From positions 124,001-188,000 of the forward strand of contig JANQKV010000004.1 of assembly GCA_028280945.1 (NCBI GenBank): DNA of 64,000 nucleotides, given 5' to 3'. Numbering within the stretch: position 1 is the first letter of the stretch; each line of letters begins with the position of its first letter. The stretch is from Opitutaceae bacterium. GTDB lineage: Bacteria > Verrucomicrobiota > Verrucomicrobiia > Opitutales > Opitutaceae. Below are positions 1 through 64,000 of this stretch, piece after piece. The notes under the pieces are model-generated. The model was not told the origin of the DNA, did no database searches, and was given only the letters and a program-made list of their open reading frames with translations. Position numbers and translations under genes: made by a program.

Positions 1-43
1 CGGCCAGGACCGGAATCCGCTCAATCTGCAGCACGCCGGTCAT
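1..43 (-). CDS. Start of an unidentified gene (partial, runs off window)
   Basis: An ATG on the minus strand overlaps the stop codon of the SIS-domain gene by four bases (ATGA arrangement). It opens a frame reading M-T-G-V-L-Q-I-E-R-I-P-V-L-A to the window edge. The same ATGA coupling joins the ROK and SIS genes, so this is probably the third gene of that operon. Fourteen residues are too few to identify a family. Confidence 0.5.
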   Translation of the reverse strand, partial: MTGVLQIERIPVLA

Positions 44-834
44 GACACGGGAGTGGGTTCGCCCACCTCGGCGTAGAGTCGGGCGAGGCGATGGGCATGG
101 TTGTCGTAGGCGGACTCAAAAAGCTCCCTGGCCCGGTCCGCCCCCACCACGGCGGCGGCACTCAGGACGGAAGGCGGCTGGCCCATCGCGGTCAGACGGG
201 CGGCCACCTCCGCCTTGAGCGAATTGATCAGCAGACAACCGCCGACGGTGGAGCCCGGGGCCACCGGCGTATCCAGCCCATCGATACCCACCATGGCGTC
301 ACCCACCGGGGCGCCGGTGTCCAGCACAAGATCGCAGAAGTCGACGAGCTTGCGACCGTCCGACCGCTTGCTGGTGCTGGCATCCGCGTGGGCGGCGCTG
401 ATCAAACCGACCACCTTCACGCCTCGTTTTTGAAACTGCTCGGCCATTTCGATCGGCACCACGTTGCAACCGCTGGAGGACACCACGAGGGCGGAGTCCT
501 GCTCGCTCAGGTCGTAGTTGCGCAGGATGCGCTCAGCCAGACCGCTGACATTTTCCAGGAACATGGCCTGACGCTGGCCGTTGGCCCCGACCACCAGGTT
601 GTGAAACGAGAGGGACAGTTCCACAATCGGATTAAAGCCGGGAAACGAACCGTAGCGCGGCCACATTTCCTCGACCATTATGCGGGAATGGCCCGAGCCG
701 AAGAGATGCACCATGCGGCCGGCGGCGATGGTTTCGGCGAACCGATCGGCGGCTTGCTGGATCGTTGATTCCTGCGCCTGCACCGTTTCGACAATCGAAC
801 GGCAGCGCGTGAGATATTGGAGGGTGGGACTCAT
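40..834 (-). CDS. SIS-domain sugar isomerase-like protein
   Basis: A 264-residue protein with the SIS (sugar isomerase) fold, of the SIS_2 / UPF0309 kind known to bind phosphosugars. Near the N-terminus is an amphipathic helix followed by MVHLFGSGHS, the phosphate-binding Ser-rich loop. ALVVSSSGCN is the second SIS loop and KRGVKVVGLIS the following beta-alpha unit. The frame extends further upstream, but the ATG at 834 overlaps the ROK stop as ATGA and starts directly at the conserved helix, so I chose it. Translational coupling with a ROK kinase suggests a role in amino-sugar or N-acylated sugar phosphate metabolism. The exact substrate cannot be read from the sequence. Confidence 0.85.
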   Translation of the reverse strand: MSPTLQYLTRCRSIVETVQAQESTIQQAADRFAETIAAGRMVHLFGSGHSRIMVEEMWPRYGSFPGFNPIVELSLSFHNLVVGANGQRQAMFLENVSGLAERILRNYDLSEQDSALVVSSSGCNVVPIEMAEQFQKRGVKVVGLISAAHADASTSKRSDGRKLVDFCDLVLDTGAPVGDAMVGIDGLDTPVAPGSTVGGCLLINSLKAEVAARLTAMGQPPSVLSAAAVVGADRARELFESAYDNHAHRLARLYAEVGEPTPVS

Positions 835-1727
835 GAGGAAGACAGGGAAAGTAAAGCGGAGCGGGCCGCTCCGAGGGCACCCGCCCAGTCGCCGAGTTCG
901 GCCCGGGCCAACCGAACCGCCGCGCCCTGGGGCCGCCATTCAAACTCGTCGAGACGTGCGCGCAGCGGTTCAAAGAGCGTCTCTCCGGCCTCGGCAATAC
1001 CACCGCCAATGACCACCACCGCCGGATCCAAAACATTGATCAACGACGTTACTCCGGCCCCCAGGTCGGTCATCATGCGCTCCCAGATTTCGTTTGCGAG
1101 GAGATCACCCGCCGCCATGGCTGCAACCAGGTCGGAGGTTGCAGAGAATTTGCCACCGGAGCGCTGTCCCAAGCTGAAATTGCCCAGCGCCAATTCCAGC
1201 GAACCCGGGGTCTGAAAGTCGTCCACCGGCCCCCGGGAATTCACGGTGATATGGCCAAAATGACCCGCCCGGCTGAGGTGGCCGCGCAGGATGTTGCCAT
1301 CGACCATGGCCGCACCACCGACGCCGGTGCCGAGGGTGAGCAGAATCACGTTTTCCTCGCCCTTGGCCGCCCCCTGCCAGATTTCGCCAAGCAGGGCGGC
1401 TTGGGCATCGTTCATGACCGGCACATCGTGGATGGCACCCAGGGCCTCGCCCCAGTTCCAGCCTTCCAGCCCCGGCAGGCGGCCGGGCATGTGTGCGATG
1501 CTGCGACGGTCGGCCGCCGGCAGCCCCGGCGCGGCCACGCCGATCGCCGCCGGCTCGCCCAGCTCGGCCCGCAAGGCGTCAATGGCCTGTTTCACCTGTT
1601 CCTGCCAATCGTCGCCGCCAGTGAGAACGGTGCGGCGGGCAAGTTCCGTTCCGTCCGGTGTCGCAACCACCGCCTTCAGGCGCGTGCCGCCCAAATCGAG
1701 GCCAAAAACAAAGGGATCATCACTCAT
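831..1727 (-). CDS. ROK-family sugar kinase
   Basis: A 298-residue ROK kinase, a family that phosphorylates glucose, N-acetylglucosamine, N-acetylmannosamine and similar sugars. VFGLDLGGTRLK is the N-terminal ATP phosphate loop, LTLGTGVGGA the second glycine-rich motif, and VVIGGGIAEAG the C-terminal nucleotide-binding motif. The catalytic-site histidine of the GH(I/M) motif is present (AGHFGHITV). The CxCGxxGC zinc cluster that normally follows is absent, replaced by a Cys-free stretch ending in TPGSLELALG. Start chosen at MSDDPFVFGLDLGG; the upstream extension has no family similarity. It is first in an operon with the SIS gene and divergent from the regulator at 1853. Confidence 0.88.
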   Translation of the reverse strand: MSDDPFVFGLDLGGTRLKAVVATPDGTELARRTVLTGGDDWQEQVKQAIDALRAELGEPAAIGVAAPGLPAADRRSIAHMPGRLPGLEGWNWGEALGAIHDVPVMNDAQAALLGEIWQGAAKGEENVILLTLGTGVGGAAMVDGNILRGHLSRAGHFGHITVNSRGPVDDFQTPGSLELALGNFSLGQRSGGKFSATSDLVAAMAAGDLLANEIWERMMTDLGAGVTSLINVLDPAVVVIGGGIAEAGETLFEPLRARLDEFEWRPQGAAVRLARAELGDWAGALGAARSALLSLSSS

Positions 1728-1829
1728 GGTTGGAAAGCAGGATGCGGGGCCGGACGGATCCCAACAACTCCCCATACTCTCGCCCTCGATTTCGTTAACC
1801 GCCAAAGATTATGTGATCGCTCTTCGAAA

Positions 1830-1839
1830 AACTGATATG
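1830..1839. promoter_or_regulatory. Candidate operator, left copy (AACTGATATG)
   Basis: The 10-mer AACTGATATG lies in the 125-bp divergent gap between the ROK kinase and the regulator, 14 bp before the regulator ATG. Its exact reverse complement occurs in the short gap after the regulator (2865-2874), upstream of the SDR gene. Two copies flanking a regulator gene suggest an operator, but no experimental support is implied. Confidence 0.4.
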
Positions 1840-1852
1840 ACTATTCGTCGGT

Positions 1853-2860
1853 ATGCCCCGCCCTCGCAGCGCTCGTGTCCAGGCCCTCAAGGACAAACTC
1901 ATTGCCCGCCTGCAGGGGGACGTGCAGAGCCCCGGACAGTCGTTTTTCTCCAACCGCGCCCTAGCGGCTCATTTTGGCGTCAGCTACCAAACGGCCCATC
2001 GGTTGATCCGCGAACTCACCGAAGAGGGTTACCTGACCCGGCGGCGCGCTGCCGGGACGTTCGTCTCCGGACCCGCCCGGTCGCTGCGCACGGTTGAGTT
2101 GTTGTTTCACCCGCGGGCTCAGCGCCCGGACAGCTTCGGCGGCCGATTGCTGGCCGAGCTGAAATCCAGCCTGCGCAGTACCGGCATCCCGCATCGCACC
2201 CGGTGGGTGAAGGCCACAACCAAACCCGGACGGGACGCGTTTTCGATCTGCTGGGAATGCCCCGAACTGGTGCAACAGCAAGCCAACGAACGGCGTTTCT
2301 GCCTCGTTTTAAATCAGCGGCCTCCGTCCGGCCTGGCCTCCGGATTCGTCGACAGCGTGGCGACCGATGATTTCCTCGGTGGCAGCGTGGCGGCTGATCT
2401 CCTGAGGCGGGTCGGGCCTCCCCGGCGTCTTGCGGTTCTGACCGGACCGGACCACGATCCCCGCAGCCAACAACGGGTCGCGGGATTCCAGGCGCACGCC
2501 CCCAACTGCCACGTGGTGCGCGGCCGGACCTGGTTTGCCCACGAGGCGACCGGGGTGGCTGCCCGCATCCTGCAACGGGGTTTCGACGGTGTATTTTGCG
2601 TCAATGACCGTCTGGCCGAGGCCGTGCTCACCGCTGCTGCCGGGAAGTCACTGCGGTGTCCCGCCCTCGTGGGTTTTGACGACGCCCCGATCGCGGAAAA
2701 ACTCGACCTCACCACCATCGCCATCCCGTGGCGGGCCATGATCGAAGCGGCGGGACAAATCGCACGCCGGCGGCTCGACGGCGACACCGGGCCGGTGGCC
2801 CAGATGATCTTCTCCCCCGTCCCGGTTATCCGGCAATCCTCCCGGCCGCCGGCCTCATAA
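1853..2860 (+). CDS. GntR-type HTH / LacI-type sensor transcriptional regulator
   Basis: A 335-residue regulator. Residues about 10-70 form a GntR-like winged helix-turn-helix (FFSNRALAAHFGVSYQTAHR, then a wing ending GTFVSGP). The remainder resembles a LacI/periplasmic-binding-protein sensor: two sub-domains, with RLAVLTGPDHDPRSQQRVAGF and FDGVFCVNDRLAEAVL typical of the effector-binding fold, and VGFDDAPIAEKLDLTTIAIP near the end. This GntR-plus-LacI architecture is known from AraR-type sugar regulators. Its position between the divergent ROK-SIS operon and the SDR gene makes both likely targets. The effector is unknown, probably a sugar or sugar phosphate. Confidence 0.85.
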   Translation: MPRPRSARVQALKDKLIARLQGDVQSPGQSFFSNRALAAHFGVSYQTAHRLIRELTEEGYLTRRRAAGTFVSGPARSLRTVELLFHPRAQRPDSFGGRLLAELKSSLRSTGIPHRTRWVKATTKPGRDAFSICWECPELVQQQANERRFCLVLNQRPPSGLASGFVDSVATDDFLGGSVAADLLRRVGPPRRLAVLTGPDHDPRSQQRVAGFQAHAPNCHVVRGRTWFAHEATGVAARILQRGFDGVFCVNDRLAEAVLTAAAGKSLRCPALVGFDDAPIAEKLDLTTIAIPWRAMIEAAGQIARRRLDGDTGPVAQMIFSPVPVIRQSSRPPAS

Positions 2861-2864
2861 TAAC

Positions 2865-2874
2865 CATATCAGTT
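2865..2874. promoter_or_regulatory. Candidate operator, right copy (CATATCAGTT)
   Basis: Exact reverse complement of the 10-mer at 1830-1839, located just after the regulator stop codon and about 60 bp before the SDR start. It is followed by AT-rich sequence that could hold the SDR promoter. Confidence 0.4.
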
Positions 2875-2935
2875 ATCGATGAAATTGATCGGTTAATCTT
2901 TGCCGCCACCAAAACCATGTCACCAATCTGACACC

Positions 2936-3736
2936 ATGACAGCACCCTCCTTGGACCAGCGCACCATTGTGATCATGGGCGGCACCACCGGGCTCGGTTT
3001 GTCCGCCGCCAAGGCCTGCGTAGCCGCCGGGGCCTCGGTTGTGCTGGTGGGGCGCAATCCTGACAACGCGGCGAGCGCGGCGGCCGAAATCGGCGAAGCT
3101 GCGATCAGCGTCACAGGTGATGCCACTGACTCCGCAACTGCGGAAAAGGCCATCGCAGCCGGGGCGGAGACTTTTGGCGGCGTGCATGGTCTCTATCACG
3201 TGGCCGGCGGCAGCGGACGGCGCATGGGCGATGGTCCGCTGCACGAAATGACCGACGAGGGCTTGCGGGCCACGATCGAACTCAACCTCAACTCGCTGAT
3301 TTATTCCAATCGCGCCGCCGTGCGCCACTTTTTGGCGAACCAGCAAAACGGCTCGATCCTCAATATGGGTTCGGTGCTGGGCTGGTCTCCCTCGCCCGCC
3401 TATTTCTCCACCCACGCCTATGCCGCGGCGAAATCCGCGATCGTCGGTTTCACCAAATCCACTGCGGCCTACTACGCCAAGTCAGGCATCCGGCTCAACG
3501 TTCTTGCTCCCGCCCTGGTGGAGACGCCCATGGCGCAACGCGCCGCCCGGGATCAGGTGATCCTCGATTTTATAAAAACAAAGCAGCCCTTGGACGGCGG
3601 CCGCATCGGCGTGCCGGAGGATTGTGATGCCGCGGCGGTGTTTTTTCTTTCCGACGCCTCGCGTTTTGTTACCGGCCAGGTGCTCGCGGTCGATGGCGGC
3701 TGGACCCACAGCGAGGGTCAGTTGCCTTCGACGTAG
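2936..3736 (+). CDS. Short-chain dehydrogenase/reductase (SDR)
   Basis: A 266-residue classical SDR, an NAD(P)-dependent oxidoreductase. VIMGGTTGLGLSAAK carries the TGxxxGxG-type cofactor loop (GGTTGLG here), GSVLGWSPSP the catalytic serine region, and YAAAKSAIVGF the YxxxK pair. It ends with the usual VTGQVLAVDGGW. The start at 2936 was chosen over an in-frame upstream ATG because the family begins a few residues before the Rossmann strand. It sits downstream of the regulator with only 75 bp between, with a candidate operator in the gap, so it may oxidise a sugar or sugar acid linked to the ROK-SIS pathway. The substrate is unassigned. Confidence 0.88.
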   Translation: MTAPSLDQRTIVIMGGTTGLGLSAAKACVAAGASVVLVGRNPDNAASAAAEIGEAAISVTGDATDSATAEKAIAAGAETFGGVHGLYHVAGGSGRRMGDGPLHEMTDEGLRATIELNLNSLIYSNRAAVRHFLANQQNGSILNMGSVLGWSPSPAYFSTHAYAAAKSAIVGFTKSTAAYYAKSGIRLNVLAPALVETPMAQRAARDQVILDFIKTKQPLDGGRIGVPEDCDAAAVFFLSDASRFVTGQVLAVDGGWTHSEGQLPST

Positions 3737-3741
3737 CGGTG

Positions 3742-6258
3742 TCAGGTTTCGGGGGTGAGTTCGAACACCTCCACGATGGCGACGCCGGGATCGGCGGGTT
3801 GGGCGGGAAGCTGTTCAAACGGTTGCACGAAGACGGTGTAGATGCCGGGCGGCAATTCGATGACGACTCCCGGCTCGGTGGGTTCCATGTCGGTGGCCCC
3901 GGCGATCGCGGCGGCATCAAACACGGCTTGCTCGGATGGTTGGTCGACCACGCCGCGTCGCAGCTCGGGAATGTCATCCCGGAAAGTGCCATCGAGGTCT
4001 GCACTCGGCGGATCCCAGTCGTCATTGATATAAACGAGCTTCGCCTGGGCATCATAAATCTCAATCAACGGATCCAACATCAGGCTGCTCTCCGGCAGGC
4101 CGTAGTTGGCCAACGACGGCCCGCGCACCCGGATGAACATGGTCTTGCGCTGATCAGGCGCGGCGGGGTCGGCATTGACCACGAACCCTGCGATCATCGG
4201 CCGGTTCGAGTCGGCGAATCCGCGGGTCGATAAGTTAAGCAGCCGGGGCGAATTCCCGGTTTCGCCGACCTCATAGACTTCGACCAAGCCGTAGCCCTGC
4301 GCACCGCCGCGTCCCGTCACACTGGCCGTGAAGTTACCGGGAGAGGGCAGATCCATGACAAGTCCCGCATCCAGGCTTCCGGCGGCGAAAGCAAACGCCC
4401 CCGCCGTGGCGGCGGCTTCGGCGACCGCGGTTCCGTTGGCCGCCGGGATACCCCAATCCTCGTTTTGCGCAAACAAGCCTTCCCCCGCCCAGTCGATCCG
4501 CAGCTGGGGATCGTCAAGGGCATTGGGCACGTTGAAAGGAGCCCCGCCCAACGTGGGGCCGGCGGCCCGGACCAGAATGCGTTTGGTGCCCGCACCGTTG
4601 AGCACAAATCCGCCGATCAAGGTCTGGTCGCCCGAACCCACCCAAGCCCGCGTCGATACATTGACGAGGCGGCCGGCGGCACCGCGATCGGGCGACAGGC
4701 GGTAGTTGGAGACTTGAAACGCGGTTTCACGGATCGTGCGGGCGTTGTCTGATTCACCACTGGCGCCTTCCGCCACCCCGAGGGGAACGGGTGCAACGAA
4801 ATCAAAGGTGCGGCCATTGAGTGTATAAGCCGTGGCGAAATTCTCCGGACTGGAGAAGTAACGGACCCGGGTGCCGGGAGCATACGCCATGATCGTACGG
4901 ATCTGGGTCGATCCCCCACCGACACGCTGACCGGTGGTGCGGAACCCATAACTGTAACCAAACACACCGCCTCCATTGGAGTTTTGGCGATCGTGGGCAC
5001 AGCCGAAGTTATGACCGAGTTCGTGCGACATGATCACGCCGTCGCTCAACCCGGAGAGCGTCACGATGGAAAAGGCAAAAAACGGGGAGATGAACGAATC
5101 GAGCCCTTGCATGAGGTAGGCTATCCCGCTGGCCGAGGGGTCGGTGCGGCGAACGATCAGACAAACCAAGTCCGCACCCAATTCGTCCCGCCGGGCGTGC
5201 ACCTCGTCCATCAGTCCGTCCTGCACCCCAGCGATGCTGTCGAGGGCGTTACTCTGCCAACCGGAAAGGCTGCTGGTAATTTCGTCGCCGGGGAGATCCA
5301 CCTCCATGGTGCCAACGAGGCGGACCTGCGTGTTGATGCCACTGTTAGCGAAGTCGGACCGAACCTTGGAGTGAGCAAGATCGATTTCCGCAACGATGGC
5401 GGATTCGGAGCCAATGGCGGCGCGCGAAGCGGACGTATAAGCGACGAGTAAATCGACCACCCCCTGGCCGCTGGAGAGCGGTTCAGCGAAAGCGCGATCG
5501 GGCAAGGCCGGGGCGGAGGTTGCTTTTTGATCCGCGACCCATTTTGCCGCCATCTCCTGCAAGTACGCAGACGGCAGGTCAGCCGCGCACTGGCCCTCGA
5601 GCGAGGGATCGGCGGTGTAGAGTTGCGCGAGCGGGGAAAAATCCGGACCAACCGAACGGAGCTTGAGCTCACCCGTCGGCAGGCCATCGACCGAAGCCGA
5701 TACAAAACCGTTATTCACCGCCATGAGGAAGCGGGTGCCGGCCTGCCCCGCGATACGGCCGCTCACCACATAGCGGTCCGGGCCCCGGGCAGTGGTTTGC
5801 TCGATCTCCACCTGCACCGAGTCGCCGGACGGCAACGGCAGGTCGAGCGTTTCGCCCTGGCGCCACACCACCGCGGACTTGCCGGTCAACAAATCGTGGT
5901 TGAGGGCGACGTAGCGGACCCCGGTGCTGGTTGCGGCGGGAACCCGTTGTTCCCAGTGCGCAGCATCCGCCGGGGTCGCGATAAACGTCCAAAGCTGGCG
6001 CGGGGCAAAAGTGGAATCAACTGGCCGGGGGGGCTCGATCGCATCGGATGTTGATGCCAGGGAGGCTTCGGCCACCGAGCTCGGGATCTCCTCCCCGGCA
6101 GGCGCGAGGGAGTCTGCCACGGCGACCAGGCAATCGTCACCCAGCCCAATCAGACACCCGCCAGGTCGAGGCCCGGACTGCCACACCAACCAACCCATCG
6201 CAACGGCCAGAAGACTGATGCGCCAGTAGCGGCGTTTGTTGCGGGCAGGTTGGGTCAT
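3742..6258 (-). CDS. Secreted metzincin (reprolysin-like) metalloprotease with C-terminal repeats
   Basis: An 838-residue exported protease. After a basic N-terminus comes one hydrophobic segment (ISLLAVAMGWLVW), a signal peptide or anchor. A pro-region follows, then a metzincin domain with HELGHNFGCAHD (HExxHxxGxxHD, zinc site, near residue 411) and a downstream IMAYAPG that fits the Met-turn. The last ~300 residues hold two related beta-rich repeats, one opening RLVNVSTRAWVGSGD and the other RLLNLSTRGFADSN, each followed by (I/A)GGFV-like and (L/I)RVRGPSL-like segments. Such repeats recur in exported verrucomicrobial proteins. The start at MTQPARNKRR gives a normal signal sequence. It is convergent with the SDR gene, with 5 bp between stops. 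The extracellular target is unknown. Confidence 0.87.
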   Translation of the reverse strand: MTQPARNKRRYWRISLLAVAMGWLVWQSGPRPGGCLIGLGDDCLVAVADSLAPAGEEIPSSVAEASLASTSDAIEPPRPVDSTFAPRQLWTFIATPADAAHWEQRVPAATSTGVRYVALNHDLLTGKSAVVWRQGETLDLPLPSGDSVQVEIEQTTARGPDRYVVSGRIAGQAGTRFLMAVNNGFVSASVDGLPTGELKLRSVGPDFSPLAQLYTADPSLEGQCAADLPSAYLQEMAAKWVADQKATSAPALPDRAFAEPLSSGQGVVDLLVAYTSASRAAIGSESAIVAEIDLAHSKVRSDFANSGINTQVRLVGTMEVDLPGDEITSSLSGWQSNALDSIAGVQDGLMDEVHARRDELGADLVCLIVRRTDPSASGIAYLMQGLDSFISPFFAFSIVTLSGLSDGVIMSHELGHNFGCAHDRQNSNGGGVFGYSYGFRTTGQRVGGGSTQIRTIMAYAPGTRVRYFSSPENFATAYTLNGRTFDFVAPVPLGVAEGASGESDNARTIRETAFQVSNYRLSPDRGAAGRLVNVSTRAWVGSGDQTLIGGFVLNGAGTKRILVRAAGPTLGGAPFNVPNALDDPQLRIDWAGEGLFAQNEDWGIPAANGTAVAEAAATAGAFAFAAGSLDAGLVMDLPSPGNFTASVTGRGGAQGYGLVEVYEVGETGNSPRLLNLSTRGFADSNRPMIAGFVVNADPAAPDQRKTMFIRVRGPSLANYGLPESSLMLDPLIEIYDAQAKLVYINDDWDPPSADLDGTFRDDIPELRRGVVDQPSEQAVFDAAAIAGATDMEPTEPGVVIELPPGIYTVFVQPFEQLPAQPADPGVAIVEVFELTPET

Positions 6259-6678
6259 AGCGATAGAATCTAGCGGGCCAAAACCCGTATCCTCGTGCGA
6301 CCCGGGAGCAAGCACCCGGTTCCGTTTTGAACCGCCCTGGGCAAGCCTTCCGATTCGGCATCAAGTCGCCGATAGCCGAACCATCAACGAAGCTTACGGT
6401 TTAGGGAATCTGTATCTTCTGGAACCCAGTGGAGTCAAATAACGGCAAGGGCTGTGGATAAGACCACCGCCAGGAAACGTGAAAGAAAGGATCTATTTCC
6501 CATGTTGAAAGAACATGCCCCGAAAGAACCCACACTCATCCACCGAAACCGCTGAAACCCACGTACCTATGCCCGAGAACGGCTAGAAGAAATCTGCCAG
6601 TTCCTAAACCTTGGAGTTCAGATCAAAGAAAACACATCTTTCCCTTTGAAAGGGCAGAACGAGTCTTAGTATTTTTCG

Positions 6679-6741
6679 AACAATAAATTTAGATTAAGCT
6701 AACTGTTTTGGCTTAACACAGAATTAATCGAATTTATTGTT
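6679..6741. repeat. Nested inverted repeat in AT-rich DNA
   Basis: Outer arms AACAATAAATT (6679-6689) and AATTTATTGTT (6731-6741) are exact reverse complements. Inside them GATTAA (6692-6697) pairs with TTAATC (6724-6729), and TTAAGC (6694-6699) could alternatively pair with GCTTAA (6711-6716). The whole could fold as one long imperfect hairpin. Its role is unknown: protein-binding site, mobile-element remnant or RNA structure. Confidence 0.55.
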
Positions 6742-6799
6742 AGATAAGCGAACTAGGGTTCGCCCCCAACTATAATCACAAACTAACGATTGCTTATAT

Positions 6800-6830
6800 G
6801 TGAACGCCCTGCATGCATGGGGTCTGACCC
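6800..6830 (+). repeat. REP-like element copy
   Basis: This stretch starts GTGAACGCCCTGCATG and ends GGGGTCTGACCC. The reverse strand near 9070-9047 reads GTGAACGCCTGCATGGGGTC followed by AGGG. The two are clearly related, and the GGGGTC(A/T)G core recurs near 47.1, 60.0 and 60.2 kb. Confidence 0.55.
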
Positions 6831-6915
6831 GAATTCTGGCTAAATGTTTTCATCTAGCCGATCCTGAAAAAGGTTTCTACCGCTCAACAAAAACAATGCA
6901 TAAAGATCAATAATA

Positions 6916-7374
6916 ATGAAAATCCTCCGATTATCCATAGTGGCTCCAATTACGTTACTGGCTTCCGCCTTATCCGCAGGTCACGATGCATACATAGCCC
7001 ATGGCGATATGTTCTGGAATCCTTCGGCGCCATCCTCGTTTGCCACGTTTGGAACAGGCACTGAATGGAAAGCATCAGCGGATGTGACGCATAAGAACGA
7101 CACGGGAACAGACGAACGCTACACCATTACTGTTGTTCTGCTAATCGACAATACTCCAAGAGATACCGCCTTAAACATCTTTCTTGCTGAATACACCGGC
7201 TCAAATTATACGGTTTGCCCCATTGAAACGAGTGCCCACTATTGGAACCCGGGGCCTCCAACAGCGTGGATTGGCACAACCAAGTCCGCAAAAGTAAACG
7301 GAGTTATGAAATACCAGGGAACAAACAGCGGGAATGCTCAAAACTCTGTGGCAGAGAATGTAGGTTTCCACTAA
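6916..7374 (+). CDS. Hypothetical exported protein
   Basis: A 152-residue protein with a clear signal peptide (MKILRLSIVAPITLLASALSA, cleavage probably near SAG-HDA). The mature part is Gly/Thr/Asn-rich, with an alternating pattern suggesting beta strands (ERYTITVVLLIDNTPRDTALNIFLAEYTG) and a single cysteine. I recognise no family. It is followed directly by an intrinsic terminator, so it is probably monocistronic. The codon and base composition are less GC-rich than the flanking housekeeping genes. Confidence 0.65.
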   Translation: MKILRLSIVAPITLLASALSAGHDAYIAHGDMFWNPSAPSSFATFGTGTEWKASADVTHKNDTGTDERYTITVVLLIDNTPRDTALNIFLAEYTGSNYTVCPIETSAHYWNPGPPTAWIGTTKSAKVNGVMKYQGTNSGNAQNSVAENVGFH

Positions 7375-7395
7375 TATAACAATCCACCTTAACAA

Positions 7396-7436
7396 AAAGC
7401 CCCTCCAATAGCTGGCCCTACTATGGGAGGGGCTTT
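7396..7436 (+). terminator. Intrinsic terminator
   Basis: An 11-bp perfect stem: AAAGCCCCTCC (7396-7406) with GGAGGGGCTTT (7426-7436). It ends transcription of the 152-residue orphan gene. The next ATG lies only 13 bp downstream. Confidence 0.85.
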
Positions 7437-7448
7437 ATTCGACCAACG

Positions 7449-8663
7449 ATGAAAACGATTATTGCATCGGTATTGTCGTTCATTCTCGGCGGTATGCTTG
7501 TAGCAAGCATGCTGTCAGATCCGAACGTTCACGAAGGGCACACTACCCAGAATCCAGGCACGGCATCGACTGATGATGATGATGCATCGCAACCAAAAGC
7601 CGGAGCCGGGACCTTACGGGAATTAGAATCCACGTCAGATCAAGTCTCGCAATCTCCAAAGGATTTATGGTCATTATACAACCAGTCGAGAGACCGTAAT
7701 TCATTACTTGAAAATCTTGTAGAACTGGGCTTCCCCAATGATATTATCCGAAATATCATTCACCACGTTGTCCAGTCGGAGAAGTTCAGGGAAAACCCAG
7801 ACTTGTTGCGGTCCAACAATCCGCAGTGGTGGCGCCCCCAAAGGCAAGGCCCCGAGCAAAGAAGCCGGATGCTACGAATTTCTCAGGAAATAGACAAAGA
7901 GATAAACGAACTGCTAAAACAGCTTCCGCCGGAGGATGAAACAGAGGCACAAAAGAAGTCGCGAGTTGCCGTATACGGTTCAATGTCACGGGAGAAGGCG
8001 AACCTTGTTCGCGACCTTGAGCTGGATTTTAATGAAATGCGCACCCGCTTGATGACGGAAAACGAGGGGGAACTGACCCTCGAAGAAAAGAAGCTCTTGC
8101 ACGATCAACGGCTCGCTGAACTTCGGGCAATACTGACAACTGACGAACTGCTGGAGTATGAAGCCCGGACCGGGGTTTACTCTCACGTGATCAAGGGCCA
8201 GCTGAAGGATGTTGTATTGACGGAGTCAGAATATCTGAAAGTGGCGGAAGTGTATATTGATCTGAGCAGAGTGTCGTTGTATAGTAACCAAACGCAGGCT
8301 CAGGAGGCCACCATGTTTGCGGATCTTCGCAGATCCCAACTTGCGTTGGCCGATACGCTGGGAGAGCAAAAATTGAATGAGGTTTTGCAAGCCACGGATT
8401 TTGCCTATCAAAACATCCATGACTTCGCCACCGACCGGGAAATCCCTCCAGACATCACGCGCTCGTTGTGGGACATTAAAAGTCGATACGACATAGCAAT
8501 CGCGGAGAACATCGAAGGTGATGAGTATACTTCGTCGCAGGTCGAGATTAACGAAATCACCAAGGCCCGGGCCGAGCTGGCGAAACTGCTCGGTCATGAA
8601 GGGGCCGAGGAATTTCTTGATGCGGTAGGTCCCGTGCTCTTCGACTACAACCCGGAGGGTTGA
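7449..8663 (+). CDS. Hypothetical membrane-anchored, helix-rich protein
   Basis: A 404-residue protein. The first ~22 residues form an N-terminal membrane anchor or signal (MKTIIASVLSFILGGMLVAS). An acidic low-complexity linker (TDDDDASQPKAGAG) follows, then a long, highly charged and predominantly helical region with coiled-coil-like heptads (EKANLVRDLELDFNEMRTRL, TLEEKKLLHDQRLAELRAIL). It probably lies in the periplasm, tethered to the inner membrane. No enzymatic motif is visible. The 265-residue protein at 13609 has the same plan (short N-terminal anchor, linker, helical domain), though I see no direct sequence similarity. Confidence 0.65.
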   Translation: MKTIIASVLSFILGGMLVASMLSDPNVHEGHTTQNPGTASTDDDDASQPKAGAGTLRELESTSDQVSQSPKDLWSLYNQSRDRNSLLENLVELGFPNDIIRNIIHHVVQSEKFRENPDLLRSNNPQWWRPQRQGPEQRSRMLRISQEIDKEINELLKQLPPEDETEAQKKSRVAVYGSMSREKANLVRDLELDFNEMRTRLMTENEGELTLEEKKLLHDQRLAELRAILTTDELLEYEARTGVYSHVIKGQLKDVVLTESEYLKVAEVYIDLSRVSLYSNQTQAQEATMFADLRRSQLALADTLGEQKLNEVLQATDFAYQNIHDFATDREIPPDITRSLWDIKSRYDIAIAENIEGDEYTSSQVEINEITKARAELAKLLGHEGAEEFLDAVGPVLFDYNPEG

Positions 8664-8824
8664 GCACATCGGAAAGCGAGTGGCGCGCGACCAGGCAAGT
8701 GCTTCCATTTCATCGAGCGTGCGTTCTGCCAGCCGTCGCCAAGGCTATGGCAGGCAGCCTTCGCAATCTTCAGCTGGCTGTGCCGGTCGAGTAGCCCGCC
8801 TTCGCTCGTTGAGCTTCGGCGTGG

Positions 8825-8847
8825 CACCTTTTCGAGTCGAAAAGGTG
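8825..8847. repeat. Perfect hairpin at the 3' end of tRNA-Val
   Basis: CACCTTTTCGA (8825-8835) and TCGAAAAGGTG (8837-8847) are exact complements around one base. On the minus strand this hairpin overlaps the encoded CCA end of the tRNA. It has no U-tract, so a processing or REP-type element is as likely as a terminator. The ~130 bp before it are rich in short CGCC/GGCG repeats with no gene. Confidence 0.5.
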
Positions 8848-8923
8848 GTGGACGCAACAGGACTCGAACCTGTGACCTCTTCCGTGTGAAGGAAGCGCTC
8901 TAACCAACTGAGACTATGCGTCC
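8846..8923 (-). tRNA. tRNA-Val (CAC)
   Basis: On the minus strand the acceptor stem GGACGCA pairs with TGCGTCC, followed by A and an encoded CCA. The D-arm contains CAGTTGGTTAGAG. The anticodon stem CTTCC/GGAAG encloses TTCACAC, giving anticodon CAC (valine, GUG codon). The T-arm is ACAGG-TTCGAGT-CCTGT. There is one extra base before the D-stem compared with the most common layout. Confidence 0.92.
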
Positions 8924-8931
8924 GTAACCGG

Positions 8932-8977
8932 CCTGCCCTCGGCAGGGTTGGGCAACTTGCCGAAGCGGAGTCGGCAA
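8932..8977. repeat. Two small hairpins upstream of tRNA-Val
   Basis: CCTGCC/GGCAGG (8932-8946) and TTGCCGA/TCGGCAA (8957-8977) are perfect short inverted repeats just upstream of the tRNA 5' end on the minus strand. They lie where the tRNA promoter should be. Confidence 0.4.
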
Positions 8978-9010
8978 ATCAAGACGGTTTTCGGGGTGAG
9001 AAAGAGGTCC

Positions 9011-9070
9011 GGTCGTAAAAGCGAACTGACGTTTCGCTTTTGACGACCCTGACCCCATGCAGGCGTTCAC
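9011..9070. repeat. REP-like element with long hairpin
   Basis: GGTCGTAAAAGCGAA (9011-9025) pairs with TTCGCTTTT-G-ACGACC (9033-9048), giving 15 pairs with one bulged G. It is followed by CCCTGACCCC and ATGCAGGCGTTCAC. The latter part is the reverse complement of a relative of 6800-6830. It lies between tRNA-Val and the 3' end of the endonuclease III gene. Confidence 0.6.
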
Positions 9071-9075
9071 TTTAT

Positions 9076-9732
9076 TCAACCGGCCGAACGTTTGATCTTC
9101 TGCCGAGGCGGACCATTCAGGTGCTCGCAGATCTCACAGGTGTGGCCATCACAACCCCGTGCGGTGCAATGCTCACGACCGTAGAAAATGATGCGAAGGT
9201 GAAGCACGTTCCACGATGACTCCGGAAAAATACGCTTCAGGTCCTTCTCCACCCGCTGGACAGTCGCACCCTTCCGCGTGAGCTTCCAACGCTGGGCCAG
9301 CCGATGAATGTGGGTGTCGACCGGAAACGCCGGAAACCCGAACGCCTGGGACATCACGACGGAAGCAGTCTTGTGCCCCACCCCGGGCAAGGCCTCCAGC
9401 TCCTCGAAGGTGCGCGGCACCTCACCCCCATGCTGGGCCAGCAAAATCTCCGAAAGGCCGTGAATCGCCTGTGCCTTTCGCGGCGCCAAACCACACGGAC
9501 GGACGATTCCATTGATCTCATCGACGCTGAGCCGAATCATCGCCTGCGGAGTTCGCGCCTTGGCGAAGAGCGCCGGCGTGGTGAGATTCACCCGCTTGTC
9601 GGTGCATTGGGCCGACAAGAGCACCGCAATCAACAGGGTGTAGGCATCAGAGTGATCCAATGGGATCGGGGTCTTGGGATACAGGGCCGCCAACCGATCC
9701 TCCACATAATGAGCTCTTTCTGCACGGGTCAT
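9076..9732 (-). CDS. nth: Endonuclease III (DNA glycosylase/AP lyase)
   Basis: A 218-residue base-excision repair enzyme that removes oxidised pyrimidines and cuts AP sites. LLIAVLLSAQCTDKRVN is the conserved substrate-contacting segment. LPGVGHKTASVVMSQAFGFPAFPVDTHI holds the helix-hairpin-helix, the catalytic lysine (GHKTA) and the aspartate (VDTHI). The C-terminal cysteines are C-x4-C-x4-C-x2-C, whereas the classical 4Fe-4S loop is C-x6-C-x2-C-x5-C. The cluster may be altered, or this lineage may use a variant. Length is normal for the family. It appears monocistronic, next to a REP-like element. Confidence 0.95.
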   Translation of the reverse strand: MTRAERAHYVEDRLAALYPKTPIPLDHSDAYTLLIAVLLSAQCTDKRVNLTTPALFAKARTPQAMIRLSVDEINGIVRPCGLAPRKAQAIHGLSEILLAQHGGEVPRTFEELEALPGVGHKTASVVMSQAFGFPAFPVDTHIHRLAQRWKLTRKGATVQRVEKDLKRIFPESSWNVLHLRIIFYGREHCTARGCDGHTCEICEHLNGPPRQKIKRSAG

Positions 9733-9843
9733 GAACCCTCACCGTTGCGCCGCCCCGTTCCGTTATGCAAGAGCAACGGGCGAAAGCTTGCAGAGTCCCG
9801 CCAAAACAGGATTTCTAATGCTAACCGGAAAAATCTGTTTCCT

Positions 9844-10485
9844 ATGAAATCATTACTGCTCACTGCTTTGCTAGCTGCTGCGCCATTGGTTCATGGACAG
9901 ATTACCATAGTCGCTTGGGATACTTCTGGACTGTCTGGTAGCACCGCTACCCTCGGATCCACCAGCAACGCGACGAATGTCACCGGAGGAACCCTGCAAA
10001 GAGGAGCTGGGTTGGGTGCCGCGAGCTCGACCGGAACTTTCTCGTCGAATGGCTTTTCGAATTCCGATTCAGACGACTATGTGGAGTTCAGCTTCACGGT
10101 GGATAGCGGATTTCTCGTCTCTCTGGCTGACTTTACAATCACGACCGCTACGTCAAACACCGGCCCTGGAACGCTCGGACTTTATTCGTCGAACGATTCG
10201 TTCGTATCCTCGTTGTATACATTCAACCAATCAGGAACCTCTTCGATAAACCACACCATCGATCTCAGCTCTTTCACCAGTGTGACCGGAACGATGACGT
10301 TTCGCATAGTTGAAATCGGAGATACGCAGGCGGATGGCGTAGGATCCACCGCTACCAGCGGCGCATTCCGTGTTTCCGAGTTAGACATCACCGGAACGGT
10401 TTCAGCTGTCCCCGAGCCCTCCGGCTACGCTGCCTTCTTCGGGCTCGCGGCTCTCGGTTTTGTCGCCACTCGCCGACATCGGTAG
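9844..10485 (+). CDS. PEP-CTERM-like exported protein
   Basis: A 213-residue protein with signal peptide MKSLLLTALLAAAPLVHG. The Ser/Thr/Gly-rich body looks beta-sandwich-like. The C-terminus is VPEPSGYAAFFGLAALGFVATRRHR: a VPEP motif, one hydrophobic helix and a basic tail, the layout of PEP-CTERM sorting signals processed by exosortases. The start at 9844 was chosen at the signal peptide; the frame is open further upstream, where it overlaps the nth gene. No exosortase is in this window. The protein is probably surface-exposed or shed into the matrix. Function unknown. Confidence 0.8.
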   Translation: MKSLLLTALLAAAPLVHGQITIVAWDTSGLSGSTATLGSTSNATNVTGGTLQRGAGLGAASSTGTFSSNGFSNSDSDDYVEFSFTVDSGFLVSLADFTITTATSNTGPGTLGLYSSNDSFVSSLYTFNQSGTSSINHTIDLSSFTSVTGTMTFRIVEIGDTQADGVGSTATSGAFRVSELDITGTVSAVPEPSGYAAFFGLAALGFVATRRHR

Positions 10486-10552
10486 AAACCCACAACGGGC
10501 GTAACTGCCTGATCGGCTAATACCTCGAGGCTTCTGATATTTCAATTTGCCG

Positions 10553-10582
10553 GACGGTAGACCCGACCTACCGTCTTTTTTT
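10553..10582 (+). terminator. Intrinsic terminator directly in front of gcvP
   Basis: GACGGTAG (10553-10560), a 7-base loop and CTACCGTC (10568-10575), followed by seven T residues that run straight into the ATG of gcvP at 10583. It should terminate the PEP-CTERM transcript. Read-through control of gcvP is possible. Confidence 0.8.
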
Positions 10583-13495
10583 ATGCCTGCATCCGAAGTT
10601 GAATCTTCGTCCCTTTCCTCCCTCCTGCCACCCGCCGACAGCTTTGCACGTCGTCACAACGGTCCGTCGCCGGCCGAACAGGAGCACATGCTCAAAACCC
10701 TGGGCTACGACTCGCTCGACGCCCTGGTCGATACCGCGGTGCCTCCGGCCATCCGGCGTGATGACAGCATGTCGCTTCCGGCACCGCTCAGCGAGTCCGC
10801 CGCGCTCGCCGAACTCGCCGGGATCGCCGCGGCCAATCAGGTCTACACCTCCTTCATTGGCCAGGGTTATTACGGCACCCACACGCCCGCGGTCATCCAG
10901 CGCACGATCCTCGAAAACCCCGGCTGGTATACCGCCTACACGCCTTACCAGGCCGAGATTTCCCAAGGCCGCCTCGAGGCCCTGCTCAACTTCCAAACCC
11001 TCGTCACCGACCTGACCGGCCTTGAAATCGCCGGCGCGTCCCTGCTCGACGAGGGCACAGCCGCCGCCGAGGCCATGATGATGGCGCACCGCCTGCGCCG
11101 CGGCAAAGGCAGCACGTTTTTTGTCTCCGAAAAATGCCACCCGCAGACCATCGACATCGTGCGCACACGCGCCGAGCCGCTGGGACTGGAGGTCATCGTG
11201 GGCGATCACACGTCGTTTTCGCCCGACGCCGGGACCGTCGGGGTATTGGTGCAATACCCGGACACATCCGGCGACATCGTTGACTTCGGCGCCTTCTTCG
11301 CCGCGGCCCACGAGGTGAAGGCCTACACCATCATTGCCACCGACCTGCTGGCGCTCACCCTGCTCAAGCCGCCCGGCGAGTTCGGTGCGGATATCGCCGT
11401 GGGTTCGGCCCAGCGCTTCGGCGTGCCGCTCGGGTTCGGAGGACCGCACGCCGGTTTCCTCGCCACCCGCGACACCTTCAAACGCCAGATGCCCGGACGC
11501 CTTGTTGGCGTCTCCAAGGACCGCCACGGCAATCCCGCCCTGCGCCTCGCGCTCGGCACCCGCGAGCAACACATCCGTCGCGACAAGGCCACGTCCAACA
11601 TCTGCACCGCCCAAGTCCTGCTCGCCGTCATGGCTTCGATGTATGCGGTCTACCACGGGCCGGACGGCCTGCACAAAATCGCCCGCCGCACCCGGCTGCT
11701 GACCGCCATGCTGGCCGAGGCGCTGCGCTCGACCGGCGCCACGGTCAACGAGGCCCCGGTATTTGACACACTCACGGTGGGCAACGTGGACGCCGCGGCC
11801 GTGCACGACACGGCGCGGCTCCGCCGCTTCAACTTGCGATCGATCGACGATTCGACGGTGGGCATATCGCTGGATGAAACGACCACGTTGCAGGAACTGG
11901 CCGAACTGCTGGGCTGCTTCGATTCCCAAGCCAGGTTGCCGGAAGCCGACGCCCTGGTGGAGGAGGTGCCCTACCCACACCCGTTTGCCCGCACTTCCAG
12001 TTTCCTGGCGCACCCGGTCTTCAACCAATACCACACCGAGCACGAACTGCTGCGCTACATCAAGCAACTGGAGGCCAAGGACCTGTCGCTGTGCCATTCC
12101 ATGATTTCGCTCGGCTCGTGCACCATGAAGCTCAACGCCGCCAGCGAGATGTTTCCGGTTTCGTGGCCGGAGATCGGGCAACTCCATCCATTCGCGCCCG
12201 CCGACCAGACCCACGGCTACCAGCGCATCGTCGAGGACCTCGAAACGTGGCTGGCCGACATCACGGGATTTGCCGCCGTCTCGCTCCAGCCCAATGCCGG
12301 TTCCCAAGGCGAATACTCCGGTTTGCTCGCCATCCGGGCCTACCACGCCGCCCGCGGTGACACCCACCGCAACATCTGCCTCATCCCCACCAGCGCCCAC
12401 GGCACCAACCCGGCGAGCGCCGTCATGTGCGGCATGCAGGTGGTGCCCGTCGCTTGCGACGACCAGGGCAACATCGACCTGGCCGACCTGCAGGCCCGCA
12501 TCGACGAACACGCGGACAACCTCGCGGCTTTGATGATCACCTACCCGTCCACCCATGGCGTATTCGAAGCTTCGATACGTGACATCTGCGCCGCCATTCA
12601 CGCCGCCGGCGGACAAGTCTACATGGACGGGGCCAACATGAACGCGCAGGTCGGCCTGACCTCACCCGGCCACATTGGCGCGGACGTCTGCCACCTCAAC
12701 CTGCACAAGACCTTCTGCATCCCCCACGGGGGCGGCGGACCGGGCGTGGGACCCATCGCGGTTGCAGCCCATTTAAAACCCTACCTGCCCGGGCACCCGG
12801 CCCTCAAAGGACCTAGTGACAAGGACCAGGTAGCAGGTGAATCAAAACGAGTCGGCGCGGTGTCGGCGGCCCCCTACGGTTCGGCCAGTATTTTGGTCAT
12901 TTCCTGGATGTATATCCGCATGATGGGCGCAACGGGCCTGACCGACGCCACCAGAATCGCCATCCTCAACGCCAACTACATGGCCAAACGCCTCGAGGCG
13001 TTTTTCCCGGTGCTCTACCGCGGCAACCAGGATCTCGTGGCCCACGAATGCATCATCGACCTGCGGGCGTGGAAACCACACGGCCTTGAGGTCGAGGACG
13101 CGGCCAAACGGCTGATGGACTACGGATTCCACGCCCCGACCATGAGCTGGCCGGTGGCCGGCACTTTCATGATCGAGCCCACGGAGAGCGAATCCCTCGC
13201 GGAGCTGGATCGATTCTGTGACGCGCTCATCGCGATTCACGGCGAGATGGAAGCGGTGGTGCACGGCGAGTCGGATGCGGCCAACAACCCGTTGGTCAAC
13301 GCCCCCCACACCGCGCAAGCCATTGCCGCCACCGAGTGGACGCATCCTTACTCCCGAGAGCTTGCCGCCTATCCAAGCGATTGGACCCGCCAGACCAAGT
13401 TTTGGCCGGCGGTGGGTCGCGTCGACAACGTTTACGGCGACCGCAACCTCGTGTGTTCGTGCGTCGGGATGGAAGCCTACGCGGAAGAGGTTTAG
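10583..13495 (+). CDS. gcvP: Glycine dehydrogenase (decarboxylating), glycine cleavage P protein
   Basis: A 970-residue full-length single-chain P protein. It is the PLP enzyme that decarboxylates glycine and passes the aminomethyl group to lipoyl-GcvH. Recognisable blocks are [17 protein letters not shown] at the N-terminus, [39 protein letters not shown], the C-terminal half opening with [15 protein letters not shown], and [17 protein letters not shown], whose lysine (about residue 709) should hold PLP. It ends near [19 protein letters not shown]. No gcvT or gcvH lies next to it. The ATG at 10583 directly follows a terminator U-tract and has no Shine-Dalgarno sequence, so the true start or mode of initiation is uncertain. 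Confidence 0.96.
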
Positions 13496-13608
13496 GTTCT
13501 CGTTAATCTTCCGGCATGCCTTCACTTTGCTCATTCTCGCTTGTTGAACTGACCAAAGGATTTCCGGCGTGTGGTCAGCCTGCGCCAGGCAACCGACATC
13601 CTTAAGAA

Positions 13609-14406
13609 ATGAAATCTATCGCGATATTTTCACTGGGAATATTGATAGCTGCGATAGCCTACGTTTTTATAAGGATGGTCGAAATAAAACTCGAGCCCGC
13701 CACCAAAACCTCCGCGCTGGTAAGTTCGCAAAAAACTGCGGAAAAGGAAACCCCGCGAGAGGGGCCTATTCGTGATCCAAGTCCGCAAAAAACAGAAACG
13801 CTGCCAGAGAAACACTCGGTGCCTGAGGCGCGTATAAGACAGGATATCGTATCGCTAACTGCCCCGTTTTTTGCCGGCCTGAATGTCGACCCTGCAGAGG
13901 AGGATATTCTATATGATTTGTGCATCGACCTTTGGCAGTTGAAATTTGCCCACCTCTATGATGACGAGGTTAACTCATCCGTTTCCAAGGGTGAGCAATG
14001 GGACGAAGAACGGCAGGTTCTCCATGAAATGGAAACTCGTTTTGGTGGTTTTGTTCGCTCGGGGGTGGAGACGCTGTTCGTCAATCCTCGAACGACCAGA
14101 GCCTTGGGGTTGCACCTGTTCCGGGCCGAAAATGATGCACTCAGTGAAATGAGCTTCCCTCAAAGGATAGTGCTACTGTCGACTGCAAACGTGTTTTATT
14201 CTCCTTATTCGGATAACTGGCTGACGACAATGACAGGCATAGAGCAGTTCGACCATGATGGACTGTCCGAAATCGATCGGCGATATATCGCCGCAATTTC
14301 CAAGTTCTATAGCGATGATACTTTGGTAACCATAGTTGAGAGAATATCATCGATTAACCGAATAGGGATATTGCCTGTCAGTATTGGTAGGTTGGACGGC
14401 CCCTAA
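13609..14406 (+). CDS. Hypothetical membrane-anchored protein
   Basis: A 265-residue protein with an N-terminal transmembrane segment (IAIFSLGILIAAIAYVFI). A charged Lys/Glu/Pro-rich linker (KTAEKETPREGPIRDPSPQK) leads into an alpha-helical domain of about 190 residues without cysteine clusters or catalytic motifs. I recognise no family. The layout resembles the orphan at 7449. Base composition is less GC-rich than gcvP, suggesting a different history. It is preceded by 113 bp without clear signals. Confidence 0.6.
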   Translation: MKSIAIFSLGILIAAIAYVFIRMVEIKLEPATKTSALVSSQKTAEKETPREGPIRDPSPQKTETLPEKHSVPEARIRQDIVSLTAPFFAGLNVDPAEEDILYDLCIDLWQLKFAHLYDDEVNSSVSKGEQWDEERQVLHEMETRFGGFVRSGVETLFVNPRTTRALGLHLFRAENDALSEMSFPQRIVLLSTANVFYSPYSDNWLTTMTGIEQFDHDGLSEIDRRYIAAISKFYSDDTLVTIVERISSINRIGILPVSIGRLDGP

Positions 14407-14554
14407 TAACTAGAAATGATTCTCAGTTTTTGCGATTTTCGAGAGGGACAGTTTCCTAGCCGGCCGAGATTACCATATTAGGCCGTCACAATTATCTGCA
14501 TCCGAATCCGTGTGTACGATTTCCCTTACCCGATAGGTGGAGAGCGACCCCAAT

Positions 14555-15676
14555 CTACAGCGCCATGCGGCCCCAGCCGGTCCGGGTGGGGTCCAGTGGG
14601 GGCAGGTCCAACATCTCCCGGCCGAGCCGGACGTAGTAGCGGTAATCCTCCAACGGCGTGCCGTTCGGGATGCGGTGGTCGAGGCCGAATACACAGCCTC
14701 CCGCCCGCAGCCCCGGGTCGAGCAACTTCTTCTCCAACTCCCGCCGGATCGCGTCGCGGCCCTGCCGCAGCACGTGTTTGTCGATGCCACCTCTCACGGC
14801 CAGGCGTTGGCCAAACGTCTTACGCACTTCGACAATATCCATGCCCGCCGCCGGCTCCATGGGATACAGGCTGTTGAGCCCACAATCGAGCAACGCCGGG
14901 ATCACCGGGTTTATGTTGCCATCGGTGTCCTGCTCAAAAACCCGGGTACCGCGTGCCGAAAGCAAATCCACCACCGTCCGGTAATACGGCTGGAAATACT
15001 CCGCCACCTGCAACGGCCCCACCATGGGCCCCGACTTTCCCGCGAAGTCCTCATGCCACAAGGCGACGTCGATCGTCAGTTTTTCGCTGATCGGCTCCAG
15101 CACGCGCAGCACGGTGTCCTGCAAGGTCGCCAGGATGTCCGCCATCAGCTCCTGCTCCTCGTAGTAGGCCAGGCACATAACCTCTTCGCCCATCAACTCG
15201 CGAGGCATGTCGAAGGCGCCCGGCAGGTAGGCCACCACCAAGGTCCCGTCGATCTGGGCCTGCCGGGCCTGCTCGACACGGTCCCAATCGATCCGCTCGG
15301 GCGTGAAGGTGAAAAACGGCTTCAACCGCAACCAATCGTCCATGGTCTCGACCGGGAAATCCGCCGGCAACGGGATCGTCGCGCTGTGCTTCAGCAGTCG
15401 CAGGGTGCGGCCCAGAAAATCACGCTGCACCAACTCGTCGGGCGTATCGCTCAACGTCACCGGGGCCGGCCCCCGCGGGAAGCAATCCCCACCGCAGTTG
15501 ATGTAGGGCACGTAGTCCCAGTCAAAGGCGGTCATGCCGATTTCGGCCTCGGTCGCACCTTGATCCCGCCATTCCGCATCGAGTCCAACCAAGGGTCCAA
15601 AGAGTTCCGCAAACATCGGTCGCGGCGCGTCCCCAAACGTCAACAAATCCAAATAAGCTTCACGTCGCCAACGCAT
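14555..15676 (-). CDS. UroD/MtaA-like protein 1 (putative corrinoid methyltransferase)
   Basis: A 373-residue member of the uroporphyrinogen decarboxylase superfamily, in the branch that includes MtaA/CmuA methyltransferases. Late in the barrel it has RVFEQDTDGNINPVIPALLDCG, then LYPMEPAAGMDIVEVRKTFG and RLAVRGGIDKHVL, the usual last-strand motifs. Where MtaA has a zinc-binding H-x-C-G, this protein has DTDGN. It is the last gene of a minus-strand trio (18 bp after the next UroD-like gene) divergent from a corrinoid protein. Inference: it transfers or unloads a methyl group in a B12-dependent pathway. Haem biosynthesis is unlikely, because several paralogues cluster here and the porphyrin-site motifs are not evident. 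Confidence 0.8.
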   Translation of the reverse strand: MRWRREAYLDLLTFGDAPRPMFAELFGPLVGLDAEWRDQGATEAEIGMTAFDWDYVPYINCGGDCFPRGPAPVTLSDTPDELVQRDFLGRTLRLLKHSATIPLPADFPVETMDDWLRLKPFFTFTPERIDWDRVEQARQAQIDGTLVVAYLPGAFDMPRELMGEEVMCLAYYEEQELMADILATLQDTVLRVLEPISEKLTIDVALWHEDFAGKSGPMVGPLQVAEYFQPYYRTVVDLLSARGTRVFEQDTDGNINPVIPALLDCGLNSLYPMEPAAGMDIVEVRKTFGQRLAVRGGIDKHVLRQGRDAIRRELEKKLLDPGLRAGGCVFGLDHRIPNGTPLEDYRYYVRLGREMLDLPPLDPTRTGWGRMAL

Positions 15677-15694
15677 GGCGGACTGTAGTCCGGA

Positions 15695-16828
15695 CTAAAA
15701 CGCTTCGCCGCGCAGCAATTGTTGTTTGCGCTTCATGTAATGCTGGAAGTTGGCCAACGAAACATCCGGCGGCACCAGATGATCAACGGTCGGGATGAAG
15801 CCGCCTTCCTCCACCAACGGACGCAGGCTCTCGAGGTGGGCGTCGATCGCCGCAGGGTCCTTGGCGAGTTCGCGTTTGTCCACACCGCCCCACAACCGCA
15901 GGTCGCGGCCAAATTTTTGGCGCAGGGCAATGGGGTCCATGTCGGACGCCCGCTCCATCGGCCAGATGCCGTCCACCCCGGCCTCCAGAAAGTGCGGGAG
16001 CACCAGCTCGGGATTGCCGTCGGTATCAATGACCACCCAGTGCACGCCGTGCGACTTGAAGAACTCCACCAGCTTGGTGAGCCGCGGTTTGATGAACTCC
16101 GCATAGGTCTGCGGGCTCAACAGGGGCCCGGTCTTCATGCTCAGGTCCTCGTTGATGAAAACGTAGTCGGGGTTCACCCCGGACTCGAGAATCGGCCGGG
16201 TTGTCTCCATGGTGAACTCCATGATGAACTCCATCATGTCGTGCATCATCTCCGGCTCATCATACCAGCCGTAGCTGAGGTTTTCCGTGCCCATCCACTC
16301 GCGCGCCCGCCAGTAAAATCCCTGCACCTGGCAATTGCGGCCGAGGATCAGAGGATGCTGCCGCTGCCGCCAGCCGGGCAGGAGCGTCTGCTCCCAGTAG
16401 GCGGGGAACCGACACGCTGAATCCGCCCGAAACCGCTGCTTCAGTTTGGCAAAATCCTCCGGCTCCTCGACCGGGAAATTGATGTATTCATCCATGCTCA
16501 TGCGCATGCCCTCGGCTTCGCCGGTCACGAGGGCCTTGGAGATCACGCCGTTCGCCCGCTGGATAATCTCGGTTTCGCCCTCCCGGCTGAGCACCTTCTC
16601 CTCGTAAGGCGGCACCATCTCCAGCTGCACGTCGATGTATTCGCGCGGATCGAGGTCCCAGTAGGGATCACCCACAAACCAGTCCCAGTGGCGGTCGTCA
16701 GCCGCAAAACCCTCGTCGCGCCAGCGCTGTTTGGTTTGCACCCAAACGCCCACCTCGTGGTTGGGCACCCGATCGACGGGCTCGTAATTCATGCAGGCAT
16801 GGAAGCGTTCGCGGGGGGTCATGGTCAT
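15695..16828 (-). CDS. UroD/MtaA-like protein 2 (putative corrinoid methyltransferase)
   Basis: A 377-residue UroD-superfamily protein, opening MTPRERFHACMNYEPVDRVPN, the typical start of this branch. It contains the same signature as its neighbour: HWVVIDTDGNPELVLPHFLEAG, IWPMERASDMDPIALRQKFG and DLRLWGGVDKREL. Again DTDGN replaces the zinc H-x-C-G. VNPDYVFINEDLSMKTGPLLSP resembles the conserved 'D.a...GpliSP' strand. Two possible starts (MTM-T) lie within six bases; the first was taken. It is probably co-transcribed with the DUF1638 gene (8 bp upstream) and UroD-like 1. The substrate is unknown. Confidence 0.8.
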   Translation of the reverse strand: MTMTPRERFHACMNYEPVDRVPNHEVGVWVQTKQRWRDEGFAADDRHWDWFVGDPYWDLDPREYIDVQLEMVPPYEEKVLSREGETEIIQRANGVISKALVTGEAEGMRMSMDEYINFPVEEPEDFAKLKQRFRADSACRFPAYWEQTLLPGWRQRQHPLILGRNCQVQGFYWRAREWMGTENLSYGWYDEPEMMHDMMEFIMEFTMETTRPILESGVNPDYVFINEDLSMKTGPLLSPQTYAEFIKPRLTKLVEFFKSHGVHWVVIDTDGNPELVLPHFLEAGVDGIWPMERASDMDPIALRQKFGRDLRLWGGVDKRELAKDPAAIDAHLESLRPLVEEGGFIPTVDHLVPPDVSLANFQHYMKRKQQLLRGEAF

Positions 16829-16836
16829 GGAAACAG

Positions 16837-17571
16837 TCAGGAGGTCTCGGGTGTCGCCCGGATGATGTCGTCGTCGCCGGTGAGTTCGATCACGTGGTTC
16901 GGAGGCACGATCAGGAAGCGTTGCTCATCCCAGTCGCCGGAGAGCAAGGCCTGCAGCAGAGCCGGATCGCCCGGCACCTTCCGAAATCCCCAGCCTTGGC
17001 AGGCGGCACACGTCTTGGTGTAATTCACCTCCGCATCCGCGTTGCCCAGACCCAGCCCCACGTAGGCCGCCTCCTGATAGTGCGCCAACGCCGAGCGGTC
17101 CATCTCGAGCAGGTATTCGACATCATCCTCCTCGTAGTCCTCGGCGTATTGATTTCTCAAATACGCCTCACGTTCCGGGCCCGGCGAGGCATGGCCGCGG
17201 ATCCAACCGGGATTATACCAATACGTGCCCGGGTGCTCCTTTTGATGCTGCGCATAGCGGTCCTTGTCGCCGAGAAACAGGGTCACGCAGTCATGCGCGC
17301 GGGCGATGACCAGCGGGCAACGCGCATGCCGCAGATTCTCCACGCCCCGGCCACACAGTCCGTAGACCAGGACAATGGTCTCCACGGCCGGGTTCGCCTC
17401 AGCTCCATCGATGGCTTGCTGCAATTCACGCTGCAGGACCGAGGGATTTTCGTGCAGTCCCATGGGCATGAAAGTCATTTCCGCCACATGATCCGCCCCG
17501 GAGAGAAAGTGCCTCACTTCAGGCTCAAGAACCGCGCAGGCGATAACGGCAATTTTAGACGATTTGGGCAC
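16837..17571 (-). CDS. DUF1638 family protein
   Basis: A 244-residue protein matching the DUF1638 pattern: IAVIACAVLEPEVRHFL at the N-terminus, IVLVYGLCGRGVENL (GLCG motif), and LVIARAHDCVTLFLGDKDRY (R-A-H-D-C). From memory, DUF1638 proteins are encoded beside UroD/MtaA-like and corrinoid proteins; their activity is not established. Conserved Cys and His residues suggest metal binding. Initiation appears to be GTG at 17571. It is the first gene of the minus-strand operon, divergent from the corrinoid protein gene. Confidence 0.75.
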   Translation of the reverse strand: MPKSSKIAVIACAVLEPEVRHFLSGADHVAEMTFMPMGLHENPSVLQRELQQAIDGAEANPAVETIVLVYGLCGRGVENLRHARCPLVIARAHDCVTLFLGDKDRYAQHQKEHPGTYWYNPGWIRGHASPGPEREAYLRNQYAEDYEEDDVEYLLEMDRSALAHYQEAAYVGLGLGNADAEVNYTKTCAACQGWGFRKVPGDPALLQALLSGDWDEQRFLIVPPNHVIELTGDDDIIRATPETS

Positions 17572-17686
17572 GACTCAGAAACTACAACTCAGGGGAAACG
17601 GGGCAGGGTTGCACCGTTACATCAACGATTCATCCATCTGACAACGCACAGACCATGTATTTTTTGGGATATTCTTTGTGCTTTTC

Positions 17687-17699
17687 GAACGATCGGTTC
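17687..17699. promoter_or_regulatory. Candidate operator in the divergent corrinoid promoter region
   Basis: GAAC-GATCG-GTTC is an inverted repeat in the 172-bp gap between the divergent DUF1638 and corrinoid genes, 45 bp before the corrinoid ATG. AT-rich DNA just before it (about 17656-17686) could be promoter sequence. No regulator gene lies nearby. Confidence 0.35.
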
Positions 17700-17743
17700 A
17701 CTTGGGATTTACAGCGTATTCCTCGCTACCTAAACCTCGCTCC

Positions 17744-18379
17744 ATGCCCCCTCCCCTCAATGATCTTACTGCCGCCGTCGCTGCCGGTAAACGGAAAGAC
17801 ACCGCGCGACTCACCCAAGAACTGCTCGATAGCGGGATGGAACCGCAAAAGATCGTCGAAGACGGCCTCGTGCCGGGCATGGCGATCATCGGCGAGAAGT
17901 TTAAAAACAACGAAATCTTCGTGCCTGAGATGCTCATCGCCGCCCGCTCCATGAAAGGCGCGTTGGCTCTGCTCGAACCCCATCTGGTGGAAGCGGGGGT
18001 GAAGCCTGAATACACCGTTGTCATCGGCACGGTCCAGGGTGACCTGCACGACATCGGCAAGAACCTCATCGGCATGATGTGGAAGGGCGCCGGGTTTGAA
18101 GTGGTTGATCTCGGCACCAACGTCGCTCCCGAAACCTACCTGCAGGCAGCTATCGAACACAAACCGCAGATCGTCGGGCTCTCCGCGCTGCTCACCACCA
18201 CCATGCCCGCCATGCGTGAGACGGTGAAACTGCTGCGCGAATCCGATCAGGTGGATGCCAAGATCATGGTCGGCGGTGCACCGATCACCCCGACCTTTGC
18301 CGAAGAAATCGGGGCCGACGGCTACGCCGCCGACGCCGGTTCCGCCGTGGAGGTGGCCCAAGGTCTCGTGGCCGCCTGA
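17744..18379 (+). CDS. Corrinoid (B12-binding) methyl-carrier protein
   Basis: A 211-residue protein of the MtaC/MtbC/methionine-synthase B12-module type. Residues 1-85 form the helical cap (VEDGLVPGMAIIGEKFKNNE, FVPEMLIAARSMKGAL). The Rossmann domain follows, with the cobalt-ligand motif GDLHDIGKN (D-x-H-x-x-G; His about 102), then VDLGTNVAPE, GLSALLTTTM and VGGAPITPTFAEEIGADGYAADA. This carrier is methylated at cobalt and hands the methyl group between two methyltransferases. The start at MPPPLND was chosen, since the upstream extension is not family-like. It is followed by two UroD-like genes on the same strand. No reductive activator (RamA/DUF4445-like) gene is seen in the window. Confidence 0.92.
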   Translation: MPPPLNDLTAAVAAGKRKDTARLTQELLDSGMEPQKIVEDGLVPGMAIIGEKFKNNEIFVPEMLIAARSMKGALALLEPHLVEAGVKPEYTVVIGTVQGDLHDIGKNLIGMMWKGAGFEVVDLGTNVAPETYLQAAIEHKPQIVGLSALLTTTMPAMRETVKLLRESDQVDAKIMVGGAPITPTFAEEIGADGYAADAGSAVEVAQGLVAA

Positions 18380-18414
18380 GTGGTCTGCGATAATCGCACT
18401 CACGAGGTGCTGTC

Positions 18415-19500
18415 GTGACCACCCCGCCCATGACCGGACGCGAGCGCGTCAACCGCATGTTTATGCGGCAGGATCAGGACCGCATTCCGCGACACGATTC
18501 GTTCTGGCCGGAAACCATCGCCCGTTGGCAGCGTGAAGGCCTGCAGTGGGATCAGAGTGATGCGCTGCGGCTGCTCGGCAGCGATTTCCAGGTCCTGTGC
18601 TGGGCCTGGCCCGCCCCCTTCCCAGGCCAGCGCGAGGTGCTCGATCAGGATGACGAAACCGAAACCGTGCGTGACGACTGGGGCGGCATCGGTCGGTTCT
18701 GGAAAGGTCGATCCGGCACACCCGAACACATTGGTTTTGGATGCGATTCCCCCGAGGCCTGGCACAAAACCTACCGTCCCGCCATGCTCGCGGCCGCCAA
18801 CCAGATCAATATCCCGCTGGCGGTCCGGCGCTACCGCGAAGCGCGCACTCTGGGCAAATGGACGTATCTTTCCGGCGTCGAAGGATTCGAGGCCTTGCGC
18901 CGACTGATCGGCGATGAAACGAGCCTGTGTTCCATGATCGAGGAACCCGAGTGGATTCGCGACATCGTGAATGTGCACACCGAAATCGTGCTGCGGTGGT
19001 TCGAAGATCTCCTGGCGGCCGGGGTCGAACCCGACGGACTCTGGATCTACGGCGACATGGCCTACAACCACGCCACGATGTGTTCGCCCGCCATGTATCG
19101 TGATCTGGTCTGGCCTTCCCACCAACGTATCGCGAAGTGGGCGCACGACCACAACCTGCGGTTCATCTATCACACCGACGGTCGCATCAGCGGTGTCCTC
19201 GACCTGCTCATTGAGGCGGGTGTCGACTGCTTGCAGCCCATCGAGGCCAAGGCAGGCATGGATATCCGGGAGTTCGCGCCCACCCACGGCGACCGCCTCG
19301 CGATGTTTGGCAACATCGACGTGATGAAAATGACCACCAACGACCAAACGGTCATCGAGGAGGAAATCCGCACCAAGTTTGCCGCGGGCATGGCGACCCG
19401 CGGCTACGCCTACCACTCGGATCACTCCGTGCCACCGCAAGTGAGCTGGGACACCTACTGCACCATCATCGACTTGGTGGACCGCTACGGCCAATACTAA
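18415..19500 (+). CDS. UroD/MtaA-like protein 3 (putative corrinoid methyltransferase)
   Basis: A 361-residue UroD-superfamily protein beginning near MTGRERVNRMFMRQDQDRIPRHDSFWP. DGLWIYGDMAYNHATMCSPAMY is the mid-barrel strand. LRFIYHTDGRISGVLDLLIEAG has HTDG at the position of the MtaA zinc motif (the histidine kept, cysteine replaced). CLQPIEAKAGMDIREFAPTHG and LAMFGNIDVMKM complete the pattern. GTG at 18415 is taken as start; an ATG five codons later is equally possible. It lies 35 bp after the corrinoid protein gene, so the two are likely co-transcribed. Confidence 0.8.
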   Translation: MTTPPMTGRERVNRMFMRQDQDRIPRHDSFWPETIARWQREGLQWDQSDALRLLGSDFQVLCWAWPAPFPGQREVLDQDDETETVRDDWGGIGRFWKGRSGTPEHIGFGCDSPEAWHKTYRPAMLAAANQINIPLAVRRYREARTLGKWTYLSGVEGFEALRRLIGDETSLCSMIEEPEWIRDIVNVHTEIVLRWFEDLLAAGVEPDGLWIYGDMAYNHATMCSPAMYRDLVWPSHQRIAKWAHDHNLRFIYHTDGRISGVLDLLIEAGVDCLQPIEAKAGMDIREFAPTHGDRLAMFGNIDVMKMTTNDQTVIEEEIRTKFAAGMATRGYAYHSDHSVPPQVSWDTYCTIIDLVDRYGQY

Positions 19501-19543
19501 GGCAGCTCCCACGCGCCCGGCTCTCTCCCAACCCTTACCTGGT

Positions 19544-20803
19544 ATGACCTCCCGCGAAAAAGTTCTCCTCGCTCTCAACCATCAAGCCGGTCCGGTGCCG
19601 GTAGACTTCGGCAGCACCGGACTCACCGGCCTCCACGTCAGCTGCATCGCCGAGCTGCGCGCCCACTTTGGACTGCCGGCCCATCCGATCAAGGTATGGG
19701 AACCGTTCCAGATGCTGGGTGAGGTGGAGGACGACCTCGCCGATGCCATGGGATCGGACTGCGTGGGCGTCATGGGCCGCGGCACCATGTTTGGCTTCAA
19801 CAACGAAGGGTGGCAGGAGTGGCGGACGCCCTGGGGACAGGAGGTCCTGGTGCCGGGTGAGTTTCGCACCACCCGCAACGAAAAGGGCGACGTGTTCATC
19901 TATCCCAAGGGCAACACAGCGGTGCCGCCCAGCGGTCACCTGCCCGCCACCGGCTACTTTTTTGATGCCATCGTGCGACAGTCCCCCATCGATGAAGACA
20001 ACCTCGACCCGACGGATAACTTTGAGGAGTTTAAACTGCTGGCGGAAGCCGACCTCGACTATGCGCGCACCGAGTTTGGCAAGCGGACGGACGATCCGCG
20101 CACGGTGGTTTCCGGAATCGGCGGAACGGGCTTCGGGGACGTGGCCCTCGTGCCCGCTCCTTTCCTGGAAAATCCCAAGGGCATTCGTGATATCGCCGAG
20201 TGGTATATGATCCTCCTGGAGGAGCCGGATTACGTGCACGCGATTTTCGAGCATCAGTGCACCATCGCACTGCAAAACCTTGCGACCTACGCGGAAATCG
20301 CCGGCGACCGCATGGATGTGATCATGATCTGCGGCACCGACTTTGGCACCCAGGATTCGCAGTTTTGCTCCCCCCAGACTTTTGACGAACTCTACGCCCC
20401 TTACTACCGGCGGGTGAATGACTGGATCCACGAGCATACGACGTGGAAAACGTTTAAACACTCCTGCGGCGCGGTGAGGCCGCTGATCGACAAGTTCATT
20501 GACTGCGGCTTCGACATCCTGAACCCCGTGCAGTGCTCCGCCAAGGGAATGGAACCCGCTCAACTCAAAGCCGACTTTGGTGACCGGCTTGTTTTCTGGG
20601 GCGGCGGCGTCGACACCCAACACACCCTGCCGTTCGGCACCCCGGAGGACGTGCGCGAGGAAGTGCTTGAGCGCCTGAAGCTGTTTTCGCCCAACGGCGG
20701 ATTCATCTTCAATACCATCCACAACACCCAGGCGCGCACCCCGGTTAAAAACATCGTCGCGATGGTGGATGCAGTCGCCGAGTTCAACACCGCCGGAAGC
20801 TGA
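19544..20803 (+). CDS. UroD/MtaA-like protein 4 with intact zinc motif
   Basis: A 419-residue UroD-superfamily protein, longer than its three neighbours. It opens MTSREKVLLALNHQAGPVPVDFG. Its KTFKHSCGAVRPLIDKFIDCG contains H-x-C-G plus a downstream Cys, the zinc-binding pattern of MtaA-type methylcobamide methyltransferases. ILNPVQCSAKGMEPAQLKADFG and LVFWGGGVDTQHTLPFGTPEDV follow, the latter close to the MtaA/CmuA 'GG.d.q..l..gtpeev' block. Of the four paralogues it is the best candidate for active zinc-dependent methyl transfer. It lies 43 bp after UroD-like 3. Confidence 0.83.
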   Translation: MTSREKVLLALNHQAGPVPVDFGSTGLTGLHVSCIAELRAHFGLPAHPIKVWEPFQMLGEVEDDLADAMGSDCVGVMGRGTMFGFNNEGWQEWRTPWGQEVLVPGEFRTTRNEKGDVFIYPKGNTAVPPSGHLPATGYFFDAIVRQSPIDEDNLDPTDNFEEFKLLAEADLDYARTEFGKRTDDPRTVVSGIGGTGFGDVALVPAPFLENPKGIRDIAEWYMILLEEPDYVHAIFEHQCTIALQNLATYAEIAGDRMDVIMICGTDFGTQDSQFCSPQTFDELYAPYYRRVNDWIHEHTTWKTFKHSCGAVRPLIDKFIDCGFDILNPVQCSAKGMEPAQLKADFGDRLVFWGGGVDTQHTLPFGTPEDVREEVLERLKLFSPNGGFIFNTIHNTQARTPVKNIVAMVDAVAEFNTAGS

Positions 20804-20885
20804 TCCACACCTGTTGGTTCATCCGTTGTAACTGTCTCATAACGGGGATTGAACTGCGCCCCCGAAACACCAAGGTTGCCGCCTC

Positions 20886-21683
20886 ATGCGTTACATCCGT
20901 CACCTTACCCCCGACGGTCCCGCTTGGGCCACCCTCACGCCGGATGGCGATACCCGGGCCATCGCCGGAGATTTGTTTGGTGACTTCACGGTAACGGACC
21001 GGCACGTCACTCCAACTCAGGTGCTCGCGCCCATCGCCCCGACTCACATCATCGGGATCGGACTCAACTACCGTAAACACGCCGCGGAAGGCGGCAAAGC
21101 CGTGCCGGAGCGGCCCATGTGGTTCATGAAGACCACCACGAGTGTGCAACACCCGGGTGAACCGATCGAGCTTCCTGCCTCCGCCCATGAAGTGGATTAC
21201 GAGGGTGAGCTGGCCATTGTGATCGGTCGCGACGCCAAAAACGTGTCGCCTGCGGACGCCATCGATTACGTGCTCGGTTATACCGTCGCGATCGACGTTT
21301 CGGCGCGGGATTGGCAGTTCAAACTCGGGGGCGGCCAGTTCAACCACGCCAAGAGTTTTGACACCTTTTGCCCGCTCGGCCCGTTCCTCGTCGATACCAC
21401 CGAGATGACCGACCCGGACAACCTCCGGTTGAGCACCCAGGTCAACGGCGAGGTGCGGCAGGACTCGTCGACCGCCGACATGGTTTTCGACGTGCGCACC
21501 CTCGTTTCATTCCTGAGCACCGACCGCACCCTGCCCGCCGGCACCGTTATCCTGACCGGCACCCCTGAAGGCGTCGGCTACGCACGCACGCCCCCGCTCT
21601 GGCTCAAACCCGGCGATACGATCCAGGTCAACGTGGAAGGCATCGGAACCCTGAGCAATCCGGTCGTGGCGGCGCAATCCTGA
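20886..21683 (+). CDS. Fumarylacetoacetate hydrolase (FAH) family protein
   Basis: A 265-residue FAH-fold protein. The family includes 2-keto-4-pentenoate hydratases, ketoacid decarboxylases and acylpyruvases. IIGIGLNYRKHAAE is the conserved opening of the catalytic domain. EVDYEGELAIVIGRDAKNV carries the metal-binding ExE, and GYTVAIDVSARDWQF the following D. KSFDTFCPLGPFLV, VILTGTPEGVGYARTPPLWLKPGD and EGIGTLSNPV are family hallmarks. It lies 82 bp after UroD-like 4 on the same strand and may process the keto-acid or dienol left after demethylation; that link is inference. Confidence 0.88.
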   Translation: MRYIRHLTPDGPAWATLTPDGDTRAIAGDLFGDFTVTDRHVTPTQVLAPIAPTHIIGIGLNYRKHAAEGGKAVPERPMWFMKTTTSVQHPGEPIELPASAHEVDYEGELAIVIGRDAKNVSPADAIDYVLGYTVAIDVSARDWQFKLGGGQFNHAKSFDTFCPLGPFLVDTTEMTDPDNLRLSTQVNGEVRQDSSTADMVFDVRTLVSFLSTDRTLPAGTVILTGTPEGVGYARTPPLWLKPGDTIQVNVEGIGTLSNPVVAAQS

Positions 21684-21883
21684 GACGGCCCCGAAGCTGT
21701 TCACACGGGTCAAATTGAGATCCGTAACTGTATTGACACACTCACTACAGCATAGGTGCACATTTTAATGCCTAATCATCAGCACTTTGCATAGGATTAG
21801 ACCGTTGAATCCTGCGGCATTATGCTCAGTAGTTCATCCGCCCCTCACAAGTTATTCACAATTCTGACCACCTTTCGTCTCAG

Positions 21884-22540
21884 TTACTGCCCGGCCGCTC
21901 CCAAACCCCACTCCCGGGCATGCAGCAATAAATCGGGGCGCACATCCGTCGCGCCGGCATCGCGGAGTTCCGCCTCGGAGTGAGTGCCTGTCGTCACCCC
22001 ATAAAAGGCCCAGCCACTGGCCCGGGCCGCCGCCACATCGTAGGGCGAATCCCCCACGAGGCAGGTGGTGGCATCCGAGGCCTTCAGCCTGTCCCGCATC
22101 CAAGCATTAAATTCCGGGGCCGGTTTCAGCCAGTTGGTGTCACCCGCCCCCACAACATCATCGAGCCACGGGCTGAGGCCCAGATGTTCGCAGACCCGCC
22201 GGGCCGAGGGACCGTGTTTGTTGGTGAACACCGCCGTCTGAAACCCATGGGATTTCAACTCGCGCAGCAGCAGTTCGGCCCCCGGGAACGCCACCACGTC
22301 GTCCAGCATCGTTTGGTCCCAATGCGGCCGGTAAATGGCCAGCGCCTCTTCAATCCGATCCGGAGGCACGAAGTTGCTCATCGCCTTGGGCAGCCCTCCG
22401 CCAATGGCTCGCCGCACTTGCTCATAAGTGGGAGCCGGCAACCCCAGCTGTGGCAGCGTGTAGGCGTAACAGCGGTGAATCGCCGGCAAATGATCGATGA
22501 GCGTGCCGTCGAGATCAAAGAGGAAGGTGCGCAAACGCAT
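21884..22540 (-). CDS. HAD-family phosphatase
   Basis: A 218-residue HAD hydrolase of the phosphoglycolate phosphatase-like type. Motif I is FLFDLDGTLID (nucleophile Asp), motif II TAVFTNKHG, the conserved lysine LKPAPEFN, and motif III CLVGDSPYDVAAARASGW. The alpha-helical cap follows motif I. The start at MRLRTFLFDLDGT is unambiguous. It is divergent from the lipid-transport operon with 85 bp between. The preceding 200 bp (21684-21883) hold no gene, and the substrate is not predictable. Confidence 0.88.
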   Translation of the reverse strand: MRLRTFLFDLDGTLIDHLPAIHRCYAYTLPQLGLPAPTYEQVRRAIGGGLPKAMSNFVPPDRIEEALAIYRPHWDQTMLDDVVAFPGAELLLRELKSHGFQTAVFTNKHGPSARRVCEHLGLSPWLDDVVGAGDTNWLKPAPEFNAWMRDRLKASDATTCLVGDSPYDVAAARASGWAFYGVTTGTHSEAELRDAGATDVRPDLLLHAREWGLGAAGQ

Positions 22541-22625
22541 ACCCTGCCAACTTCGCGCAACGCATTCGCCTGTCGCAACAAATTTGGTTTTGCGACCCGG
22601 CTCGCATTCACTGAACGTCGATTCG

Positions 22626-23750
22626 ATGCCCGCCTCGACCGATGTCCCGGCCACCGCTGATCTCCGGTCCGACGAGTCCGGGATCACCATCGTCCTGCGC
22701 GGCTCTTGGCGGATCACCGCTACCTATCCCAATTGGGCCGAAGTCATCGGCGATACGCCACCGGCCAATCTGAATTTTGATCTGACTGACCTCGGCCGTT
22801 GGGACACCTCGGTGGTTCTCTTCATCGCCGGCGCCGCCCAGTGGTCGCGGTTGCACGGAGTGTATTGTGACTTCAAGCCCTTGCCCGATTCGCTGCGCCG
22901 TTTGGTGGGGCACTTCGAGGACAAGACGCGCCATCCGGTGCCACCAAGCCGTCCCCACGACTTCCTCGCCACGGTGGGGCGCGCTTCGTTGGACGTGCTG
23001 GAGCAGTCGCGCCAGTACGCCAGTTTCGTTGGCGAGTGCACCTTGAGTTTCCTCTACCTTGCCCGCCACCCGCACAAGTTTCGCTGGCGCGACACCATCT
23101 CCGAAATGCAACGCTGCGGCGCCATGGCGCTCCCCATCACGGGACTCATTGCTTTCTTGGTGGGAGTGATTCTGGCCTACTCCGGCGCGATCATCTTGCG
23201 CCAGTTTGGCGGCGACATCTGGGTGGCTGACCTCGTCGGTGTCACCATGACCCGAGAAATGGCGGCCATGATGACCGCCATCGTGCTGGCCGGGCGCACC
23301 GGGGCTGCCTTTGCTGCGGAGATTGGCAACATGCGGGCAAATGAAGAAGTGGACGCGCTGACCACGCTGGGGATCCGACCCATCGATTTTTTGGTCATCC
23401 CCCGGCTCGTCGCCCTCGGGGTGATGATGCCCCTGCTCGCGCTCTACGCCAACGCGCTCGGGGTCATCGGCGGCATGACCATCGCCTGGGTCCTGTTGGA
23501 TATCCCTCCTCCCGCCTTCTGGGTCGAGATGCTGACCATCGTCGACATGTCCGACCTCATGACCGGCCTCATCAAGGCGGCGGTTTTCGGGGCCATCATC
23601 GGATTCGCTGGCTGCCTGCGCGGACTACAGGCCAGCCGCAGCGCCGCGGGCGTCGGTGAAGCCGCCACCTCGGCGGTCGTCACCGCCATCCTGCTCATCA
23701 TCCTCTTCGACGCGATTTTCGCGGTCATCTTCAACGCTCTCGGCTGGTGA
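22626..23750 (+). CDS. MlaE-type ABC lipid transport permease with N-terminal STAS-like domain
   Basis: A 374-residue inner-membrane permease. The first ~115 residues (ITIVLRGSWRITATYP, FDLTDLGRWDTSVVLFIAGA) look like a STAS domain, the part supplied by MlaB in E. coli, here fused. The C-terminal ~250 residues are MlaE-like: MALPITGLIAFLVGVILAY, MTAIVLAGRTGAAFAAEIG with the conserved ExG, VDALTTLGIRPIDFLVIPR, and four to five membrane helices. It starts the operon permease-ATPase-MCE-lipoprotein and overlaps the ATPase start (GTGA). The family moves phospholipids between inner and outer membranes. Confidence 0.9.
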   Translation: MPASTDVPATADLRSDESGITIVLRGSWRITATYPNWAEVIGDTPPANLNFDLTDLGRWDTSVVLFIAGAAQWSRLHGVYCDFKPLPDSLRRLVGHFEDKTRHPVPPSRPHDFLATVGRASLDVLEQSRQYASFVGECTLSFLYLARHPHKFRWRDTISEMQRCGAMALPITGLIAFLVGVILAYSGAIILRQFGGDIWVADLVGVTMTREMAAMMTAIVLAGRTGAAFAAEIGNMRANEEVDALTTLGIRPIDFLVIPRLVALGVMMPLLALYANALGVIGGMTIAWVLLDIPPPAFWVEMLTIVDMSDLMTGLIKAAVFGAIIGFAGCLRGLQASRSAAGVGEAATSAVVTAILLIILFDAIFAVIFNALGW

Positions 23751-24529
23751 ATACGGCAACCCCAACCCCCGCCATCAGAGCCACGGACCTCGCGTGCGGT
23801 TACGACGGTGTGCCCATCATGGAGCATCTCAACTTCTCCGTGAATCCGGGGGAGATTTTCTTCATCATCGGTGGCTCCGGTTGCGGCAAAAGTACCTTGC
23901 TGCGGCATTTGATCGGACTGCAGCCCGCCATTACCGGCGACATTGAAGTGTTCGGAGAGTCGTTTGTGCAGGCCACGATCGAACGGCGGCGCGCCCTGCT
24001 GAAAACCTTTGGCGTGCTCTACCAGGGAAGCGCGTTGTGGTCGTCCCTGACCCTGGAAGAAAACGTGATGTTGCCCCTCGAGGAATACACCGACCTTTCC
24101 AAGCAGGATCGCGAGCGCGTCGCCTGCCTGAAGCTCGCCCAGGTCGGGCTTACGGGTTTCGCGGATTACTACCCATCCGAAATCTCCGGCGGGATGAAAA
24201 AGCGGGCGGGACTGGCCCGCGCCCTGGCCCTCGACCCCGCCATCGTGTTCTTTGATGAACCCTCCGCCGGACTGGATCCGATCACCTCCCGCGAACTCGA
24301 CGATCTGATCAAACAGGTCAGCTCCGAACAAGGGACCACCTGTGTCATCGTTTCCCACGAACTCGCCTCCATTTTCTCCATCGGCCACCGCGTGATCCTG
24401 CTCGAAAAACAGGCGCGCACCATCATCGCCGAAGGGCCGCCCCGGGAACTCGCCGCCGGCAGCAATGACCCGCGCGTGCTGGAGTTCCTGCACCGGGGCG
24501 ACATCGCGCCTCCCCCGGCTGCCGGCTGA
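23747..24529 (+). CDS. MlaF-type ABC transporter ATPase
   Basis: A 260-residue ABC ATPase starting at GTG within the permease stop. Walker A GGSGCGKST, Q-loop GVLYQGSALWSSLTLEEN, signature SGGMKKRAGLARALALDP and Walker B IVFFDEPSAGLDP, with the H-loop in VIVSHE, are all intact. 'QGSALW' followed by 'SGGM.KR' is characteristic of the Mla/Ttg2/TrigalDG3 lipid subfamily. It works with the adjacent permease and MCE protein. Confidence 0.93.
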   Translation: MNTATPTPAIRATDLACGYDGVPIMEHLNFSVNPGEIFFIIGGSGCGKSTLLRHLIGLQPAITGDIEVFGESFVQATIERRRALLKTFGVLYQGSALWSSLTLEENVMLPLEEYTDLSKQDRERVACLKLAQVGLTGFADYYPSEISGGMKKRAGLARALALDPAIVFFDEPSAGLDPITSRELDDLIKQVSSEQGTTCVIVSHELASIFSIGHRVILLEKQARTIIAEGPPRELAAGSNDPRVLEFLHRGDIAPPPAAG

Positions 24530-24584
24530 TTTCACCCCCCACTCGTTCTCGTCTTTCCCGCCAAACTCCCTCCTCCTTTTTACC

Positions 24585-25589
24585 GTGAAGACCAAGGTCA
24601 GTCCCACCGTCGTCGGCTTTTTTGTCCTCGGCGCACTGCTGCTCGGCATCGTCGCCCTCATGTCGTTCGGCTCGTTCAACTTCTTGACCAAGCCCGAACG
24701 GTTCATGGTCTACTTCGACGAGAGCGTGTCGGGGCTCGACCTCGGGTCCGCCGTAAAGTTTCGCGGGGTGCGTGTCGGCCGGGTCTCGCAGGTCAGCATC
24801 ACCTACGATCCCGCCACCCAGGACTCCGTTGTCGCCGTGTTGTGCGAATTTAATCGCAATGTGCTGACCGACCCCGCCGGCAACCCCATCGACCTGGCCG
24901 ATCGCGCGGAGTTGGAAGAGCTCATCGCTGCCGGCCTGCGTGCCGAACTCGGCATCGCCGGCCTTGCCACCGGCCTGCTCTACGTGGAGCTCGACATGAA
25001 GGATCCGAGCGAACACCCGGTGCCCGAGCGTAATCTCGTGCCAGTGGACTTTGCCATCATCCCGGCCGTCCCCTCGGCCATCTCGGAGTTCCAGGCCTCC
25101 CTTGGCCAGATTCTCAACAACATCAAGGACGTGGACCTCGCCGGCCTCGCCCGGGAAATGCACGGCCTCCTCAGCGACACCCGCGAGCAGATCCAAAATC
25201 TGGATACAACCGGCATCTCGACGGAGATCACCTCCACGGCCCGGGCTTATCGCAAAATTGCCGAAGCCCCGGAAATTCCCTCGATCCTCACCAATCTCGA
25301 CGGCGCCCTGGTCGACTTGCGCTCGACCCTGGAACAGATCGACGAGTCGGTTGGCCCCACGGCCGAGGAGCTTGCCCTCACCCTGCAACGCCTGCGCGAA
25401 AACCTGGATGCCCTGGAAGACGCCACCACCAAAGCCTCCCGCTTCATCACGGCGCAAAACGGACTGGGCACCGAAGCCGCCGATGCCCTGCGCCAATTGG
25501 GCGATGCCGCCCGCGCCGTGGGACGCCTGGCCGACTTCCTCGAACGCAACCCCAACGCTTTGCTGACCGGGCGTCGTCCGCCCGAGTAA
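24585..25589 (+). CDS. MCE/MlaD family lipid-binding protein
   Basis: A 334-residue protein with one N-terminal transmembrane helix (VVGFFVLGALLLGIVALMSF) and an MCE domain at residues ~40-150 (FDESVSGLDLGSAVKFRGVRVGRVSQV). The C-terminal half is a helical coiled-coil region (VDLRSTLEQIDESVGPTAEEL, LALTLQRLRENLDAL), as in longer PqiB/MlaD-like proteins that form needles or tubes across the periplasm. GTG at 24585 gives the family-typical start V-K-T-K-V-S-P-T-V-V-G. Third gene of the lipid transport operon. Confidence 0.9.
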   Translation: MKTKVSPTVVGFFVLGALLLGIVALMSFGSFNFLTKPERFMVYFDESVSGLDLGSAVKFRGVRVGRVSQVSITYDPATQDSVVAVLCEFNRNVLTDPAGNPIDLADRAELEELIAAGLRAELGIAGLATGLLYVELDMKDPSEHPVPERNLVPVDFAIIPAVPSAISEFQASLGQILNNIKDVDLAGLAREMHGLLSDTREQIQNLDTTGISTEITSTARAYRKIAEAPEIPSILTNLDGALVDLRSTLEQIDESVGPTAEELALTLQRLRENLDALEDATTKASRFITAQNGLGTEAADALRQLGDAARAVGRLADFLERNPNALLTGRRPPE

Positions 25590-25610
25590 GGCATTTCTAC
25601 CGCACCTCTC

Positions 25611-26240
25611 ATGAAGCTTCGCCCGCATTTAACCGCTCTCGTCATCGGCAGCCTGCTCTTCAGCGGAGGGTGCCAAATCGTGCCGGATGCGCAGCCCGAT
25701 CCAACCGAGTTTTATGTCCTCACCTACCCGGGCAATCCTTCTGCCAGCGCGGGCAGCGTGGATGGCGTCACCCTCGGGCTGCATGAAATTCGTCTGCCGG
25801 TCTACCTCGGTGACAGTCGGGCCATGGTAGTAAGGGATGCGGGCAACCGCATCACCTACCGCGACTTCGAACGTTGGGCTGAACCCCTGGACGAGGGCAT
25901 CGAACGCATCCTGCGAATCGGCCTGACCCAGTCGCCCGGCGTCGCCCGCGTGTTGACGCTGCCTTTCCCGGCCGGAATCGACCGCGACTACGATCTGCAA
26001 GTGACCGTCCTCACCAGCGAGGGACTGGAGCGCGACGACCTACAACAAGTTCTCCTCGCGCTGGACTACAGCGTGCTGACACCCGAGGGCGACTTGGTCA
26101 CCCATGGGATCTACCGTGCACCCGTGCGGGATTGGGATGGTTCGGCTGATGACCTTGCCCGCCTCCTCAGCCAAGCCATCGCGGCAAGCGCCGATACCAT
26201 CGCCGGGGCGGTTCCGTCCCCGGAAAAAACTTCCCCCTGA
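25611..26240 (+). CDS. PqiC-like ABC-type transport auxiliary lipoprotein
   Basis: A 209-residue lipoprotein with signal MKLRPHLTALVIGSLLFSGGC (lipobox SGGC). The start of the mature part (PTEFYVLTYPG) matches the PqiC/ABC_trans_aux family, as do VTLGLHEIRLPVYLGDSRAMV and the DFERWAEPLDEGIERIL segment that follows. It probably docks the MCE protein at the outer membrane. It completes the permease-ATPase-MCE-lipoprotein operon, 21 bp after the MCE gene. Confidence 0.88.
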   Translation: MKLRPHLTALVIGSLLFSGGCQIVPDAQPDPTEFYVLTYPGNPSASAGSVDGVTLGLHEIRLPVYLGDSRAMVVRDAGNRITYRDFERWAEPLDEGIERILRIGLTQSPGVARVLTLPFPAGIDRDYDLQVTVLTSEGLERDDLQQVLLALDYSVLTPEGDLVTHGIYRAPVRDWDGSADDLARLLSQAIAASADTIAGAVPSPEKTSP

Positions 26241-26299
26241 GTTTAACCTTTCTAAGAACCGTTCGGGTCGCGCGTTGTCTGGATAACCAAACCATATCC

Positions 26300-27961
26300 A
26301 TGAAACGTATCCTACCTATCTTCTGTGCGCTGACCGTGGTCGCCCTCGCCGGACCCGAGCGCAACACCTACCAAGTCCCTTCCGACATCCAGGCGGTCAC
26401 CGTGTATCTCGATCGCGCCCTTGTGGAGCGCATGGTCAAAATCGATTTGGAGCCGGGCGAATCCACCCTCTTGCTCTCCGAGCTGCCCGCCAATCTCTGG
26501 GACGATTCGTTGCAGGTTTCCGGCAGCGGCACCGCCGGTTCGAGCATCCTGGACGTGCAGTCGCGCAACCGTTTTGTCACCGCCGAACCCAGCCCCGAAA
26601 TCCGCGAGCTCGAGCAAAAACTCGAAGAGCTCAAGGGCCAGCGCGACGTGCTCATGGACGATCACGCCTCACTGAAAACCGAAGAAGAGGTGCTTGGACT
26701 GATCAACCGGGCGGCCACCACCATTCCCGAGGAAGGCGGCGAGCGTCCATCCTTTCAACAATGGCGGGAATTGTTGGAGTTCAACGCCGCGGAAGGGCGG
26801 CGCATCAAAAACGATCTCCGCGAGAACGCGGTGAAAACGAGCGCCCTCGACAAGGAAATCCAAGCCGCCACGCAGCAACTCAACGAAGCCCGTGGGCGCA
26901 TCCCGGGACGCCGCGCCGTCAAGGAAGTGGAGGTGCGTGTCGTCGCCCGGGAAGCGGGGCCCGTGGCGTTGACCGTTGCCTACACGGTGCCGGGTGCGAA
27001 TTGGACCCCAACCTACCGGGCTCGGCTCGATTCCGCCGCGCGTAAAGTCACCTTGGATTACCAGGCCCAAGTCGTCAACCGGACCGGTGAAGCGTGGAAC
27101 AACGTGGCCCTCACCCTCTCGACCGCCCGTCCCTCCGCCGGCGGCTCCGCACCTGAACCCATGCCATGGATCGTGGAGGAAATCAGACGGATCGAAGAAG
27201 CGCGCATGCGGTCAACCAAAGCTAACGCGATGGTGCTTGAGATGCCCACGGTGGCGGCGGAAGCACACCACGATGAAGTTAGGCTTGGTTACATCCAAAC
27301 CACGGTGGAAACCGGCCTCACCAGTGCTTCATTTACAGTCGCCGCCCCGGCCACGATTCCCGCCGACGGCTCCAATCACCGCGTTTCAATCACAACCTTA
27401 ACCCTGCCGGCCGGGCTGCGCCACGACACTACGCCCAAATACAATCAAGCCGTGTTTCTCACCGCCAAGGTGACCAATGACTCGGAGTATCCGCTTCTCG
27501 GTGGACCGCTCGCGGCATTCGTCGATGGCGCGTTCATTGCCAACAGTTTTCTGGCCATCACCATGGCCTCGGAGGAATTTGAACTCGCTCTCGGCGTGGA
27601 TGACGGCGTCAAAGTCGAACGCACGCTGATCGACCGCTTTGTGGAAAAAACCGGGCTCACCAACAGCGGCCGGCGGACGACCTATGAGGTCGCTCTCGAT
27701 TTCACCAATCACAAGTTGATCCCCATCACATTGGAGCTTTCTGAACCCCTGCCGGTCAGTCGGCATGAAAAAATCGAAGTTAGGATCCTCGAGCCAGCCG
27801 AACGCCAGATCGGCGACGCTGACGACAACAGCGCCTTCAAGCGCGACAACGAAGGTATTCTGACTTGGACCGGATCGCTCGCCCCCGGAGCGTCGAAGGA
27901 GTTGACGCTCAGATTCAGCATCGAGCACCCCGCCGACATGGACATCTCGGGCATCGAATAG
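26300..27961 (+). CDS. DUF4139/DUF4140 (MuiA-like) protein
   Basis: A 553-residue protein with a short signal peptide (MKRILPIFCALTVVALAG). The N-terminal DUF4140-like part has VTVYLDRALVERMVKIDLEPGE, then a coiled-coil stretch (IRELEQKLEELKGQRDVLMDD). A C-terminal DUF4139 beta domain follows, with VAYTVPGANWTPTYRARLD and WNNVALTLSTARPS. Proteins of this layout are annotated 'mucoidy inhibitor MuiA family'; no biochemical role is firmly known. It follows the lipid operon by 59 bp and may be transcribed with it. A mini-element lies just downstream. Confidence 0.85.
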   Translation: MKRILPIFCALTVVALAGPERNTYQVPSDIQAVTVYLDRALVERMVKIDLEPGESTLLLSELPANLWDDSLQVSGSGTAGSSILDVQSRNRFVTAEPSPEIRELEQKLEELKGQRDVLMDDHASLKTEEEVLGLINRAATTIPEEGGERPSFQQWRELLEFNAAEGRRIKNDLRENAVKTSALDKEIQAATQQLNEARGRIPGRRAVKEVEVRVVAREAGPVALTVAYTVPGANWTPTYRARLDSAARKVTLDYQAQVVNRTGEAWNNVALTLSTARPSAGGSAPEPMPWIVEEIRRIEEARMRSTKANAMVLEMPTVAAEAHHDEVRLGYIQTTVETGLTSASFTVAAPATIPADGSNHRVSITTLTLPAGLRHDTTPKYNQAVFLTAKVTNDSEYPLLGGPLAAFVDGAFIANSFLAITMASEEFELALGVDDGVKVERTLIDRFVEKTGLTNSGRRTTYEVALDFTNHKLIPITLELSEPLPVSRHEKIEVRILEPAERQIGDADDNSAFKRDNEGILTWTGSLAPGASKELTLRFSIEHPADMDISGIE

Positions 27962-28005
27962 CCCCCCAAACCCACCAACACGCCCAGGCACGCCCCAAAG
28001 CCAAG

Positions 28006-28079
28006 TGTCACGTATTAAGTGACACTCTCTCGAAGAGAGCGGGTCGCCGCCCTCGGGGTTTGTCACTTAATACGTGACA
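28006..28079. repeat. 74-bp mini-element with 19-bp terminal inverted repeats
   Basis: TGTCACGTATTAAGTGACA (28006-28024) and its exact reverse complement (28061-28079) bound a core containing a second perfect hairpin, CTCTCT-CGA-AGAGAG (28025-28039), and a GC-rich stretch. Each terminal repeat is itself nearly palindromic. It sits between the convergent-free ends of the DUF4139 gene and the peroxiredoxin promoter. It may be a MITE-like or REP-type element, or a factor-independent transcription stop. Confidence 0.7.
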
Positions 28080-28170
28080 AATCCTCAGTGACTGACCGGG
28101 TGCGGTGGCAGGGCAATCGACGTCGGGCATTTGCGAAACGGATCACTCCTCCCAGACTCGAGTCTTAACC

Positions 28171-28674
28171 ATGAAGATCCGAAACCTGTTCTTCGCCGTC
28201 TCATTTTTTGCCATGTTCAATATCATGATTGCCGATCCTGCCGAGGTGGGCTCCACCGCCCCCACCGCCTCCGCTCTCACTGATGCAGGTGAGATGCTCG
28301 ATCTCGCCGACGTCTACGCCGCCAACGACTACACCCTGGTCTACTTCTATCCCAAGGCCGACACGCCGGGCTGCACGAAACAGGGATGCTCACTGCGCGA
28401 CGCCTACGAGGAGCTCGATGCCAAGGGCGTGGCCGTCATTGGCGTGAGCTACGACAAGGTCGAAAAGCAACGCGCGTTCAAAGAGAAGTATAACTTCCCG
28501 TTCACGCTGCTGGCCGACACCGAGAAGCAGGTGGCCAAGGCCTTCGGTGCCGACGGCATGGTCTTCGCCAGCCGCTCCGCCTACCTGATCCACGACGGCA
28601 AAGTCGTTTACGCCGACCACAAAGGCAGCACAACCGAACAAGCGGCCGATGTGCTGGGGTTTCTCGCGCAGTAG
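28171..28674 (+). CDS. Exported Bcp-type peroxiredoxin
   Basis: A 167-residue thiol peroxidase of the AhpC/TSA superfamily, Bcp/PrxQ class. The N-terminal segment MKIRNLFFAVSFFAMFNIMIA is a signal peptide, so it probably acts in the periplasm. YFYPKADTPGCTKQGCSLRDAY carries the peroxidatic Cys (TPGCT) and a second Cys five residues later, the PrxQ arrangement. GVSYDKVEKQRAFKEKYNFPF and LLADTEKQVAKAFG follow. The start at the signal peptide was chosen over an upstream in-frame ATG. A strong terminator follows. Confidence 0.92.
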   Translation: MKIRNLFFAVSFFAMFNIMIADPAEVGSTAPTASALTDAGEMLDLADVYAANDYTLVYFYPKADTPGCTKQGCSLRDAYEELDAKGVAVIGVSYDKVEKQRAFKEKYNFPFTLLADTEKQVAKAFGADGMVFASRSAYLIHDGKVVYADHKGSTTEQAADVLGFLAQ

Positions 28675-28703
28675 CCACAATCACTGATTTCGCGATCATT
28701 CAA

Positions 28704-28730
28704 GAGGCGCCCCGACGGGCGTCTTTTTTT
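28704..28730 (+). terminator. Intrinsic terminator of the peroxiredoxin gene
   Basis: GGCGCCC-CGAC-GGGCGTC hairpin (one G-U pair) followed by seven T residues. Confidence 0.8.
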
Positions 28731-28765
28731 GAACCACTACCAAACGAAGCAGGCTGACGGCCTTG

Positions 28766-29698
28766 CTACAATTCGTCGTCGTGGACTTCGCGCAACACGC
28801 CGGCGGTGGGGTCGCGTTTCACGCGTTCAAGCCAATCCGCCAGCAATGGTTCCTGCGCAATCAGGTCGGCAGGCAGGGGCGCGGCGAGGAGATCGATGGC
28901 ACGCAGCTCGCCGTCCGCCGCCCGCACCATGTTCTTCGCGTGCAGGTCTGCCACCAGCCAAGGCTCGCCCTCCCGAAAGTAGAGCCGCGGATGGTCCCGG
29001 TGGGCCCGTAAAAAGCGTGATGGCAGCGCGATCAGCTCAGCCGGTTGCACTTGCGAAGTGTCAGCGCCTTCCGACAAGAGTTCGCCAAGGGTCTGTTTGG
29101 TCACCAACACACCGTCGCGTTTCGTGACGCCCACCACCTCCGTGGGCATGCCGCCCAGCTGCAGGATGAGGTCGAATTTTTCCAACATCGCCTGATAAGT
29201 GCCGTCGCTGGCTTCGGCGTGCAGGGCCACTTCGTCTTCGCGCGTAAAATGAAACGTGCCACCGATGAGCCCATCCTCACGTGGCATGAAGAACTTGTAG
29301 ATCGAACCGTCCTCGGCCTCAAACGCGGTGGCCTCGACGCCACTGCTGATCGGACGCAGGCGTGGGCTGCGTTCGCCCAACAGGTCCTCCACCTCTTCGG
29401 GAAACCCAAAATCCTCCAGCTCGCACAACGGAAATACCTCCCGAAACGCACGGGCCGCCGCATCGAGCTCCTTCCACAGCGGGTCCGCCGCGGCAAGCAG
29501 GCCTATTTCATCGGCGTCCCAGAGGACGAGGTCATCGTCCGGATACGTTCCGATGCCGACTTGCGCCGCTGCCGCGCGGAAGCGAGCGAGCGCTTCCAGT
29601 CTTCGCCCGTGATCGTGTTGAAGCGCGCGCCAGTCGTCTTCGTTCGGGAGGCTTCCGCCTTGGATACAGGTCGGTCTTCCGGTGAAGGGGTCTTGCAT
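28766..29698 (-). CDS. Kinase-fold protein (phosphotransferase-like), function unknown
   Basis: A 310-residue cytoplasmic protein. The C-terminal third has PWLVADLHAKNMVRAADGELRAIDLLAAPL, which resembles the catalytic and metal-binding loops of aminoglycoside-phosphotransferase/protein-kinase folds (H-x-K-N, then I-D). A preceding ISSGVEATAFEAEDGSIYKFF resembles a glycine-poor nucleotide-binding strand with lysine. Similar proteins appear in toxin-antitoxin and phage-defence settings as well as metabolism; nothing here decides. It is monocistronic, convergent with the peroxiredoxin. Confidence 0.65.
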   Translation of the reverse strand: MQDPFTGRPTCIQGGSLPNEDDWRALQHDHGRRLEALARFRAAAAQVGIGTYPDDDLVLWDADEIGLLAAADPLWKELDAAARAFREVFPLCELEDFGFPEEVEDLLGERSPRLRPISSGVEATAFEAEDGSIYKFFMPREDGLIGGTFHFTREDEVALHAEASDGTYQAMLEKFDLILQLGGMPTEVVGVTKRDGVLVTKQTLGELLSEGADTSQVQPAELIALPSRFLRAHRDHPRLYFREGEPWLVADLHAKNMVRAADGELRAIDLLAAPLPADLIAQEPLLADWLERVKRDPTAGVLREVHDDEL

Positions 29699-29827
29699 GG
29701 ATCGGATTGGCTCATCGGGTCGCGGGGCTCAACAAACTCGGCATCAGCCGGGCACAACGCAAATCCAAGTTGCCGGGAGTTTTCCCGGGTTGCTCACAAG
29801 TTGTTAACCGTCATGCGAGTGGAGACT

Positions 29828-31165
29828 TTATTCCGTCTTGAGGTCCTCCACGGAAGGGAGCGGTGCCAGCGGCGGGGTGGCCAGAATCTTATCCACGCGG
29901 TGGCGATCCTTGTCCACCACCTCAAATCGCCAACCCGCATGTTCGAACGTTTCCCCGGTCGCGGGGATCCGGCCCAGATGGGTGACCACAAACCCCCCCA
30001 AAGTCTGGAACTCCGCCTCCTCCTCGTGCGGCAGGTCATCGAGCTTCGCAAGCTCCTTGAACTCATCGATGTCGTAGGTCGCATCGATCAGCCAGGAGCC
30101 ATCCGCGCGCTGCACGGCCTCCGGATCGTCGTTGCGGCCGGTTTCCGGGATGTCACCGACGATGGCCTCGAGCACGTCGTAAAGACTGACAACACCTGCC
30201 AGGGAGCCAAACTCGTCGTTCACCAAAGCGATGTGCTTGCCGGAAAGCTTGAACTGCTCGAGCACCGCGCTGGCCATCATCGTCTCGGGCACGACCAAGG
30301 GCGGGGTGACGAGATTGCGCAATGAAGTCGCCGCGCCAAATGCGTGGTTGGCCCATATCGCCTTCACCGAGACCATGCCAATCACGTGCTCTTTGTTACC
30401 CTGAACAACGGGAAAGTGGGAGTGACCACTGGCAACCACCTTGCGCCAGTTCGTTTCGTCGGGGTCATCGAGGTCGAGAAACACCAGTTGCGGGCGTGGG
30501 GTGGCCAGGTAACTGATCGGCATCTCGTCCAGTTCCAGCACGCCTGCCACCATGTCGCGCTCCGACTCGTTAAAGACGCCACCTTTCATGCCCTGCTCGA
30601 CCAGGATGTTGACCTCTTCTTCCGTGACGGGCGCTTCGGCCGGGGCCCGATGCAGGCCGAACGGGCGCAGCGCAAGCTCGGTGAGCCAGGTGAGCAGATC
30701 AACAGCCGGCGAAACGACCCGGGACATGAACCGTACGGGCCGCACCAACATCATCGAGAGCATTTCCGGCCGCATCAGCGCCAACCGCTTCGGCACAAGC
30801 TCCCCCAACACCACCGACGCGAGCGTGATCGCCACGACAACCAAACCAAGCGCCAGCGGGCGAGCCACGGTTTCAAGCAACGGAATACTGGCAAAGACCG
30901 TCTCCAACCGAGTCGTCAGCACGCCTCCGCCAAAGGCACCCGCCAGCACGGCCACCAAGGTGATGCCGACCTGCACGGTCGAGAGAAACCGGGTTGGTTC
31001 CGTGGCCTCCGCCAGGGCCGACTCCGCCCGCTTGTCGCCTGCTTCCGCCAACTCCTTCAGCCGCGATTTACGCGCCGAAATCAAAGCGGCTTCGGCCATG
31101 GCAAACACGCCATTGGCTATCAACAAAAGGAGCAGCAGGAGCAGCTCGTTCGAAATCGAATTCAT
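29828..31165 (-). CDS. CNNM/CorC-HlyC family membrane protein with CBS pair
   Basis: A 445-residue protein with an N-terminal DUF21 (CNNM) transmembrane domain: NELLLLLLLLIANGVFAMAEAALISARKSRL and two to three further helices, including VVVAITLASVVLGELVPKRLAL. Two CBS motifs follow (PRPQLVFLDLDDPDETNWRKV; IALVNDEFGSLAGVVSLYDVLEAIVGDI), then a C-terminal CorC_HlyC transporter-associated domain (WLIDATYDIDEFKELAKL). The family is linked to magnesium/cobalt export and is often called hemolysin-family. Complete and of normal length. Confidence 0.93.
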   Translation of the reverse strand: MNSISNELLLLLLLLIANGVFAMAEAALISARKSRLKELAEAGDKRAESALAEATEPTRFLSTVQVGITLVAVLAGAFGGGVLTTRLETVFASIPLLETVARPLALGLVVVAITLASVVLGELVPKRLALMRPEMLSMMLVRPVRFMSRVVSPAVDLLTWLTELALRPFGLHRAPAEAPVTEEEVNILVEQGMKGGVFNESERDMVAGVLELDEMPISYLATPRPQLVFLDLDDPDETNWRKVVASGHSHFPVVQGNKEHVIGMVSVKAIWANHAFGAATSLRNLVTPPLVVPETMMASAVLEQFKLSGKHIALVNDEFGSLAGVVSLYDVLEAIVGDIPETGRNDDPEAVQRADGSWLIDATYDIDEFKELAKLDDLPHEEEAEFQTLGGFVVTHLGRIPATGETFEHAGWRFEVVDKDRHRVDKILATPPLAPLPSVEDLKTE

Positions 31166-31241
31166 TTAGGCAAACCGGACCTACGCCCGAACCGTAGCGC
31201 GGCGCAACTCGAATTGCGCACCATGCCCCCGGCCCCGGAAC

Positions 31242-32522
31242 CTACTTTCGCTCCTCCCACTGCGGCTCATCCGCGTCAAATACCTCCTGCCGAAACTCGC
31301 CTTCGGACTTCGCCACAATGGTCGAAACCACTGCGTCTCCGGTCACGTTGACCGCCGTGCGCGCCATATCGAGCAAACGATCCACCCCGTAAATCACGCC
31401 AATCGCCGCAACCGGCAGGCCCACTTGGGAGAACACCATCGCCAACATCACCAGCCCCACCCCGGGAACTCCGGCCGTGCCGATCGAGGCCAGCGTTGCC
31501 GTGAGAATCACCATCAGATAATCCTGAATGCCCAGATCGATGTTGAGGGCCGTGGCGATAAACACGGTCGCCACCCCCTGCATGATGGCCGTGCCATCCA
31601 TGTTGATTGTCGCGCCCAGCGGAATGGTGAAAGAACCAATGGACCGGTTCACACCGAGGTTGCGTTCCGCATTTTCCATGCTGAGCGGCAGCGTCGCGTT
31701 GCTGCTGGCGGTGGAAAACGCGAACAGTTGCACCCGCCGCATCTGCTTGAAAAACCGTCCCGCGCTGAGTCCGGAAAACGTCTTCAAAACCAAACCATAG
31801 GTCACGAACGCGTGCAGCAACAGCGCGGCCAGCACCAGGATGAAATACTGGCCGAGGGCCAGGATCGCCCCGAACCCTTCCAACGCGAACGTCTTGCCGA
31901 CCAAGGCGAAAACGCCAAACGGCGCCGCCATGAGCAGCACGACCACGAGCTTCATCACCACCTCATTGAGGTCCTGGGCGATCGACAACACCCGTCGCCC
32001 CGCTTCGCCCGCCAAGCACATGGCGATGCCAAACAAAATCGCAAAAACGATGACCTGCAGCATTTTGCCCTCCGCCATGGCAGTGAAGGGGTTTTTCGGG
32101 AAGATGTTGGTCAGCACCGCTCGCAGTCCCGGGCTGTCTTTTGCGGCAAACTCAGCTTCGTAGTTAAGATCGAATCCGGCCCCGGCCCGGAACACCACCG
32201 CCAGGGTAATGGCGATGGATATCGCGACTGCGGTGGTGCCGATGTAAAATGCAACCGTCTTGATACCGATGCGGCCGAGCTTGCGCACATCGTCGAGCGC
32301 GGCCGTGCCGCACATCAAGGACAACAGCACAAGCGGCACCACCAGCAGTTGCAGCGATCGCACAAAGACATCGCCAATCAGCGGGAAAACCTCCCCCGCC
32401 AGAATCCCGGGTTCCGCCACCGTTGCTCCCGTGAGATTCAGGGCCGTGCCCACGGCCGCCCCCAGGCCCATCCCGATTAGAATGTTGCGCGTGAGGTATT
32501 TGGGATCGAAGAGAGAGTTCAT
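31242..32522 (-). CDS. Dicarboxylate/amino acid:cation (Na+ or H+) symporter, DAACS family
   Basis: A 426-residue transporter with about eight membrane segments. It has the serine-rich turn AFSTASSNATLPLSMENAERNLGVN, then TINMDGTAIMQGVATVFIAT (NMDGT motif), and a C-terminal GVPGVGLVMLAMVFSQVGLP with IYGVDRLLDMARTAVNVTGDAV. These are hallmarks of GltP/DctA. The substrate is probably glutamate, aspartate or a C4-dicarboxylate. The start at MNSLFDPKYL was chosen. It ends 76 bp before the CNNM gene and may share its transcript. Confidence 0.93.
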   Translation of the reverse strand: MNSLFDPKYLTRNILIGMGLGAAVGTALNLTGATVAEPGILAGEVFPLIGDVFVRSLQLLVVPLVLLSLMCGTAALDDVRKLGRIGIKTVAFYIGTTAVAISIAITLAVVFRAGAGFDLNYEAEFAAKDSPGLRAVLTNIFPKNPFTAMAEGKMLQVIVFAILFGIAMCLAGEAGRRVLSIAQDLNEVVMKLVVVLLMAAPFGVFALVGKTFALEGFGAILALGQYFILVLAALLLHAFVTYGLVLKTFSGLSAGRFFKQMRRVQLFAFSTASSNATLPLSMENAERNLGVNRSIGSFTIPLGATINMDGTAIMQGVATVFIATALNIDLGIQDYLMVILTATLASIGTAGVPGVGLVMLAMVFSQVGLPVAAIGVIYGVDRLLDMARTAVNVTGDAVVSTIVAKSEGEFRQEVFDADEPQWEERK

Positions 32523-32572
32523 AAGGATGGGAGGCCGAAAGCGCCCCACCATTCCCTTCGCGGGTCCCGCCG

Positions 32573-33532
32573 TCAACCGTGGTCAGCGGCTCGCTTCGAT
32601 CGGACGGCTTTGTCACAACACCGCCCCATTCGCTGCTCCAGCTCGGTCCGCATCGCGCGCACCTGATCCACCCACGCCGCGACGGTCGGGGAATCCTCCC
32701 CCCGGCGATAGGCCATCACCAACGGCAACGGCCCGGCCGACGGGGTGATCTCGCGAAAGACCACCCCCTCCACTTGGCGTTGTGAAACACAACCCGGCAC
32801 CAAGCCGATCGCACTTCCCGCCGCGACCCGGATGGCCACCGTCATCATTTGGTCCGGCTCGTGGCGCACTCGCGGCGAAATTCCCGCCCCCCGGCAGGCG
32901 TCCATGATCTGGTCATACATGGCGGGCGCGCCGGGACGGTGAAACACGACCAGGTCCTCCATCGCCAAGTGTTTGAAGCTGAGCCGCCGCTTCCGGGTCA
33001 GCGCGTGGTCGCGCGGCAGCGCTGCCACGATGCGGTCGGTGTAGATCAATTCCTCCTCCAGCAAGAGTTCGGCCGCTGCATCGCCCAACGACCGGGTAAA
33101 CCCCACATCCAATCGACCCTCCCGAAACGCCTGCTCCTGCCCGTCCGGCATGAGTTCACGCAGCCCGACCTCCACCCCCGGGTAACTCGCTTCGTAGCGA
33201 CGGAGTATTTCCGGCAAAATCGGCCACATCGCCGGACCCATGAAGCCCACCACCAACCGGCCCACCTCTCCCCGCGCCGCCCGCTGTGTCTCCCGCACCG
33301 CCGAGTCTGCATCCTCCAGCAATCGCACCACCTGCCGGCGAAAGGTCGTGCCCGCCGCGGTCAGTCGCACCGACCGTTTGGTGCGCTGAAACAACCTCAC
33401 GCCCATCTCCTCCTCCAAGTCGCGAATGGTCTGGCTGACCGCGGGCTGGGCCACGTGCAGCTCCGCCGCCGCCGCCGTGAAACTCAACTGCTCCGCCACT
33501 GCGGCGAACGTCCGAAAATGCCGTAGTTCCAT
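32573..33532 (-). CDS. LysR-family transcriptional regulator
   Basis: A 319-residue LTTR: N-terminal HTH MELRHFRTFAAVAEQLSFTAAAAELHVAQPAVSQTIRDLE, then the two-lobed inducer domain (LVVGFMGPAMWPILPEIL, DVGFTRSLGDAA, SAIGLVPGCVS). It is divergent from the CMD-family gene at 33684 across 151 bp with AATC/GATT inverted repeats, so it probably regulates that gene and its own. The following dicarboxylate symporter gene lies 50 bp downstream on the same strand and may be co-transcribed. The effector is unknown. Confidence 0.93.
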   Translation of the reverse strand: MELRHFRTFAAVAEQLSFTAAAAELHVAQPAVSQTIRDLEEEMGVRLFQRTKRSVRLTAAGTTFRRQVVRLLEDADSAVRETQRAARGEVGRLVVGFMGPAMWPILPEILRRYEASYPGVEVGLRELMPDGQEQAFREGRLDVGFTRSLGDAAAELLLEEELIYTDRIVAALPRDHALTRKRRLSFKHLAMEDLVVFHRPGAPAMYDQIMDACRGAGISPRVRHEPDQMMTVAIRVAAGSAIGLVPGCVSQRQVEGVVFREITPSAGPLPLVMAYRRGEDSPTVAAWVDQVRAMRTELEQRMGRCCDKAVRSKRAADHG

Positions 33533-33552
33533 GCCGAATCAATTCATAAGCA

Positions 33553-33586
33553 AATCCGATTAATACAAGAGAATCATACGATTTCT
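33553..33586. promoter_or_regulatory. Candidate LysR binding region
   Basis: Two related inverted repeats, AATC-C-GATT (33553-33561) and AATC-ATAC-GATT (33572-33583; extended as AGAATC...GATTTCT to 33586), lie just upstream of the LysR gene. They sit in the divergent gap before the CMD-family operon. Confidence 0.4.
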
Positions 33587-33683
33587 AAATTTTTAAGGTT
33601 CGGGTTATTCTCTTCCCATCAGCCGCGAGGCATCCGCCGCGCGCCTCACCAACACACTTCAATTCAGAACATACCAAATCAAA

Positions 33684-34256
33684 ATGTCCTCCTCCCTCTC
33701 CTCCTCCCCGATCAGCTTCGCGCCGGTCGCCTATGAATCCGCCTCCCCCGAGGTCCGTGAGATTCTCGATCAGATCAAAGGCAAATACGGCTTCGTGCCC
33801 AACCTACTCGCCACCATGGCCAATGCACCGGCACTGCTCCGAGCCTACCTCGGATTGGCCGATCAGTTTGACCAAACCAGCCTCACCCCGCGTGAACGCC
33901 AACTGGTTCTTCTGACCGCCTCCGTCGAAAATGGCTGCGCCTACTGCATCGCCGCCCACAGCACCATCGCCAAGGGCATGCTCAAGGTCGACGCCGAGAC
34001 CGTCGCCGCCATCCGCGCCGGCACCGAAGTTGATGATCCCAAGCTGAACGCCCTCGTTCAACTCGTCCGTGAACTCGTCAACCACCGGGGTCACGCTGCC
34101 GAGGCGACCCTCAATACTTTCCTCACCGCCGGTTATCGCCGCGAACAGGTCGCCGAGCTTCTCGTCGGCATCTCGCTCAAGACCATGAGCAACTACCTTG
34201 ACCATGTCTCGCCGGTCACGGTCGACAACGCCTTCCGCGCCGAAGCCATCAACTGA
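33684..34256 (+). CDS. Carboxymuconolactone decarboxylase/AhpD-family protein
   Basis: A 190-residue CMD-domain protein. LTPRERQLVLLTASVENGCAYCIAAHSTIA contains the E...CxxC...H redox pattern of AhpD-like peroxidase or alkylhydroperoxidase-core proteins. YGFVPNLLATMANAPALLRAYL is the usual lead-in. It is divergent from LysR and followed by a YHS-domain gene, a PagL-like deacylase, glutaredoxin and a peroxiredoxin-like gene, so it may belong to an oxidative-stress group. Confidence 0.9.
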   Translation: MSSSLSSSPISFAPVAYESASPEVREILDQIKGKYGFVPNLLATMANAPALLRAYLGLADQFDQTSLTPRERQLVLLTASVENGCAYCIAAHSTIAKGMLKVDAETVAAIRAGTEVDDPKLNALVQLVRELVNHRGHAAEATLNTFLTAGYRREQVAELLVGISLKTMSNYLDHVSPVTVDNAFRAEAIN

Positions 34257-34312
34257 TCGCTGCTCACGCTTACTGCCAACCAGCCCAACACATTCAACCC
34301 ATCCCGATTCTC

Positions 34313-34759
34313 ATGAAATCCTCCCTTCGTTTCGTCGCCGCCTTCGCGCTGCTCGCCATCGCGGCCCACGCTAAATCTCCTGTCAACACGGACGCCAACG
34401 GTCTCGCTCTCGAGGGCCATGATCCCGTCGCGTTCTTCACCATCGGAGTGGCCCTGCCCGGCAAGCCCGGCCTCACCGCTGAGCACAACGGCGCCACCTA
34501 CCGCTTCGCCAAGAAGGCACACCGCGAAAGCTTCATCGCCAACCCGGAAAAGTTCCTCCCCGCCTACGGAGGTTACTGCGCCTACGGTGCCGCCAAGGGA
34601 GCGCTCTACCCGGTCGATATCGATACCTGGCAGATCTTCGAAGACCGCCTGATTCTCAACTACAGCGCGAAGATCAAGGAGCAGTTCAACGCTGACATCG
34701 AAGCGTTTCTCACCGCCGCCGACGCCAATTGGCCCGGACTCAATACCGCCGCGAACTGA
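34313..34759 (+). CDS. Exported YHS-domain protein
   Basis: A 148-residue protein with signal peptide MKSSLRFVAAFALLAIAAHA. The YHS-like domain reads LEGHDPVAFFTIGVALPGKPGL, EHNGATYRFAKKAHRESFIANPEKFLPAYGGYCAYGAAKG, with a single cysteine in GGYCAYG. YHS domains are thought to bind metals; periplasmic forms of this kind are common but poorly characterised. It follows the CMD gene by 56 bp and ends before a strong terminator, so the pair probably forms one unit. Confidence 0.85.
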   Translation: MKSSLRFVAAFALLAIAAHAKSPVNTDANGLALEGHDPVAFFTIGVALPGKPGLTAEHNGATYRFAKKAHRESFIANPEKFLPAYGGYCAYGAAKGALYPVDIDTWQIFEDRLILNYSAKIKEQFNADIEAFLTAADANWPGLNTAAN

Positions 34760-34781
34760 TCGATCCACGCCCAGATGCAAC

Positions 34782-34815
34782 CGCCGCGGCGGACCCGTTT
34801 CCGCCGCGGCGTTTT
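34782..34815 (+). terminator. Intrinsic terminator after the YHS gene
   Basis: CGCCGCGGCGGA (34782-34793), a 5-base loop and TCCGCCGCGGCG (34800-34811), followed by TTTT. Confidence 0.8.
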
Positions 34816-34878
34816 CTCCTCCCTCCCATCCCTTAACCCACCCTCTCTCTCTTCACCTTCTTCCCTCCCTTTTTCGTC

Positions 34879-35454
34879 ATGAACACTTTCCCGAAAATTC
34901 TACGCTTCGCCGCGGTGGCTTTCGGGTTACTCCTCGGCACTGTCCGCCCCCTCCTGGCCGTGCCCGATTCCACCGCTCCCTCCCTCGTTGCCCGCGCCGG
35001 GGTATTGGGTATCGGCGACGCCGAAACGGTTGATCCCGTCGGCGCCATAGAAATTCGCTTTCCCACCCGCTGGGCAGGCCTGCAGCCTTGGGCGGGCCTC
35101 AACCTCACGGACAACCGGAACTGGTGGGGTGGCGCCGGTCTCGTCTACCACCACGACTTCACGCCGCGTCTTCGCGCCACGATTGGCAGCGGGCCGTTCT
35201 ACTATCGCAACGACGCCGATCGCGACCTCGGGCTCGACCTCGAATTCTACTCGTTCCTCGAACTCAGCCGTGAATTACGCCGCGACGAATACGTCGGCAT
35301 CCGCGTTGGTCACCTGTCCAACGCAGGACTCGGTCGCCGTAATCCCGGCTCCGAAACCTTCTCGATCGTCTACTCGCGGCCACTGCGCTCGCTCACGCAA
35401 CTCTGGTCGGACAGCCCGGCTGAATTTCGACCCACCTCAATCCAACATCACTGA
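34879..35454 (+). CDS. PagL-like lipid A deacylase / acyloxyacyl hydrolase family protein
   Basis: A 191-residue outer-membrane protein. The signal peptide (about residues 1-27, ending LLAVPD) is followed by alternating beta strands expected for an eight-strand barrel. YVGIRVGHLSNAGLGRRNPGSETFSIVYSRPL matches the PagL active-site block, with His-Ser in GHLSNAG and Glu in GSETFSI. PagL removes the 3-O acyl chain of lipid A. It is preceded by a terminator, so it has its own promoter. The family call is good; activity is inferred. Confidence 0.82.
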   Translation: MNTFPKILRFAAVAFGLLLGTVRPLLAVPDSTAPSLVARAGVLGIGDAETVDPVGAIEIRFPTRWAGLQPWAGLNLTDNRNWWGGAGLVYHHDFTPRLRATIGSGPFYYRNDADRDLGLDLEFYSFLELSRELRRDEYVGIRVGHLSNAGLGRRNPGSETFSIVYSRPLRSLTQLWSDSPAEFRPTSIQHH

Positions 35455-35492
35455 CTTCCCATTCAATCATCATCCTCAACCCATTCAAAACC

Positions 35493-35756
35493 ATGCCTGA
35501 ATCAACCCTTCCCTCCCTCTACGTGAAAACCGGCTGCCCGTGGTGCGCCCAGGCCCGCAGCGTGCTGGACGGCGCCGGTCACAACTACCGCGAAATCAAT
35601 GTGACCGACAGCCACGAGGCCTTCGCTGAAATGCAGCGGATCTCCGGCCAAACCAAGGCTCCGGTCCTCGACTGGCACGGCGATATCCTCGCCGATTTCG
35701 GAGCCGACGAACTCGTCCCGTTTCTCGCCAAGCGCGGACTCGCCACCCCTGTCTGA
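35493..35756 (+). CDS. Glutaredoxin
   Basis: An 87-residue thioredoxin-fold protein: LYVKTGCPWCAQARSVLDGAG with the CPWC dithiol site, then TKAPVLDWHGDILADFGADELVPFL with the cis-proline (APV). Complete small glutaredoxin. It lies 20 bp before a peroxiredoxin-like gene and probably supplies electrons to it. Confidence 0.9.
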   Translation: MPESTLPSLYVKTGCPWCAQARSVLDGAGHNYREINVTDSHEAFAEMQRISGQTKAPVLDWHGDILADFGADELVPFLAKRGLATPV

Positions 35757-35776
35757 AGTCATCAGCCTTCCGCCCG

Positions 35777-36451
35777 ATGTCCGCATCCCTCCAGTCCCGC
35801 CGCACCGCCGCCGAGCTCTCCGCCTTGCAAACCAAGGTTCCCGAGCTGCTCAGTCCGGTCCAACTGCGGGTGATGCGCGATTCGGTGCGGGAGTTATCGG
35901 ACCGGGGCGTTGGCCAGGACGCGCTCGCCGCGGGGGCCATCGCACCCGACTTCATCCTGCCGCGAACGTCCGGCGAATTGGTCCGGCTCTATGACCAGCT
36001 TGATCGCGGGCCCGTGGTGCTGGTGTTTTTCCGCGGGGGCTGGTGCGCGTTTTGCGAGACCTACCTCAAGGGACTCCAGCGCGAGCTTTTCTACATCCGC
36101 GAACTGGGCGCCGAGCTCGTCGCGGTGTCCCCCCAGTTGCCTGATGTGGCACTGGGTTTGGAGACCGACGAAGCCCTGGATTTCCCCCTGGTCAGCGACC
36201 CGGGACTCGCGATTGCCCGGCGCTTCGGCCTTGTCTATTCGATCCCGGCACGCCTGCAAAAAGTCTACCGCGACCTGGGCATCCGACTCGACGAACTCAA
36301 CGGCGATTCCGCGGCCAACGAGCTGCCCCTGGCGGCCACGTTTGTGATTGGCCAGGACCACCAAATCGTCCGCTCGGAGATCAACGAAGACTACACCGAA
36401 CGCTACGATCCGGTCGACATTCTGGAGACCCTGGCTGACCTGCATCCTTAA
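35777..36451 (+). CDS. Peroxiredoxin-like (AhpC/TSA superfamily) protein
   Basis: A 224-residue thioredoxin-fold protein. APDFILPRTSGELVRLYDQLDRGPVVLVFFRGGWCAFCETYL has the Prx-like lead and a W-C-A-F-C motif, the pattern of 'peroxiredoxin-like family' proteins with FxRGxWCPxC. VSDPGLAIARRFGLVYSIP and a C-terminal Prx extension follow. It forms an operon with the glutaredoxin. Unlike the Bcp-type enzyme at 28171, it has no signal peptide. Confidence 0.87.
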   Translation: MSASLQSRRTAAELSALQTKVPELLSPVQLRVMRDSVRELSDRGVGQDALAAGAIAPDFILPRTSGELVRLYDQLDRGPVVLVFFRGGWCAFCETYLKGLQRELFYIRELGAELVAVSPQLPDVALGLETDEALDFPLVSDPGLAIARRFGLVYSIPARLQKVYRDLGIRLDELNGDSAANELPLAATFVIGQDHQIVRSEINEDYTERYDPVDILETLADLHP

Positions 36452-36474
36452 AACCTTTCCGCATTTTCCAACCC

Positions 36475-37254
36475 ATGACCTTCTCAACATCCTTCCGCAC
36501 CGCCGGGTTCGCGGCTCTCGCTCTCCTACTGCAACCGCTTTTTGGCCAGGACCCGCTGGCTCGCACTTATGCCGCCCACGGTGGCCTCGAAACTTGGCGC
36601 GCCCAAGGCACGCTCCTCTACGACTTGGACGTCACTTACGGCGAAATCCACGCCCGTGATCACCAGGTGTTTGATCTCATCACCCGGCACGGGATCGCTT
36701 CTAACACCGACTACGCGGTCGGCTTCGACGGAGCCAACTTCTGGCTGAGCCGCACCGGGGAAACCTCCACGCCTTTTCCGCCGCGTTTCTACCTGTGGAC
36801 CCCGTTTTATTTCCTGGGCGTGCCGTTTGTATTCGCCGATGAAGGCGCCATCCGGACCGAACTCGAACCCGCGATGTATCAAGGAAAGGAATACCGCGTG
36901 GTGCGGGTCACCTTTGCCAGCGGCGTGGGGGATGCGCCCGATGATGTCTACCACCTCTACATCGATCCCACAACCGATCGCGTGAAGCTGCTGCGCTACA
37001 CCGTCTCCTACTTTGTCGCCGCCCAGGGGAAACCCACCGACAACCTGCCGGAAAACGCCCTGCTCTACGACGATTGGGTCGAAACCAATGCCGGCCTGCT
37101 GATGGCGACCCGCACGGTTTCCTACGCTTGGCGTGAGGGCACTACGACCGGTGACCCCCGGGTGGAACTGGACTTTGCGAACCTGCGGTTCCTGGAAACC
37201 CGACCCGACCCCGCCCGATTCGTGCCGCCCGCGGACGCAGAAATGCTGCCCTGA
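36475..37254 (+). CDS. Exported protein, LolA-like/DUF6503-type
   Basis: A 259-residue protein with signal peptide FRTAGFAALALLLQPLFGQ. The mature part (ARTYAAHGGLETWRAQGTLLYDLD, YAVGFDGANFWLSR, YHLYIDPTTDRVKLLRYTVSYF, LLYDDWVETNAGLLMATRTVSY) resembles exported proteins with an outer-membrane-lipoprotein-sorting-like half-barrel, such as DUF6503. The function is unknown. It lies 23 bp after the peroxiredoxin-like gene and may be co-transcribed. Confidence 0.7.
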   Translation: MTFSTSFRTAGFAALALLLQPLFGQDPLARTYAAHGGLETWRAQGTLLYDLDVTYGEIHARDHQVFDLITRHGIASNTDYAVGFDGANFWLSRTGETSTPFPPRFYLWTPFYFLGVPFVFADEGAIRTELEPAMYQGKEYRVVRVTFASGVGDAPDDVYHLYIDPTTDRVKLLRYTVSYFVAAQGKPTDNLPENALLYDDWVETNAGLLMATRTVSYAWREGTTTGDPRVELDFANLRFLETRPDPARFVPPADAEMLP

Positions 37255-37291
37255 GGAGCAGCCGACCCGACCCGCAGACAAGGGGCCGCGC

Positions 37292-38146
37292 CTACCGCAC
37301 ACGATCCAGCCGGCCCAGCACGTCGGTGCGAAGCCGCTCGATCTTCGCGGCCACGAAGTCCTCCACCGATGCGTGCGGATCCCGCACCAACGGCGTCAGA
37401 TCCATCGCCCAGGTAAGCCGGTCCGTCGTGTCGACCGTGTGCGCATCATTAAACGTCGCATTGGCCGCCCGGCGGCCTTCGGTGGCTTCGTCGTAGCGCT
37501 TGCCACCGGCGATCTGCGAGTCGAACAAACCAATCAACTGGCGGCGCAAATCCGGATGAGCCGCATCGTCGAGCGGCACCTTGTCCTCCGGCAAAAGCCA
37601 CTCCAGCGAACGCCAGACTTCGGCGCCAAGAACCCGCTGGGGTTGTCGCCCGGGGGGAATTTGCCGCAACACCGCCAGCACGCGCCAAAAGACGCCGACA
37701 TGGGTGTCGTGCTTGTCCAACGGGTTATGCAGGACGACTTCGGCGGGAGTGGTCGCGGCGAAGATCCGCTCGAGGTCTTGTTCCACCACCGCTCCTGCAC
37801 GGGCTGATTTCACCGCCCCGCTGGGATGTCCCAGCTGCAGTTGCACCGCATACTGCCCGAGTTTCGCCGCGGCCCGTTGCTCCTCCCGGCGGATCGCCTT
37901 CATCTCCTCGTCGGTGTTTTGGGCGTAGGCTCCGGTTCGGGCCGAGCCCGCCCCATCCGTCACCACAACGCCGCCAAAAGCACACGTATCCGCATGATCA
38001 ATACAGTAGGCGATCGCCCCGTGGGCCATTACCTCCAGATCATCAGGGTGCGCCCCAATGGCCAGGTGGGTGACGCGCCCGAGGGCTTGGTCCAACGGGC
38101 GGCCGTCAGGCACGTAGATATCGGCGTCAGAGCAGTGCAGTTTCAT
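37292..38146 (-). CDS. PIG-L/LmbE-family deacetylase
   Basis: A 284-residue zinc-dependent deacetylase-like protein. HLAIGAHPDDLEVMAHGAIAYC holds the A-H-P-D-D metal motif. VVLHNPLDKHDTHVGVFWRVL holds the downstream H-x-x-H-type site (NPLDKHDTH). The family removes N-acetyl groups from GlcNAc-containing substrates (GlcNAc-PI, BshB, MshB). The start at MKLHCSDADIY fits the coupling with the upstream nucleotidyltransferase, 7 bp away. The pair suggests modification of a glycan or sugar nucleotide. Confidence 0.87.
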   Translation of the reverse strand: MKLHCSDADIYVPDGRPLDQALGRVTHLAIGAHPDDLEVMAHGAIAYCIDHADTCAFGGVVVTDGAGSARTGAYAQNTDEEMKAIRREEQRAAAKLGQYAVQLQLGHPSGAVKSARAGAVVEQDLERIFAATTPAEVVLHNPLDKHDTHVGVFWRVLAVLRQIPPGRQPQRVLGAEVWRSLEWLLPEDKVPLDDAAHPDLRRQLIGLFDSQIAGGKRYDEATEGRRAANATFNDAHTVDTTDRLTWAMDLTPLVRDPHASVEDFVAAKIERLRTDVLGRLDRVR

Positions 38147-38153
38147 GAGGCAA

Positions 38154-39026
38154 TCAAAAGAGAGAGGCGGGATATTCTCCGGCGGCGGCCAACCGGGTGA
38201 GAGCGGCCTGCACGATCGGTTTGTCCTCCCGATACGTGACCCCGATCCAGTGGGCCGTGCTGGCGCGCACCCGGACGGAGAGATGACCGGCGGCGATTTC
38301 CGCGGACACGGCAGCGGGCAAATAAAACTCCGATTTCTCTTCGTCGAGCCGGTCGTCGATGAAGGCATTCCACTGGCATTCCAAGGCGGCCCACATGGGG
38401 GGTTGAAACGCCCAACAGTTCATCGAGACAATTTCGCGGCCGGAGTATTTCAGTCCGAGGCCAACATCGGCCCGCTCGATGCCGGTGTGCTCCACCACTT
38501 CGGTGAGGCGATCCTGCGCGTCGACTTGGCAGACACCACGGGAGACCGAGCCTTGCTCGGAGAGCGTGTTTCCGAGGCGATATCCTACCATGGCGTGATC
38601 GGCATCCGGAGCGGTGAAGAAGGCGACCAACTGCACAAAGGCGTCGCGCCCTAAAAAGTCGTCGGCGTTGATGACCGCAAAATTGCCCGGCACCACCTCG
38701 CGCGCACACCAGACGGCATGCCCCGTGCCCCAGGGTTTGGTGCGGCCTTCCGGGAGCTGCACGCCCGCCGGCAGGTCATGGAGCGACTGAAACGCGTAGT
38801 CCACCGGCACCTGGGTTTCGTAGCGGGCTCCGATCTGTTGACGGAACTGCTCCTCGAAATCGCGTCGAATCACGAAGACCACCCGGCCAAACCCCGCCCG
38901 CAGGGCATCGAAGACCGAGTAGTCCAGGATCGTTTCCCCGCTCGGCCCTACGGGATCGAGCTGCTTCAGTCCGCCGTAACGCGAACCCATGCCGGCCGCG
39001 AGGACCAAGAGAGAGGGACCTTCCAT
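38154..39026 (-). CDS. Sugar nucleotidyltransferase-like protein
   Basis: A 290-residue protein with the nucleotidyltransferase Rossmann core: LLVLAAGMGSRYGGLKQLDPVGPSGETILDYSVFDA (GxGxR nucleotide loop plus K), then FAVINADDFLGRDAF (DD metal site). WGTGHAVWCAREVV matches the substrate region of glucose-1-phosphate/GlcNAc-1-P uridylyltransferase-like proteins. Several starts are possible (39035 or 39026); MEGPSLLVLAAG was taken. It is the upstream partner of the PIG-L deacetylase, divergent from the BamE-like lipoprotein. Confidence 0.85.
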   Translation of the reverse strand: MEGPSLLVLAAGMGSRYGGLKQLDPVGPSGETILDYSVFDALRAGFGRVVFVIRRDFEEQFRQQIGARYETQVPVDYAFQSLHDLPAGVQLPEGRTKPWGTGHAVWCAREVVPGNFAVINADDFLGRDAFVQLVAFFTAPDADHAMVGYRLGNTLSEQGSVSRGVCQVDAQDRLTEVVEHTGIERADVGLGLKYSGREIVSMNCWAFQPPMWAALECQWNAFIDDRLDEEKSEFYLPAAVSAEIAAGHLSVRVRASTAHWIGVTYREDKPIVQAALTRLAAAGEYPASLF

Positions 39027-39168
39027 GCGGGCCATGCGAGACACGGCGCCGGTTGGTTTCAAAACCTTTCGACAACGTCACGCGATCTTGGCGATCAACG
39101 GTGAGCGCTCTCACGGTTTTGACAACGCGATCTCTCCGGAGAATCGTTTCCATCGAATCCAAGTCCTC

Positions 39169-39612
39169 GTGAACATCCGCCCTTCCCTTGTCCCCTCCCT
39201 GCTCCGTGTTGCGGCGCTTTGTGTAATGATCGGTCTCGTCGGTTGCGAAACCCCGACGTCGAGCCCGACCCAAGAACCCGTCCCGCGTCAGATCCATGTG
39301 GGCATGAAAAAGGACCAAGTGCGGGAGATCATGGGGAAACCGGCCCAAATTGTTCCCGGAGAGGGCAACGGCTCTGTGGAGGAATCCTGGGTCTATCGCA
39401 TCCAACAACCACCGGAAATGCGCAATGTCATCACCCGGATGGAAGAGGTGCCCTTTGTGAATCCGCGTTCCGGCGTTATGACCACGATCGAGGAACCGGT
39501 GACCGAACAGGAGCGCATTGACCGCACCGAAATCCTCACCCTGCTTTTTCGGGATGATCAGCTGGCCAACATCAACCGCGCGGTGCAGGAGCGTCGCTCT
39601 GTCATGAGATAA
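39169..39612 (+). CDS. BamE/SmpA-like lipoprotein
   Basis: A 147-residue lipoprotein starting at GTG: V-N-I-R-P-S-L, a hydrophobic stretch (LLRVAALCVMIGLVGC) and lipobox LVGC. VGMKKDQVREIMGKPAQIVPGEGNGSVEESWVYRI matches the SmpA/OmlA (BamE) fold, in which 'G.t...v...lG.P' and 'W.Y' are typical. An upstream ATG in frame would bury the signal peptide, so I reject it. It is probably outer-membrane or periplasmic. A role in BAM-type assembly is possible, but the family is broad. Confidence 0.78.
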   Translation: MNIRPSLVPSLLRVAALCVMIGLVGCETPTSSPTQEPVPRQIHVGMKKDQVREIMGKPAQIVPGEGNGSVEESWVYRIQQPPEMRNVITRMEEVPFVNPRSGVMTTIEEPVTEQERIDRTEILTLLFRDDQLANINRAVQERRSVMR

Positions 39613-39680
39613 GTTACTGAGACTAGGGATTGTGCTCCGGGGCCGGGACCGTCACGGTTTTGTCACCTCACCCCGGATAC

Positions 39681-41045
39681 ATGTTCGACGCCACCCCGGT
39701 TCTCCGCACGACGTCCTCCCTGCCCCCGGCTTGGGATCGTCCGGGTATTTTTGTCTCTAACCTCTTCAGCCTTTTCTTTGGCAACGAGGGACAGACCGCC
39801 GATCTGTGCTCCGAAGTGGGTCGCCTGGAATCCTACGGTGGTCGGCTGGTGCCGGTGCTCGGGCTGATGTATCAGGGAGATACCCGCAACAGTGTGGTGC
39901 TCGAGGAGCCCCCGGCCGACGCGCTGTTGGCATATTTCGCTGATGATTTGGGACTGGCCCTGCCCGACCTGTGCACGATGGGTCATGAGGACTACATCGC
40001 GGTGGGTCGCGAGGGTGCACTGCCCGCGGCGGCCGAAAGCCTTTTTGCCGACCTGCGCAACAAGTCGTCGGGGTGGCTGGACGGGTTTGTGACCGACGGG
40101 TCACTGCGTCGCATCGCGGCAGAAACCGGCCACAAGACTCTAAATTCACCGGAAGCCAGCTACGCGGGAAACAACAAGGTGATGTTGCACCACCATCTGA
40201 TGGCGACCCGGCTGCCCACCTTCACCTCACACCTGGCGGGCAATGCGACCGAAATCGACCATGCCTGCGAGCAACTGAAGCACTGCGGTTACGACCACCT
40301 GGTCATCAAATCCGCCGTGGGAGCCAGCGGAGTTGGTCTCTGGAAATTCCCCATCAATGGCACCGCGATCGAGGTGCCCGACTACTGTTTCCACGAAGGT
40401 CCCTGTCTTGTGCAAGGTTGGCTCGACGACAAGATGGCCGACGTGAACCTCGTCGCCTCGCCCAGCGTGCAGGTGTTTTCCCGGCCCGAGGCCGTGCATA
40501 TGTTTGACCTGACCGACCAGATTTTGAGCTCGGAAAGTGTGCACGAGGGCAATGTCTCTCCTCCGGAATGGCTTCGGTTTGAGCCCGATACCCGGGAGGA
40601 GATCATGCGCCAAGCGGCTGTGGTCGGGGCATGGCTGCATGGTCAAGGCTATCGCGGCACGGCCAGCATCGACTTCCACATCGCCTTGCGGACCGGGGGG
40701 CCCGAAGTGCGGGTCTGTGAGGTCAATGCGCGGGTCACAGGAGCAACGTATCCGGCGATGTTGGCGCGCCATTTCGCGCCGGAAGGAGCGTGGCTGATGC
40801 GCAACCTGCGATTTGATCCGGCACCGCAGCCTTACGAGGCACTCGCCGAACTTGCCCGCCACGACTTGCTTTGGCGACCCGGCCGGGAAAGAGGAGTGTT
40901 GCCCATCAATTTTAATACCACCCCGGGAGTGGGTGTAACCAAGGGACAATTTCTCTGTCTCGCGCCCGAACTCACAACCGCTCAAGCATTGCTTCGCCGC
41001 ACCACCGAAGTGATGGATGTGGCGGAAGACTTCGCCCGTGACTGA
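39681..41045 (+). CDS. Pre-ATP-grasp-type carboxylate-amine ligase
   Basis: A 454-residue ATP-grasp enzyme. IFVSNLFSLFFGNEGQTADL near the N-terminus resembles the pre-ATP-grasp domain found in peptide ligases of the pheganomycin (PGM1) type. HLVIKSAVGASGVGLWKFP is the ATP-binding lysine/glycine loop. RVCEVNARVTGATYPAML carries the E-x-N-x-R metal and phosphate site. The C-terminus (GVLPINFNTTPGVGVTKGQFLCLAPELTTAQAL) is family-like. ATP-grasp ligases join a carboxylate to an amine through an acyl-phosphate. It overlaps the M20 peptidase gene by 8 bp. The start is uncertain because no Shine-Dalgarno sequence is clear. Confidence 0.78.
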   Translation: MFDATPVLRTTSSLPPAWDRPGIFVSNLFSLFFGNEGQTADLCSEVGRLESYGGRLVPVLGLMYQGDTRNSVVLEEPPADALLAYFADDLGLALPDLCTMGHEDYIAVGREGALPAAAESLFADLRNKSSGWLDGFVTDGSLRRIAAETGHKTLNSPEASYAGNNKVMLHHHLMATRLPTFTSHLAGNATEIDHACEQLKHCGYDHLVIKSAVGASGVGLWKFPINGTAIEVPDYCFHEGPCLVQGWLDDKMADVNLVASPSVQVFSRPEAVHMFDLTDQILSSESVHEGNVSPPEWLRFEPDTREEIMRQAAVVGAWLHGQGYRGTASIDFHIALRTGGPEVRVCEVNARVTGATYPAMLARHFAPEGAWLMRNLRFDPAPQPYEALAELARHDLLWRPGRERGVLPINFNTTPGVGVTKGQFLCLAPELTTAQALLRRTTEVMDVAEDFARD

Positions 41046-42177
41046 TTCTGGACCCAACAAAAGACTGCGCGACCGACTTGTGGCGCTGACTCGCGATCTT
41101 GTGCTGATGCCGAGCTACGCCGGCAACACGGTCGCCATCCGGCAGTGTTATGAGTTCGTGCGCAATCACCTCGAGGAGTTTCCCGGGGTGGAAATCCAAG
41201 ACCACGTTTCCGCCGACGTGCCCTCCCTGGTGGCTTTGCCATCCGGCATCACGAAGCCTGACGTGTTGATGATCGCACATCTCGATGTGGTCCACCACGC
41301 CGACACCGAAGTCTATCGCTCCAGCATCGAGGAAGGGCGCATTGTCGGCCCCGGTGCGGGCGACATGAAGGGAGCTTTGGCGATTCTGATGGTGTTGTTT
41401 CGGCGTTTCCATCGCGCTTACCCCGGTATCAGCGTGGGGTTGGCCGTGACCACCGACGAAGAATCGGGCGGACAGCACGGCGTGCGCTACCTGGTGGAGG
41501 ACGTCGGCTTGCGGTGCGGTTGTGCCATCATCCCTGACGGCGGTTCCCTGCACGAGATAACGGTAGAGGAGAAAGGCATCCTGCATCTGAAACTCACCGC
41601 AACCGGAACGCCTTCCCATGCCGCCCGGCCTTGGTTGGGGCAGAATCCGATTCCCCAACTCACGGCCGCGCTGGAACGACTCGAGCTAAGCTTCCGCGGA
41701 CTGGTGGTCGATGAGCCGGACCACTGGTATCCGACCTGCACGGTCACGGCCATCGGCACCGAGAATGACGCGTTCAACCGTTTGGCGGCGGAAGCTCACG
41801 CGACCCTGGACCTGCGCTTTCCACCACCTCACACGACCGAGAGCATGATGGCCCGCGTACGTGATGTAGTGGGTGAGCAAATACACGTGGCGGCGGCGAT
41901 TACGGCGGAGCCGACCCACCTGCTGCCTGATCCGCGCTTCGTGGAAATCACCAATCAACTCATCGATCAACCGACTGAGCTCGTCCGCGAATCGGGGGGA
42001 AGCGACGCCCGGTTTTTGACCCCGCATGGCATCCCTGTGCTGATGTCCCGGCCGGAAGTGGGAAACCTGCATGCACCGAATGAGTGGATCGAAATCGACT
42101 CGTTGGTGACATATTATCGAATCTGCGAAAGCTACCTGGCCAAGCGGCTCAACGTTGCGCCGCCCGCTGAACCCTGA
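41038..42177 (+). CDS. M20-family peptidase/deacylase
   Basis: A 379-residue zinc amidohydrolase of the acetylornithine deacetylase/DapE/carboxypeptidase G2 type. The metal ligands are visible in sequence: IAHLDVVHH (H, D), GPGAGDMKGALAI (D), TTDEESGGQHG (catalytic E and ligand E), IIPDGG (D) and NLHAPNEWIEID (final H). The lid domain (TATGTPSHAARPWLGQNPI) is typical. GTG at 41038 is the likely start, overlapping the ligase by 8 bp, so the two are translationally coupled. An amide-forming ligase beside an amide-cleaving enzyme suggests making then trimming, or degrading, a small peptide-like compound. Confidence 0.88.
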   Translation: MTDSGPNKRLRDRLVALTRDLVLMPSYAGNTVAIRQCYEFVRNHLEEFPGVEIQDHVSADVPSLVALPSGITKPDVLMIAHLDVVHHADTEVYRSSIEEGRIVGPGAGDMKGALAILMVLFRRFHRAYPGISVGLAVTTDEESGGQHGVRYLVEDVGLRCGCAIIPDGGSLHEITVEEKGILHLKLTATGTPSHAARPWLGQNPIPQLTAALERLELSFRGLVVDEPDHWYPTCTVTAIGTENDAFNRLAAEAHATLDLRFPPPHTTESMMARVRDVVGEQIHVAAAITAEPTHLLPDPRFVEITNQLIDQPTELVRESGGSDARFLTPHGIPVLMSRPEVGNLHAPNEWIEIDSLVTYYRICESYLAKRLNVAPPAEP

Positions 42178-42184
42178 TCTTCCC

Positions 42185-42598
42185 ATGTTGCCCCCGCTGC
42201 GAGTGCTGGAGACCTGCGTTTACGCCGAAGACTTGGACGCCGCCTACGATTTCTACCATGGCGTGTTGGGGTTGAAGCTTCATTCCCGGGTCAAGGGCCG
42301 TCACGTGTTCCTGCACTGCGGAGCGGGCATGGTGTTGATTTTTAATCCCAGTGAAACCGAGCGGTCCCATCCGGAGGAGATTCCGGCTCATGGGAGTCGC
42401 GGGGCTGAGCACATTTGCTGGGCCGTGGAGCGGGAGGACCTCCCGAAATGGCGGACGAAGCTTAAGGCCGCAGGCGTGGAAATCGAGCACGAGCAGACGT
42501 GGGAAAACGGCGCAAGTTCGATCTATTTTCGCGACCCGGCGGGCAACAGCCTGGAATTGGCCACACCGAAACTTTGGGAGAACGATTCCGACGGATAA
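42185..42598 (+). CDS. VOC-superfamily (glyoxalase-like) protein
   Basis: A 137-residue protein with the vicinal-oxygen-chelate fold: LETCVYAEDLDAAYDFYHGVLGLKLHS opens the first module, AEHICWAVEREDLPKWRTKLKAAGVEIE the second, and SIYFRDPAGNSLELATPKLW is the conserved end with the metal-binding E. It lies 7 bp after the M20 gene, so it probably belongs to the ligase-peptidase operon. VOC proteins may act as lyases, dioxygenases or resistance proteins; nothing here chooses among them. Confidence 0.88.
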   Translation: MLPPLRVLETCVYAEDLDAAYDFYHGVLGLKLHSRVKGRHVFLHCGAGMVLIFNPSETERSHPEEIPAHGSRGAEHICWAVEREDLPKWRTKLKAAGVEIEHEQTWENGASSIYFRDPAGNSLELATPKLWENDSDG

Positions 42599-42775
42599 TC
42601 AGACGTCGTCGTTGATCTCCACGTATCGTTCGGTGCGTCGGCGCGAGGTTCGATTGCGGCGCGGCCACCGCATTTCCGAAGGTGTGTTTTTCCTCCAGAC
42701 CCACCAAGCCAATCCCATCAGCACAAGCATGACGGGAACAACTACGATGAGCATCAAACGCAGCAGTTCGGGCAT
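42599..42775 (-). CDS. Small membrane protein, copy 1 (58 aa)
   Basis: A 58-residue ORF starting ATG. MPELLRLMLIVVVPVMLV-LMGLAWWVW forms one transmembrane helix, followed by a basic cytoplasmic-type tail ending RWPRRNRTSRRRTERYVEINDDV. Its stop (TGA) directly abuts the stop of the VOC gene on the other strand. A paralogue with an identical 23-residue C-terminus is encoded at 43184-43360. Conservation of the protein in both copies, despite drift in the gaps, supports it as a real gene. Function unknown. Confidence 0.75.
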   Translation of the reverse strand: MPELLRLMLIVVVPVMLVLMGLAWWVWRKNTPSEMRWPRRNRTSRRRTERYVEINDDV

Positions 42776-42920
42776 GGAAGAGTCTAGTAAAGACTTCTAA
42801 CCCATCGGCACGTTTCTGCCTGCACAATACCCCTAAAATCTAAACCGTTACTTATCGTTCAGATCAGGAAAATCGGCAGTGGTCGCTGGACTAACGCGTG
42901 GTCCCCTTCACCCTGCGCAC

Positions 42921-43127
42921 ATGAATCTTTCGACACCGCTAGGCCGGGTTCGATTTCTGGGCATCATCGAAGGCTGATCCTTTGTGCTGCTGCTGTTTGT
43001 GGCGATGCCTTTGAAGTATTTCGCCAGCTATCCTCAAGCGGTAAGTGTGGTCGGCATGGCTCACGGCATTCTTTTCCTCGCCTTGGTTGCCGCCGCGCTG
43101 CAGGTCCAGGTTGAGGACGAAACCTGA
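42921..43127 (+). pseudogene. DUF3817-like membrane protein, broken copy
   Basis: It starts like the intact gene at 43490 (M-N-L-S-T-P-L-G-R-V-R-F-L-G-I-I-E-G), but the following Trp codon is TGA where the intact copy has TGG. The frame then continues with close similarity (SFVLLLFVAMPLKYFASYPQ...) until a second TGA near 43125, again where the intact copy has Trp. The last ~33 codons of the intact gene have no counterpart. The nearby ATG and upstream sequence are conserved, so this is a recent decay after tandem duplication. Confidence 0.85.
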
Positions 43128-43183
43128 CCCCTCTGCCCTCTTTGACCCCTCCTCGATTGTGGGAGAACGATCCCGATGGCTGA

Positions 43184-43360
43184 CTAGACGTCGTCGTTGA
43201 TCTCCACATATCGTTCGGTACGTCGGCGCGAGGTTCGATTGCGGCGCGGCCACCGCATTTCCGGAGGTGTGTTTTTCCGCTGAATCCAGATCGTGAGGCC
43301 ACCCAAAACCATCAGAATGGGAAAGACCACGATGAGGAGAAGGCGGAGTAACTCGGGCAC
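43184..43360 (-). CDS. Small membrane protein, copy 2 (58 aa)
   Basis: Paralogue of the protein at 42599-42775, starting at GTG: V-P-E-L-L-R-L-L-L-I-V-V-F-P-I-L-M-V, one membrane helix, then QRKNTPPEMRWPRRN and the identical tail ending ERYVEINDDV. The differences are concentrated in the membrane segment while the basic tail is invariant, which suggests selection on the tail. Confidence 0.72.
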   Translation of the reverse strand: MPELLRLLLIVVFPILMVLGGLTIWIQRKNTPPEMRWPRRNRTSRRRTERYVEINDDV

Positions 43361-43489
43361 GACAACATGACGCTAGACCTATTCTTGTCCGCTACAACAA
43401 GATGCGAATCCCGAAAATTACGCATGCTCGGATACGTAAAATCGACAACGTCAACTGGACTAACTGTCGGAGCGAATCACCCTGCGCAC

Positions 43490-43795
43490 ATGAATCTTTC
43501 GACACCGCTGGGACGGGTTCGACTTCTGGGCATCATTGAAGGCTGGTCCTTCGTGCTGCTGCTGTTTGTGGCGATGCCACTGAAGTATCTCGCGGGCTAT
43601 CCCCAAGCGGTAAGTGTGGTCGGCATGGCCCACGGCATTCTCTTCCTCGCCTTGGTTGCCGCCGCGCTGCAGGCCCAGGTCGAGGATGAAACCTGGCCCC
43701 TCAAGCGCACGGCCATCGTGACCCTCGGCGCCCTTCTCCCCTTCGGCCCCTTCGTTGTCGAAGCCAAAATCCTCAAACCTCTTGCAGAAAGCTAG
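43490..43795 (+). CDS. DUF3817 family membrane protein
   Basis: A 101-residue protein with three predicted membrane helices: LLGIIEGWSFVLLLFVAMPLKYL, VVGMAHGILFLALVAAALQ and IVTLGALLPFGPFVVEAKIL. The E-G-x-S-x-x-L-L-L...K-Y motif and HG-x-L-F-x-x-Y/L match DUF3817, a family of unknown function that also occurs at the ends of larger membrane proteins. It is the intact copy in a tandem duplication. Its TAG stop overlaps the TAG stop of the TPR gene on the other strand through the palindrome CTAG. Confidence 0.85.
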   Translation: MNLSTPLGRVRLLGIIEGWSFVLLLFVAMPLKYLAGYPQAVSVVGMAHGILFLALVAAALQAQVEDETWPLKRTAIVTLGALLPFGPFVVEAKILKPLAES

Positions 43796-46700
43796 AGGCC
43801 AGATTCCGCGGACTCCAGTATTCGATCTATCGCTCTTACTTGTCGTGAAACATCATGATCAGTTTGTTGAGAAATCACTCCGAGAAAATACCTCGCCCGT
43901 TTGCCATGCTTAATGGCCGATTCATAAACTTGAGCCTCTAAAAAGTGGCCTGCCAAGATGGCATGGATGTAACTGAGGGCTTGAGATTGGTCTGCGTCTC
44001 CAGATTTATACAATTTTGACCTCAACTCACTAGAAGACTTAAAATGATATATAAATATCCCCGTGGGATCTTTTCTATACATAGCGGCAAGTCTTTCGTG
44101 GACGATTGCTTTTAGCTCATAAAGAGTCTTGGGAAGCGGATCAAATTGCTCACACCATTTAAGCGCATTTTCCCATCTCCTAGTAGCCGCACTAAAATCG
44201 CCACTCATACCAAGGTGTTCTCCGTGCTGAAACTCTAGGTCAGCCTTTGTATAGTTGTAGCCGTTTGAACCGATCGGATGCAGTTGACCTACCAACTCGT
44301 ACGCTTTCTCCCAATGCTTGTCTGCGTCAATAGCTTCATCTAAATCTAGGCAGATACTTCCGAGACTTCGACGGGTTTCCATCAATAATCGTAAGTCTCT
44401 TCTCTTTAAGCTCCCGTTGAGCCGTGCAATGCTCCTCAGCACATTTTTATAAGATGATCTGGCGTCGTCGAGCTTCTGATCAGACCATTGAATTTGACCA
44501 AGTTTCTCCCAAGAACTTGCCGCGCCATACCAATTTGCAGAGTCAATCAATGCTATTTCCTCATACAACTCAGCGGACTCCCTCAAGAGCTCTTCCGACA
44601 ATTCATCCCTATCTGCACGTATGTAGGATACGGCAGTCACATACAAAACTCTCGCCAGTGTATCGATATAGGTCCCCGGCGACTTGCGTTCTGCTTGACG
44701 AGTATCAACAACAGCTTGCATAGAAATTGAAAGACCAGTCTCAACTTCGCCAACATCGATCAATGCTGATCCGTAGGAAGCTTTGACTTCAAGGAGTGAA
44801 GATAGAAACTCAATGTCAGAGCGAATCTCAAGCGACTCGGAAAGGCTTATTGCTTCACTGTATAAAGTAGCCGCATATGTACTGTCGCGGACACCTCGTC
44901 GTGAAAGATGATTGGCAAATTCGACCGCTACTTCAATGAGAAGTTTCGATCCTAGTATATTTTTAGTTTCACGAAGAGCGCGAGCATATTCAATAGCCTT
45001 CTCATAGTGTAGTCTCGCTTCATCATAGTTCTCCAATGTCCAGTTTGATGATCCGATCCCCCGATGAATCTTTGAGAGTTGTTTAAGACAATTTTCTAAT
45101 GATACATCAGCATAATGACTATAAATTAACAGCGCATCTGCATAGACTTTTAGCGCAATGGCGAGCTGATCAAGATTTCGCCTTCCACCTGCCTCTAGAA
45201 TTAATATATCAAGGAAATCTGGTAAATATTTATCTGACTCAAGACTGAGAAGTTGCCGATAATGACCCTTGATTTCATCAATTATATGAAAAGGAATTTC
45301 GTATTCACCTTTGACCAGAAACCTAGAGATTAAGTTTTGCTCAACCAAAAGCCATTCTCTAAGATATTGCAACTCACCTGATTCTACCAAAGAGCGAAAT
45401 ATCCGTGCCGACTCCATCGTCGCTTCGAAGGCATTCTCATCGTCTCCAAGATGCATATATGCGAGTCCTAAATTTTGTAAAGCTGAAGCCAAAAATCTCG
45501 GCGATAAAGAAGGCAGTTTTTCGGCAAATGCCCGGGCATCATTTACCGTCCTATAGGCCTTCTCAAATCCTTCCTGGTTTCGCCCCCATTGAAGCAATAG
45601 ACCACTCAAATTAGTGCCAACATCGAGGTGTAAACTTCCAACGGAGCCTAGTTCAGTTTTGACCATATGGCTTGAGATTTTCGAAGCCTCCCTAAAATGA
45701 TCTTCGGCCGATTCAAAATCTCCCAAATTTTTGTTAACAACGCCCAATAAGTTGAGACATGTGCCGAGAAGCGGAAGATGTTCCTGTGGCAAATCTAGTG
45801 TGAACTCTCTCTGTAATTCCTCAACCAGCCCTAGTATTTCCTCTGCCTCAAGGAATCTATGTTGCGCCACGTAGAGGGCTCCTAGGTTAACTAAATTTTG
45901 TATAGAACGTACAAAATAAATCTCAACATCCAGCTCGAGTAATAATGGCAACCGTTCCCTTGCCGATAGTAGGATTGATTCAGCCTCAGCAAAACGGTGG
46001 AGCTGTGTAAGGACTTCACCAAGGTTGTTTTCTTGGACAACTAGAGAATCCGTCATGCCTACAGTTTGATCTTCGGGTAACGAGGAAAGGACTTTTCTCG
46101 CCTCAAACCTTAAGTCGACCGAATACTGCTTCTTTCCTTGGAGACTGCGAAGTCTGGCAAAGTTGCCCAACGCACTAGTATAGTGCTGTGCCCAAATTCG
46201 AGGAAATTCGTCATATCGACCTTTAACTTGTTCCAATATAGATAAAAAACCACTCTCTGCGATGGCCCATTCGCCGAGATCCACCAAATTCGTAAAGTAA
46301 TTAATTTTTGCACTATATAGTAGCGTGATATACCGATCATCATCATACTTTATTAAATCTCTATAAATCTTAATGATCTGTCGATATGCATCAGAAGCGG
46401 ACAGTGGATTGCCAGACTCAACATAGATTTCCGCAATTTCGGAGAGACAATAGGAGTATAGAGCCAATTTTGATTCAGTTAAATCTGACGAAGGATCACC
46501 GATTCGATTCAAAATCGATTGGAGTGTAGCAATAGCCTCGTCATGGATCCCATACTCTACAAGTAGCTCTGCTCTGGTGATCTGGAGGGATGCTAACGCC
46601 TCAAAGGCCAAGTTGGGATCAGATTCAAACAAATCAATTAGATCTTTTTCAACTTTCTCTAATCTTTGGTATATAAAAAACTCAGAATCACTCGCGATCT

Positions 46701-47037
46701 CGATTTGGGCCTGAGCAACAAGAATTTGAATTACTTTAACTAGATACTCCGAGTCTCCTGATAGAACCAAACGTGAGAATTCACTTAAAGCCACATTATA
46801 TGCACCTAAGGCGTTATGGTAATCGCCTGCAGCCATCAACGCATCTGCGCGGTCGAGTTGAATCCTAGCCTGCTCGATACCCGAATCGATCATGTCTATT
46901 TCAAGCACCGCTAGTTCTAGGTGCTGCGGTTCGAGACTAGTTGAACCAACTTCCTCTTGCTTGTGACCTATTTGTGTTTGGCAGCCCAAAAAAAGTAGGC
47001 TTGTCAAAATAGAATACAATACCACCGCCAATTGCAT
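43792..47037 (-). CDS. Large TPR-repeat lipoprotein
   Basis: A 1081-residue protein. An N-terminal lipoprotein signal (MQLAVVLYSILTSLLFLGC; Cys about 19) is followed almost entirely by tetratricopeptide-like helical hairpins with A-x-x-x-Y/F patterns, for example ADALMAAGDYHNALGAYNVAL, ALQNLGLAYMHLGDDENAFEA and NYDEARLHYEKAIEYARALRE. No catalytic domain is evident; it is probably a periplasmic-facing scaffold. The whole gene is far AT-richer than its neighbours and uses A/T-ending codons, pointing to horizontal transfer. No integrase or insertion sequence is seen at its edges. Confidence 0.82.
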   Translation of the reverse strand: MQLAVVLYSILTSLLFLGCQTQIGHKQEEVGSTSLEPQHLELAVLEIDMIDSGIEQARIQLDRADALMAAGDYHNALGAYNVALSEFSRLVLSGDSEYLVKVIQILVAQAQIEIASDSEFFIYQRLEKVEKDLIDLFESDPNLAFEALASLQITRAELLVEYGIHDEAIATLQSILNRIGDPSSDLTESKLALYSYCLSEIAEIYVESGNPLSASDAYRQIIKIYRDLIKYDDDRYITLLYSAKINYFTNLVDLGEWAIAESGFLSILEQVKGRYDEFPRIWAQHYTSALGNFARLRSLQGKKQYSVDLRFEARKVLSSLPEDQTVGMTDSLVVQENNLGEVLTQLHRFAEAESILLSARERLPLLLELDVEIYFVRSIQNLVNLGALYVAQHRFLEAEEILGLVEELQREFTLDLPQEHLPLLGTCLNLLGVVNKNLGDFESAEDHFREASKISSHMVKTELGSVGSLHLDVGTNLSGLLLQWGRNQEGFEKAYRTVNDARAFAEKLPSLSPRFLASALQNLGLAYMHLGDDENAFEATMESARIFRSLVESGELQYLREWLLVEQNLISRFLVKGEYEIPFHIIDEIKGHYRQLLSLESDKYLPDFLDILILEAGGRRNLDQLAIALKVYADALLIYSHYADVSLENCLKQLSKIHRGIGSSNWTLENYDEARLHYEKAIEYARALRETKNILGSKLLIEVAVEFANHLSRRGVRDSTYAATLYSEAISLSESLEIRSDIEFLSSLLEVKASYGSALIDVGEVETGLSISMQAVVDTRQAERKSPGTYIDTLARVLYVTAVSYIRADRDELSEELLRESAELYEEIALIDSANWYGAASSWEKLGQIQWSDQKLDDARSSYKNVLRSIARLNGSLKRRDLRLLMETRRSLGSICLDLDEAIDADKHWEKAYELVGQLHPIGSNGYNYTKADLEFQHGEHLGMSGDFSAATRRWENALKWCEQFDPLPKTLYELKAIVHERLAAMYRKDPTGIFIYHFKSSSELRSKLYKSGDADQSQALSYIHAILAGHFLEAQVYESAIKHGKRARYFLGVISQQTDHDVSRQVRAIDRILESAESGL

Positions 47038-47116
47038 AACGATATTTCGATTTCTCGAATACTACCTTTCCGAACTAAACTTGCGAGTTGCTTCTTTTCA
47101 CAATTTAATAAGTCAT

Positions 47117-47126
47117 GACCTGACCC
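47117..47126. repeat. REP-like core motif
   Basis: CCTGACCCCC overlaps the end of the nagB region and matches the core found near 9.05, 60.07 and 60.26 kb. Only the core is recognisable here. Confidence 0.35.
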
Positions 47127-47127
47127 C

Positions 47128-47913
47128 CTAGTCGTAGCGTTGCCAGGGGAGCTTGTTCTTGTCGACCCAGCGGTAGTGGTCAGTGTAGCGGAGGCCGGCC
47201 GCGGAAGATTCGTCGAGGACGACGGTGGCGCGGGGGTGTTCCTGCAGTGAGGATCCGGGGCAAATGGCGGCGAGCGGGCCTTCGATCATGTCCATCACGG
47301 CCCTCACTTTGGCGGGACCGAAGGCGAGCAGCACGATTTGACGCGCTTCCATGATGGTTCCGATGCCCATCGTGACAGCGTGCCGAGGCATGGAGTCGCG
47401 ATCGCCGAAGACGGCGGCATTGTCGTTGAGCGTCTGCTCGGAGAGAATCTTAATCCAAGTACGGGATCGCAGGGAGCCGGAGGGTTCATTGAACCCGATG
47501 TGACCGTTGCGGCCGAGTCCAAGCAGTTGCACGTCAACACCACCGGCTTCCTTGATCCGTCGCTCGTAGTCTCGGCACTCGGCATGAAGATCATCCGCAT
47601 TGCCCGCCGGGACGTGGGTCTTGGCGAGGTCGATGTTGATGTGCCGAAACAGGTGCTCGTTCATAAAGTAGCGGTAGGACTGGTCATGCTCAGGTGGCAG
47701 TCCGACATACTCGTCGAGGTTAAAGGTCGTGACTTGGCTGAAATCCAAGCCTTCGTCGCGGTGCATGCGCACGAGTTCCCGGTAGAGGCGCTCCGGCGTG
47801 CGACCGGTGGCAAGCCCCAAAACCGCATCGGGCTTCTCACGCACCTTTTTGGCAATGACTTTGGCGCCCAACAGGCAACCGTCCTCGGCATTCGATTGGA
47901 TGATGACTTCCAT
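47128..47913 (-). CDS. nagB: Glucosamine-6-phosphate deaminase
   Basis: A 261-residue enzyme converting glucosamine-6-phosphate to fructose-6-phosphate and ammonia. VLGLATGRTPERLY is the phosphate loop, FNLDEYVGLPPEHDQSY the catalytic Asp region, and LLGLGRNGHIGFNEPSG the family signature with the catalytic His. The start at MEVIIQSNAEDG is typical; the longer upstream frame is rejected. It lies 29 bp after the GH9 glucosaminidase-like gene on the same strand, which supplies a clear metabolic link. Confidence 0.95.
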   Translation of the reverse strand: MEVIIQSNAEDGCLLGAKVIAKKVREKPDAVLGLATGRTPERLYRELVRMHRDEGLDFSQVTTFNLDEYVGLPPEHDQSYRYFMNEHLFRHINIDLAKTHVPAGNADDLHAECRDYERRIKEAGGVDVQLLGLGRNGHIGFNEPSGSLRSRTWIKILSEQTLNDNAAVFGDRDSMPRHAVTMGIGTIMEARQIVLLAFGPAKVRAVMDMIEGPLAAICPGSSLQEHPRATVVLDESSAAGLRYTDHYRWVDKNKLPWQRYD

Positions 47914-47942
47914 GATAGAACAGGGGTTAGGGTTTAGGAGCC

Positions 47943-49628
47943 CTAGGCCGTATCGCGGACCGCGAGCGTATACAACAACCAAGCGGCATGCGGCAGCCAT
48001 TGTTCACCCCACCGCCATCTTTGCGACGGGTCTTCGTTCCAAGGCAGTGGCTGAAACGCGATATCCGTTTCGTCCTCAAAGCCTGACGTGATGCCGTTAC
48101 ACACTCCCCCCGGGCCATTAAAGAACCCGGGTTGGTAGGCCGGATTATTACGGCCGTGTCCCTGCATCATGCAGCTATCGAATGGATTAGCTCCGAAGAT
48201 CCAATCCACCCAACCCTCGGCCGCTGATTGCAGCGACGCTTCATCCGGCGCCACCGTCCAAACCGCTCCGGCCAACGAGGCCAGCGCCGCATTTTCACCC
48301 TGCCACCAATAACCCGACGGGTTCTCATGCGGGTAGAACCACTGCCGCCTACCTTCCTGCCCGGGAGCTTTCACCCAATGGGGCGGATAACCAAACGGAT
48401 TGCCGGCAGACCCTCCCAACTGAACAACCGCAGCCAGCCACTCCTCCGCCAATTGGACGGCGGCATCCGCTTCCGCCAGCGATGGGTGCAACTCCGCGGC
48501 CCGCGCCAATGCCAACGCCGGCAAACCGGCATCGCTGGCGTGAAACCATGACCGCTCGCCCGCATCGTCCATGGCCAGCCAAACATGACCGCCCGTGTCG
48601 CGTCGACGACCGAGCATGCCCCGCAGCCGCCGCTCAAGTTCAGCCATCACGTCCGGTTCGGGAGCGATGGCCGCAAGCTCGGCCGCCCCAAGCAGCGCAC
48701 ACGTTTCGTCGATCAGGTTTTCCTGGCCGTCGTCGAGATAGGAGAGTCCGTGTTCCACCAAGTGACGAAGCCCCCGCAGCGCTGCCGCTTTGTAGTCGTC
48801 GGTTGAATATGATCCACCCTCCCCGGCACCGGCCGCCAACGCCAAGGCCGCCACAGCCATACCGCCGCCCTGTCGCCAGCCGGCCTGGTAGTCGGCATGC
48901 TTGTGACCCTGCTGGGTGGCGTAGGAGCAGAGTTCGCGCTGTTCCGGGTCCTTGGACCACTTGTCGAAGAGCGTCACATACCAGAAACCCGCCGCATCCT
49001 GCATCCGCATCAGCCAGTCCGCACCATGCAGGGCTTCGTCGCGCAGCCGTTCCACGAAGTAATCCCCGCCTTTGTCGGCCGCTGCGTAGCGTTGCCAGGC
49101 TCGCCCCAATACCCAGGCCACCATGGGGTTCTGTTGCGGGTTCATCACATTGGCATAGGAAAGATGACTGAGGTATTTGCTGTTGTCGCCCGACGCATCG
49201 AACCATCCCCCACTCACGTCGCGGGATTCGCGGTCATCGAGCCGAGGCGCCTTCGCATCAGCCCGATCCCAGATACCCGAGGAGCGCTGGCTTTTGATGT
49301 GGAACAAGAGGTCCGAAACCACCGCCGGCCCCAACAAGCTCTCGCCGATGGTAAAACCTTCGCTTTGGCCGCGTGTTCCGTCCATGAGGGTCCACGCCAC
49401 GGCATAACGACCGGGTTCAGTCACCGCGGAAACGTCCACCGGCCACCACGGACCCAGATGCCAGCCCTCAACCCTCTCGGCCGGGCCGGGCCGACCTTGC
49501 CAAACCTCCGCTCCGTCCGACAACCGCACCAAGCTGACCTGGTCCCACTGCGTATCTGCCGGAGCCTCGACCAGGATGCGTTTTGTCGCATCGGGAGCGT
49601 AACCCACATGATTGAACAGTGCTCTCAT
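47943..49628 (-). CDS. GH9-family cytoplasmic exo-glucosaminidase-like enzyme
   Basis: A 561-residue GH9 protein without signal peptide. An N-terminal Ig-like domain (MRALFNHVGYAPDATKRILVE) precedes the (alpha/alpha)6 barrel. SGGWFDASGDNSKYLSHLSYAN contains the GH9 Asp pair in the form I associate with Vibrio chitin-locus GH9 proteins, which act on glucosamine oligomers. The end has RWRWGEQWLPHAAWLL with the probable general-acid Glu. The ATG at 49628 overlaps the previous stop (ATGA). Followed by nagB: inference is hydrolysis of GlcN-containing oligosaccharides in the cytoplasm. An endoglucanase role is less likely. Confidence 0.8.
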   Translation of the reverse strand: MRALFNHVGYAPDATKRILVEAPADTQWDQVSLVRLSDGAEVWQGRPGPAERVEGWHLGPWWPVDVSAVTEPGRYAVAWTLMDGTRGQSEGFTIGESLLGPAVVSDLLFHIKSQRSSGIWDRADAKAPRLDDRESRDVSGGWFDASGDNSKYLSHLSYANVMNPQQNPMVAWVLGRAWQRYAAADKGGDYFVERLRDEALHGADWLMRMQDAAGFWYVTLFDKWSKDPEQRELCSYATQQGHKHADYQAGWRQGGGMAVAALALAAGAGEGGSYSTDDYKAAALRGLRHLVEHGLSYLDDGQENLIDETCALLGAAELAAIAPEPDVMAELERRLRGMLGRRRDTGGHVWLAMDDAGERSWFHASDAGLPALALARAAELHPSLAEADAAVQLAEEWLAAVVQLGGSAGNPFGYPPHWVKAPGQEGRRQWFYPHENPSGYWWQGENAALASLAGAVWTVAPDEASLQSAAEGWVDWIFGANPFDSCMMQGHGRNNPAYQPGFFNGPGGVCNGITSGFEDETDIAFQPLPWNEDPSQRWRWGEQWLPHAAWLLYTLAVRDTA

Positions 49629-51361
49629 CGCAAAGCCTCCCATCCCCAGTTGATCGGCTCGTCGCCCCGCGAGGCGATGGCCAGCATCAATACGATGTCC
49701 GCCTGCGCGCCGATCGTCGCCTCATGGCAGACGAAGTCATGGTCGTAGTCGAAGAAAACCGCGGATTCGGTCTGGAACGGATCCAGGCGGGGATTGGGCG
49801 GCGGATCAAAATACCGCCTCATGCTTTCGTGCATGCGTCGCTGAGCGGGACCGGCCGACAGGGCGCCAACCGGGTAGCGTTGCAGCAACTCGGCGGTTGG
49901 GCTGTAGAGATTTTCCAAGCGGTTCGGCAGGCGCTCATCGTAGAAGAACGACACGCCCCAGTTGTTGCGCCCAAACACATAAGTAAGCACATCGTTGAAC
50001 AAAACCGTGCCGTCGCGTTGAACGATATCGGCATCTTGCGCCGCGCGGGTGGCATGGGCCGCGCCAATCCAACGGGCCAAGCTGCCCCAAACATAGCGGA
50101 TGGGCACTCCCCAAGGCTGACCACTTTCCCGGGCGTAACTCAGGTAACTTCCGACCTCGGCAGACAGCCCTTCGCGCCCGGCTTCAATGCCCGCCGCGGT
50201 CAGCCCGGTGTTGGCCAACCAGTGCCAGTCCGCCCAGCCGGCCTCGCCGCCGGGGCCGGGCGCGTATTCTGCCGCAACCTTCAGCCAATCCTCTTCCGGA
50301 AAGAGCACCGCCAACTCCAGGGCCGCCAGGCACATCTGGTCGCGCTCGGTGGGATCGCGATAAAAGTCGTTTGTGCTGCTGCGCTCGAACGTAAACGACA
50401 CCGTATCCGGTTCGAGGGCACGCCGCATGAGGGCTCGCGCCATCGCCGCACAGCGATCGGCCAGTTCGTCGTCGTGACCCCGCATCACCCGGCTGCCTCG
50501 CGCCAAAGCGGCCACCGTTGAGGCCATTTGCACGCGCGCCAGCGCAGTTTTGGCGGGACGGTCCCCATCCAGGGCATCATCGGCCGGCAGGCGCCACCCT
50601 TGATTGTGGTCCCGGGTGTCACCGACTTGGACAATGAACGTGTCGCGGTCGGGCCAGAGCTTCAGCGCGTAGTGGAGGCCGTGGCGGATTTCATCGAGAA
50701 CGTCCGGCAACTCCGAGGTGCTGTTGACCCGTTGAAAAATCTCCGGTGCGACCCCATACGCAACGGTCAGGTGGTAGAGCGCATAAGTCGTGGTGAGGGT
50801 GAACTTGATATGATCACCCGCATCATACCAGCCGCCCAGACCATCCACGATGCGTCCGTTCGGTTCCCGTTGCCAGGAGCCCTCGGTCGGATCGCCATCG
50901 GGCACCATCACCCATGCCTCAGCGTCACCAAAGTGGGAAGGTCGCCGCCATTTCACTGTATCGGTTCCGGAGCGCGACATGCGCAGGTGGACCAGCGGCA
51001 AATGGGCGATTTCCGCAAACGGTTGCTCCCGCACTCGAATCAACGCCGACTCCGCGCCGGGAACTTCGAGGGTGTAATCACCGAGGGCACGAATCTCGCT
51101 CAGGTCGATTTCGTAGTTAAAAGGCTTCGGGGTGTTGGGGCCGACACCCATGAGCGACTCGCCAAACTTGCCGCTGTGTTGCACTTGCGCGCCCCGGATC
51201 AGCCAGTTCTCGCCAGCCAAATCCCGGTCGCTCATCACGATGATTTCCTTGGGTTGATCGGGCCGATAGCCCAGCTGGTTCCAGCGCACCCAGCTCTCTG
51301 CCGAGAGCGTGGACGCGCAGAGAACGATCAACAAACAGATCGCTACGGTGGGGGGTTTCAC
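49625..51361 (-). CDS. Exported GH9-family glycoside hydrolase
   Basis: A 578-residue GH9 enzyme with signal peptide (MKPPTVAICLLIVLCASTLSA), an N-terminal CelD_N/Ig-like domain (RWNQLGYRPDQPKEIIVMSD) and a GH9 barrel. GGWYDAGDHIKFTLTTTYALYHL holds the catalytic Asp residues. FVYGRNNWGVSFFYDERLPNRLENLYSPTAELLQRYPVGALSAGP and CHEATIGAQADIVLMLA form the end, with the likely acid Glu. The C-terminal motif is more divergent than in cellulases. It is first in the operon with the GH9 glucosaminidase-like gene and nagB, suggesting periplasmic pre-digestion of an amino-glycan. Confidence 0.82.
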   Translation of the reverse strand: MKPPTVAICLLIVLCASTLSAESWVRWNQLGYRPDQPKEIIVMSDRDLAGENWLIRGAQVQHSGKFGESLMGVGPNTPKPFNYEIDLSEIRALGDYTLEVPGAESALIRVREQPFAEIAHLPLVHLRMSRSGTDTVKWRRPSHFGDAEAWVMVPDGDPTEGSWQREPNGRIVDGLGGWYDAGDHIKFTLTTTYALYHLTVAYGVAPEIFQRVNSTSELPDVLDEIRHGLHYALKLWPDRDTFIVQVGDTRDHNQGWRLPADDALDGDRPAKTALARVQMASTVAALARGSRVMRGHDDELADRCAAMARALMRRALEPDTVSFTFERSSTNDFYRDPTERDQMCLAALELAVLFPEEDWLKVAAEYAPGPGGEAGWADWHWLANTGLTAAGIEAGREGLSAEVGSYLSYARESGQPWGVPIRYVWGSLARWIGAAHATRAAQDADIVQRDGTVLFNDVLTYVFGRNNWGVSFFYDERLPNRLENLYSPTAELLQRYPVGALSAGPAQRRMHESMRRYFDPPPNPRLDPFQTESAVFFDYDHDFVCHEATIGAQADIVLMLAIASRGDEPINWGWEALR

Positions 51362-51526
51362 GTGGGCGACCCTAGGTCAGCCCCGCTGCAGAAACAAAGG
51401 ACATCCGTTGATTTTTGGCGGCAAACGTTCAGTACGACCGGATGCGCCCGCGACCGCCATAACGTTTACCGCGTTGCCCCCAGGCTCACGCTTGCCCAAT
51501 TGGCCCCGGCCGCGCATCCTCGAATC

Positions 51527-52300
51527 ATGCCTACCCACCTCCGTCGGGCTTGCCTGACTTTCCTTTGCGTCCTTCTCCCCGCCATGGCCTCCGCCGCCCA
51601 ATTCAAAGCCCTGCTCATCACCAAGACCAACGGCTGGCACCACGACTCAATTGGCGCGGCTGTTCCGGCCATGCAGCAATTGGCCAAGCTCCATGACTTT
51701 GAGCTCGTTTGGACGGAAAACATGGGCCTGGTCATGCACGATGAAGGGCTGGCGGATTTCGACGTGGTGATCTTTATGCTCACGTCGGGTGATATCCTGG
51801 ACGATCAACAGCGCGGTGCCCTGCAGCGCTTCGTCCAGTCCGGCAAAGGGTTTGTCGGCATCCACAGCGCGTCCGATACGGAATACAACTGGGAGTGGTA
51901 TCGGAAAATGGTGGGTTACATGTTCCACATTCACCCCGCGGTGCAGACCGCCACCCTCAAAGTGGAGGAACGCAACTTCCCCGGCATGGACCGCTTTGCC
52001 GATCGCTTCCTCTTTACGGATGAATGGTATGAATTCGGCCCACCCGAAGGATCCGAACTGAAGTTCCTGCTGAGTGTCGATGAGTCGACTTATGCCCCCG
52101 CCGCCGACTGGGGTTCCAAACAGGGCAAAGGCATGGGCGACTTTCACCCCATTGCGTGGTATCACAACTACGACGGCGGCCGCGCCTTCTACTCCGCCCT
52201 TGGACACCTCGCTGCCACCTACGAGGACGCCAACTTCATGCACCACCTTTACGGCGGCATCTACTGGGCGGCGACCGGCAAAGGATTCCGGGCGAAATAG
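51527..52300 (+). CDS. Exported ThuA-like protein
   Basis: A 257-residue protein of the ThuA (trehalose utilisation) family with signal peptide (RRACLTFLCVLLPAMASA). ALLITKTNGWHHDSIGAAVPAM is the opening strand with the conserved H-x-S. FDVVIFMLTSGDILDDQQRGALQRFVQSGKGFVGIHSASDTEYNWEW and PIAWYHNYDGGRAFYSALGH follow. The fold is glutamine-amidotransferase-like, and periplasmic members are linked to sugar metabolism without a firm activity. It is divergent from the GH9 operon and starts 165 bp from it. Confidence 0.87.
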   Translation: MPTHLRRACLTFLCVLLPAMASAAQFKALLITKTNGWHHDSIGAAVPAMQQLAKLHDFELVWTENMGLVMHDEGLADFDVVIFMLTSGDILDDQQRGALQRFVQSGKGFVGIHSASDTEYNWEWYRKMVGYMFHIHPAVQTATLKVEERNFPGMDRFADRFLFTDEWYEFGPPEGSELKFLLSVDESTYAPAADWGSKQGKGMGDFHPIAWYHNYDGGRAFYSALGHLAATYEDANFMHHLYGGIYWAATGKGFRAK

Positions 52301-52382
52301 GGCTTGGTCCCAACGGAGGGCGAAGTCGGGAATGAGTGCCGCGGCCGGTCAGGCCTCATTGATGTGATGAGGTCGAATTTTA

Positions 52383-52398
52383 TTGCAATTCTATGCAA
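52383..52398. promoter_or_regulatory. LacI-type operator upstream of the GPH symporter
   Basis: TTGCA-ATTCTA-TGCAA: perfect 5-bp inverted arms spaced by six bases, 71 bp before the symporter ATG. It has the same TGCA-N6-TGCA geometry as sites at 58570, 63321 and 63353. Confidence 0.7.
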
Positions 52399-52469
52399 TT
52401 TTTTGGTGAGGTAACGGTCGTCGGTCGATCCTCGACCCACGCAAAACCCCTCCAACCTCCCCCGTTTCC

Positions 52470-53855
52470 ATGTCATCCCCCTCTGCTCCGGACGCGTCCG
52501 GCCATCTCTCGTTTCGCGAAAAAGTCGGCTACGGTCTCGGCGACACGGCATCCAATTTCGTTTTTCACACCGTCAACGTCTTCCTGTTCTTCTATTATGT
52601 CGATGTGATGGGCATGGGCGCGGCAGCCATCGGCACGCTTTTTCTGGTCGCCCGACTGCTGGACACAGTGACCGATCCGTTGATGGGCACGATCGCTGAC
52701 CGCACGAACACACGCTGGGGCAAGTATCGGCCCTATCTCTTGTGGCTGGCGGTGCCCTTCGGCATCTGTGGGTACCTGCTGTTCGCGGTGCCGGACACGG
52801 ATCCTTCCGGGCAATTGGTCTACGCCTACGTGACCTACATCGCGGTGATGTTGGTCTACACCGCCATCAACATTCCCTACTCCGCCCTGCTGGGGGTGAT
52901 CACGCCCGTTTCCGCCGAGCGCACGTCCGTGGCCAGTTACCGGTTCGCGTGCGCGTTCGGGGGACAACTGTTGATCGTTGCCGCCGCTCGACCGCTGGTC
53001 GATTACTTCGGAGCGGACGATACGGCGGCAGGGTATCGGGTCACCATGGGCATCTTTGCCGTGATTGCCGTCGTGCTCTTCATGATGACGTTCAGCATGA
53101 CCCGCGAACGGGTGCAACCGCCCCCCGGCCAGAAGTCGGATTTGGTGAAGGAACTGGGGCTGCTCCTGCGCAATGTGCCGTGGATCGTGATGTTCATCGC
53201 GGGCATATTCACGCTCGCCAATGTCGCGGTGCGTGGCGCGGTCACGTTGTTCTACTTCAAATACTATGCCGGAGACGACGGTTCGCCCTGGTTGTGGAAA
53301 TTCGACATGAGCACCGTATTCCTGACCGCGGGCACGATCGCACTGATCATCGGTGTCATGTGCACCAAGTGGCTGACCCCACTCGGTGACAAACGTCAGC
53401 TCATGATCGTGCTGTCAGCCATGAACGCGGCCGTGATGGCGCTCTTCTATTTCGTGCCCCAGGACGCAATCGGCATGATGTTCTTCATGAACGTGCTCGG
53501 CGCGTTGATTGCCGGTCCCACCATCCCGTTGGTGTGGTCGATGTTCGGAGACGTGGCCGACTACGGGGAATGGAAATTCGGCCATCGCACCACCGGCCTG
53601 GTGTTCTCCGGCGTGCAATTTGCCCAGAAATTTGGTCTCGCCATCGGCAGCGCCATGGCGGGGTGGATGCTGGCGGGATTCGGCTACGTGGCTGATGCCG
53701 AACAATCTCCCGAAGCGATTCAAGGCATCCGCCTGATGTTCACCGTGTTGCCCGCACTGTTCGCCGTTGGTGGCGTCGCCGCCATCTGGTTCTACCCAAT
53801 CAGCGGGAAGGATGTTGAACGCATGAGCCGAGAACTCGCCGCCAACAAATCCTGA
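52470..53855 (+). CDS. GPH-family sugar:cation symporter
   Basis: A 461-residue transporter with about twelve membrane helices, of the glycoside-pentoside-hexuronide (MelB/XylP) family. LSFREKVGYGLGDTASNFVFHTVNVFLFFYY is the hallmark start. DTVTDPLMGTIADRTNTRWGKYRPYLLW contains the conserved D-P-x-x-G-x-x-x-D-R-T region and R-x-x-x-W-G-K/R-Y-R-P. It imports oligosaccharides with Na+ or H+. A LacI-type operator lies upstream and the GH94-like gene follows by 51 bp, so the pair forms one operon for uptake and cleavage of a glycan. Confidence 0.92.
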   Translation: MSSPSAPDASGHLSFREKVGYGLGDTASNFVFHTVNVFLFFYYVDVMGMGAAAIGTLFLVARLLDTVTDPLMGTIADRTNTRWGKYRPYLLWLAVPFGICGYLLFAVPDTDPSGQLVYAYVTYIAVMLVYTAINIPYSALLGVITPVSAERTSVASYRFACAFGGQLLIVAAARPLVDYFGADDTAAGYRVTMGIFAVIAVVLFMMTFSMTRERVQPPPGQKSDLVKELGLLLRNVPWIVMFIAGIFTLANVAVRGAVTLFYFKYYAGDDGSPWLWKFDMSTVFLTAGTIALIIGVMCTKWLTPLGDKRQLMIVLSAMNAAVMALFYFVPQDAIGMMFFMNVLGALIAGPTIPLVWSMFGDVADYGEWKFGHRTTGLVFSGVQFAQKFGLAIGSAMAGWMLAGFGYVADAEQSPEAIQGIRLMFTVLPALFAVGGVAAIWFYPISGKDVERMSRELAANKS

Positions 53856-53906
53856 ACCTGTCACTCTTCACCACCCTGCAGATCGATCTCTCGACCCATT
53901 TTCACC

Positions 53907-56900
53907 ATGAGCACTCGCACGCTTACTCCTCTCTCGTCCGATGCTGCCGACAACAAGCTCGCCGATGTTCAAGGCCAGTTGTGCACGGCATTTGGCATCC
54001 GTTGCTACCGCATCAGCAACGTGCATCGCCTGCCGCCGTTCTTCATCAATTTGGTCAGCGCTTCCGACCTGTGGATGTTCATTGCCAGCAACGGCGCTCT
54101 CACCGCCGGTCGTCGCGATGCGGAATGCGCGTTGTTCCCCTACCAGACGGTGGATCGGATCTACGACAGTGCGGGACAGATCGGTCCGCTCACTCTCCTG
54201 GGGGTCGATACGCCCGACGGTGAGGTAGTGTGGCAACCCTTTGGCTCCGACACCAACCACCTGCCCCAGTTAACCCGCCACCTCTACAAGAGCATCGAAG
54301 GTGATCGGCTTTGGTTTGAGGAAGTTCGCGAAGATTTGGGCCTGGCATTTTGCATGAGCTGGTCGACGGCCGACAGCCACGGTTTCATCCGCCACTGCAC
54401 CCTGCGCCGGCTAAGCGGGAACACGGTAAAAGTCCGCATCCTGGATGGGCTCCGCAACATTCTCCCGGCCGATGTTTCCCTGCGGCTGCAAAGCCTGAGC
54501 AGCAACCTGGTCGATGCTTACAAAACCGCCGCGCTGCAGCCTGATTCCACCTGTGCCGTCTTTGCCCTGCAGTCCCAGATCGTGGACCTGCCGAAACCAA
54601 TGCAGGCCATGCATGCCAGCGCCGTGTGGTCCACCGGACTGCCCGAATCAACCATTGCGCTTTCCGATCGTCAGATCGATCGCTTCCGGAGTGGTGAACC
54701 CTTGTCTACCGAACCCCACACCCGCGGTGTGCGCGGCGCCTACCTCATCAGTACGACAGTCGAGCTCAAACCCGAGCAGACCATCGACTGGTATGTGGTG
54801 GCCGACACCAACCTTGGTCACGCCGATGTGGTCGCCCGGGTCAATCAATCGCGGGATCCCGACGCGGCGACGAAGTTGCAGGAGGCACAAGCGGAGGCAA
54901 CCCATCAACTCCGGCAACTCGTTGCGGCTGCGGATGGCTGCCAGACTTCAGCCGACACCGTCACCGCCGCCCACCACTTCGCCAACGTGCTCTACAACGT
55001 CATGCGTGGGGGCACCTTCACCGCGGATCACCGCCTGCCCTCGGCGGACTTTGCCGAGCATGTCGCGGTGCACAACCAGGCGGCCGCTGAACGCCATGCC
55101 GAATTTCTGGCCGGACTGCCCGCGGAACTGGAACGCAGCGAACTGCTCGCCCGGGTCACCGCCCTGGAGGATCCCGACCTCACGCGCATCGCCTCGTGCT
55201 ATCTGCCCCTCTCGTTCAGCCGTCGGCACGGCGATCCCAGCCGGCCGTGGAATCGGTTCAGCATTCGCCTGCGCAACGCCCAGGGCGGCCGCCTGCTGGC
55301 CTACGAAGGCAACTGGCGCGACATCTTCCAAAACTGGGAGGCCCTGTGCCTCAGCTATCCGGAATTTCTCGATGCGGCGATCGCCAAGTTCCTCAACGCG
55401 TCGACCGCCGACGGTTACAATCCCTATCGCATCACCCAGGCGGGCATCGATTGGGAGGAGCCCGACCCCGAGGACCCGTGGGCCTCGATCGGTTACTGGG
55501 GTGATCATCAGGTTGTCTACCTGCTGAAACTGCTGGAGTGGTCCGACCGCCTGCATCCCCGGCGTCTGGCGGGCACCCTGCGCCCCGCCTCCTTCAGCTA
55601 CGCCGACGTTCCGTATCGTATCTGTGGATACGATGAAATGCGGCGCGACCCCCGGAACAGCATTACTTTCGACGAGTCCTACAACCGGGCCATCGCCGAG
55701 CGCGTCACCGCCATGGGAGCCGATGGCAAGCTGTTGCCGGCGGCGGACGGATCGGTGCAACACGCCAACCTGACCGAGAAGCTGCTCGTACTGGTGCTGG
55801 TGCGGCTGACCAACTTCATCCCGGGGGGCGGCATCTGGATGAATACCCAGCGTCCGGAATGGAATGACGCCAACAACGCCCTGGTGGGTTATGGTGTTTC
55901 GGTCGTCACCCTGAACTACCTTCGCCGCATGCTGGCCTTCACCCAGTCGACACTCTGGCCGATGCTGGGGGAAGCGAAGGTGCCGGTGGCAGCCAACGTG
56001 GCCCGGCTGGCGGAATCCGTGGAGGCAACCCTCAATCGCCATCGGGACCAACTCGGCAACGCGGACCTCGACCCATCCACCCGGCGTGAAGTGGTCGATG
56101 CGCTGGCCACGGCCGGTGCGGACTACCGCCGGGAGCTCTATGCTTCCGGCGTCGGCACGACGGTCGAGATCGAGGCCGCTTCGTTGCGATCCCTGTTTAC
56201 CACCGCACTGGAGTTTGTGGACCACAGCCTGCGCGCCAACCAGCGGCCCGACCGGTTGTTCCATGCCTACAACCTCCTGGGTTTCGCCGAGGATCCAGCG
56301 GCCCTGTCGCTGCGCCGCCTGCCGGAAATGCTGGAGGGACAGGTTGCCGCACTGAGCTCCGGATTGCTGTCGCCCGCGGAGGTTGTCGCCTTGCTGAAAG
56401 CCATGCGCAACAGCGCGATTTACCGCGAGGATCTCCAGACCTATCTGTTGTATCCGGACCGGCAATTGCCGGGCTTCATGGACCGCAATATCATCCCGGA
56501 AGCAGCGTGGGCGAGCTGCCCGCTCTTCGAAGACATGGCGGCGCAGGGTGACCATCGCCTCGTCCTGCGCGACGAATCCGGCCAGGCGCACTTTCAAGCC
56601 AACCTTGTCGACGAGGAGGCGCTCGAAAACGTGCTTGCCGAGCTCAGCAACGACCCCACCTGGACTGCGGCAGCAGCCGATCAGGCTGAAACGGTGCGCG
56701 CCGTCTACGAGGAAGTGTTCAATCATCGCGCCTTCACCGGCCGCAGCGGCGGCATGTTTGGCTTCGAAGGCCTGGGATGTGTTTATTGGCACATGGTGGC
56801 GAAGCTGTTGCTCGCGGTGCAGGAGAACCTTCTCACCGCCCAAGCCGGGCAATCACCCGAAGTGCCCGCACTCGTGGAGGCCTACTACGAAATCCGCGCC

Positions 56901-57383
56901 GGGCTTGGCTTCAATCATTCGCCCGCCGTGTTCGGGGCCTTCCCCACCGACCCGTATTCCCACACTCCGGGACATGCCGGGGCACAACAGCCCGGCATGA
57001 CCGGCCAGGTGAAGGAGGAAATCCTCACCCGGCTGGGTGAACTGGGAGTTGAGTTCAACAACGGCACCGTTGGTTTCAAACCCACGTTCCTGCGTCGCCA
57101 GGAGTTTCACGAGACGCCGTCGGAGTTTGCCTACATCGATCTCGGCGGCCAGGCCCGCACCCTGTCGTTACCGGCAAACGCCCTCGCATTCACCGTGGCC
57201 GGTATCCCGATCGTGTATCAGCTTTCTGATGACAAATCCCGTCATGTGGTTCACGGCAAGACCTCGATGGACGCGGCCGGAACCCAATTGGACGTCCCCA
57301 TCAGTGAGGCATTGCTCAAGCGTTCCGGCCACATCGATCACATCGTCGTGACGATCGGAACCGAGTTCGATCTGCCCGCCTAA
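53907..57383 (+). CDS. Large GH94/GH36-like (alpha/alpha)6-barrel protein, specificity unknown
   Basis: A 1158-residue protein without signal peptide. The first ~450 residues are beta-rich (YQTVDRIYDSAGQIGPLTLLG, GVRGAYLISTTVELKPEQTIDWYVV), like the beta-sandwich of GH94/GH65 proteins. The rest is helical, with NWRDIFQNWEALCLSYPEFL, DPWASIGYWGDHQVVYLLKLLEWSD, GGGIWMNTQRPEWNDANNAL and the end PGMTGQVKEEILTRLGELGV, a phrase also typical of GH94 phosphorylase C-termini. It is longer than GH94 cellobiose phosphorylases (~800 residues). It may be a phosphorylase or hydrolase acting on imported oligosaccharide. The catalytic acid and substrate cannot be assigned by eye. Confidence 0.75.
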   Translation: MSTRTLTPLSSDAADNKLADVQGQLCTAFGIRCYRISNVHRLPPFFINLVSASDLWMFIASNGALTAGRRDAECALFPYQTVDRIYDSAGQIGPLTLLGVDTPDGEVVWQPFGSDTNHLPQLTRHLYKSIEGDRLWFEEVREDLGLAFCMSWSTADSHGFIRHCTLRRLSGNTVKVRILDGLRNILPADVSLRLQSLSSNLVDAYKTAALQPDSTCAVFALQSQIVDLPKPMQAMHASAVWSTGLPESTIALSDRQIDRFRSGEPLSTEPHTRGVRGAYLISTTVELKPEQTIDWYVVADTNLGHADVVARVNQSRDPDAATKLQEAQAEATHQLRQLVAAADGCQTSADTVTAAHHFANVLYNVMRGGTFTADHRLPSADFAEHVAVHNQAAAERHAEFLAGLPAELERSELLARVTALEDPDLTRIASCYLPLSFSRRHGDPSRPWNRFSIRLRNAQGGRLLAYEGNWRDIFQNWEALCLSYPEFLDAAIAKFLNASTADGYNPYRITQAGIDWEEPDPEDPWASIGYWGDHQVVYLLKLLEWSDRLHPRRLAGTLRPASFSYADVPYRICGYDEMRRDPRNSITFDESYNRAIAERVTAMGADGKLLPAADGSVQHANLTEKLLVLVLVRLTNFIPGGGIWMNTQRPEWNDANNALVGYGVSVVTLNYLRRMLAFTQSTLWPMLGEAKVPVAANVARLAESVEATLNRHRDQLGNADLDPSTRREVVDALATAGADYRRELYASGVGTTVEIEAASLRSLFTTALEFVDHSLRANQRPDRLFHAYNLLGFAEDPAALSLRRLPEMLEGQVAALSSGLLSPAEVVALLKAMRNSAIYREDLQTYLLYPDRQLPGFMDRNIIPEAAWASCPLFEDMAAQGDHRLVLRDESGQAHFQANLVDEEALENVLAELSNDPTWTAAAADQAETVRAVYEEVFNHRAFTGRSGGMFGFEGLGCVYWHMVAKLLLAVQENLLTAQAGQSPEVPALVEAYYEIRAGLGFNHSPAVFGAFPTDPYSHTPGHAGAQQPGMTGQVKEEILTRLGELGVEFNNGTVGFKPTFLRRQEFHETPSEFAYIDLGGQARTLSLPANALAFTVAGIPIVYQLSDDKSRHVVHGKTSMDAAGTQLDVPISEALLKRSGHIDHIVVTIGTEFDLPA

Positions 57384-57403
57384 GCAGGCGGGCCTTCGGG
57401 CGG

Positions 57404-58495
57404 CTAAGCGCGCTTGCGTTTTGCCGCCCGACGCCTGGCCGGCTTTGGCTGGGTGACCGACTCGCCTTCGATCACGTCGCAGTTGAGCAGAATGTGTTGC
57501 TGCGAATCGAAGCGCTTCTGAATCAGGTCGAGCAGACGTTTTCCTCCGATCACGCCGATCTGATGAAACGGGATTCCAACCGTGGTCAGTTTGGGCAGGC
57601 CCTTCAGCGGTTCGAGTCCGTCAAAGCCGGTGACCGACACATCCTGCGGGACTTTGAGGCCCGCAGCGTCCAGCGCCTTCATGAGATCAAACGCCTGGTG
57701 GTCGGCGGCGCACATCCAGGCCGTCACACCGGCCCTGGTCTGCTTGATGACTTCGGCGTGGGACTCTTCCAATGACAAGCGGCGCCGCGGATCGACGTTG
57801 ATGGCATCCTCCGCACGGATCTCCAGTCCACGAGCGGTGAGCATCTCAACGTAGGCCCCGTAGCGACGCAGCGCCCAGCCCGCCTCCACCGGGTAACGCC
57901 ACGTGAAGAATCCGATGCGACGATGCCCTTTATCCCGCAGGTGTTCAACCAACCGCTCGACGCCACGGTGGTGGTCGACGTCCACACAATCGAGCGGGCT
58001 TTGACCATATTGCTCCACCAACGAAACCACCGGGTGCATCCTGCGCAGCTCGTCGACGATGGTGTGGGGAAACGGATAAATCAGCACCACGCCGTCCCAG
58101 AGCCGGCGACCGGTCGCCACGATGTCAGCGTAGGACGGCTCATTGATGTGCAGGGCCTCCGGACGCACGAAGTGCAAGTCGAGCCGCACATCCTGGGCGC
58201 GCGCCAACTCGGACAACCCGTTCAACAATTCCTGCCCGGGATTGCCGTAGTCGGTGCGTTCGAAACTCGGCAAGTCCACACAGATCAAAACCCCCAGCGT
58301 CGTGGATGTGCGGCGACGTTGATGGATCGCGGGCTCACGCTTTTCCGCGTGGCTGTAGCCCAGTTGGGAAGCGAGGGCAAAAACCTTGCCCCGGGTCGTC
58401 GCATTGATGCCCGGATGATTGGTAAAACACCGCGACACCGTGGCACGGGAGATTCCGAGTTTTTCGGCAATATACTGTTGATTGATCTTGGGCAT
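57404..58495 (-). CDS. LacI-family transcriptional repressor
   Basis: A 363-residue regulator: N-terminal LacI helix-turn-helix and hinge (QYIAEKLGISRATVSRCFTN, HPGINATTRGKVFALASQLGY), then the sugar-binding sensor (TLGVLICVDLPSF, HRRIGFFTWRYPVEAGWALRRYG, CAADHQAFDLMKALDAAGLK, VSVTGFDGLEPL, LTTVGIPFHQIG). It ends with a basic tail rich in Lys/Arg. Start at MPKINQQYIAEK. The divergent promoter to the GH-A gene contains an inverted repeat that recurs before the symporter and TonB genes, so this repressor is the best candidate to control them all. Confidence 0.95.
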   Translation of the reverse strand: MPKINQQYIAEKLGISRATVSRCFTNHPGINATTRGKVFALASQLGYSHAEKREPAIHQRRRTSTTLGVLICVDLPSFERTDYGNPGQELLNGLSELARAQDVRLDLHFVRPEALHINEPSYADIVATGRRLWDGVVLIYPFPHTIVDELRRMHPVVSLVEQYGQSPLDCVDVDHHRGVERLVEHLRDKGHRRIGFFTWRYPVEAGWALRRYGAYVEMLTARGLEIRAEDAINVDPRRRLSLEESHAEVIKQTRAGVTAWMCAADHQAFDLMKALDAAGLKVPQDVSVTGFDGLEPLKGLPKLTTVGIPFHQIGVIGGKRLLDLIQKRFDSQQHILLNCDVIEGESVTQPKPARRRAAKRKRA

Positions 58496-58569
58496 ACGAA
58501 GGGGCCGGCGCCTCAAGGCTTGGGGTTCAAAGACAGAATTTACGCACTGAACACTCAATGCAATTTTTA

Positions 58570-58585
58570 ATGCAATTATATGCAT
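58570..58585. promoter_or_regulatory. LacI-type operator in the LacI/GH-A divergent promoter
   Basis: ATGCA-ATTATA-TGCAT, perfect 5-bp inverted arms, spacer six. A further TGCA lies 12 bp upstream (58559-58562), making a denser cluster. It is 75 bp before the repressor start and 44 bp before the GH-A gene start. Confidence 0.7.
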
Positions 58586-58628
58586 CTAATCGCTTTACCA
58601 CCGCGGTGCACTCGGACAGAAAAGAAGG

Positions 58629-59909
58629 GTGAAAAGTCTGCGCCCCAAGACGACTGCCCCTGGACCGTCATCCATTGACGGCATGGTTGATGCGCGGGCA
58701 GACGTTGCCATCAAACGCGACACTAAGGGGCGGTGGCGAGTATACCGAAACGGCATACCTTTCGAAATCCGCGGTGCGGGGGGCCACGAGCATTTGGAGC
58801 TCCTGCGCGACAGTGGTGGAAACACCGTGCGGACCTGGGGCATCGAACAACTGGAAGGCCGGGAGAACGGTCAATCGTTGCTTGATATCGCCCATGATCT
58901 GGGGCTCGCCGTGATCGCCGGCATCTGGCTCGAACATCCGCGCCATGGCCATGACTACGGCGACCCGGACTTTCTCCAGTTCCAACGGGAACACGTCCGC
59001 ACCGTCGTGCAAAAATACCGCGATCACCCTGCCCTGCTCATGTGGGGTTTGGGCAACGAAATGGAAGGGACGGGTGACGATCCCCGGATCTGGCAGGAGC
59101 TGGAAGTGCTGGCCCAAATCGTCAAAACCGAGGATTCCGCGCACCCCATCTGCACCGCGCTTGCCGGCACCGACAACAACAAGGTGGCGCGCATGCAGGA
59201 ACACTATCACTCGCTCGATATTCTGGGCATCAATTGCTACGGAGGTGCGCCGGGAATTGCCGCCCGACTGCGAGCGCAAGGCTGGAACCGTCCCTACATG
59301 CTTACCGAGTTCGGACCCGTCGGTCACTGGGAGATCGCCAGCACCGAGTGGGACGCGCCACTTGAACCAACCTCGATCGAAAAAGCGGACACCTATGCAG
59401 CCTCCCACCGCGCGCAACTTGAGCACGGGCGCGGTCTGTGCCTGGGCTCGTTTTGTTTTCTCTGGGGGCATAAACAGGAAACCACCGCGACTTGGTTTGG
59501 CATGTTTTTGCCCACTGGCGAAAAGACCCCGGCCGTGGATCAAATGATCCGTCTTTGGACCGGTCGGGAGCCGGCCAACCGAGCGCCCCTGATTTATGCG
59601 CTGCATTCCGAATTGGATTCCGCCGTCGTTTCTGCCGGGACCGAGTGGACCGTGTCGGCGGACGCCATCGATCCCGATGGCGAAAAACTGCATTACGAAT
59701 GGCAAGTGATCGCTGAGACGACGGACCGGAAGTCGGGTGGCGATTTCGAAATGGCGCCACCCACGATCCCGGATTGCGTGGTGTTTGACGACGGTCGCAC
59801 AGCGCGGATTCGGGTGCCGCACCAGCCCGGGGCCTACCGGGTGTTTCTTTTCGTGCGGGACGGCAAAGGCGGAGGTGCCGCCGGGAATTTTCCGTTCATG
59901 GTCGAGTGA
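58629..59909 (+). CDS. Clan GH-A glycoside hydrolase (GH2/GH5-like TIM barrel)
   Basis: A 426-residue enzyme without signal peptide. RNGIPFEIRGAGGHEHLELLRDSGGNTVRTWG is the start of a TIM barrel as in GH2/GH5-like proteins. LMWGLGNEMEG provides the acid/base Glu (about residue 144) and YMLTEFGPVGHWE the nucleophile Glu (about 227), the clan GH-A pattern. The last ~90 residues (SAVVSAGTEWTVSADAIDPDGEKLHYEWQV) look like a PKD/Ig-like domain. A GTG at 58629 is taken as start, with an ATG at 58683 as alternative. It is divergent from LacI and shares its operator. It probably cleaves the same oligosaccharide as the GH94-like neighbour. Confidence 0.85.
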   Translation: MKSLRPKTTAPGPSSIDGMVDARADVAIKRDTKGRWRVYRNGIPFEIRGAGGHEHLELLRDSGGNTVRTWGIEQLEGRENGQSLLDIAHDLGLAVIAGIWLEHPRHGHDYGDPDFLQFQREHVRTVVQKYRDHPALLMWGLGNEMEGTGDDPRIWQELEVLAQIVKTEDSAHPICTALAGTDNNKVARMQEHYHSLDILGINCYGGAPGIAARLRAQGWNRPYMLTEFGPVGHWEIASTEWDAPLEPTSIEKADTYAASHRAQLEHGRGLCLGSFCFLWGHKQETTATWFGMFLPTGEKTPAVDQMIRLWTGREPANRAPLIYALHSELDSAVVSAGTEWTVSADAIDPDGEKLHYEWQVIAETTDRKSGGDFEMAPPTIPDCVVFDDGRTARIRVPHQPGAYRVFLFVRDGKGGGAAGNFPFMVE

Positions 59910-60002
59910 GACCGGCCAATGGAGGGTTTCGCTCCGCGAAGTCCTGCGATCGGAGCAACCACCTGCAACCGAGTCAAAGCGCTGAGCAGTGTCCGCGGGC
60001 AT

Positions 60003-60070
60003 GGGGTCAGGCTGACATAAAAGTGCAATGCAGCCCGCAGGGCGGAATTCACTTTTTGCAGCCTGACCCC
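60003..60070. repeat. REP-like element A (GGGGTCAGGC ... GCCTGACCCC)
   Basis: Terminal arms GGGGTCAGGC (60003-60012) and GCCTGACCCC (60061-60070) are exact inverted repeats. The core contains CCGCAGGGCGGAATTCAC (60035-60052), whose exact reverse complement is in element B. Confidence 0.75.
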
Positions 60071-60180
60071 CTCTCGTGTTCGAACGTCGTCCAACACGCC
60101 CGCAGACAAAACCACGCTTGATCGGCCCGACTGGGCTTTGCGGCCATGAACACGCTGGCGCCGGGCGGGTGGTTTTGGAC

Positions 60181-60260
60181 GGGGTCAGGTTTCAGACGGG
60201 GTCAGGCCGGAAAAGGTGAATTCCGCCCTGCGGAATTACACATTTTAACGGCCTGACCCC
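60181..60260. repeat. REP-like element B (inverted relative of element A)
   Basis: Arms GGGGTCAGGCC (60198-60208) and GGCCTGACCCC (60250-60260) are exact inverted repeats; an additional GGGGTCAGG lies at 60181-60189. The core contains GTGAATTCCGCCCTGCGG (60216-60233), exactly the reverse complement of 18 bases in element A, so A and B are inverted copies. Confidence 0.75.
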
Positions 60261-60330
60261 TACGTTCGGGCGGTTTCTCGAAAGATCTGTATTCGTTTTA
60301 TGGTTACACATTCGGCCAGATCCGGATCAC

Positions 60331-60361
60331 AAAAACGCCCGGGCCGTTGCCGGCCCGGGCG
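60331..60361 (-). terminator. Intrinsic terminator of the TonB receptor gene
   Basis: On the minus strand CGCCCGGGCCG-GCAA-CGGCCCGGGCG is a perfect 11-bp stem followed by TTTTT. Confidence 0.9.
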
Positions 60362-60390
60362 GAGTAGAATACTACAGTCCAGAGAAGGTT

Positions 60391-63264
60391 TTAGAACTCC
60401 ATGCCGAATTCGAGGCGGGCAGAGATGCCGGGGGCGAACCCGAGACCATACTGGTCCTTGTCGTCGAGCACGTTGTTCACATTGAGCTGAACGCGGGTCG
60501 GACGTTCCATCATGGTGAAGTTGTAGCTGACCATCAGGTCCAGGTTGAGGCGGGGATCGGTGTAGAGCGCGATCGGGTTGCCATCGGCGTCGACCTGCAA
60601 CTGACCGGAGCCGTCCGTACGGGCACTGACGAACTCACGCTCGGATTCCCACTGACCACCAAAGCCAACGGTCAGACCGGCGAGAGGGCCGTCCTGGGCA
60701 AACTTGTAGGTGCCCCAGACCGCGGCGGAGTGCTCCGGCGTGTCGTCATCGGAACCGATGCCGAGGTAACCGGCCCCCGTCCAGGAGGAGGAGTCATACG
60801 GGTTGGAATAAGCCTCTTCGAGCGGGAAACCGCTGAGACCCCAGCTGCCATCCGGGAAATACCAGTTGGCCCAGCGATCGTTCTCCGCCGGGTGGCGCGG
60901 GAAGGTGCCGACGTTGAGGGTCTTGCGCTCGAGGTTCGAGTAGGTGAACAGCACCTGCAACTGGTCAGAAGCGGACCAGAGCAGCTGGAAGTCGTAGCCC
61001 TTGGACTCGTCGTCACCAGGGCTGAAGGCCTGGAAGGTGCCACGGTCGGGAGCCGCGCGGTCCATGGTGGCGATGTTCACGTTCGGATCATCGATGTTGA
61101 AATACCATCCGGGCCAACCTTGGCCGGCAGAGACGTTGGCATAGACCTGATCCATGTAGGCGGCACCCGCCGGATTGGAGGCGTTGAGATACCACTTGCC
61201 ATCCTGCTGGTAGGCTGCACCGGCGGCCTTGGCGGCGTTCCACTCGGTGAGCGCGTTCTGCTGGGCGGCGGACCAGTCGGCTTGGCCGACCTCGGGGTTC
61301 GCCCCCTCAACGAGATAGACGATATCCGCGTTGGGGTTGAACTGGTTCTTGGCCGGCGCCGGGGACCACCAATAGAAGTAGGGAGTGCCTGAGCGCTCGA
61401 TCTCGAAGGCCGAGACGGTGCCCGAGAGCTTGCCGTTGAAGAGGTCAACCTTGACACCGTATTCCCGGCTACGGGCGATGGTGGCGTCGATCGGGCGACC
61501 ATTGCCGTCGCGCAGGCCATCGAAGTTGGGCACAAGACCCTCGGAATCGACCGCAAACACCGAGATTTCGTTGGTGATCTGGAAGCTCGCCCCAAGCTGG
61601 GTGGTAGTGTCGGTCTGGGCGTCGCGAATGATGTCGGAGCTGTTGCCCGGATTGATGGCGTCGATGGTTTGGACGCGGTTATCGTTGGTATCCTCACGCA
61701 TACCCGCAACGATGGTCAGGCGGTCGTCGAGCCAGGTGCCCTGGTAGACGCCGTAGAGACCTTGGTTGGTCGCCTCGTTGAAGGTGTCGTTGATACGACC
61801 CATGGGGGCGTCCGGCGTGCCGTCGCCCTGGGTGCCGAAACGAATGTAGGAGGAATCCGTTGGATTCTTGTAGTTGTTGAAGCCCGGCAGGGTCTGGTCG
61901 AAACGACGACGGTTCTCCGAGTTCTCATCGGTATAACCCGCGAGGAAACTGTGGTTCATGCCGAACCACTTCGAGTCCGGCAAAGTGTCGATATTGTAGG
62001 TGAGCTCGACGCGCACTTGGTCGCGATCGGTGGTCTCGTAAAAATCGGACCAGAGATACTGGAAGGTCACGTCATCAGCCTGGCCACCGGAGAACGCACC
62101 ATCGTCCGGGGTGAGCGGCTCGACGATGATGGAACCACGCTGTGATTCGGGACCGACGCCAAATTGCAACGCACCACCCACGTCGCGGCCCTTGAACCGG
62201 GTGAAGGAAGTATTGTATCCCGCGAGAAGATAAAGGTCCTCAGCGAGCTTTTGCTCGAGCTTGATCAGAAGATTGTGGGCCTTCGAATTCACGAAGGTGT
62301 CCGGTCCGGACCAGCGGAAGGTGCGGCGATCCTCGCCGGGGAAGGTAAGGAAGCCGGCGCGTTCGAGACGGTCCTGCTGGTTGGCGGGAACGTCGGCGCG
62401 GGCGCGGACACTTTGGAACCCGGTGCCTGTGATGTCTTCCTCACCGTATTCACCATCGATCGTGATCGTGGTGTTCTCGAAGGGCTTGATCGTGAAGACC
62501 GGAGCAAAGAAGAATTTGTCGGACTCGCGCAGCTCCGTGTAGTCGCCGGAGGTCTGCCACGCGCCGGTCATGCGGAAGGCAACGTTGGGTGAATTGGGCA
62601 GCGCATAATTGGTATCGAACGCCGTGCGGAAGTAATCGTCGGTGCCAACACCAACGATGACTTCGTGGCGGTCGTAGTCGAGCGGGCGCTTGGGCAGGTA
62701 GTTCACAATCCCACCAAAGTTGCCGATGCCGTAGAGCAGCGCGGCCGGTCCCCGAATAACCTCAATGCGGCCGATGTTGGCGGAGTCGGTGGCAAACTGG
62801 CGGCGGAAGCCGTCGCGCAGCACCGAGTCGGTAATGAAACCCCGGATCTTAACGGTGGTCTGGGTTTTCGCTGCCGTCGCACCCTCCTGGCTGTGAACGC
62901 CACCTTCATTCACGAAGGTATTGCCCTGGCCGGCATCGTTCTGCGAGTTGAGGATAATGCCCGCACTGTAGCGCAGGGATTCACGAAGATCGGTCGAACC
63001 CGTGTCTTTGACGAATTCCTCGGTAATCACCTCGATCGGCATGGGCATGTCCTTGATCAAGGTATTGAGACGGGAACCGGATACCGAGTTGGTGGCGCGG
63101 TAACCTTGGTCCTGAGTCGTATCCACCGTAAACGGGGAAAGCTCGATAACGTCATCGTCTTCGTCGACCGACAACGGAGTTGCTGGCTCCTGCGCGGAGA
63201 GCAACGGAACCAGCGCTAGGCTGGTCAGCGCCAAAGTATGGCGGGAGAACGCAGTGAAGTTCAT
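60391..63264 (-). CDS. TonB-dependent outer-membrane receptor
   Basis: A 957-residue receptor. Signal peptide HTLALTSLALVPLLSAQ, then an acidic leader and VIELSPFTVDTTQDQGYRATN. The plug domain has RLNTLIKDMPMPIEVITEEFV, LRESLRYSAGI and IEVIRGPAALLYGIGNFGGIVNYLPKRP. About 22 beta strands follow, ending in LEFGMEF with the terminal Phe needed for barrel assembly. Such receptors import siderophores, B12 or, in this lineage, often oligosaccharides. The start at MNFTAFSRHTL was chosen; the longer frame lacks a signal. Two LacI-type operators upstream tie it to the glycan regulon. It has its own strong terminator. Confidence 0.94.
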   Translation of the reverse strand: MNFTAFSRHTLALTSLALVPLLSAQEPATPLSVDEDDDVIELSPFTVDTTQDQGYRATNSVSGSRLNTLIKDMPMPIEVITEEFVKDTGSTDLRESLRYSAGIILNSQNDAGQGNTFVNEGGVHSQEGATAAKTQTTVKIRGFITDSVLRDGFRRQFATDSANIGRIEVIRGPAALLYGIGNFGGIVNYLPKRPLDYDRHEVIVGVGTDDYFRTAFDTNYALPNSPNVAFRMTGAWQTSGDYTELRESDKFFFAPVFTIKPFENTTITIDGEYGEEDITGTGFQSVRARADVPANQQDRLERAGFLTFPGEDRRTFRWSGPDTFVNSKAHNLLIKLEQKLAEDLYLLAGYNTSFTRFKGRDVGGALQFGVGPESQRGSIIVEPLTPDDGAFSGGQADDVTFQYLWSDFYETTDRDQVRVELTYNIDTLPDSKWFGMNHSFLAGYTDENSENRRRFDQTLPGFNNYKNPTDSSYIRFGTQGDGTPDAPMGRINDTFNEATNQGLYGVYQGTWLDDRLTIVAGMREDTNDNRVQTIDAINPGNSSDIIRDAQTDTTTQLGASFQITNEISVFAVDSEGLVPNFDGLRDGNGRPIDATIARSREYGVKVDLFNGKLSGTVSAFEIERSGTPYFYWWSPAPAKNQFNPNADIVYLVEGANPEVGQADWSAAQQNALTEWNAAKAAGAAYQQDGKWYLNASNPAGAAYMDQVYANVSAGQGWPGWYFNIDDPNVNIATMDRAAPDRGTFQAFSPGDDESKGYDFQLLWSASDQLQVLFTYSNLERKTLNVGTFPRHPAENDRWANWYFPDGSWGLSGFPLEEAYSNPYDSSSWTGAGYLGIGSDDDTPEHSAAVWGTYKFAQDGPLAGLTVGFGGQWESEREFVSARTDGSGQLQVDADGNPIALYTDPRLNLDLMVSYNFTMMERPTRVQLNVNNVLDDKDQYGLGFAPGISARLEFGMEF

Positions 63265-63320
63265 GGGTTTGTTTGGGTTGGAAGGCACGGGGGTGGGGGT
63301 GGGGGTTCTGTGCCAGCTTG

Positions 63321-63336
63321 TTGCATAGATGTGCAT
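63321..63336. promoter_or_regulatory. LacI-type operator 1 upstream of the TonB receptor
   Basis: TTGCA-TAGATG-TGCAT, TGCA-N6-TGCA geometry, 57 bp before the receptor start (minus strand). Confidence 0.6.
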
Positions 63337-63352
63337 AATGGCCGTTTCGTCA

Positions 63353-63368
63353 ATGCAATTTTATGCAC
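63353..63368. promoter_or_regulatory. LacI-type operator 2 upstream of the TonB receptor
   Basis: ATGCA-ATTTTA-TGCAC, same geometry, with its centre 32 bp from operator 1 (about three helical turns). It is nearly identical to the site at 58570. Confidence 0.68.
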
Positions 63369-63479
63369 ATTTTCATTTCTGCGACGATTTTGAGGGTAAT
63401 TCCCCCCCCTTCACCCAGTGGCCGATCCTCTCCGTGGTCCGACCAGTTAATCTGCCCTCCCCATCCATTCTCCGTCACG

Positions 63480-63504
63480 CCAATGTTCGTATTACGAACA
63501 TTGG
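63480..63504. promoter_or_regulatory. 25-bp perfect palindrome, candidate operator
   Basis: CCAATGTTCGTA (63480-63491), a central T, and its exact reverse complement TACGAACATTGG (63493-63504), about 100 bp upstream of the sugar-binding lipoprotein gene. A degenerate half-site (GTTCGTAAC) lies near 63544-63552. The core differs from the TGCA sites, so a different regulator is likely. Confidence 0.6.
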
Positions 63505-63602
63505 TTGGGAACTGCGGTTACGGGGTTGGCTGGCCGGCCCGACGTTCGTAACGTTAACCGCGGTGCTGGGGCGGGGTCTTGCCCGGGGCTCACCGGATAA
63601 TC

Positions 63603-64000
63603 ATGCTCTCCGCGCTTATGTTTTCCTTTGCCCTCTCCCCTGAATCGCGACGGCTCGCCGTGGTCCTGGCCTCCGCCCTCATTTTCGCCGGATGTAACAG
63701 ATCTGCGGATACCGAAGCCGATGCGGCGAGCGACAAACCCGAGGTTGCGCTGGTCATGAAGTCCCTGGCCAACGAGTTCTTCAAGACCATGGCCGATGGC
63801 GCGGAGGCGCACCAGGCCGCCGGTGCCGCGGACTACGACTTGATCGTCAATGGCATCAAAAACGAAACCGACCTCGCCCAGCAGGTGAACCTGGTCGAGC
63901 AAATGGTCGCCCGAGGCGTTGATGCCATTGTGCTGGCCCCGGCCGACTCCAAGGCCCTCGTCCCCGCCATTGCCCGCGCCCAACGCGCCGGGGTTCTGGT
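63603..64000 (+). CDS. Sugar-binding lipoprotein of an ABC transporter (partial)
   Basis: It runs off the window. A lipoprotein signal (RRLAVVLASALIFAGC) is followed by KPEVALVMKSLANEFFKTMADGAEAHQ, DYDLIVNGIKNETDLAQQVNLVEQMVARGVDAIVLAPADSKALVPAI. This is the RbsB/periplasmic-binding-protein type I pattern. ATG at 63603 or 63618 is possible. Expected neighbours beyond the window are the ATPase and permease. The ligand is probably a monosaccharide such as ribose, xylose or galactose, which cannot be told from the N-terminus. Confidence 0.85.
   Translation, partial: MLSALMFSFALSPESRRLAVVLASALIFAGCNRSADTEADAASDKPEVALVMKSLANEFFKTMADGAEAHQAAGAADYDLIVNGIKNETDLAQQVNLVEQMVARGVDAIVLAPADSKALVPAIARAQRAGVL

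What the first reader, a model, noticed from the sequence alone, without database searches (positions are those of the whole stretch)
52383..63368. One LacI regulon marked by TGCA-N6-TGCA operators across 11 kb
Inverted repeats with identical geometry occur before the GPH symporter (52383), in the LacI/GH-A divergent promoter (58570) and twice before the TonB receptor (63321, 63353). Genes downstream cover outer-membrane import, inner-membrane import and two cytoplasmic glycosidases. This defines a single oligosaccharide-use system from the sequence alone. I did not notice the site elsewhere in the window by eye.
Basis: partly seen in the sequence, partly recalled or inferred. Interest (0 to 1): 0.75.

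Follow-up and report, generated by a model that had tools for sequence, protein, structure and literature searches.

The report
LacI switch for beta-1,3-glucan use
A repeated short DNA tag marks the promoters of genes that import and digest beta-1,3-glucan (laminarin-type sugar), and comparison with relatives suggests that one LacI-type protein reads it as a head-to-tail repeat rather than as the mirror-image site usual in its family.

Summary
TGCA-N6-TGCA occurs four times in the window, only in the three named promoters (one base right of the stated coordinates); the rest of the genome predicts 0.034 for such a stretch. The core TGCAATTNTATGCA occurs five times in the genome: three here and two on other contigs, before a GH16 laminarinase and a GH72-like gene. 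The genes are a TonB receptor, GPH symporter, GH149 beta-1,3-glucan phosphorylase, GH158 enzyme and LacI: a beta-1,3-glucan regulon larger than 11 kb. In 150 family genomes the exact site is in 15 of 16 with the LacI orthologue and 1 of 134 without. The LacI clade reaches Planctomycetes; 72 of 80 named loci carry TGCA-N6-TGCA.

Main correction: TGCA is self-palindromic, so the core cannot tell inverted from direct repeats. Flanking bases favour a rigid direct repeat, TTGCAT-N4-TTGCAT (head-to-tail 40 places, the two inverted forms 5 and 5, in 16 genomes). That is unusual for LacI proteins; the nearest precedent is CytR. Binding, repression and inducer are inferred, not shown.

The parts
52384..52397 (-). 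Operator before the GPH symporter; in repeat orientation TTGCATAGAATTGCAA (head to tail, 10-bp period)
   Evidence: also before GPH in G145, G090, G111 and G128, but not in G064 and G020
52352..52374 (+). Terminator-like hairpin between the ThuA gene and the GPH promoter
   Evidence: one found, mean 0.3 in shuffles
52470..53855 (+). GPH sugar:cation symporter (inner-membrane import)
   Evidence: PF13347 328 bits; TIGR00792 387 bits, cut-off 231
53907..57383 (+). GH149 beta-1,3-glucan phosphorylase
   Evidence: NF058639 1449.7 bits, cut-off 1150
57404..58495 (-). LacI-family regulator (likely start ATG at 58495, not the longer ORF start at 58585, which lies beyond the operator)
   Evidence: PF00356, PF13377; orthologues align from this start
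58571..58584 (-). Operator in the LacI/GH158 divergent promoter; repeat orientation ATGCATATAATTGCAT; a further TGCA box lies 12 bp away
   Evidence: a TGCA-N6-TGCA site upstream of LacI in 15 of 16 orthologue loci
58629..59909 (+). GH158-family enzyme (the family's beta-1,3-glucanase activity is recalled)
   Evidence: PDB 9oro 'GH158(Pro)' 314.9 bits, E 9e-93
60391..63264 (-). TonB-dependent outer-membrane receptor
   Evidence: PF07715 54.5 bits
63322..63335 (+). TonB-promoter operator, gene-proximal (TTGCATAGATGTGCAT on +)
63354..63367 (-). TonB-promoter operator, distal (GTGCATAAAATTGCAT on -), 32 bp from the proximal one and oppositely oriented
   Evidence: a pair exactly 32 bp apart in 8 of 9 TonB promoters examined

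Best explanation
The LacI-family protein (57404-58495) is the autoregulated local regulator, most likely a repressor, of a beta-1,3-glucan (laminarin-type) use regulon. It sits on operators of two 6-bp boxes, TTGCAT-N4-TTGCAT, head to tail one helical turn apart, at its own/GH158 promoter, the GPH-GH149 promoter, the TonB promoter (two oppositely oriented operators 32 bp apart) and, elsewhere in the genome, at a GH16 laminarinase and a GH72-like gene. A beta-1,3-gluco-oligosaccharide taken up through TonB and GPH would release it, switching on extracellular depolymerisation, import and cytoplasmic phosphorolysis and hydrolysis. Shown by sequence: sites, gene families, conservation, co-occurrence, flank asymmetry. 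Inferred: protein-DNA binding, repression, inducer, and that the poorly conserved linker lets both DNA-binding domains face the same way.
For: Clustering and genome distribution. Gene families: GH149, GH158, GH16 laminarinase (3iln, 288.9 bits), GH72-like (weak). Exact site in 15 of 16 genomes with the LacI orthologue (55% identity or more) and 1 of 134 without; Fisher P 1.6e-18, not corrected for relatedness. Recognition region SRATVSRCFTNHPGIN invariant in the 12 of 16 orthologues aligned. Named genomes: 137 sites in 72 of 80 loci against 5 to 31 for the other TGCA spacings tested (N2-N5, N7-N9). Within 400 bp upstream of LacI, 10-bp spacing 55 times, every other distance from 4 to 69 bp at most 5 times. 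Direct repeat: flank match 0.51 direct and 0.11 inverted at 55 LacI-promoter sites, 0.50 and 0.21 at 78 sites elsewhere, null about 0.34; head-to-tail pattern 40 places, the two inverted arrangements 5 and 5 distinct places; three or more boxes at 10-bp steps in L171, L228, L233, L247 and L259.
Against: No experiment. Regulon content varies: in the stretches fetched, GH149 lies by LacI in 6 of 16 orthologue loci (window, G145, G090, G111, G128, part in G058), and G064 and G020 have GPH without the site. Two of 37 exact places in the family lie inside ORFs (G008, G123:C341), and some trans targets are not obvious glucan genes. 12 of 71 clade loci of 8 kb or more show no GH149, GH158 or GH16 relative, while 11 of 31 SL-type paralogue loci do. 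7 of 17 CF/SF paralogues have no site within 400 bp upstream. G014 has the orthologue but no site in the 213 bp upstream on its contig. The hinge argument is weak: only 2 of 18 readable LacI proteins of this genome (window's own included) match a simple canonical motif, and the AlphaFold model is poor (pLDDT 67, pTM 0.49). In seven named genomes a degenerate head-to-tail pattern gives 79 places against 43 for its reversed control. The flank statistics ignore relatedness of the loci.
Confidence: 0.75

Rival explanations
1. Same regulon, but the operator is an ordinary LacI-type inverted repeat of TGCA half-sites whose asymmetry merely reflects a preferred A-tract centre (TAAAAT).
For: The core is palindromic, and GCA sits where PurR's half-site has it (recalled, no call); centres are A/T-rich, central pair AA/TT in 80 of 137.
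Against: An A-tract alone does not explain T rather than A before the second TGCA (45 T, 2 A of 56) nor the direct-repeat match of the flanks; inverted versions are rare; arrays of three to five boxes at 10 bp.
Confidence: 0.2
2. A different DNA-binding protein encoded elsewhere reads the sites, and LacI is a bystander or co-regulated gene.
For: No binding data; AraC-type proteins often use direct repeats (recalled), and an AraC gene flanks the GH16 gene on C17.
Against: Site presence tracks the LacI orthologue and, among paralogues, the recognition-helix type: CF/SF 10 of 17 with a site within 400 bp upstream, other types 3 of 38.
Confidence: 0.06
3. The system targets another glucan, such as cellulose or mixed-linkage glucan, given the two GH9 genes upstream.
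For: GH9-type genes at 47943 and 49625, kept nearby in G090 and, in part, in G145.
Against: There is no TGCA-N6-TGCA at the GH9 genes, which point the other way; the site-bearing genes are GH149, GH158, GH16 laminarinase and GH72-like.
Confidence: 0.1
4. LacI acts as an activator at some targets.
For: Site positions relative to promoters are not mapped; consensus promoter scans of the three regions found one weak match.
Against: Most LacI-family regulators are repressors (general knowledge); the nearest sites end about 45 to 75 bases before the likely start codons.
Confidence: 0.1

Closest known systems
CytR of enterobacteria (LacI family)
   Same: Best NCBIfam match to the window LacI (87.5 bits, far below the 436 cut-off). 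Half-sites share a TGCA core (TGCAA / GTTGCATT), and direct repeats of octamers with a 1-bp spacer occur as well as inverted ones (PMC3454398, abstract and passages). A flexible unstructured linker is named in the title of a paper cited by PMC5263246 (reference list seen in passages).
   Different: CytR spacing is variable, most of its sites are described as inverted repeats, and it works with CRP on nucleoside genes; here spacing is rigid at 10 bp, direct repeats prevail and targets are beta-1,3-glucan genes. A CRP partner was not tested.
Canonical LacI-family regulons (RegPrecise survey, Ravcheev 2014)
   Same: Local, autoregulated sugar regulon with sites upstream of start codons.
   Different: The survey reports palindromes, with a consensus central CG for 1173 of 1303 regulators (PMC4052901, passages). 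Here the central pair is CG in 4 of 137 sites and the repeat looks direct. The words Verrucomicrobi and glucan do not occur in its main text.
GH149 gene clusters of Proteobacteria and Bacteroidetes
   Same: GH149 with transporters, other GHs and, in type I clusters, a LacI or AraC regulator; TonB in type II (PMC5827456, abstract and passages).
   Different: Another lineage and gene set; its main text does not contain Verrucomicrobi, Opitut or Planctomyc, and no operator was seen in the passages.

Membership tests
LacI/GalR transcription factor family | N-terminal LacI HTH plus periplasmic-binding-protein-like effector domain | tested here: met
   PF00356 31 bits (cut-off 27), PF13377 92 bits
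LacI/GalR transcription factor family | Classical hinge motif (PNxxARxL type, recalled) after the HTH; typical, not required | tested here: inconclusive
   0 of 79 clade proteins match a simple pattern, but only 2 of 18 readable LacI proteins of this genome match a similar one, so the test discriminates poorly
LacI/GalR transcription factor family | Palindromic operator, usually with central CG; typical, not required | tested here: not met
   CG centre in 4 of 137; flanks favour a direct repeat
CytR | Score above the NCBIfam CytR equivalog cut-off | tested here: not met
   87.5 bits against 436
CytR | Variable half-site spacing | tested here: not met
   10 bp 55 times, any other distance from 4 to 69 bp at most 5 times
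CytR | Cooperation with CRP | not tested
   -
Beta-1,3-glucan use locus | Beta-1,3-glucan-type enzymes with the same operator | tested here: met
   GH149 in the GPH-GH149 gene pair, GH158, GH16 laminarinase
Beta-1,3-glucan use locus | Activity and growth on laminarin | not testable with these tools
   -

The most novel reading that the evidence does not exclude
A widespread LacI clade of Verrucomicrobiota and Planctomycetes has abandoned the family's two-fold symmetric operator. Its DNA-binding domains, freed by a loose linker, dock head to tail on boxes one helical turn apart, can extend into arrays of three to five boxes, and govern beta-1,3-glucan (laminarin) use.
Probability: 0.5. Interest if true: 0.7.

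Novelty: new variant of a known kind. Interest (0 to 1): 0.55.

Why it matters
Laminarin is described as the predominant marine beta-glucan (passage in PMC12915301). This gives a readable regulatory tag for its use in two phyla, so that regulon members can be found from sequence. If the direct-repeat reading is right, it is a rare and testable departure from how LacI-family proteins are thought to read DNA, with CytR as the only partial precedent I met.

Tried and rejected
Central 6 bp as the code separating paralogues: centres vary too much, and no fetched genome had both the orthologue and a CF-type paralogue (second matches in G117 and G014 were not fetched), so not claimed. Hinge loss as a special mark of this clade: weakened (2 of 18 readable proteins of the genome match the simple motif; 10 of 28 loci gave no readable match). 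Sigma-70 promoter placement: one weak match in three regions. The one-mismatch site C17:8035 lies under ORFs and was not counted. Twelve further regions around near-matches were fetched, eleven of them with two-mismatch sites; these eleven were not analysed. The degenerate repeat in seven named genomes gave 79 places against 43 in the reversed control.

Rows dropped: alignment A1 holds 12 of the 16 orthologues (L062 and L063 not entered; L070 stopped the calls by an in-frame stop in the coordinates given, and L071 was left out with it). Searches cover many but not all matches (71 distinct proteins after removing identical ones). Identical 30-mers were removed before the flank statistics, which leave the window's own site out; one search includes it. 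The sites were chosen by TGCA-N6-TGCA itself, so the cores carry no evidence on direction; only the flanks do. G128:C99:16 and C146:3708 are probably one site at two contig ends. Not all 40 places were inspected.
Full report
OBSERVATION. The four TGCA-N6-TGCA sites exist, one base right of the stated coordinates, and are the only ones in the window. In the 5.44-Mb genome there are 21. The density outside the finding predicts 0.034 in 11 kb, against four found. Of the other 17, 14 lie inside ORFs of 150 aa or more, one is ambiguous, and two are the promoters described below.

GENES. 52470-53855 is a GPH symporter. 53907-57383, without a Pfam match, is a GH149 beta-1,3-glucan phosphorylase (1449.7 bits, cut-off 1150). 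58629-59909 is a GH158 enzyme (314.9 bits to 9oro). 60391-63264 is a TonB receptor. 57404-58495 is LacI. The two GH9-type genes (47943, 49625) and the ThuA gene (about 51500) upstream carry no site; a terminator-like hairpin separates ThuA from the GPH promoter.

A LARGER REGULON. The core TGCAATTNTATGCA occurs five times in the genome. The two outside the window lie just before a GH16 lipoprotein whose best solved relative is a laminarinase (3iln, 288.9 bits) and a secreted GH72-like protein (PF03198 32.9 bits, cut-off 25.9). A motif defined in the window thus led to beta-1,3-glucan-type genes elsewhere. The C70 site is a perfect 8-bp direct repeat, AATTGCAT twice, 10 bp apart.

COMPARATIVE TEST. 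Of 150 family genomes, 16 carry a LacI at 55% identity or more; the other matches are 44% or less, apart from a partial second copy in G117 (54% over 197 residues). The exact site is in 16 genomes: 15 of those 16, and one other (G008, inside an ORF). The exception, G014, has a 5-kb contig with 213 bp upstream of LacI and no site there. Fisher P 1.6e-18, uncorrected for relatedness. TGCA-N6-TGCA stands upstream of LacI in 15 of 16 orthologue loci. GPH has it in the window, G145, G090, G111 and G128 but not in G064 and G020; GH149 lies by LacI in 6 of 16 (one partial); in G140 and G123 the LacI-divergent gene with the site is GH16. Outside the LacI loci, 14 places in the other genomes were inspected (G128:C99 and C146 probably one): GH16 (G128), GH72-like (G145), TonB (G128, G140, G058), neighbourhoods of a multi-domain GH16 gene (G044, G098), a PF12708 protein with weak similarity to solved beta-1,3-glucanases (G020, 45.9 bits; GH55 by recall), CBM4_9-fn3-di-haem proteins (G075, G098), FG-GAP/sulfatase genes (G145), and two places inside ORFs (G008, G123). 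In 8 of 9 TonB promoters examined two sites lie exactly 32 bp apart; G058 is the exception.

PHYLUM-WIDE CLADE. The clade marked TVSRCFTN occurs in Opitutaceae, Akkermansiaceae, Puniceicoccaceae and Planctomycetes such as Rhodopirellula and CA13 (record titles). 72 of 80 loci have the site, 137 in all; TGCA at spacings N2-N5 and N7-N9 gives 5 to 31. 59 of 71 loci of 8 kb or more encode a GH149, GH158 or GH16 relative, against 11 of 31 for SL-type paralogues. Among paralogues below 50% identity, CF/SF-type recognition helices have a site within 400 bp upstream in 10 of 17 and other types in 3 of 38 (P 1e-4).

DIRECT, NOT INVERTED. TGCA equals its own reverse complement, so the core cannot tell inverted from direct. 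Flanks can. At 55 distinct LacI-promoter sites the flanks match as direct repeats in 0.51 and as inverted in 0.11 of comparisons (null 0.35); at 78 sites elsewhere in the loci, 0.50 and 0.21 (null 0.34). With half-site orientation read from the flanks, 79 sites have both halves the same way, 16 opposed and 38 undecided. In 16 orthologue genomes KTGCATN4KTGCAT has 40 places (3 for the reversed pattern), while the inverted patterns have 5 and 5 distinct places; a palindromic pattern has half as many chances, so the fair comparison is 40 against about 10 expected from each. Within 400 bp upstream of LacI the 10-bp distance occurs 55 times, any other from 4 to 69 bp at most 5. Boxes extend in 10-bp steps to three or more in L171, L228, L247 and L259 and to five in L233. 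At LacI promoters the orientation is nearly fixed (35 forward, 1 reverse); elsewhere both occur (20 and 23), so a promoter element does not explain the asymmetry. These statistics do not correct for relatedness of the loci.

MECHANISM. The recognition region is invariant in the 12 aligned orthologues while residues 52-66 vary; the model has pLDDT under 50 at 48-61 and no clear hinge helix, but is poor overall. I infer a loose linker letting both domains face the same way, as described for CytR. The hinge point is only suggestive. Repression, inducer and binding are untested.

LITERATURE. Searches (open-access library; some lists capped, for example 15 of 52 and 12 of 345) listed no paper by title on a LacI regulon for beta-1,3-glucan in Verrucomicrobiota or on rigid direct-repeat LacI operators. 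PMC12915301 mentions a LacI-family gene in a beta-1,3-glucan cluster of an estuarine MAG and beta-1,3-glucanase expression by Opitutales (passages). Passages were read from PMC4052901, PMC3454398, PMC12915301, PMC5827456 and PMC5263246, no paper in full. Absence here is not proof of novelty.

VERDICT. A real regulon, ordinary in kind (LacI plus carbohydrate genes), unusual in operator architecture and wide in distribution.

Noticed in passing
L141:3181-6396 and L144:2904-6257: Secreted-looking CBM4_9-fn3-DHOR (di-haem peroxidase-like) proteins with the exact operator upstream in two genomes of one genus; a possible oxidative member of the glucan regulon.
   Followed up: partly
window 47128-51361: A glucosamine-6-phosphate isomerase-type gene and two GH9-type genes next to the regulon, kept nearby in some relatives, but without the operator.
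   Followed up: partly
window 63604-64000, L018: By eye, a sugar-binding lipoprotein-like gene and an ABC ATPase run divergently from the TonB gene; whether the TonB operators also control them is unknown.
   Followed up: no
L300-L327 (own genome): 28 LacI-family matches in one genome (27 over the cut-off); many readable ones carry a DPxLSxLM-like stretch where the classical hinge helix would be.
   Followed up: no
L208, L209, L216: GTTGCAACCGGTTGCA, a CG-centred TGCA-N6-TGCA site about 8 kb from LacI in three planctomycetes; perhaps another LacI protein's operator.
   Followed up: no
L101, L102: In genus g41 the LacI locus carries an ABC sugar transporter, distant GH158 relatives (28-31%) and, in L102, a GH30 gene.
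   Followed up: partly
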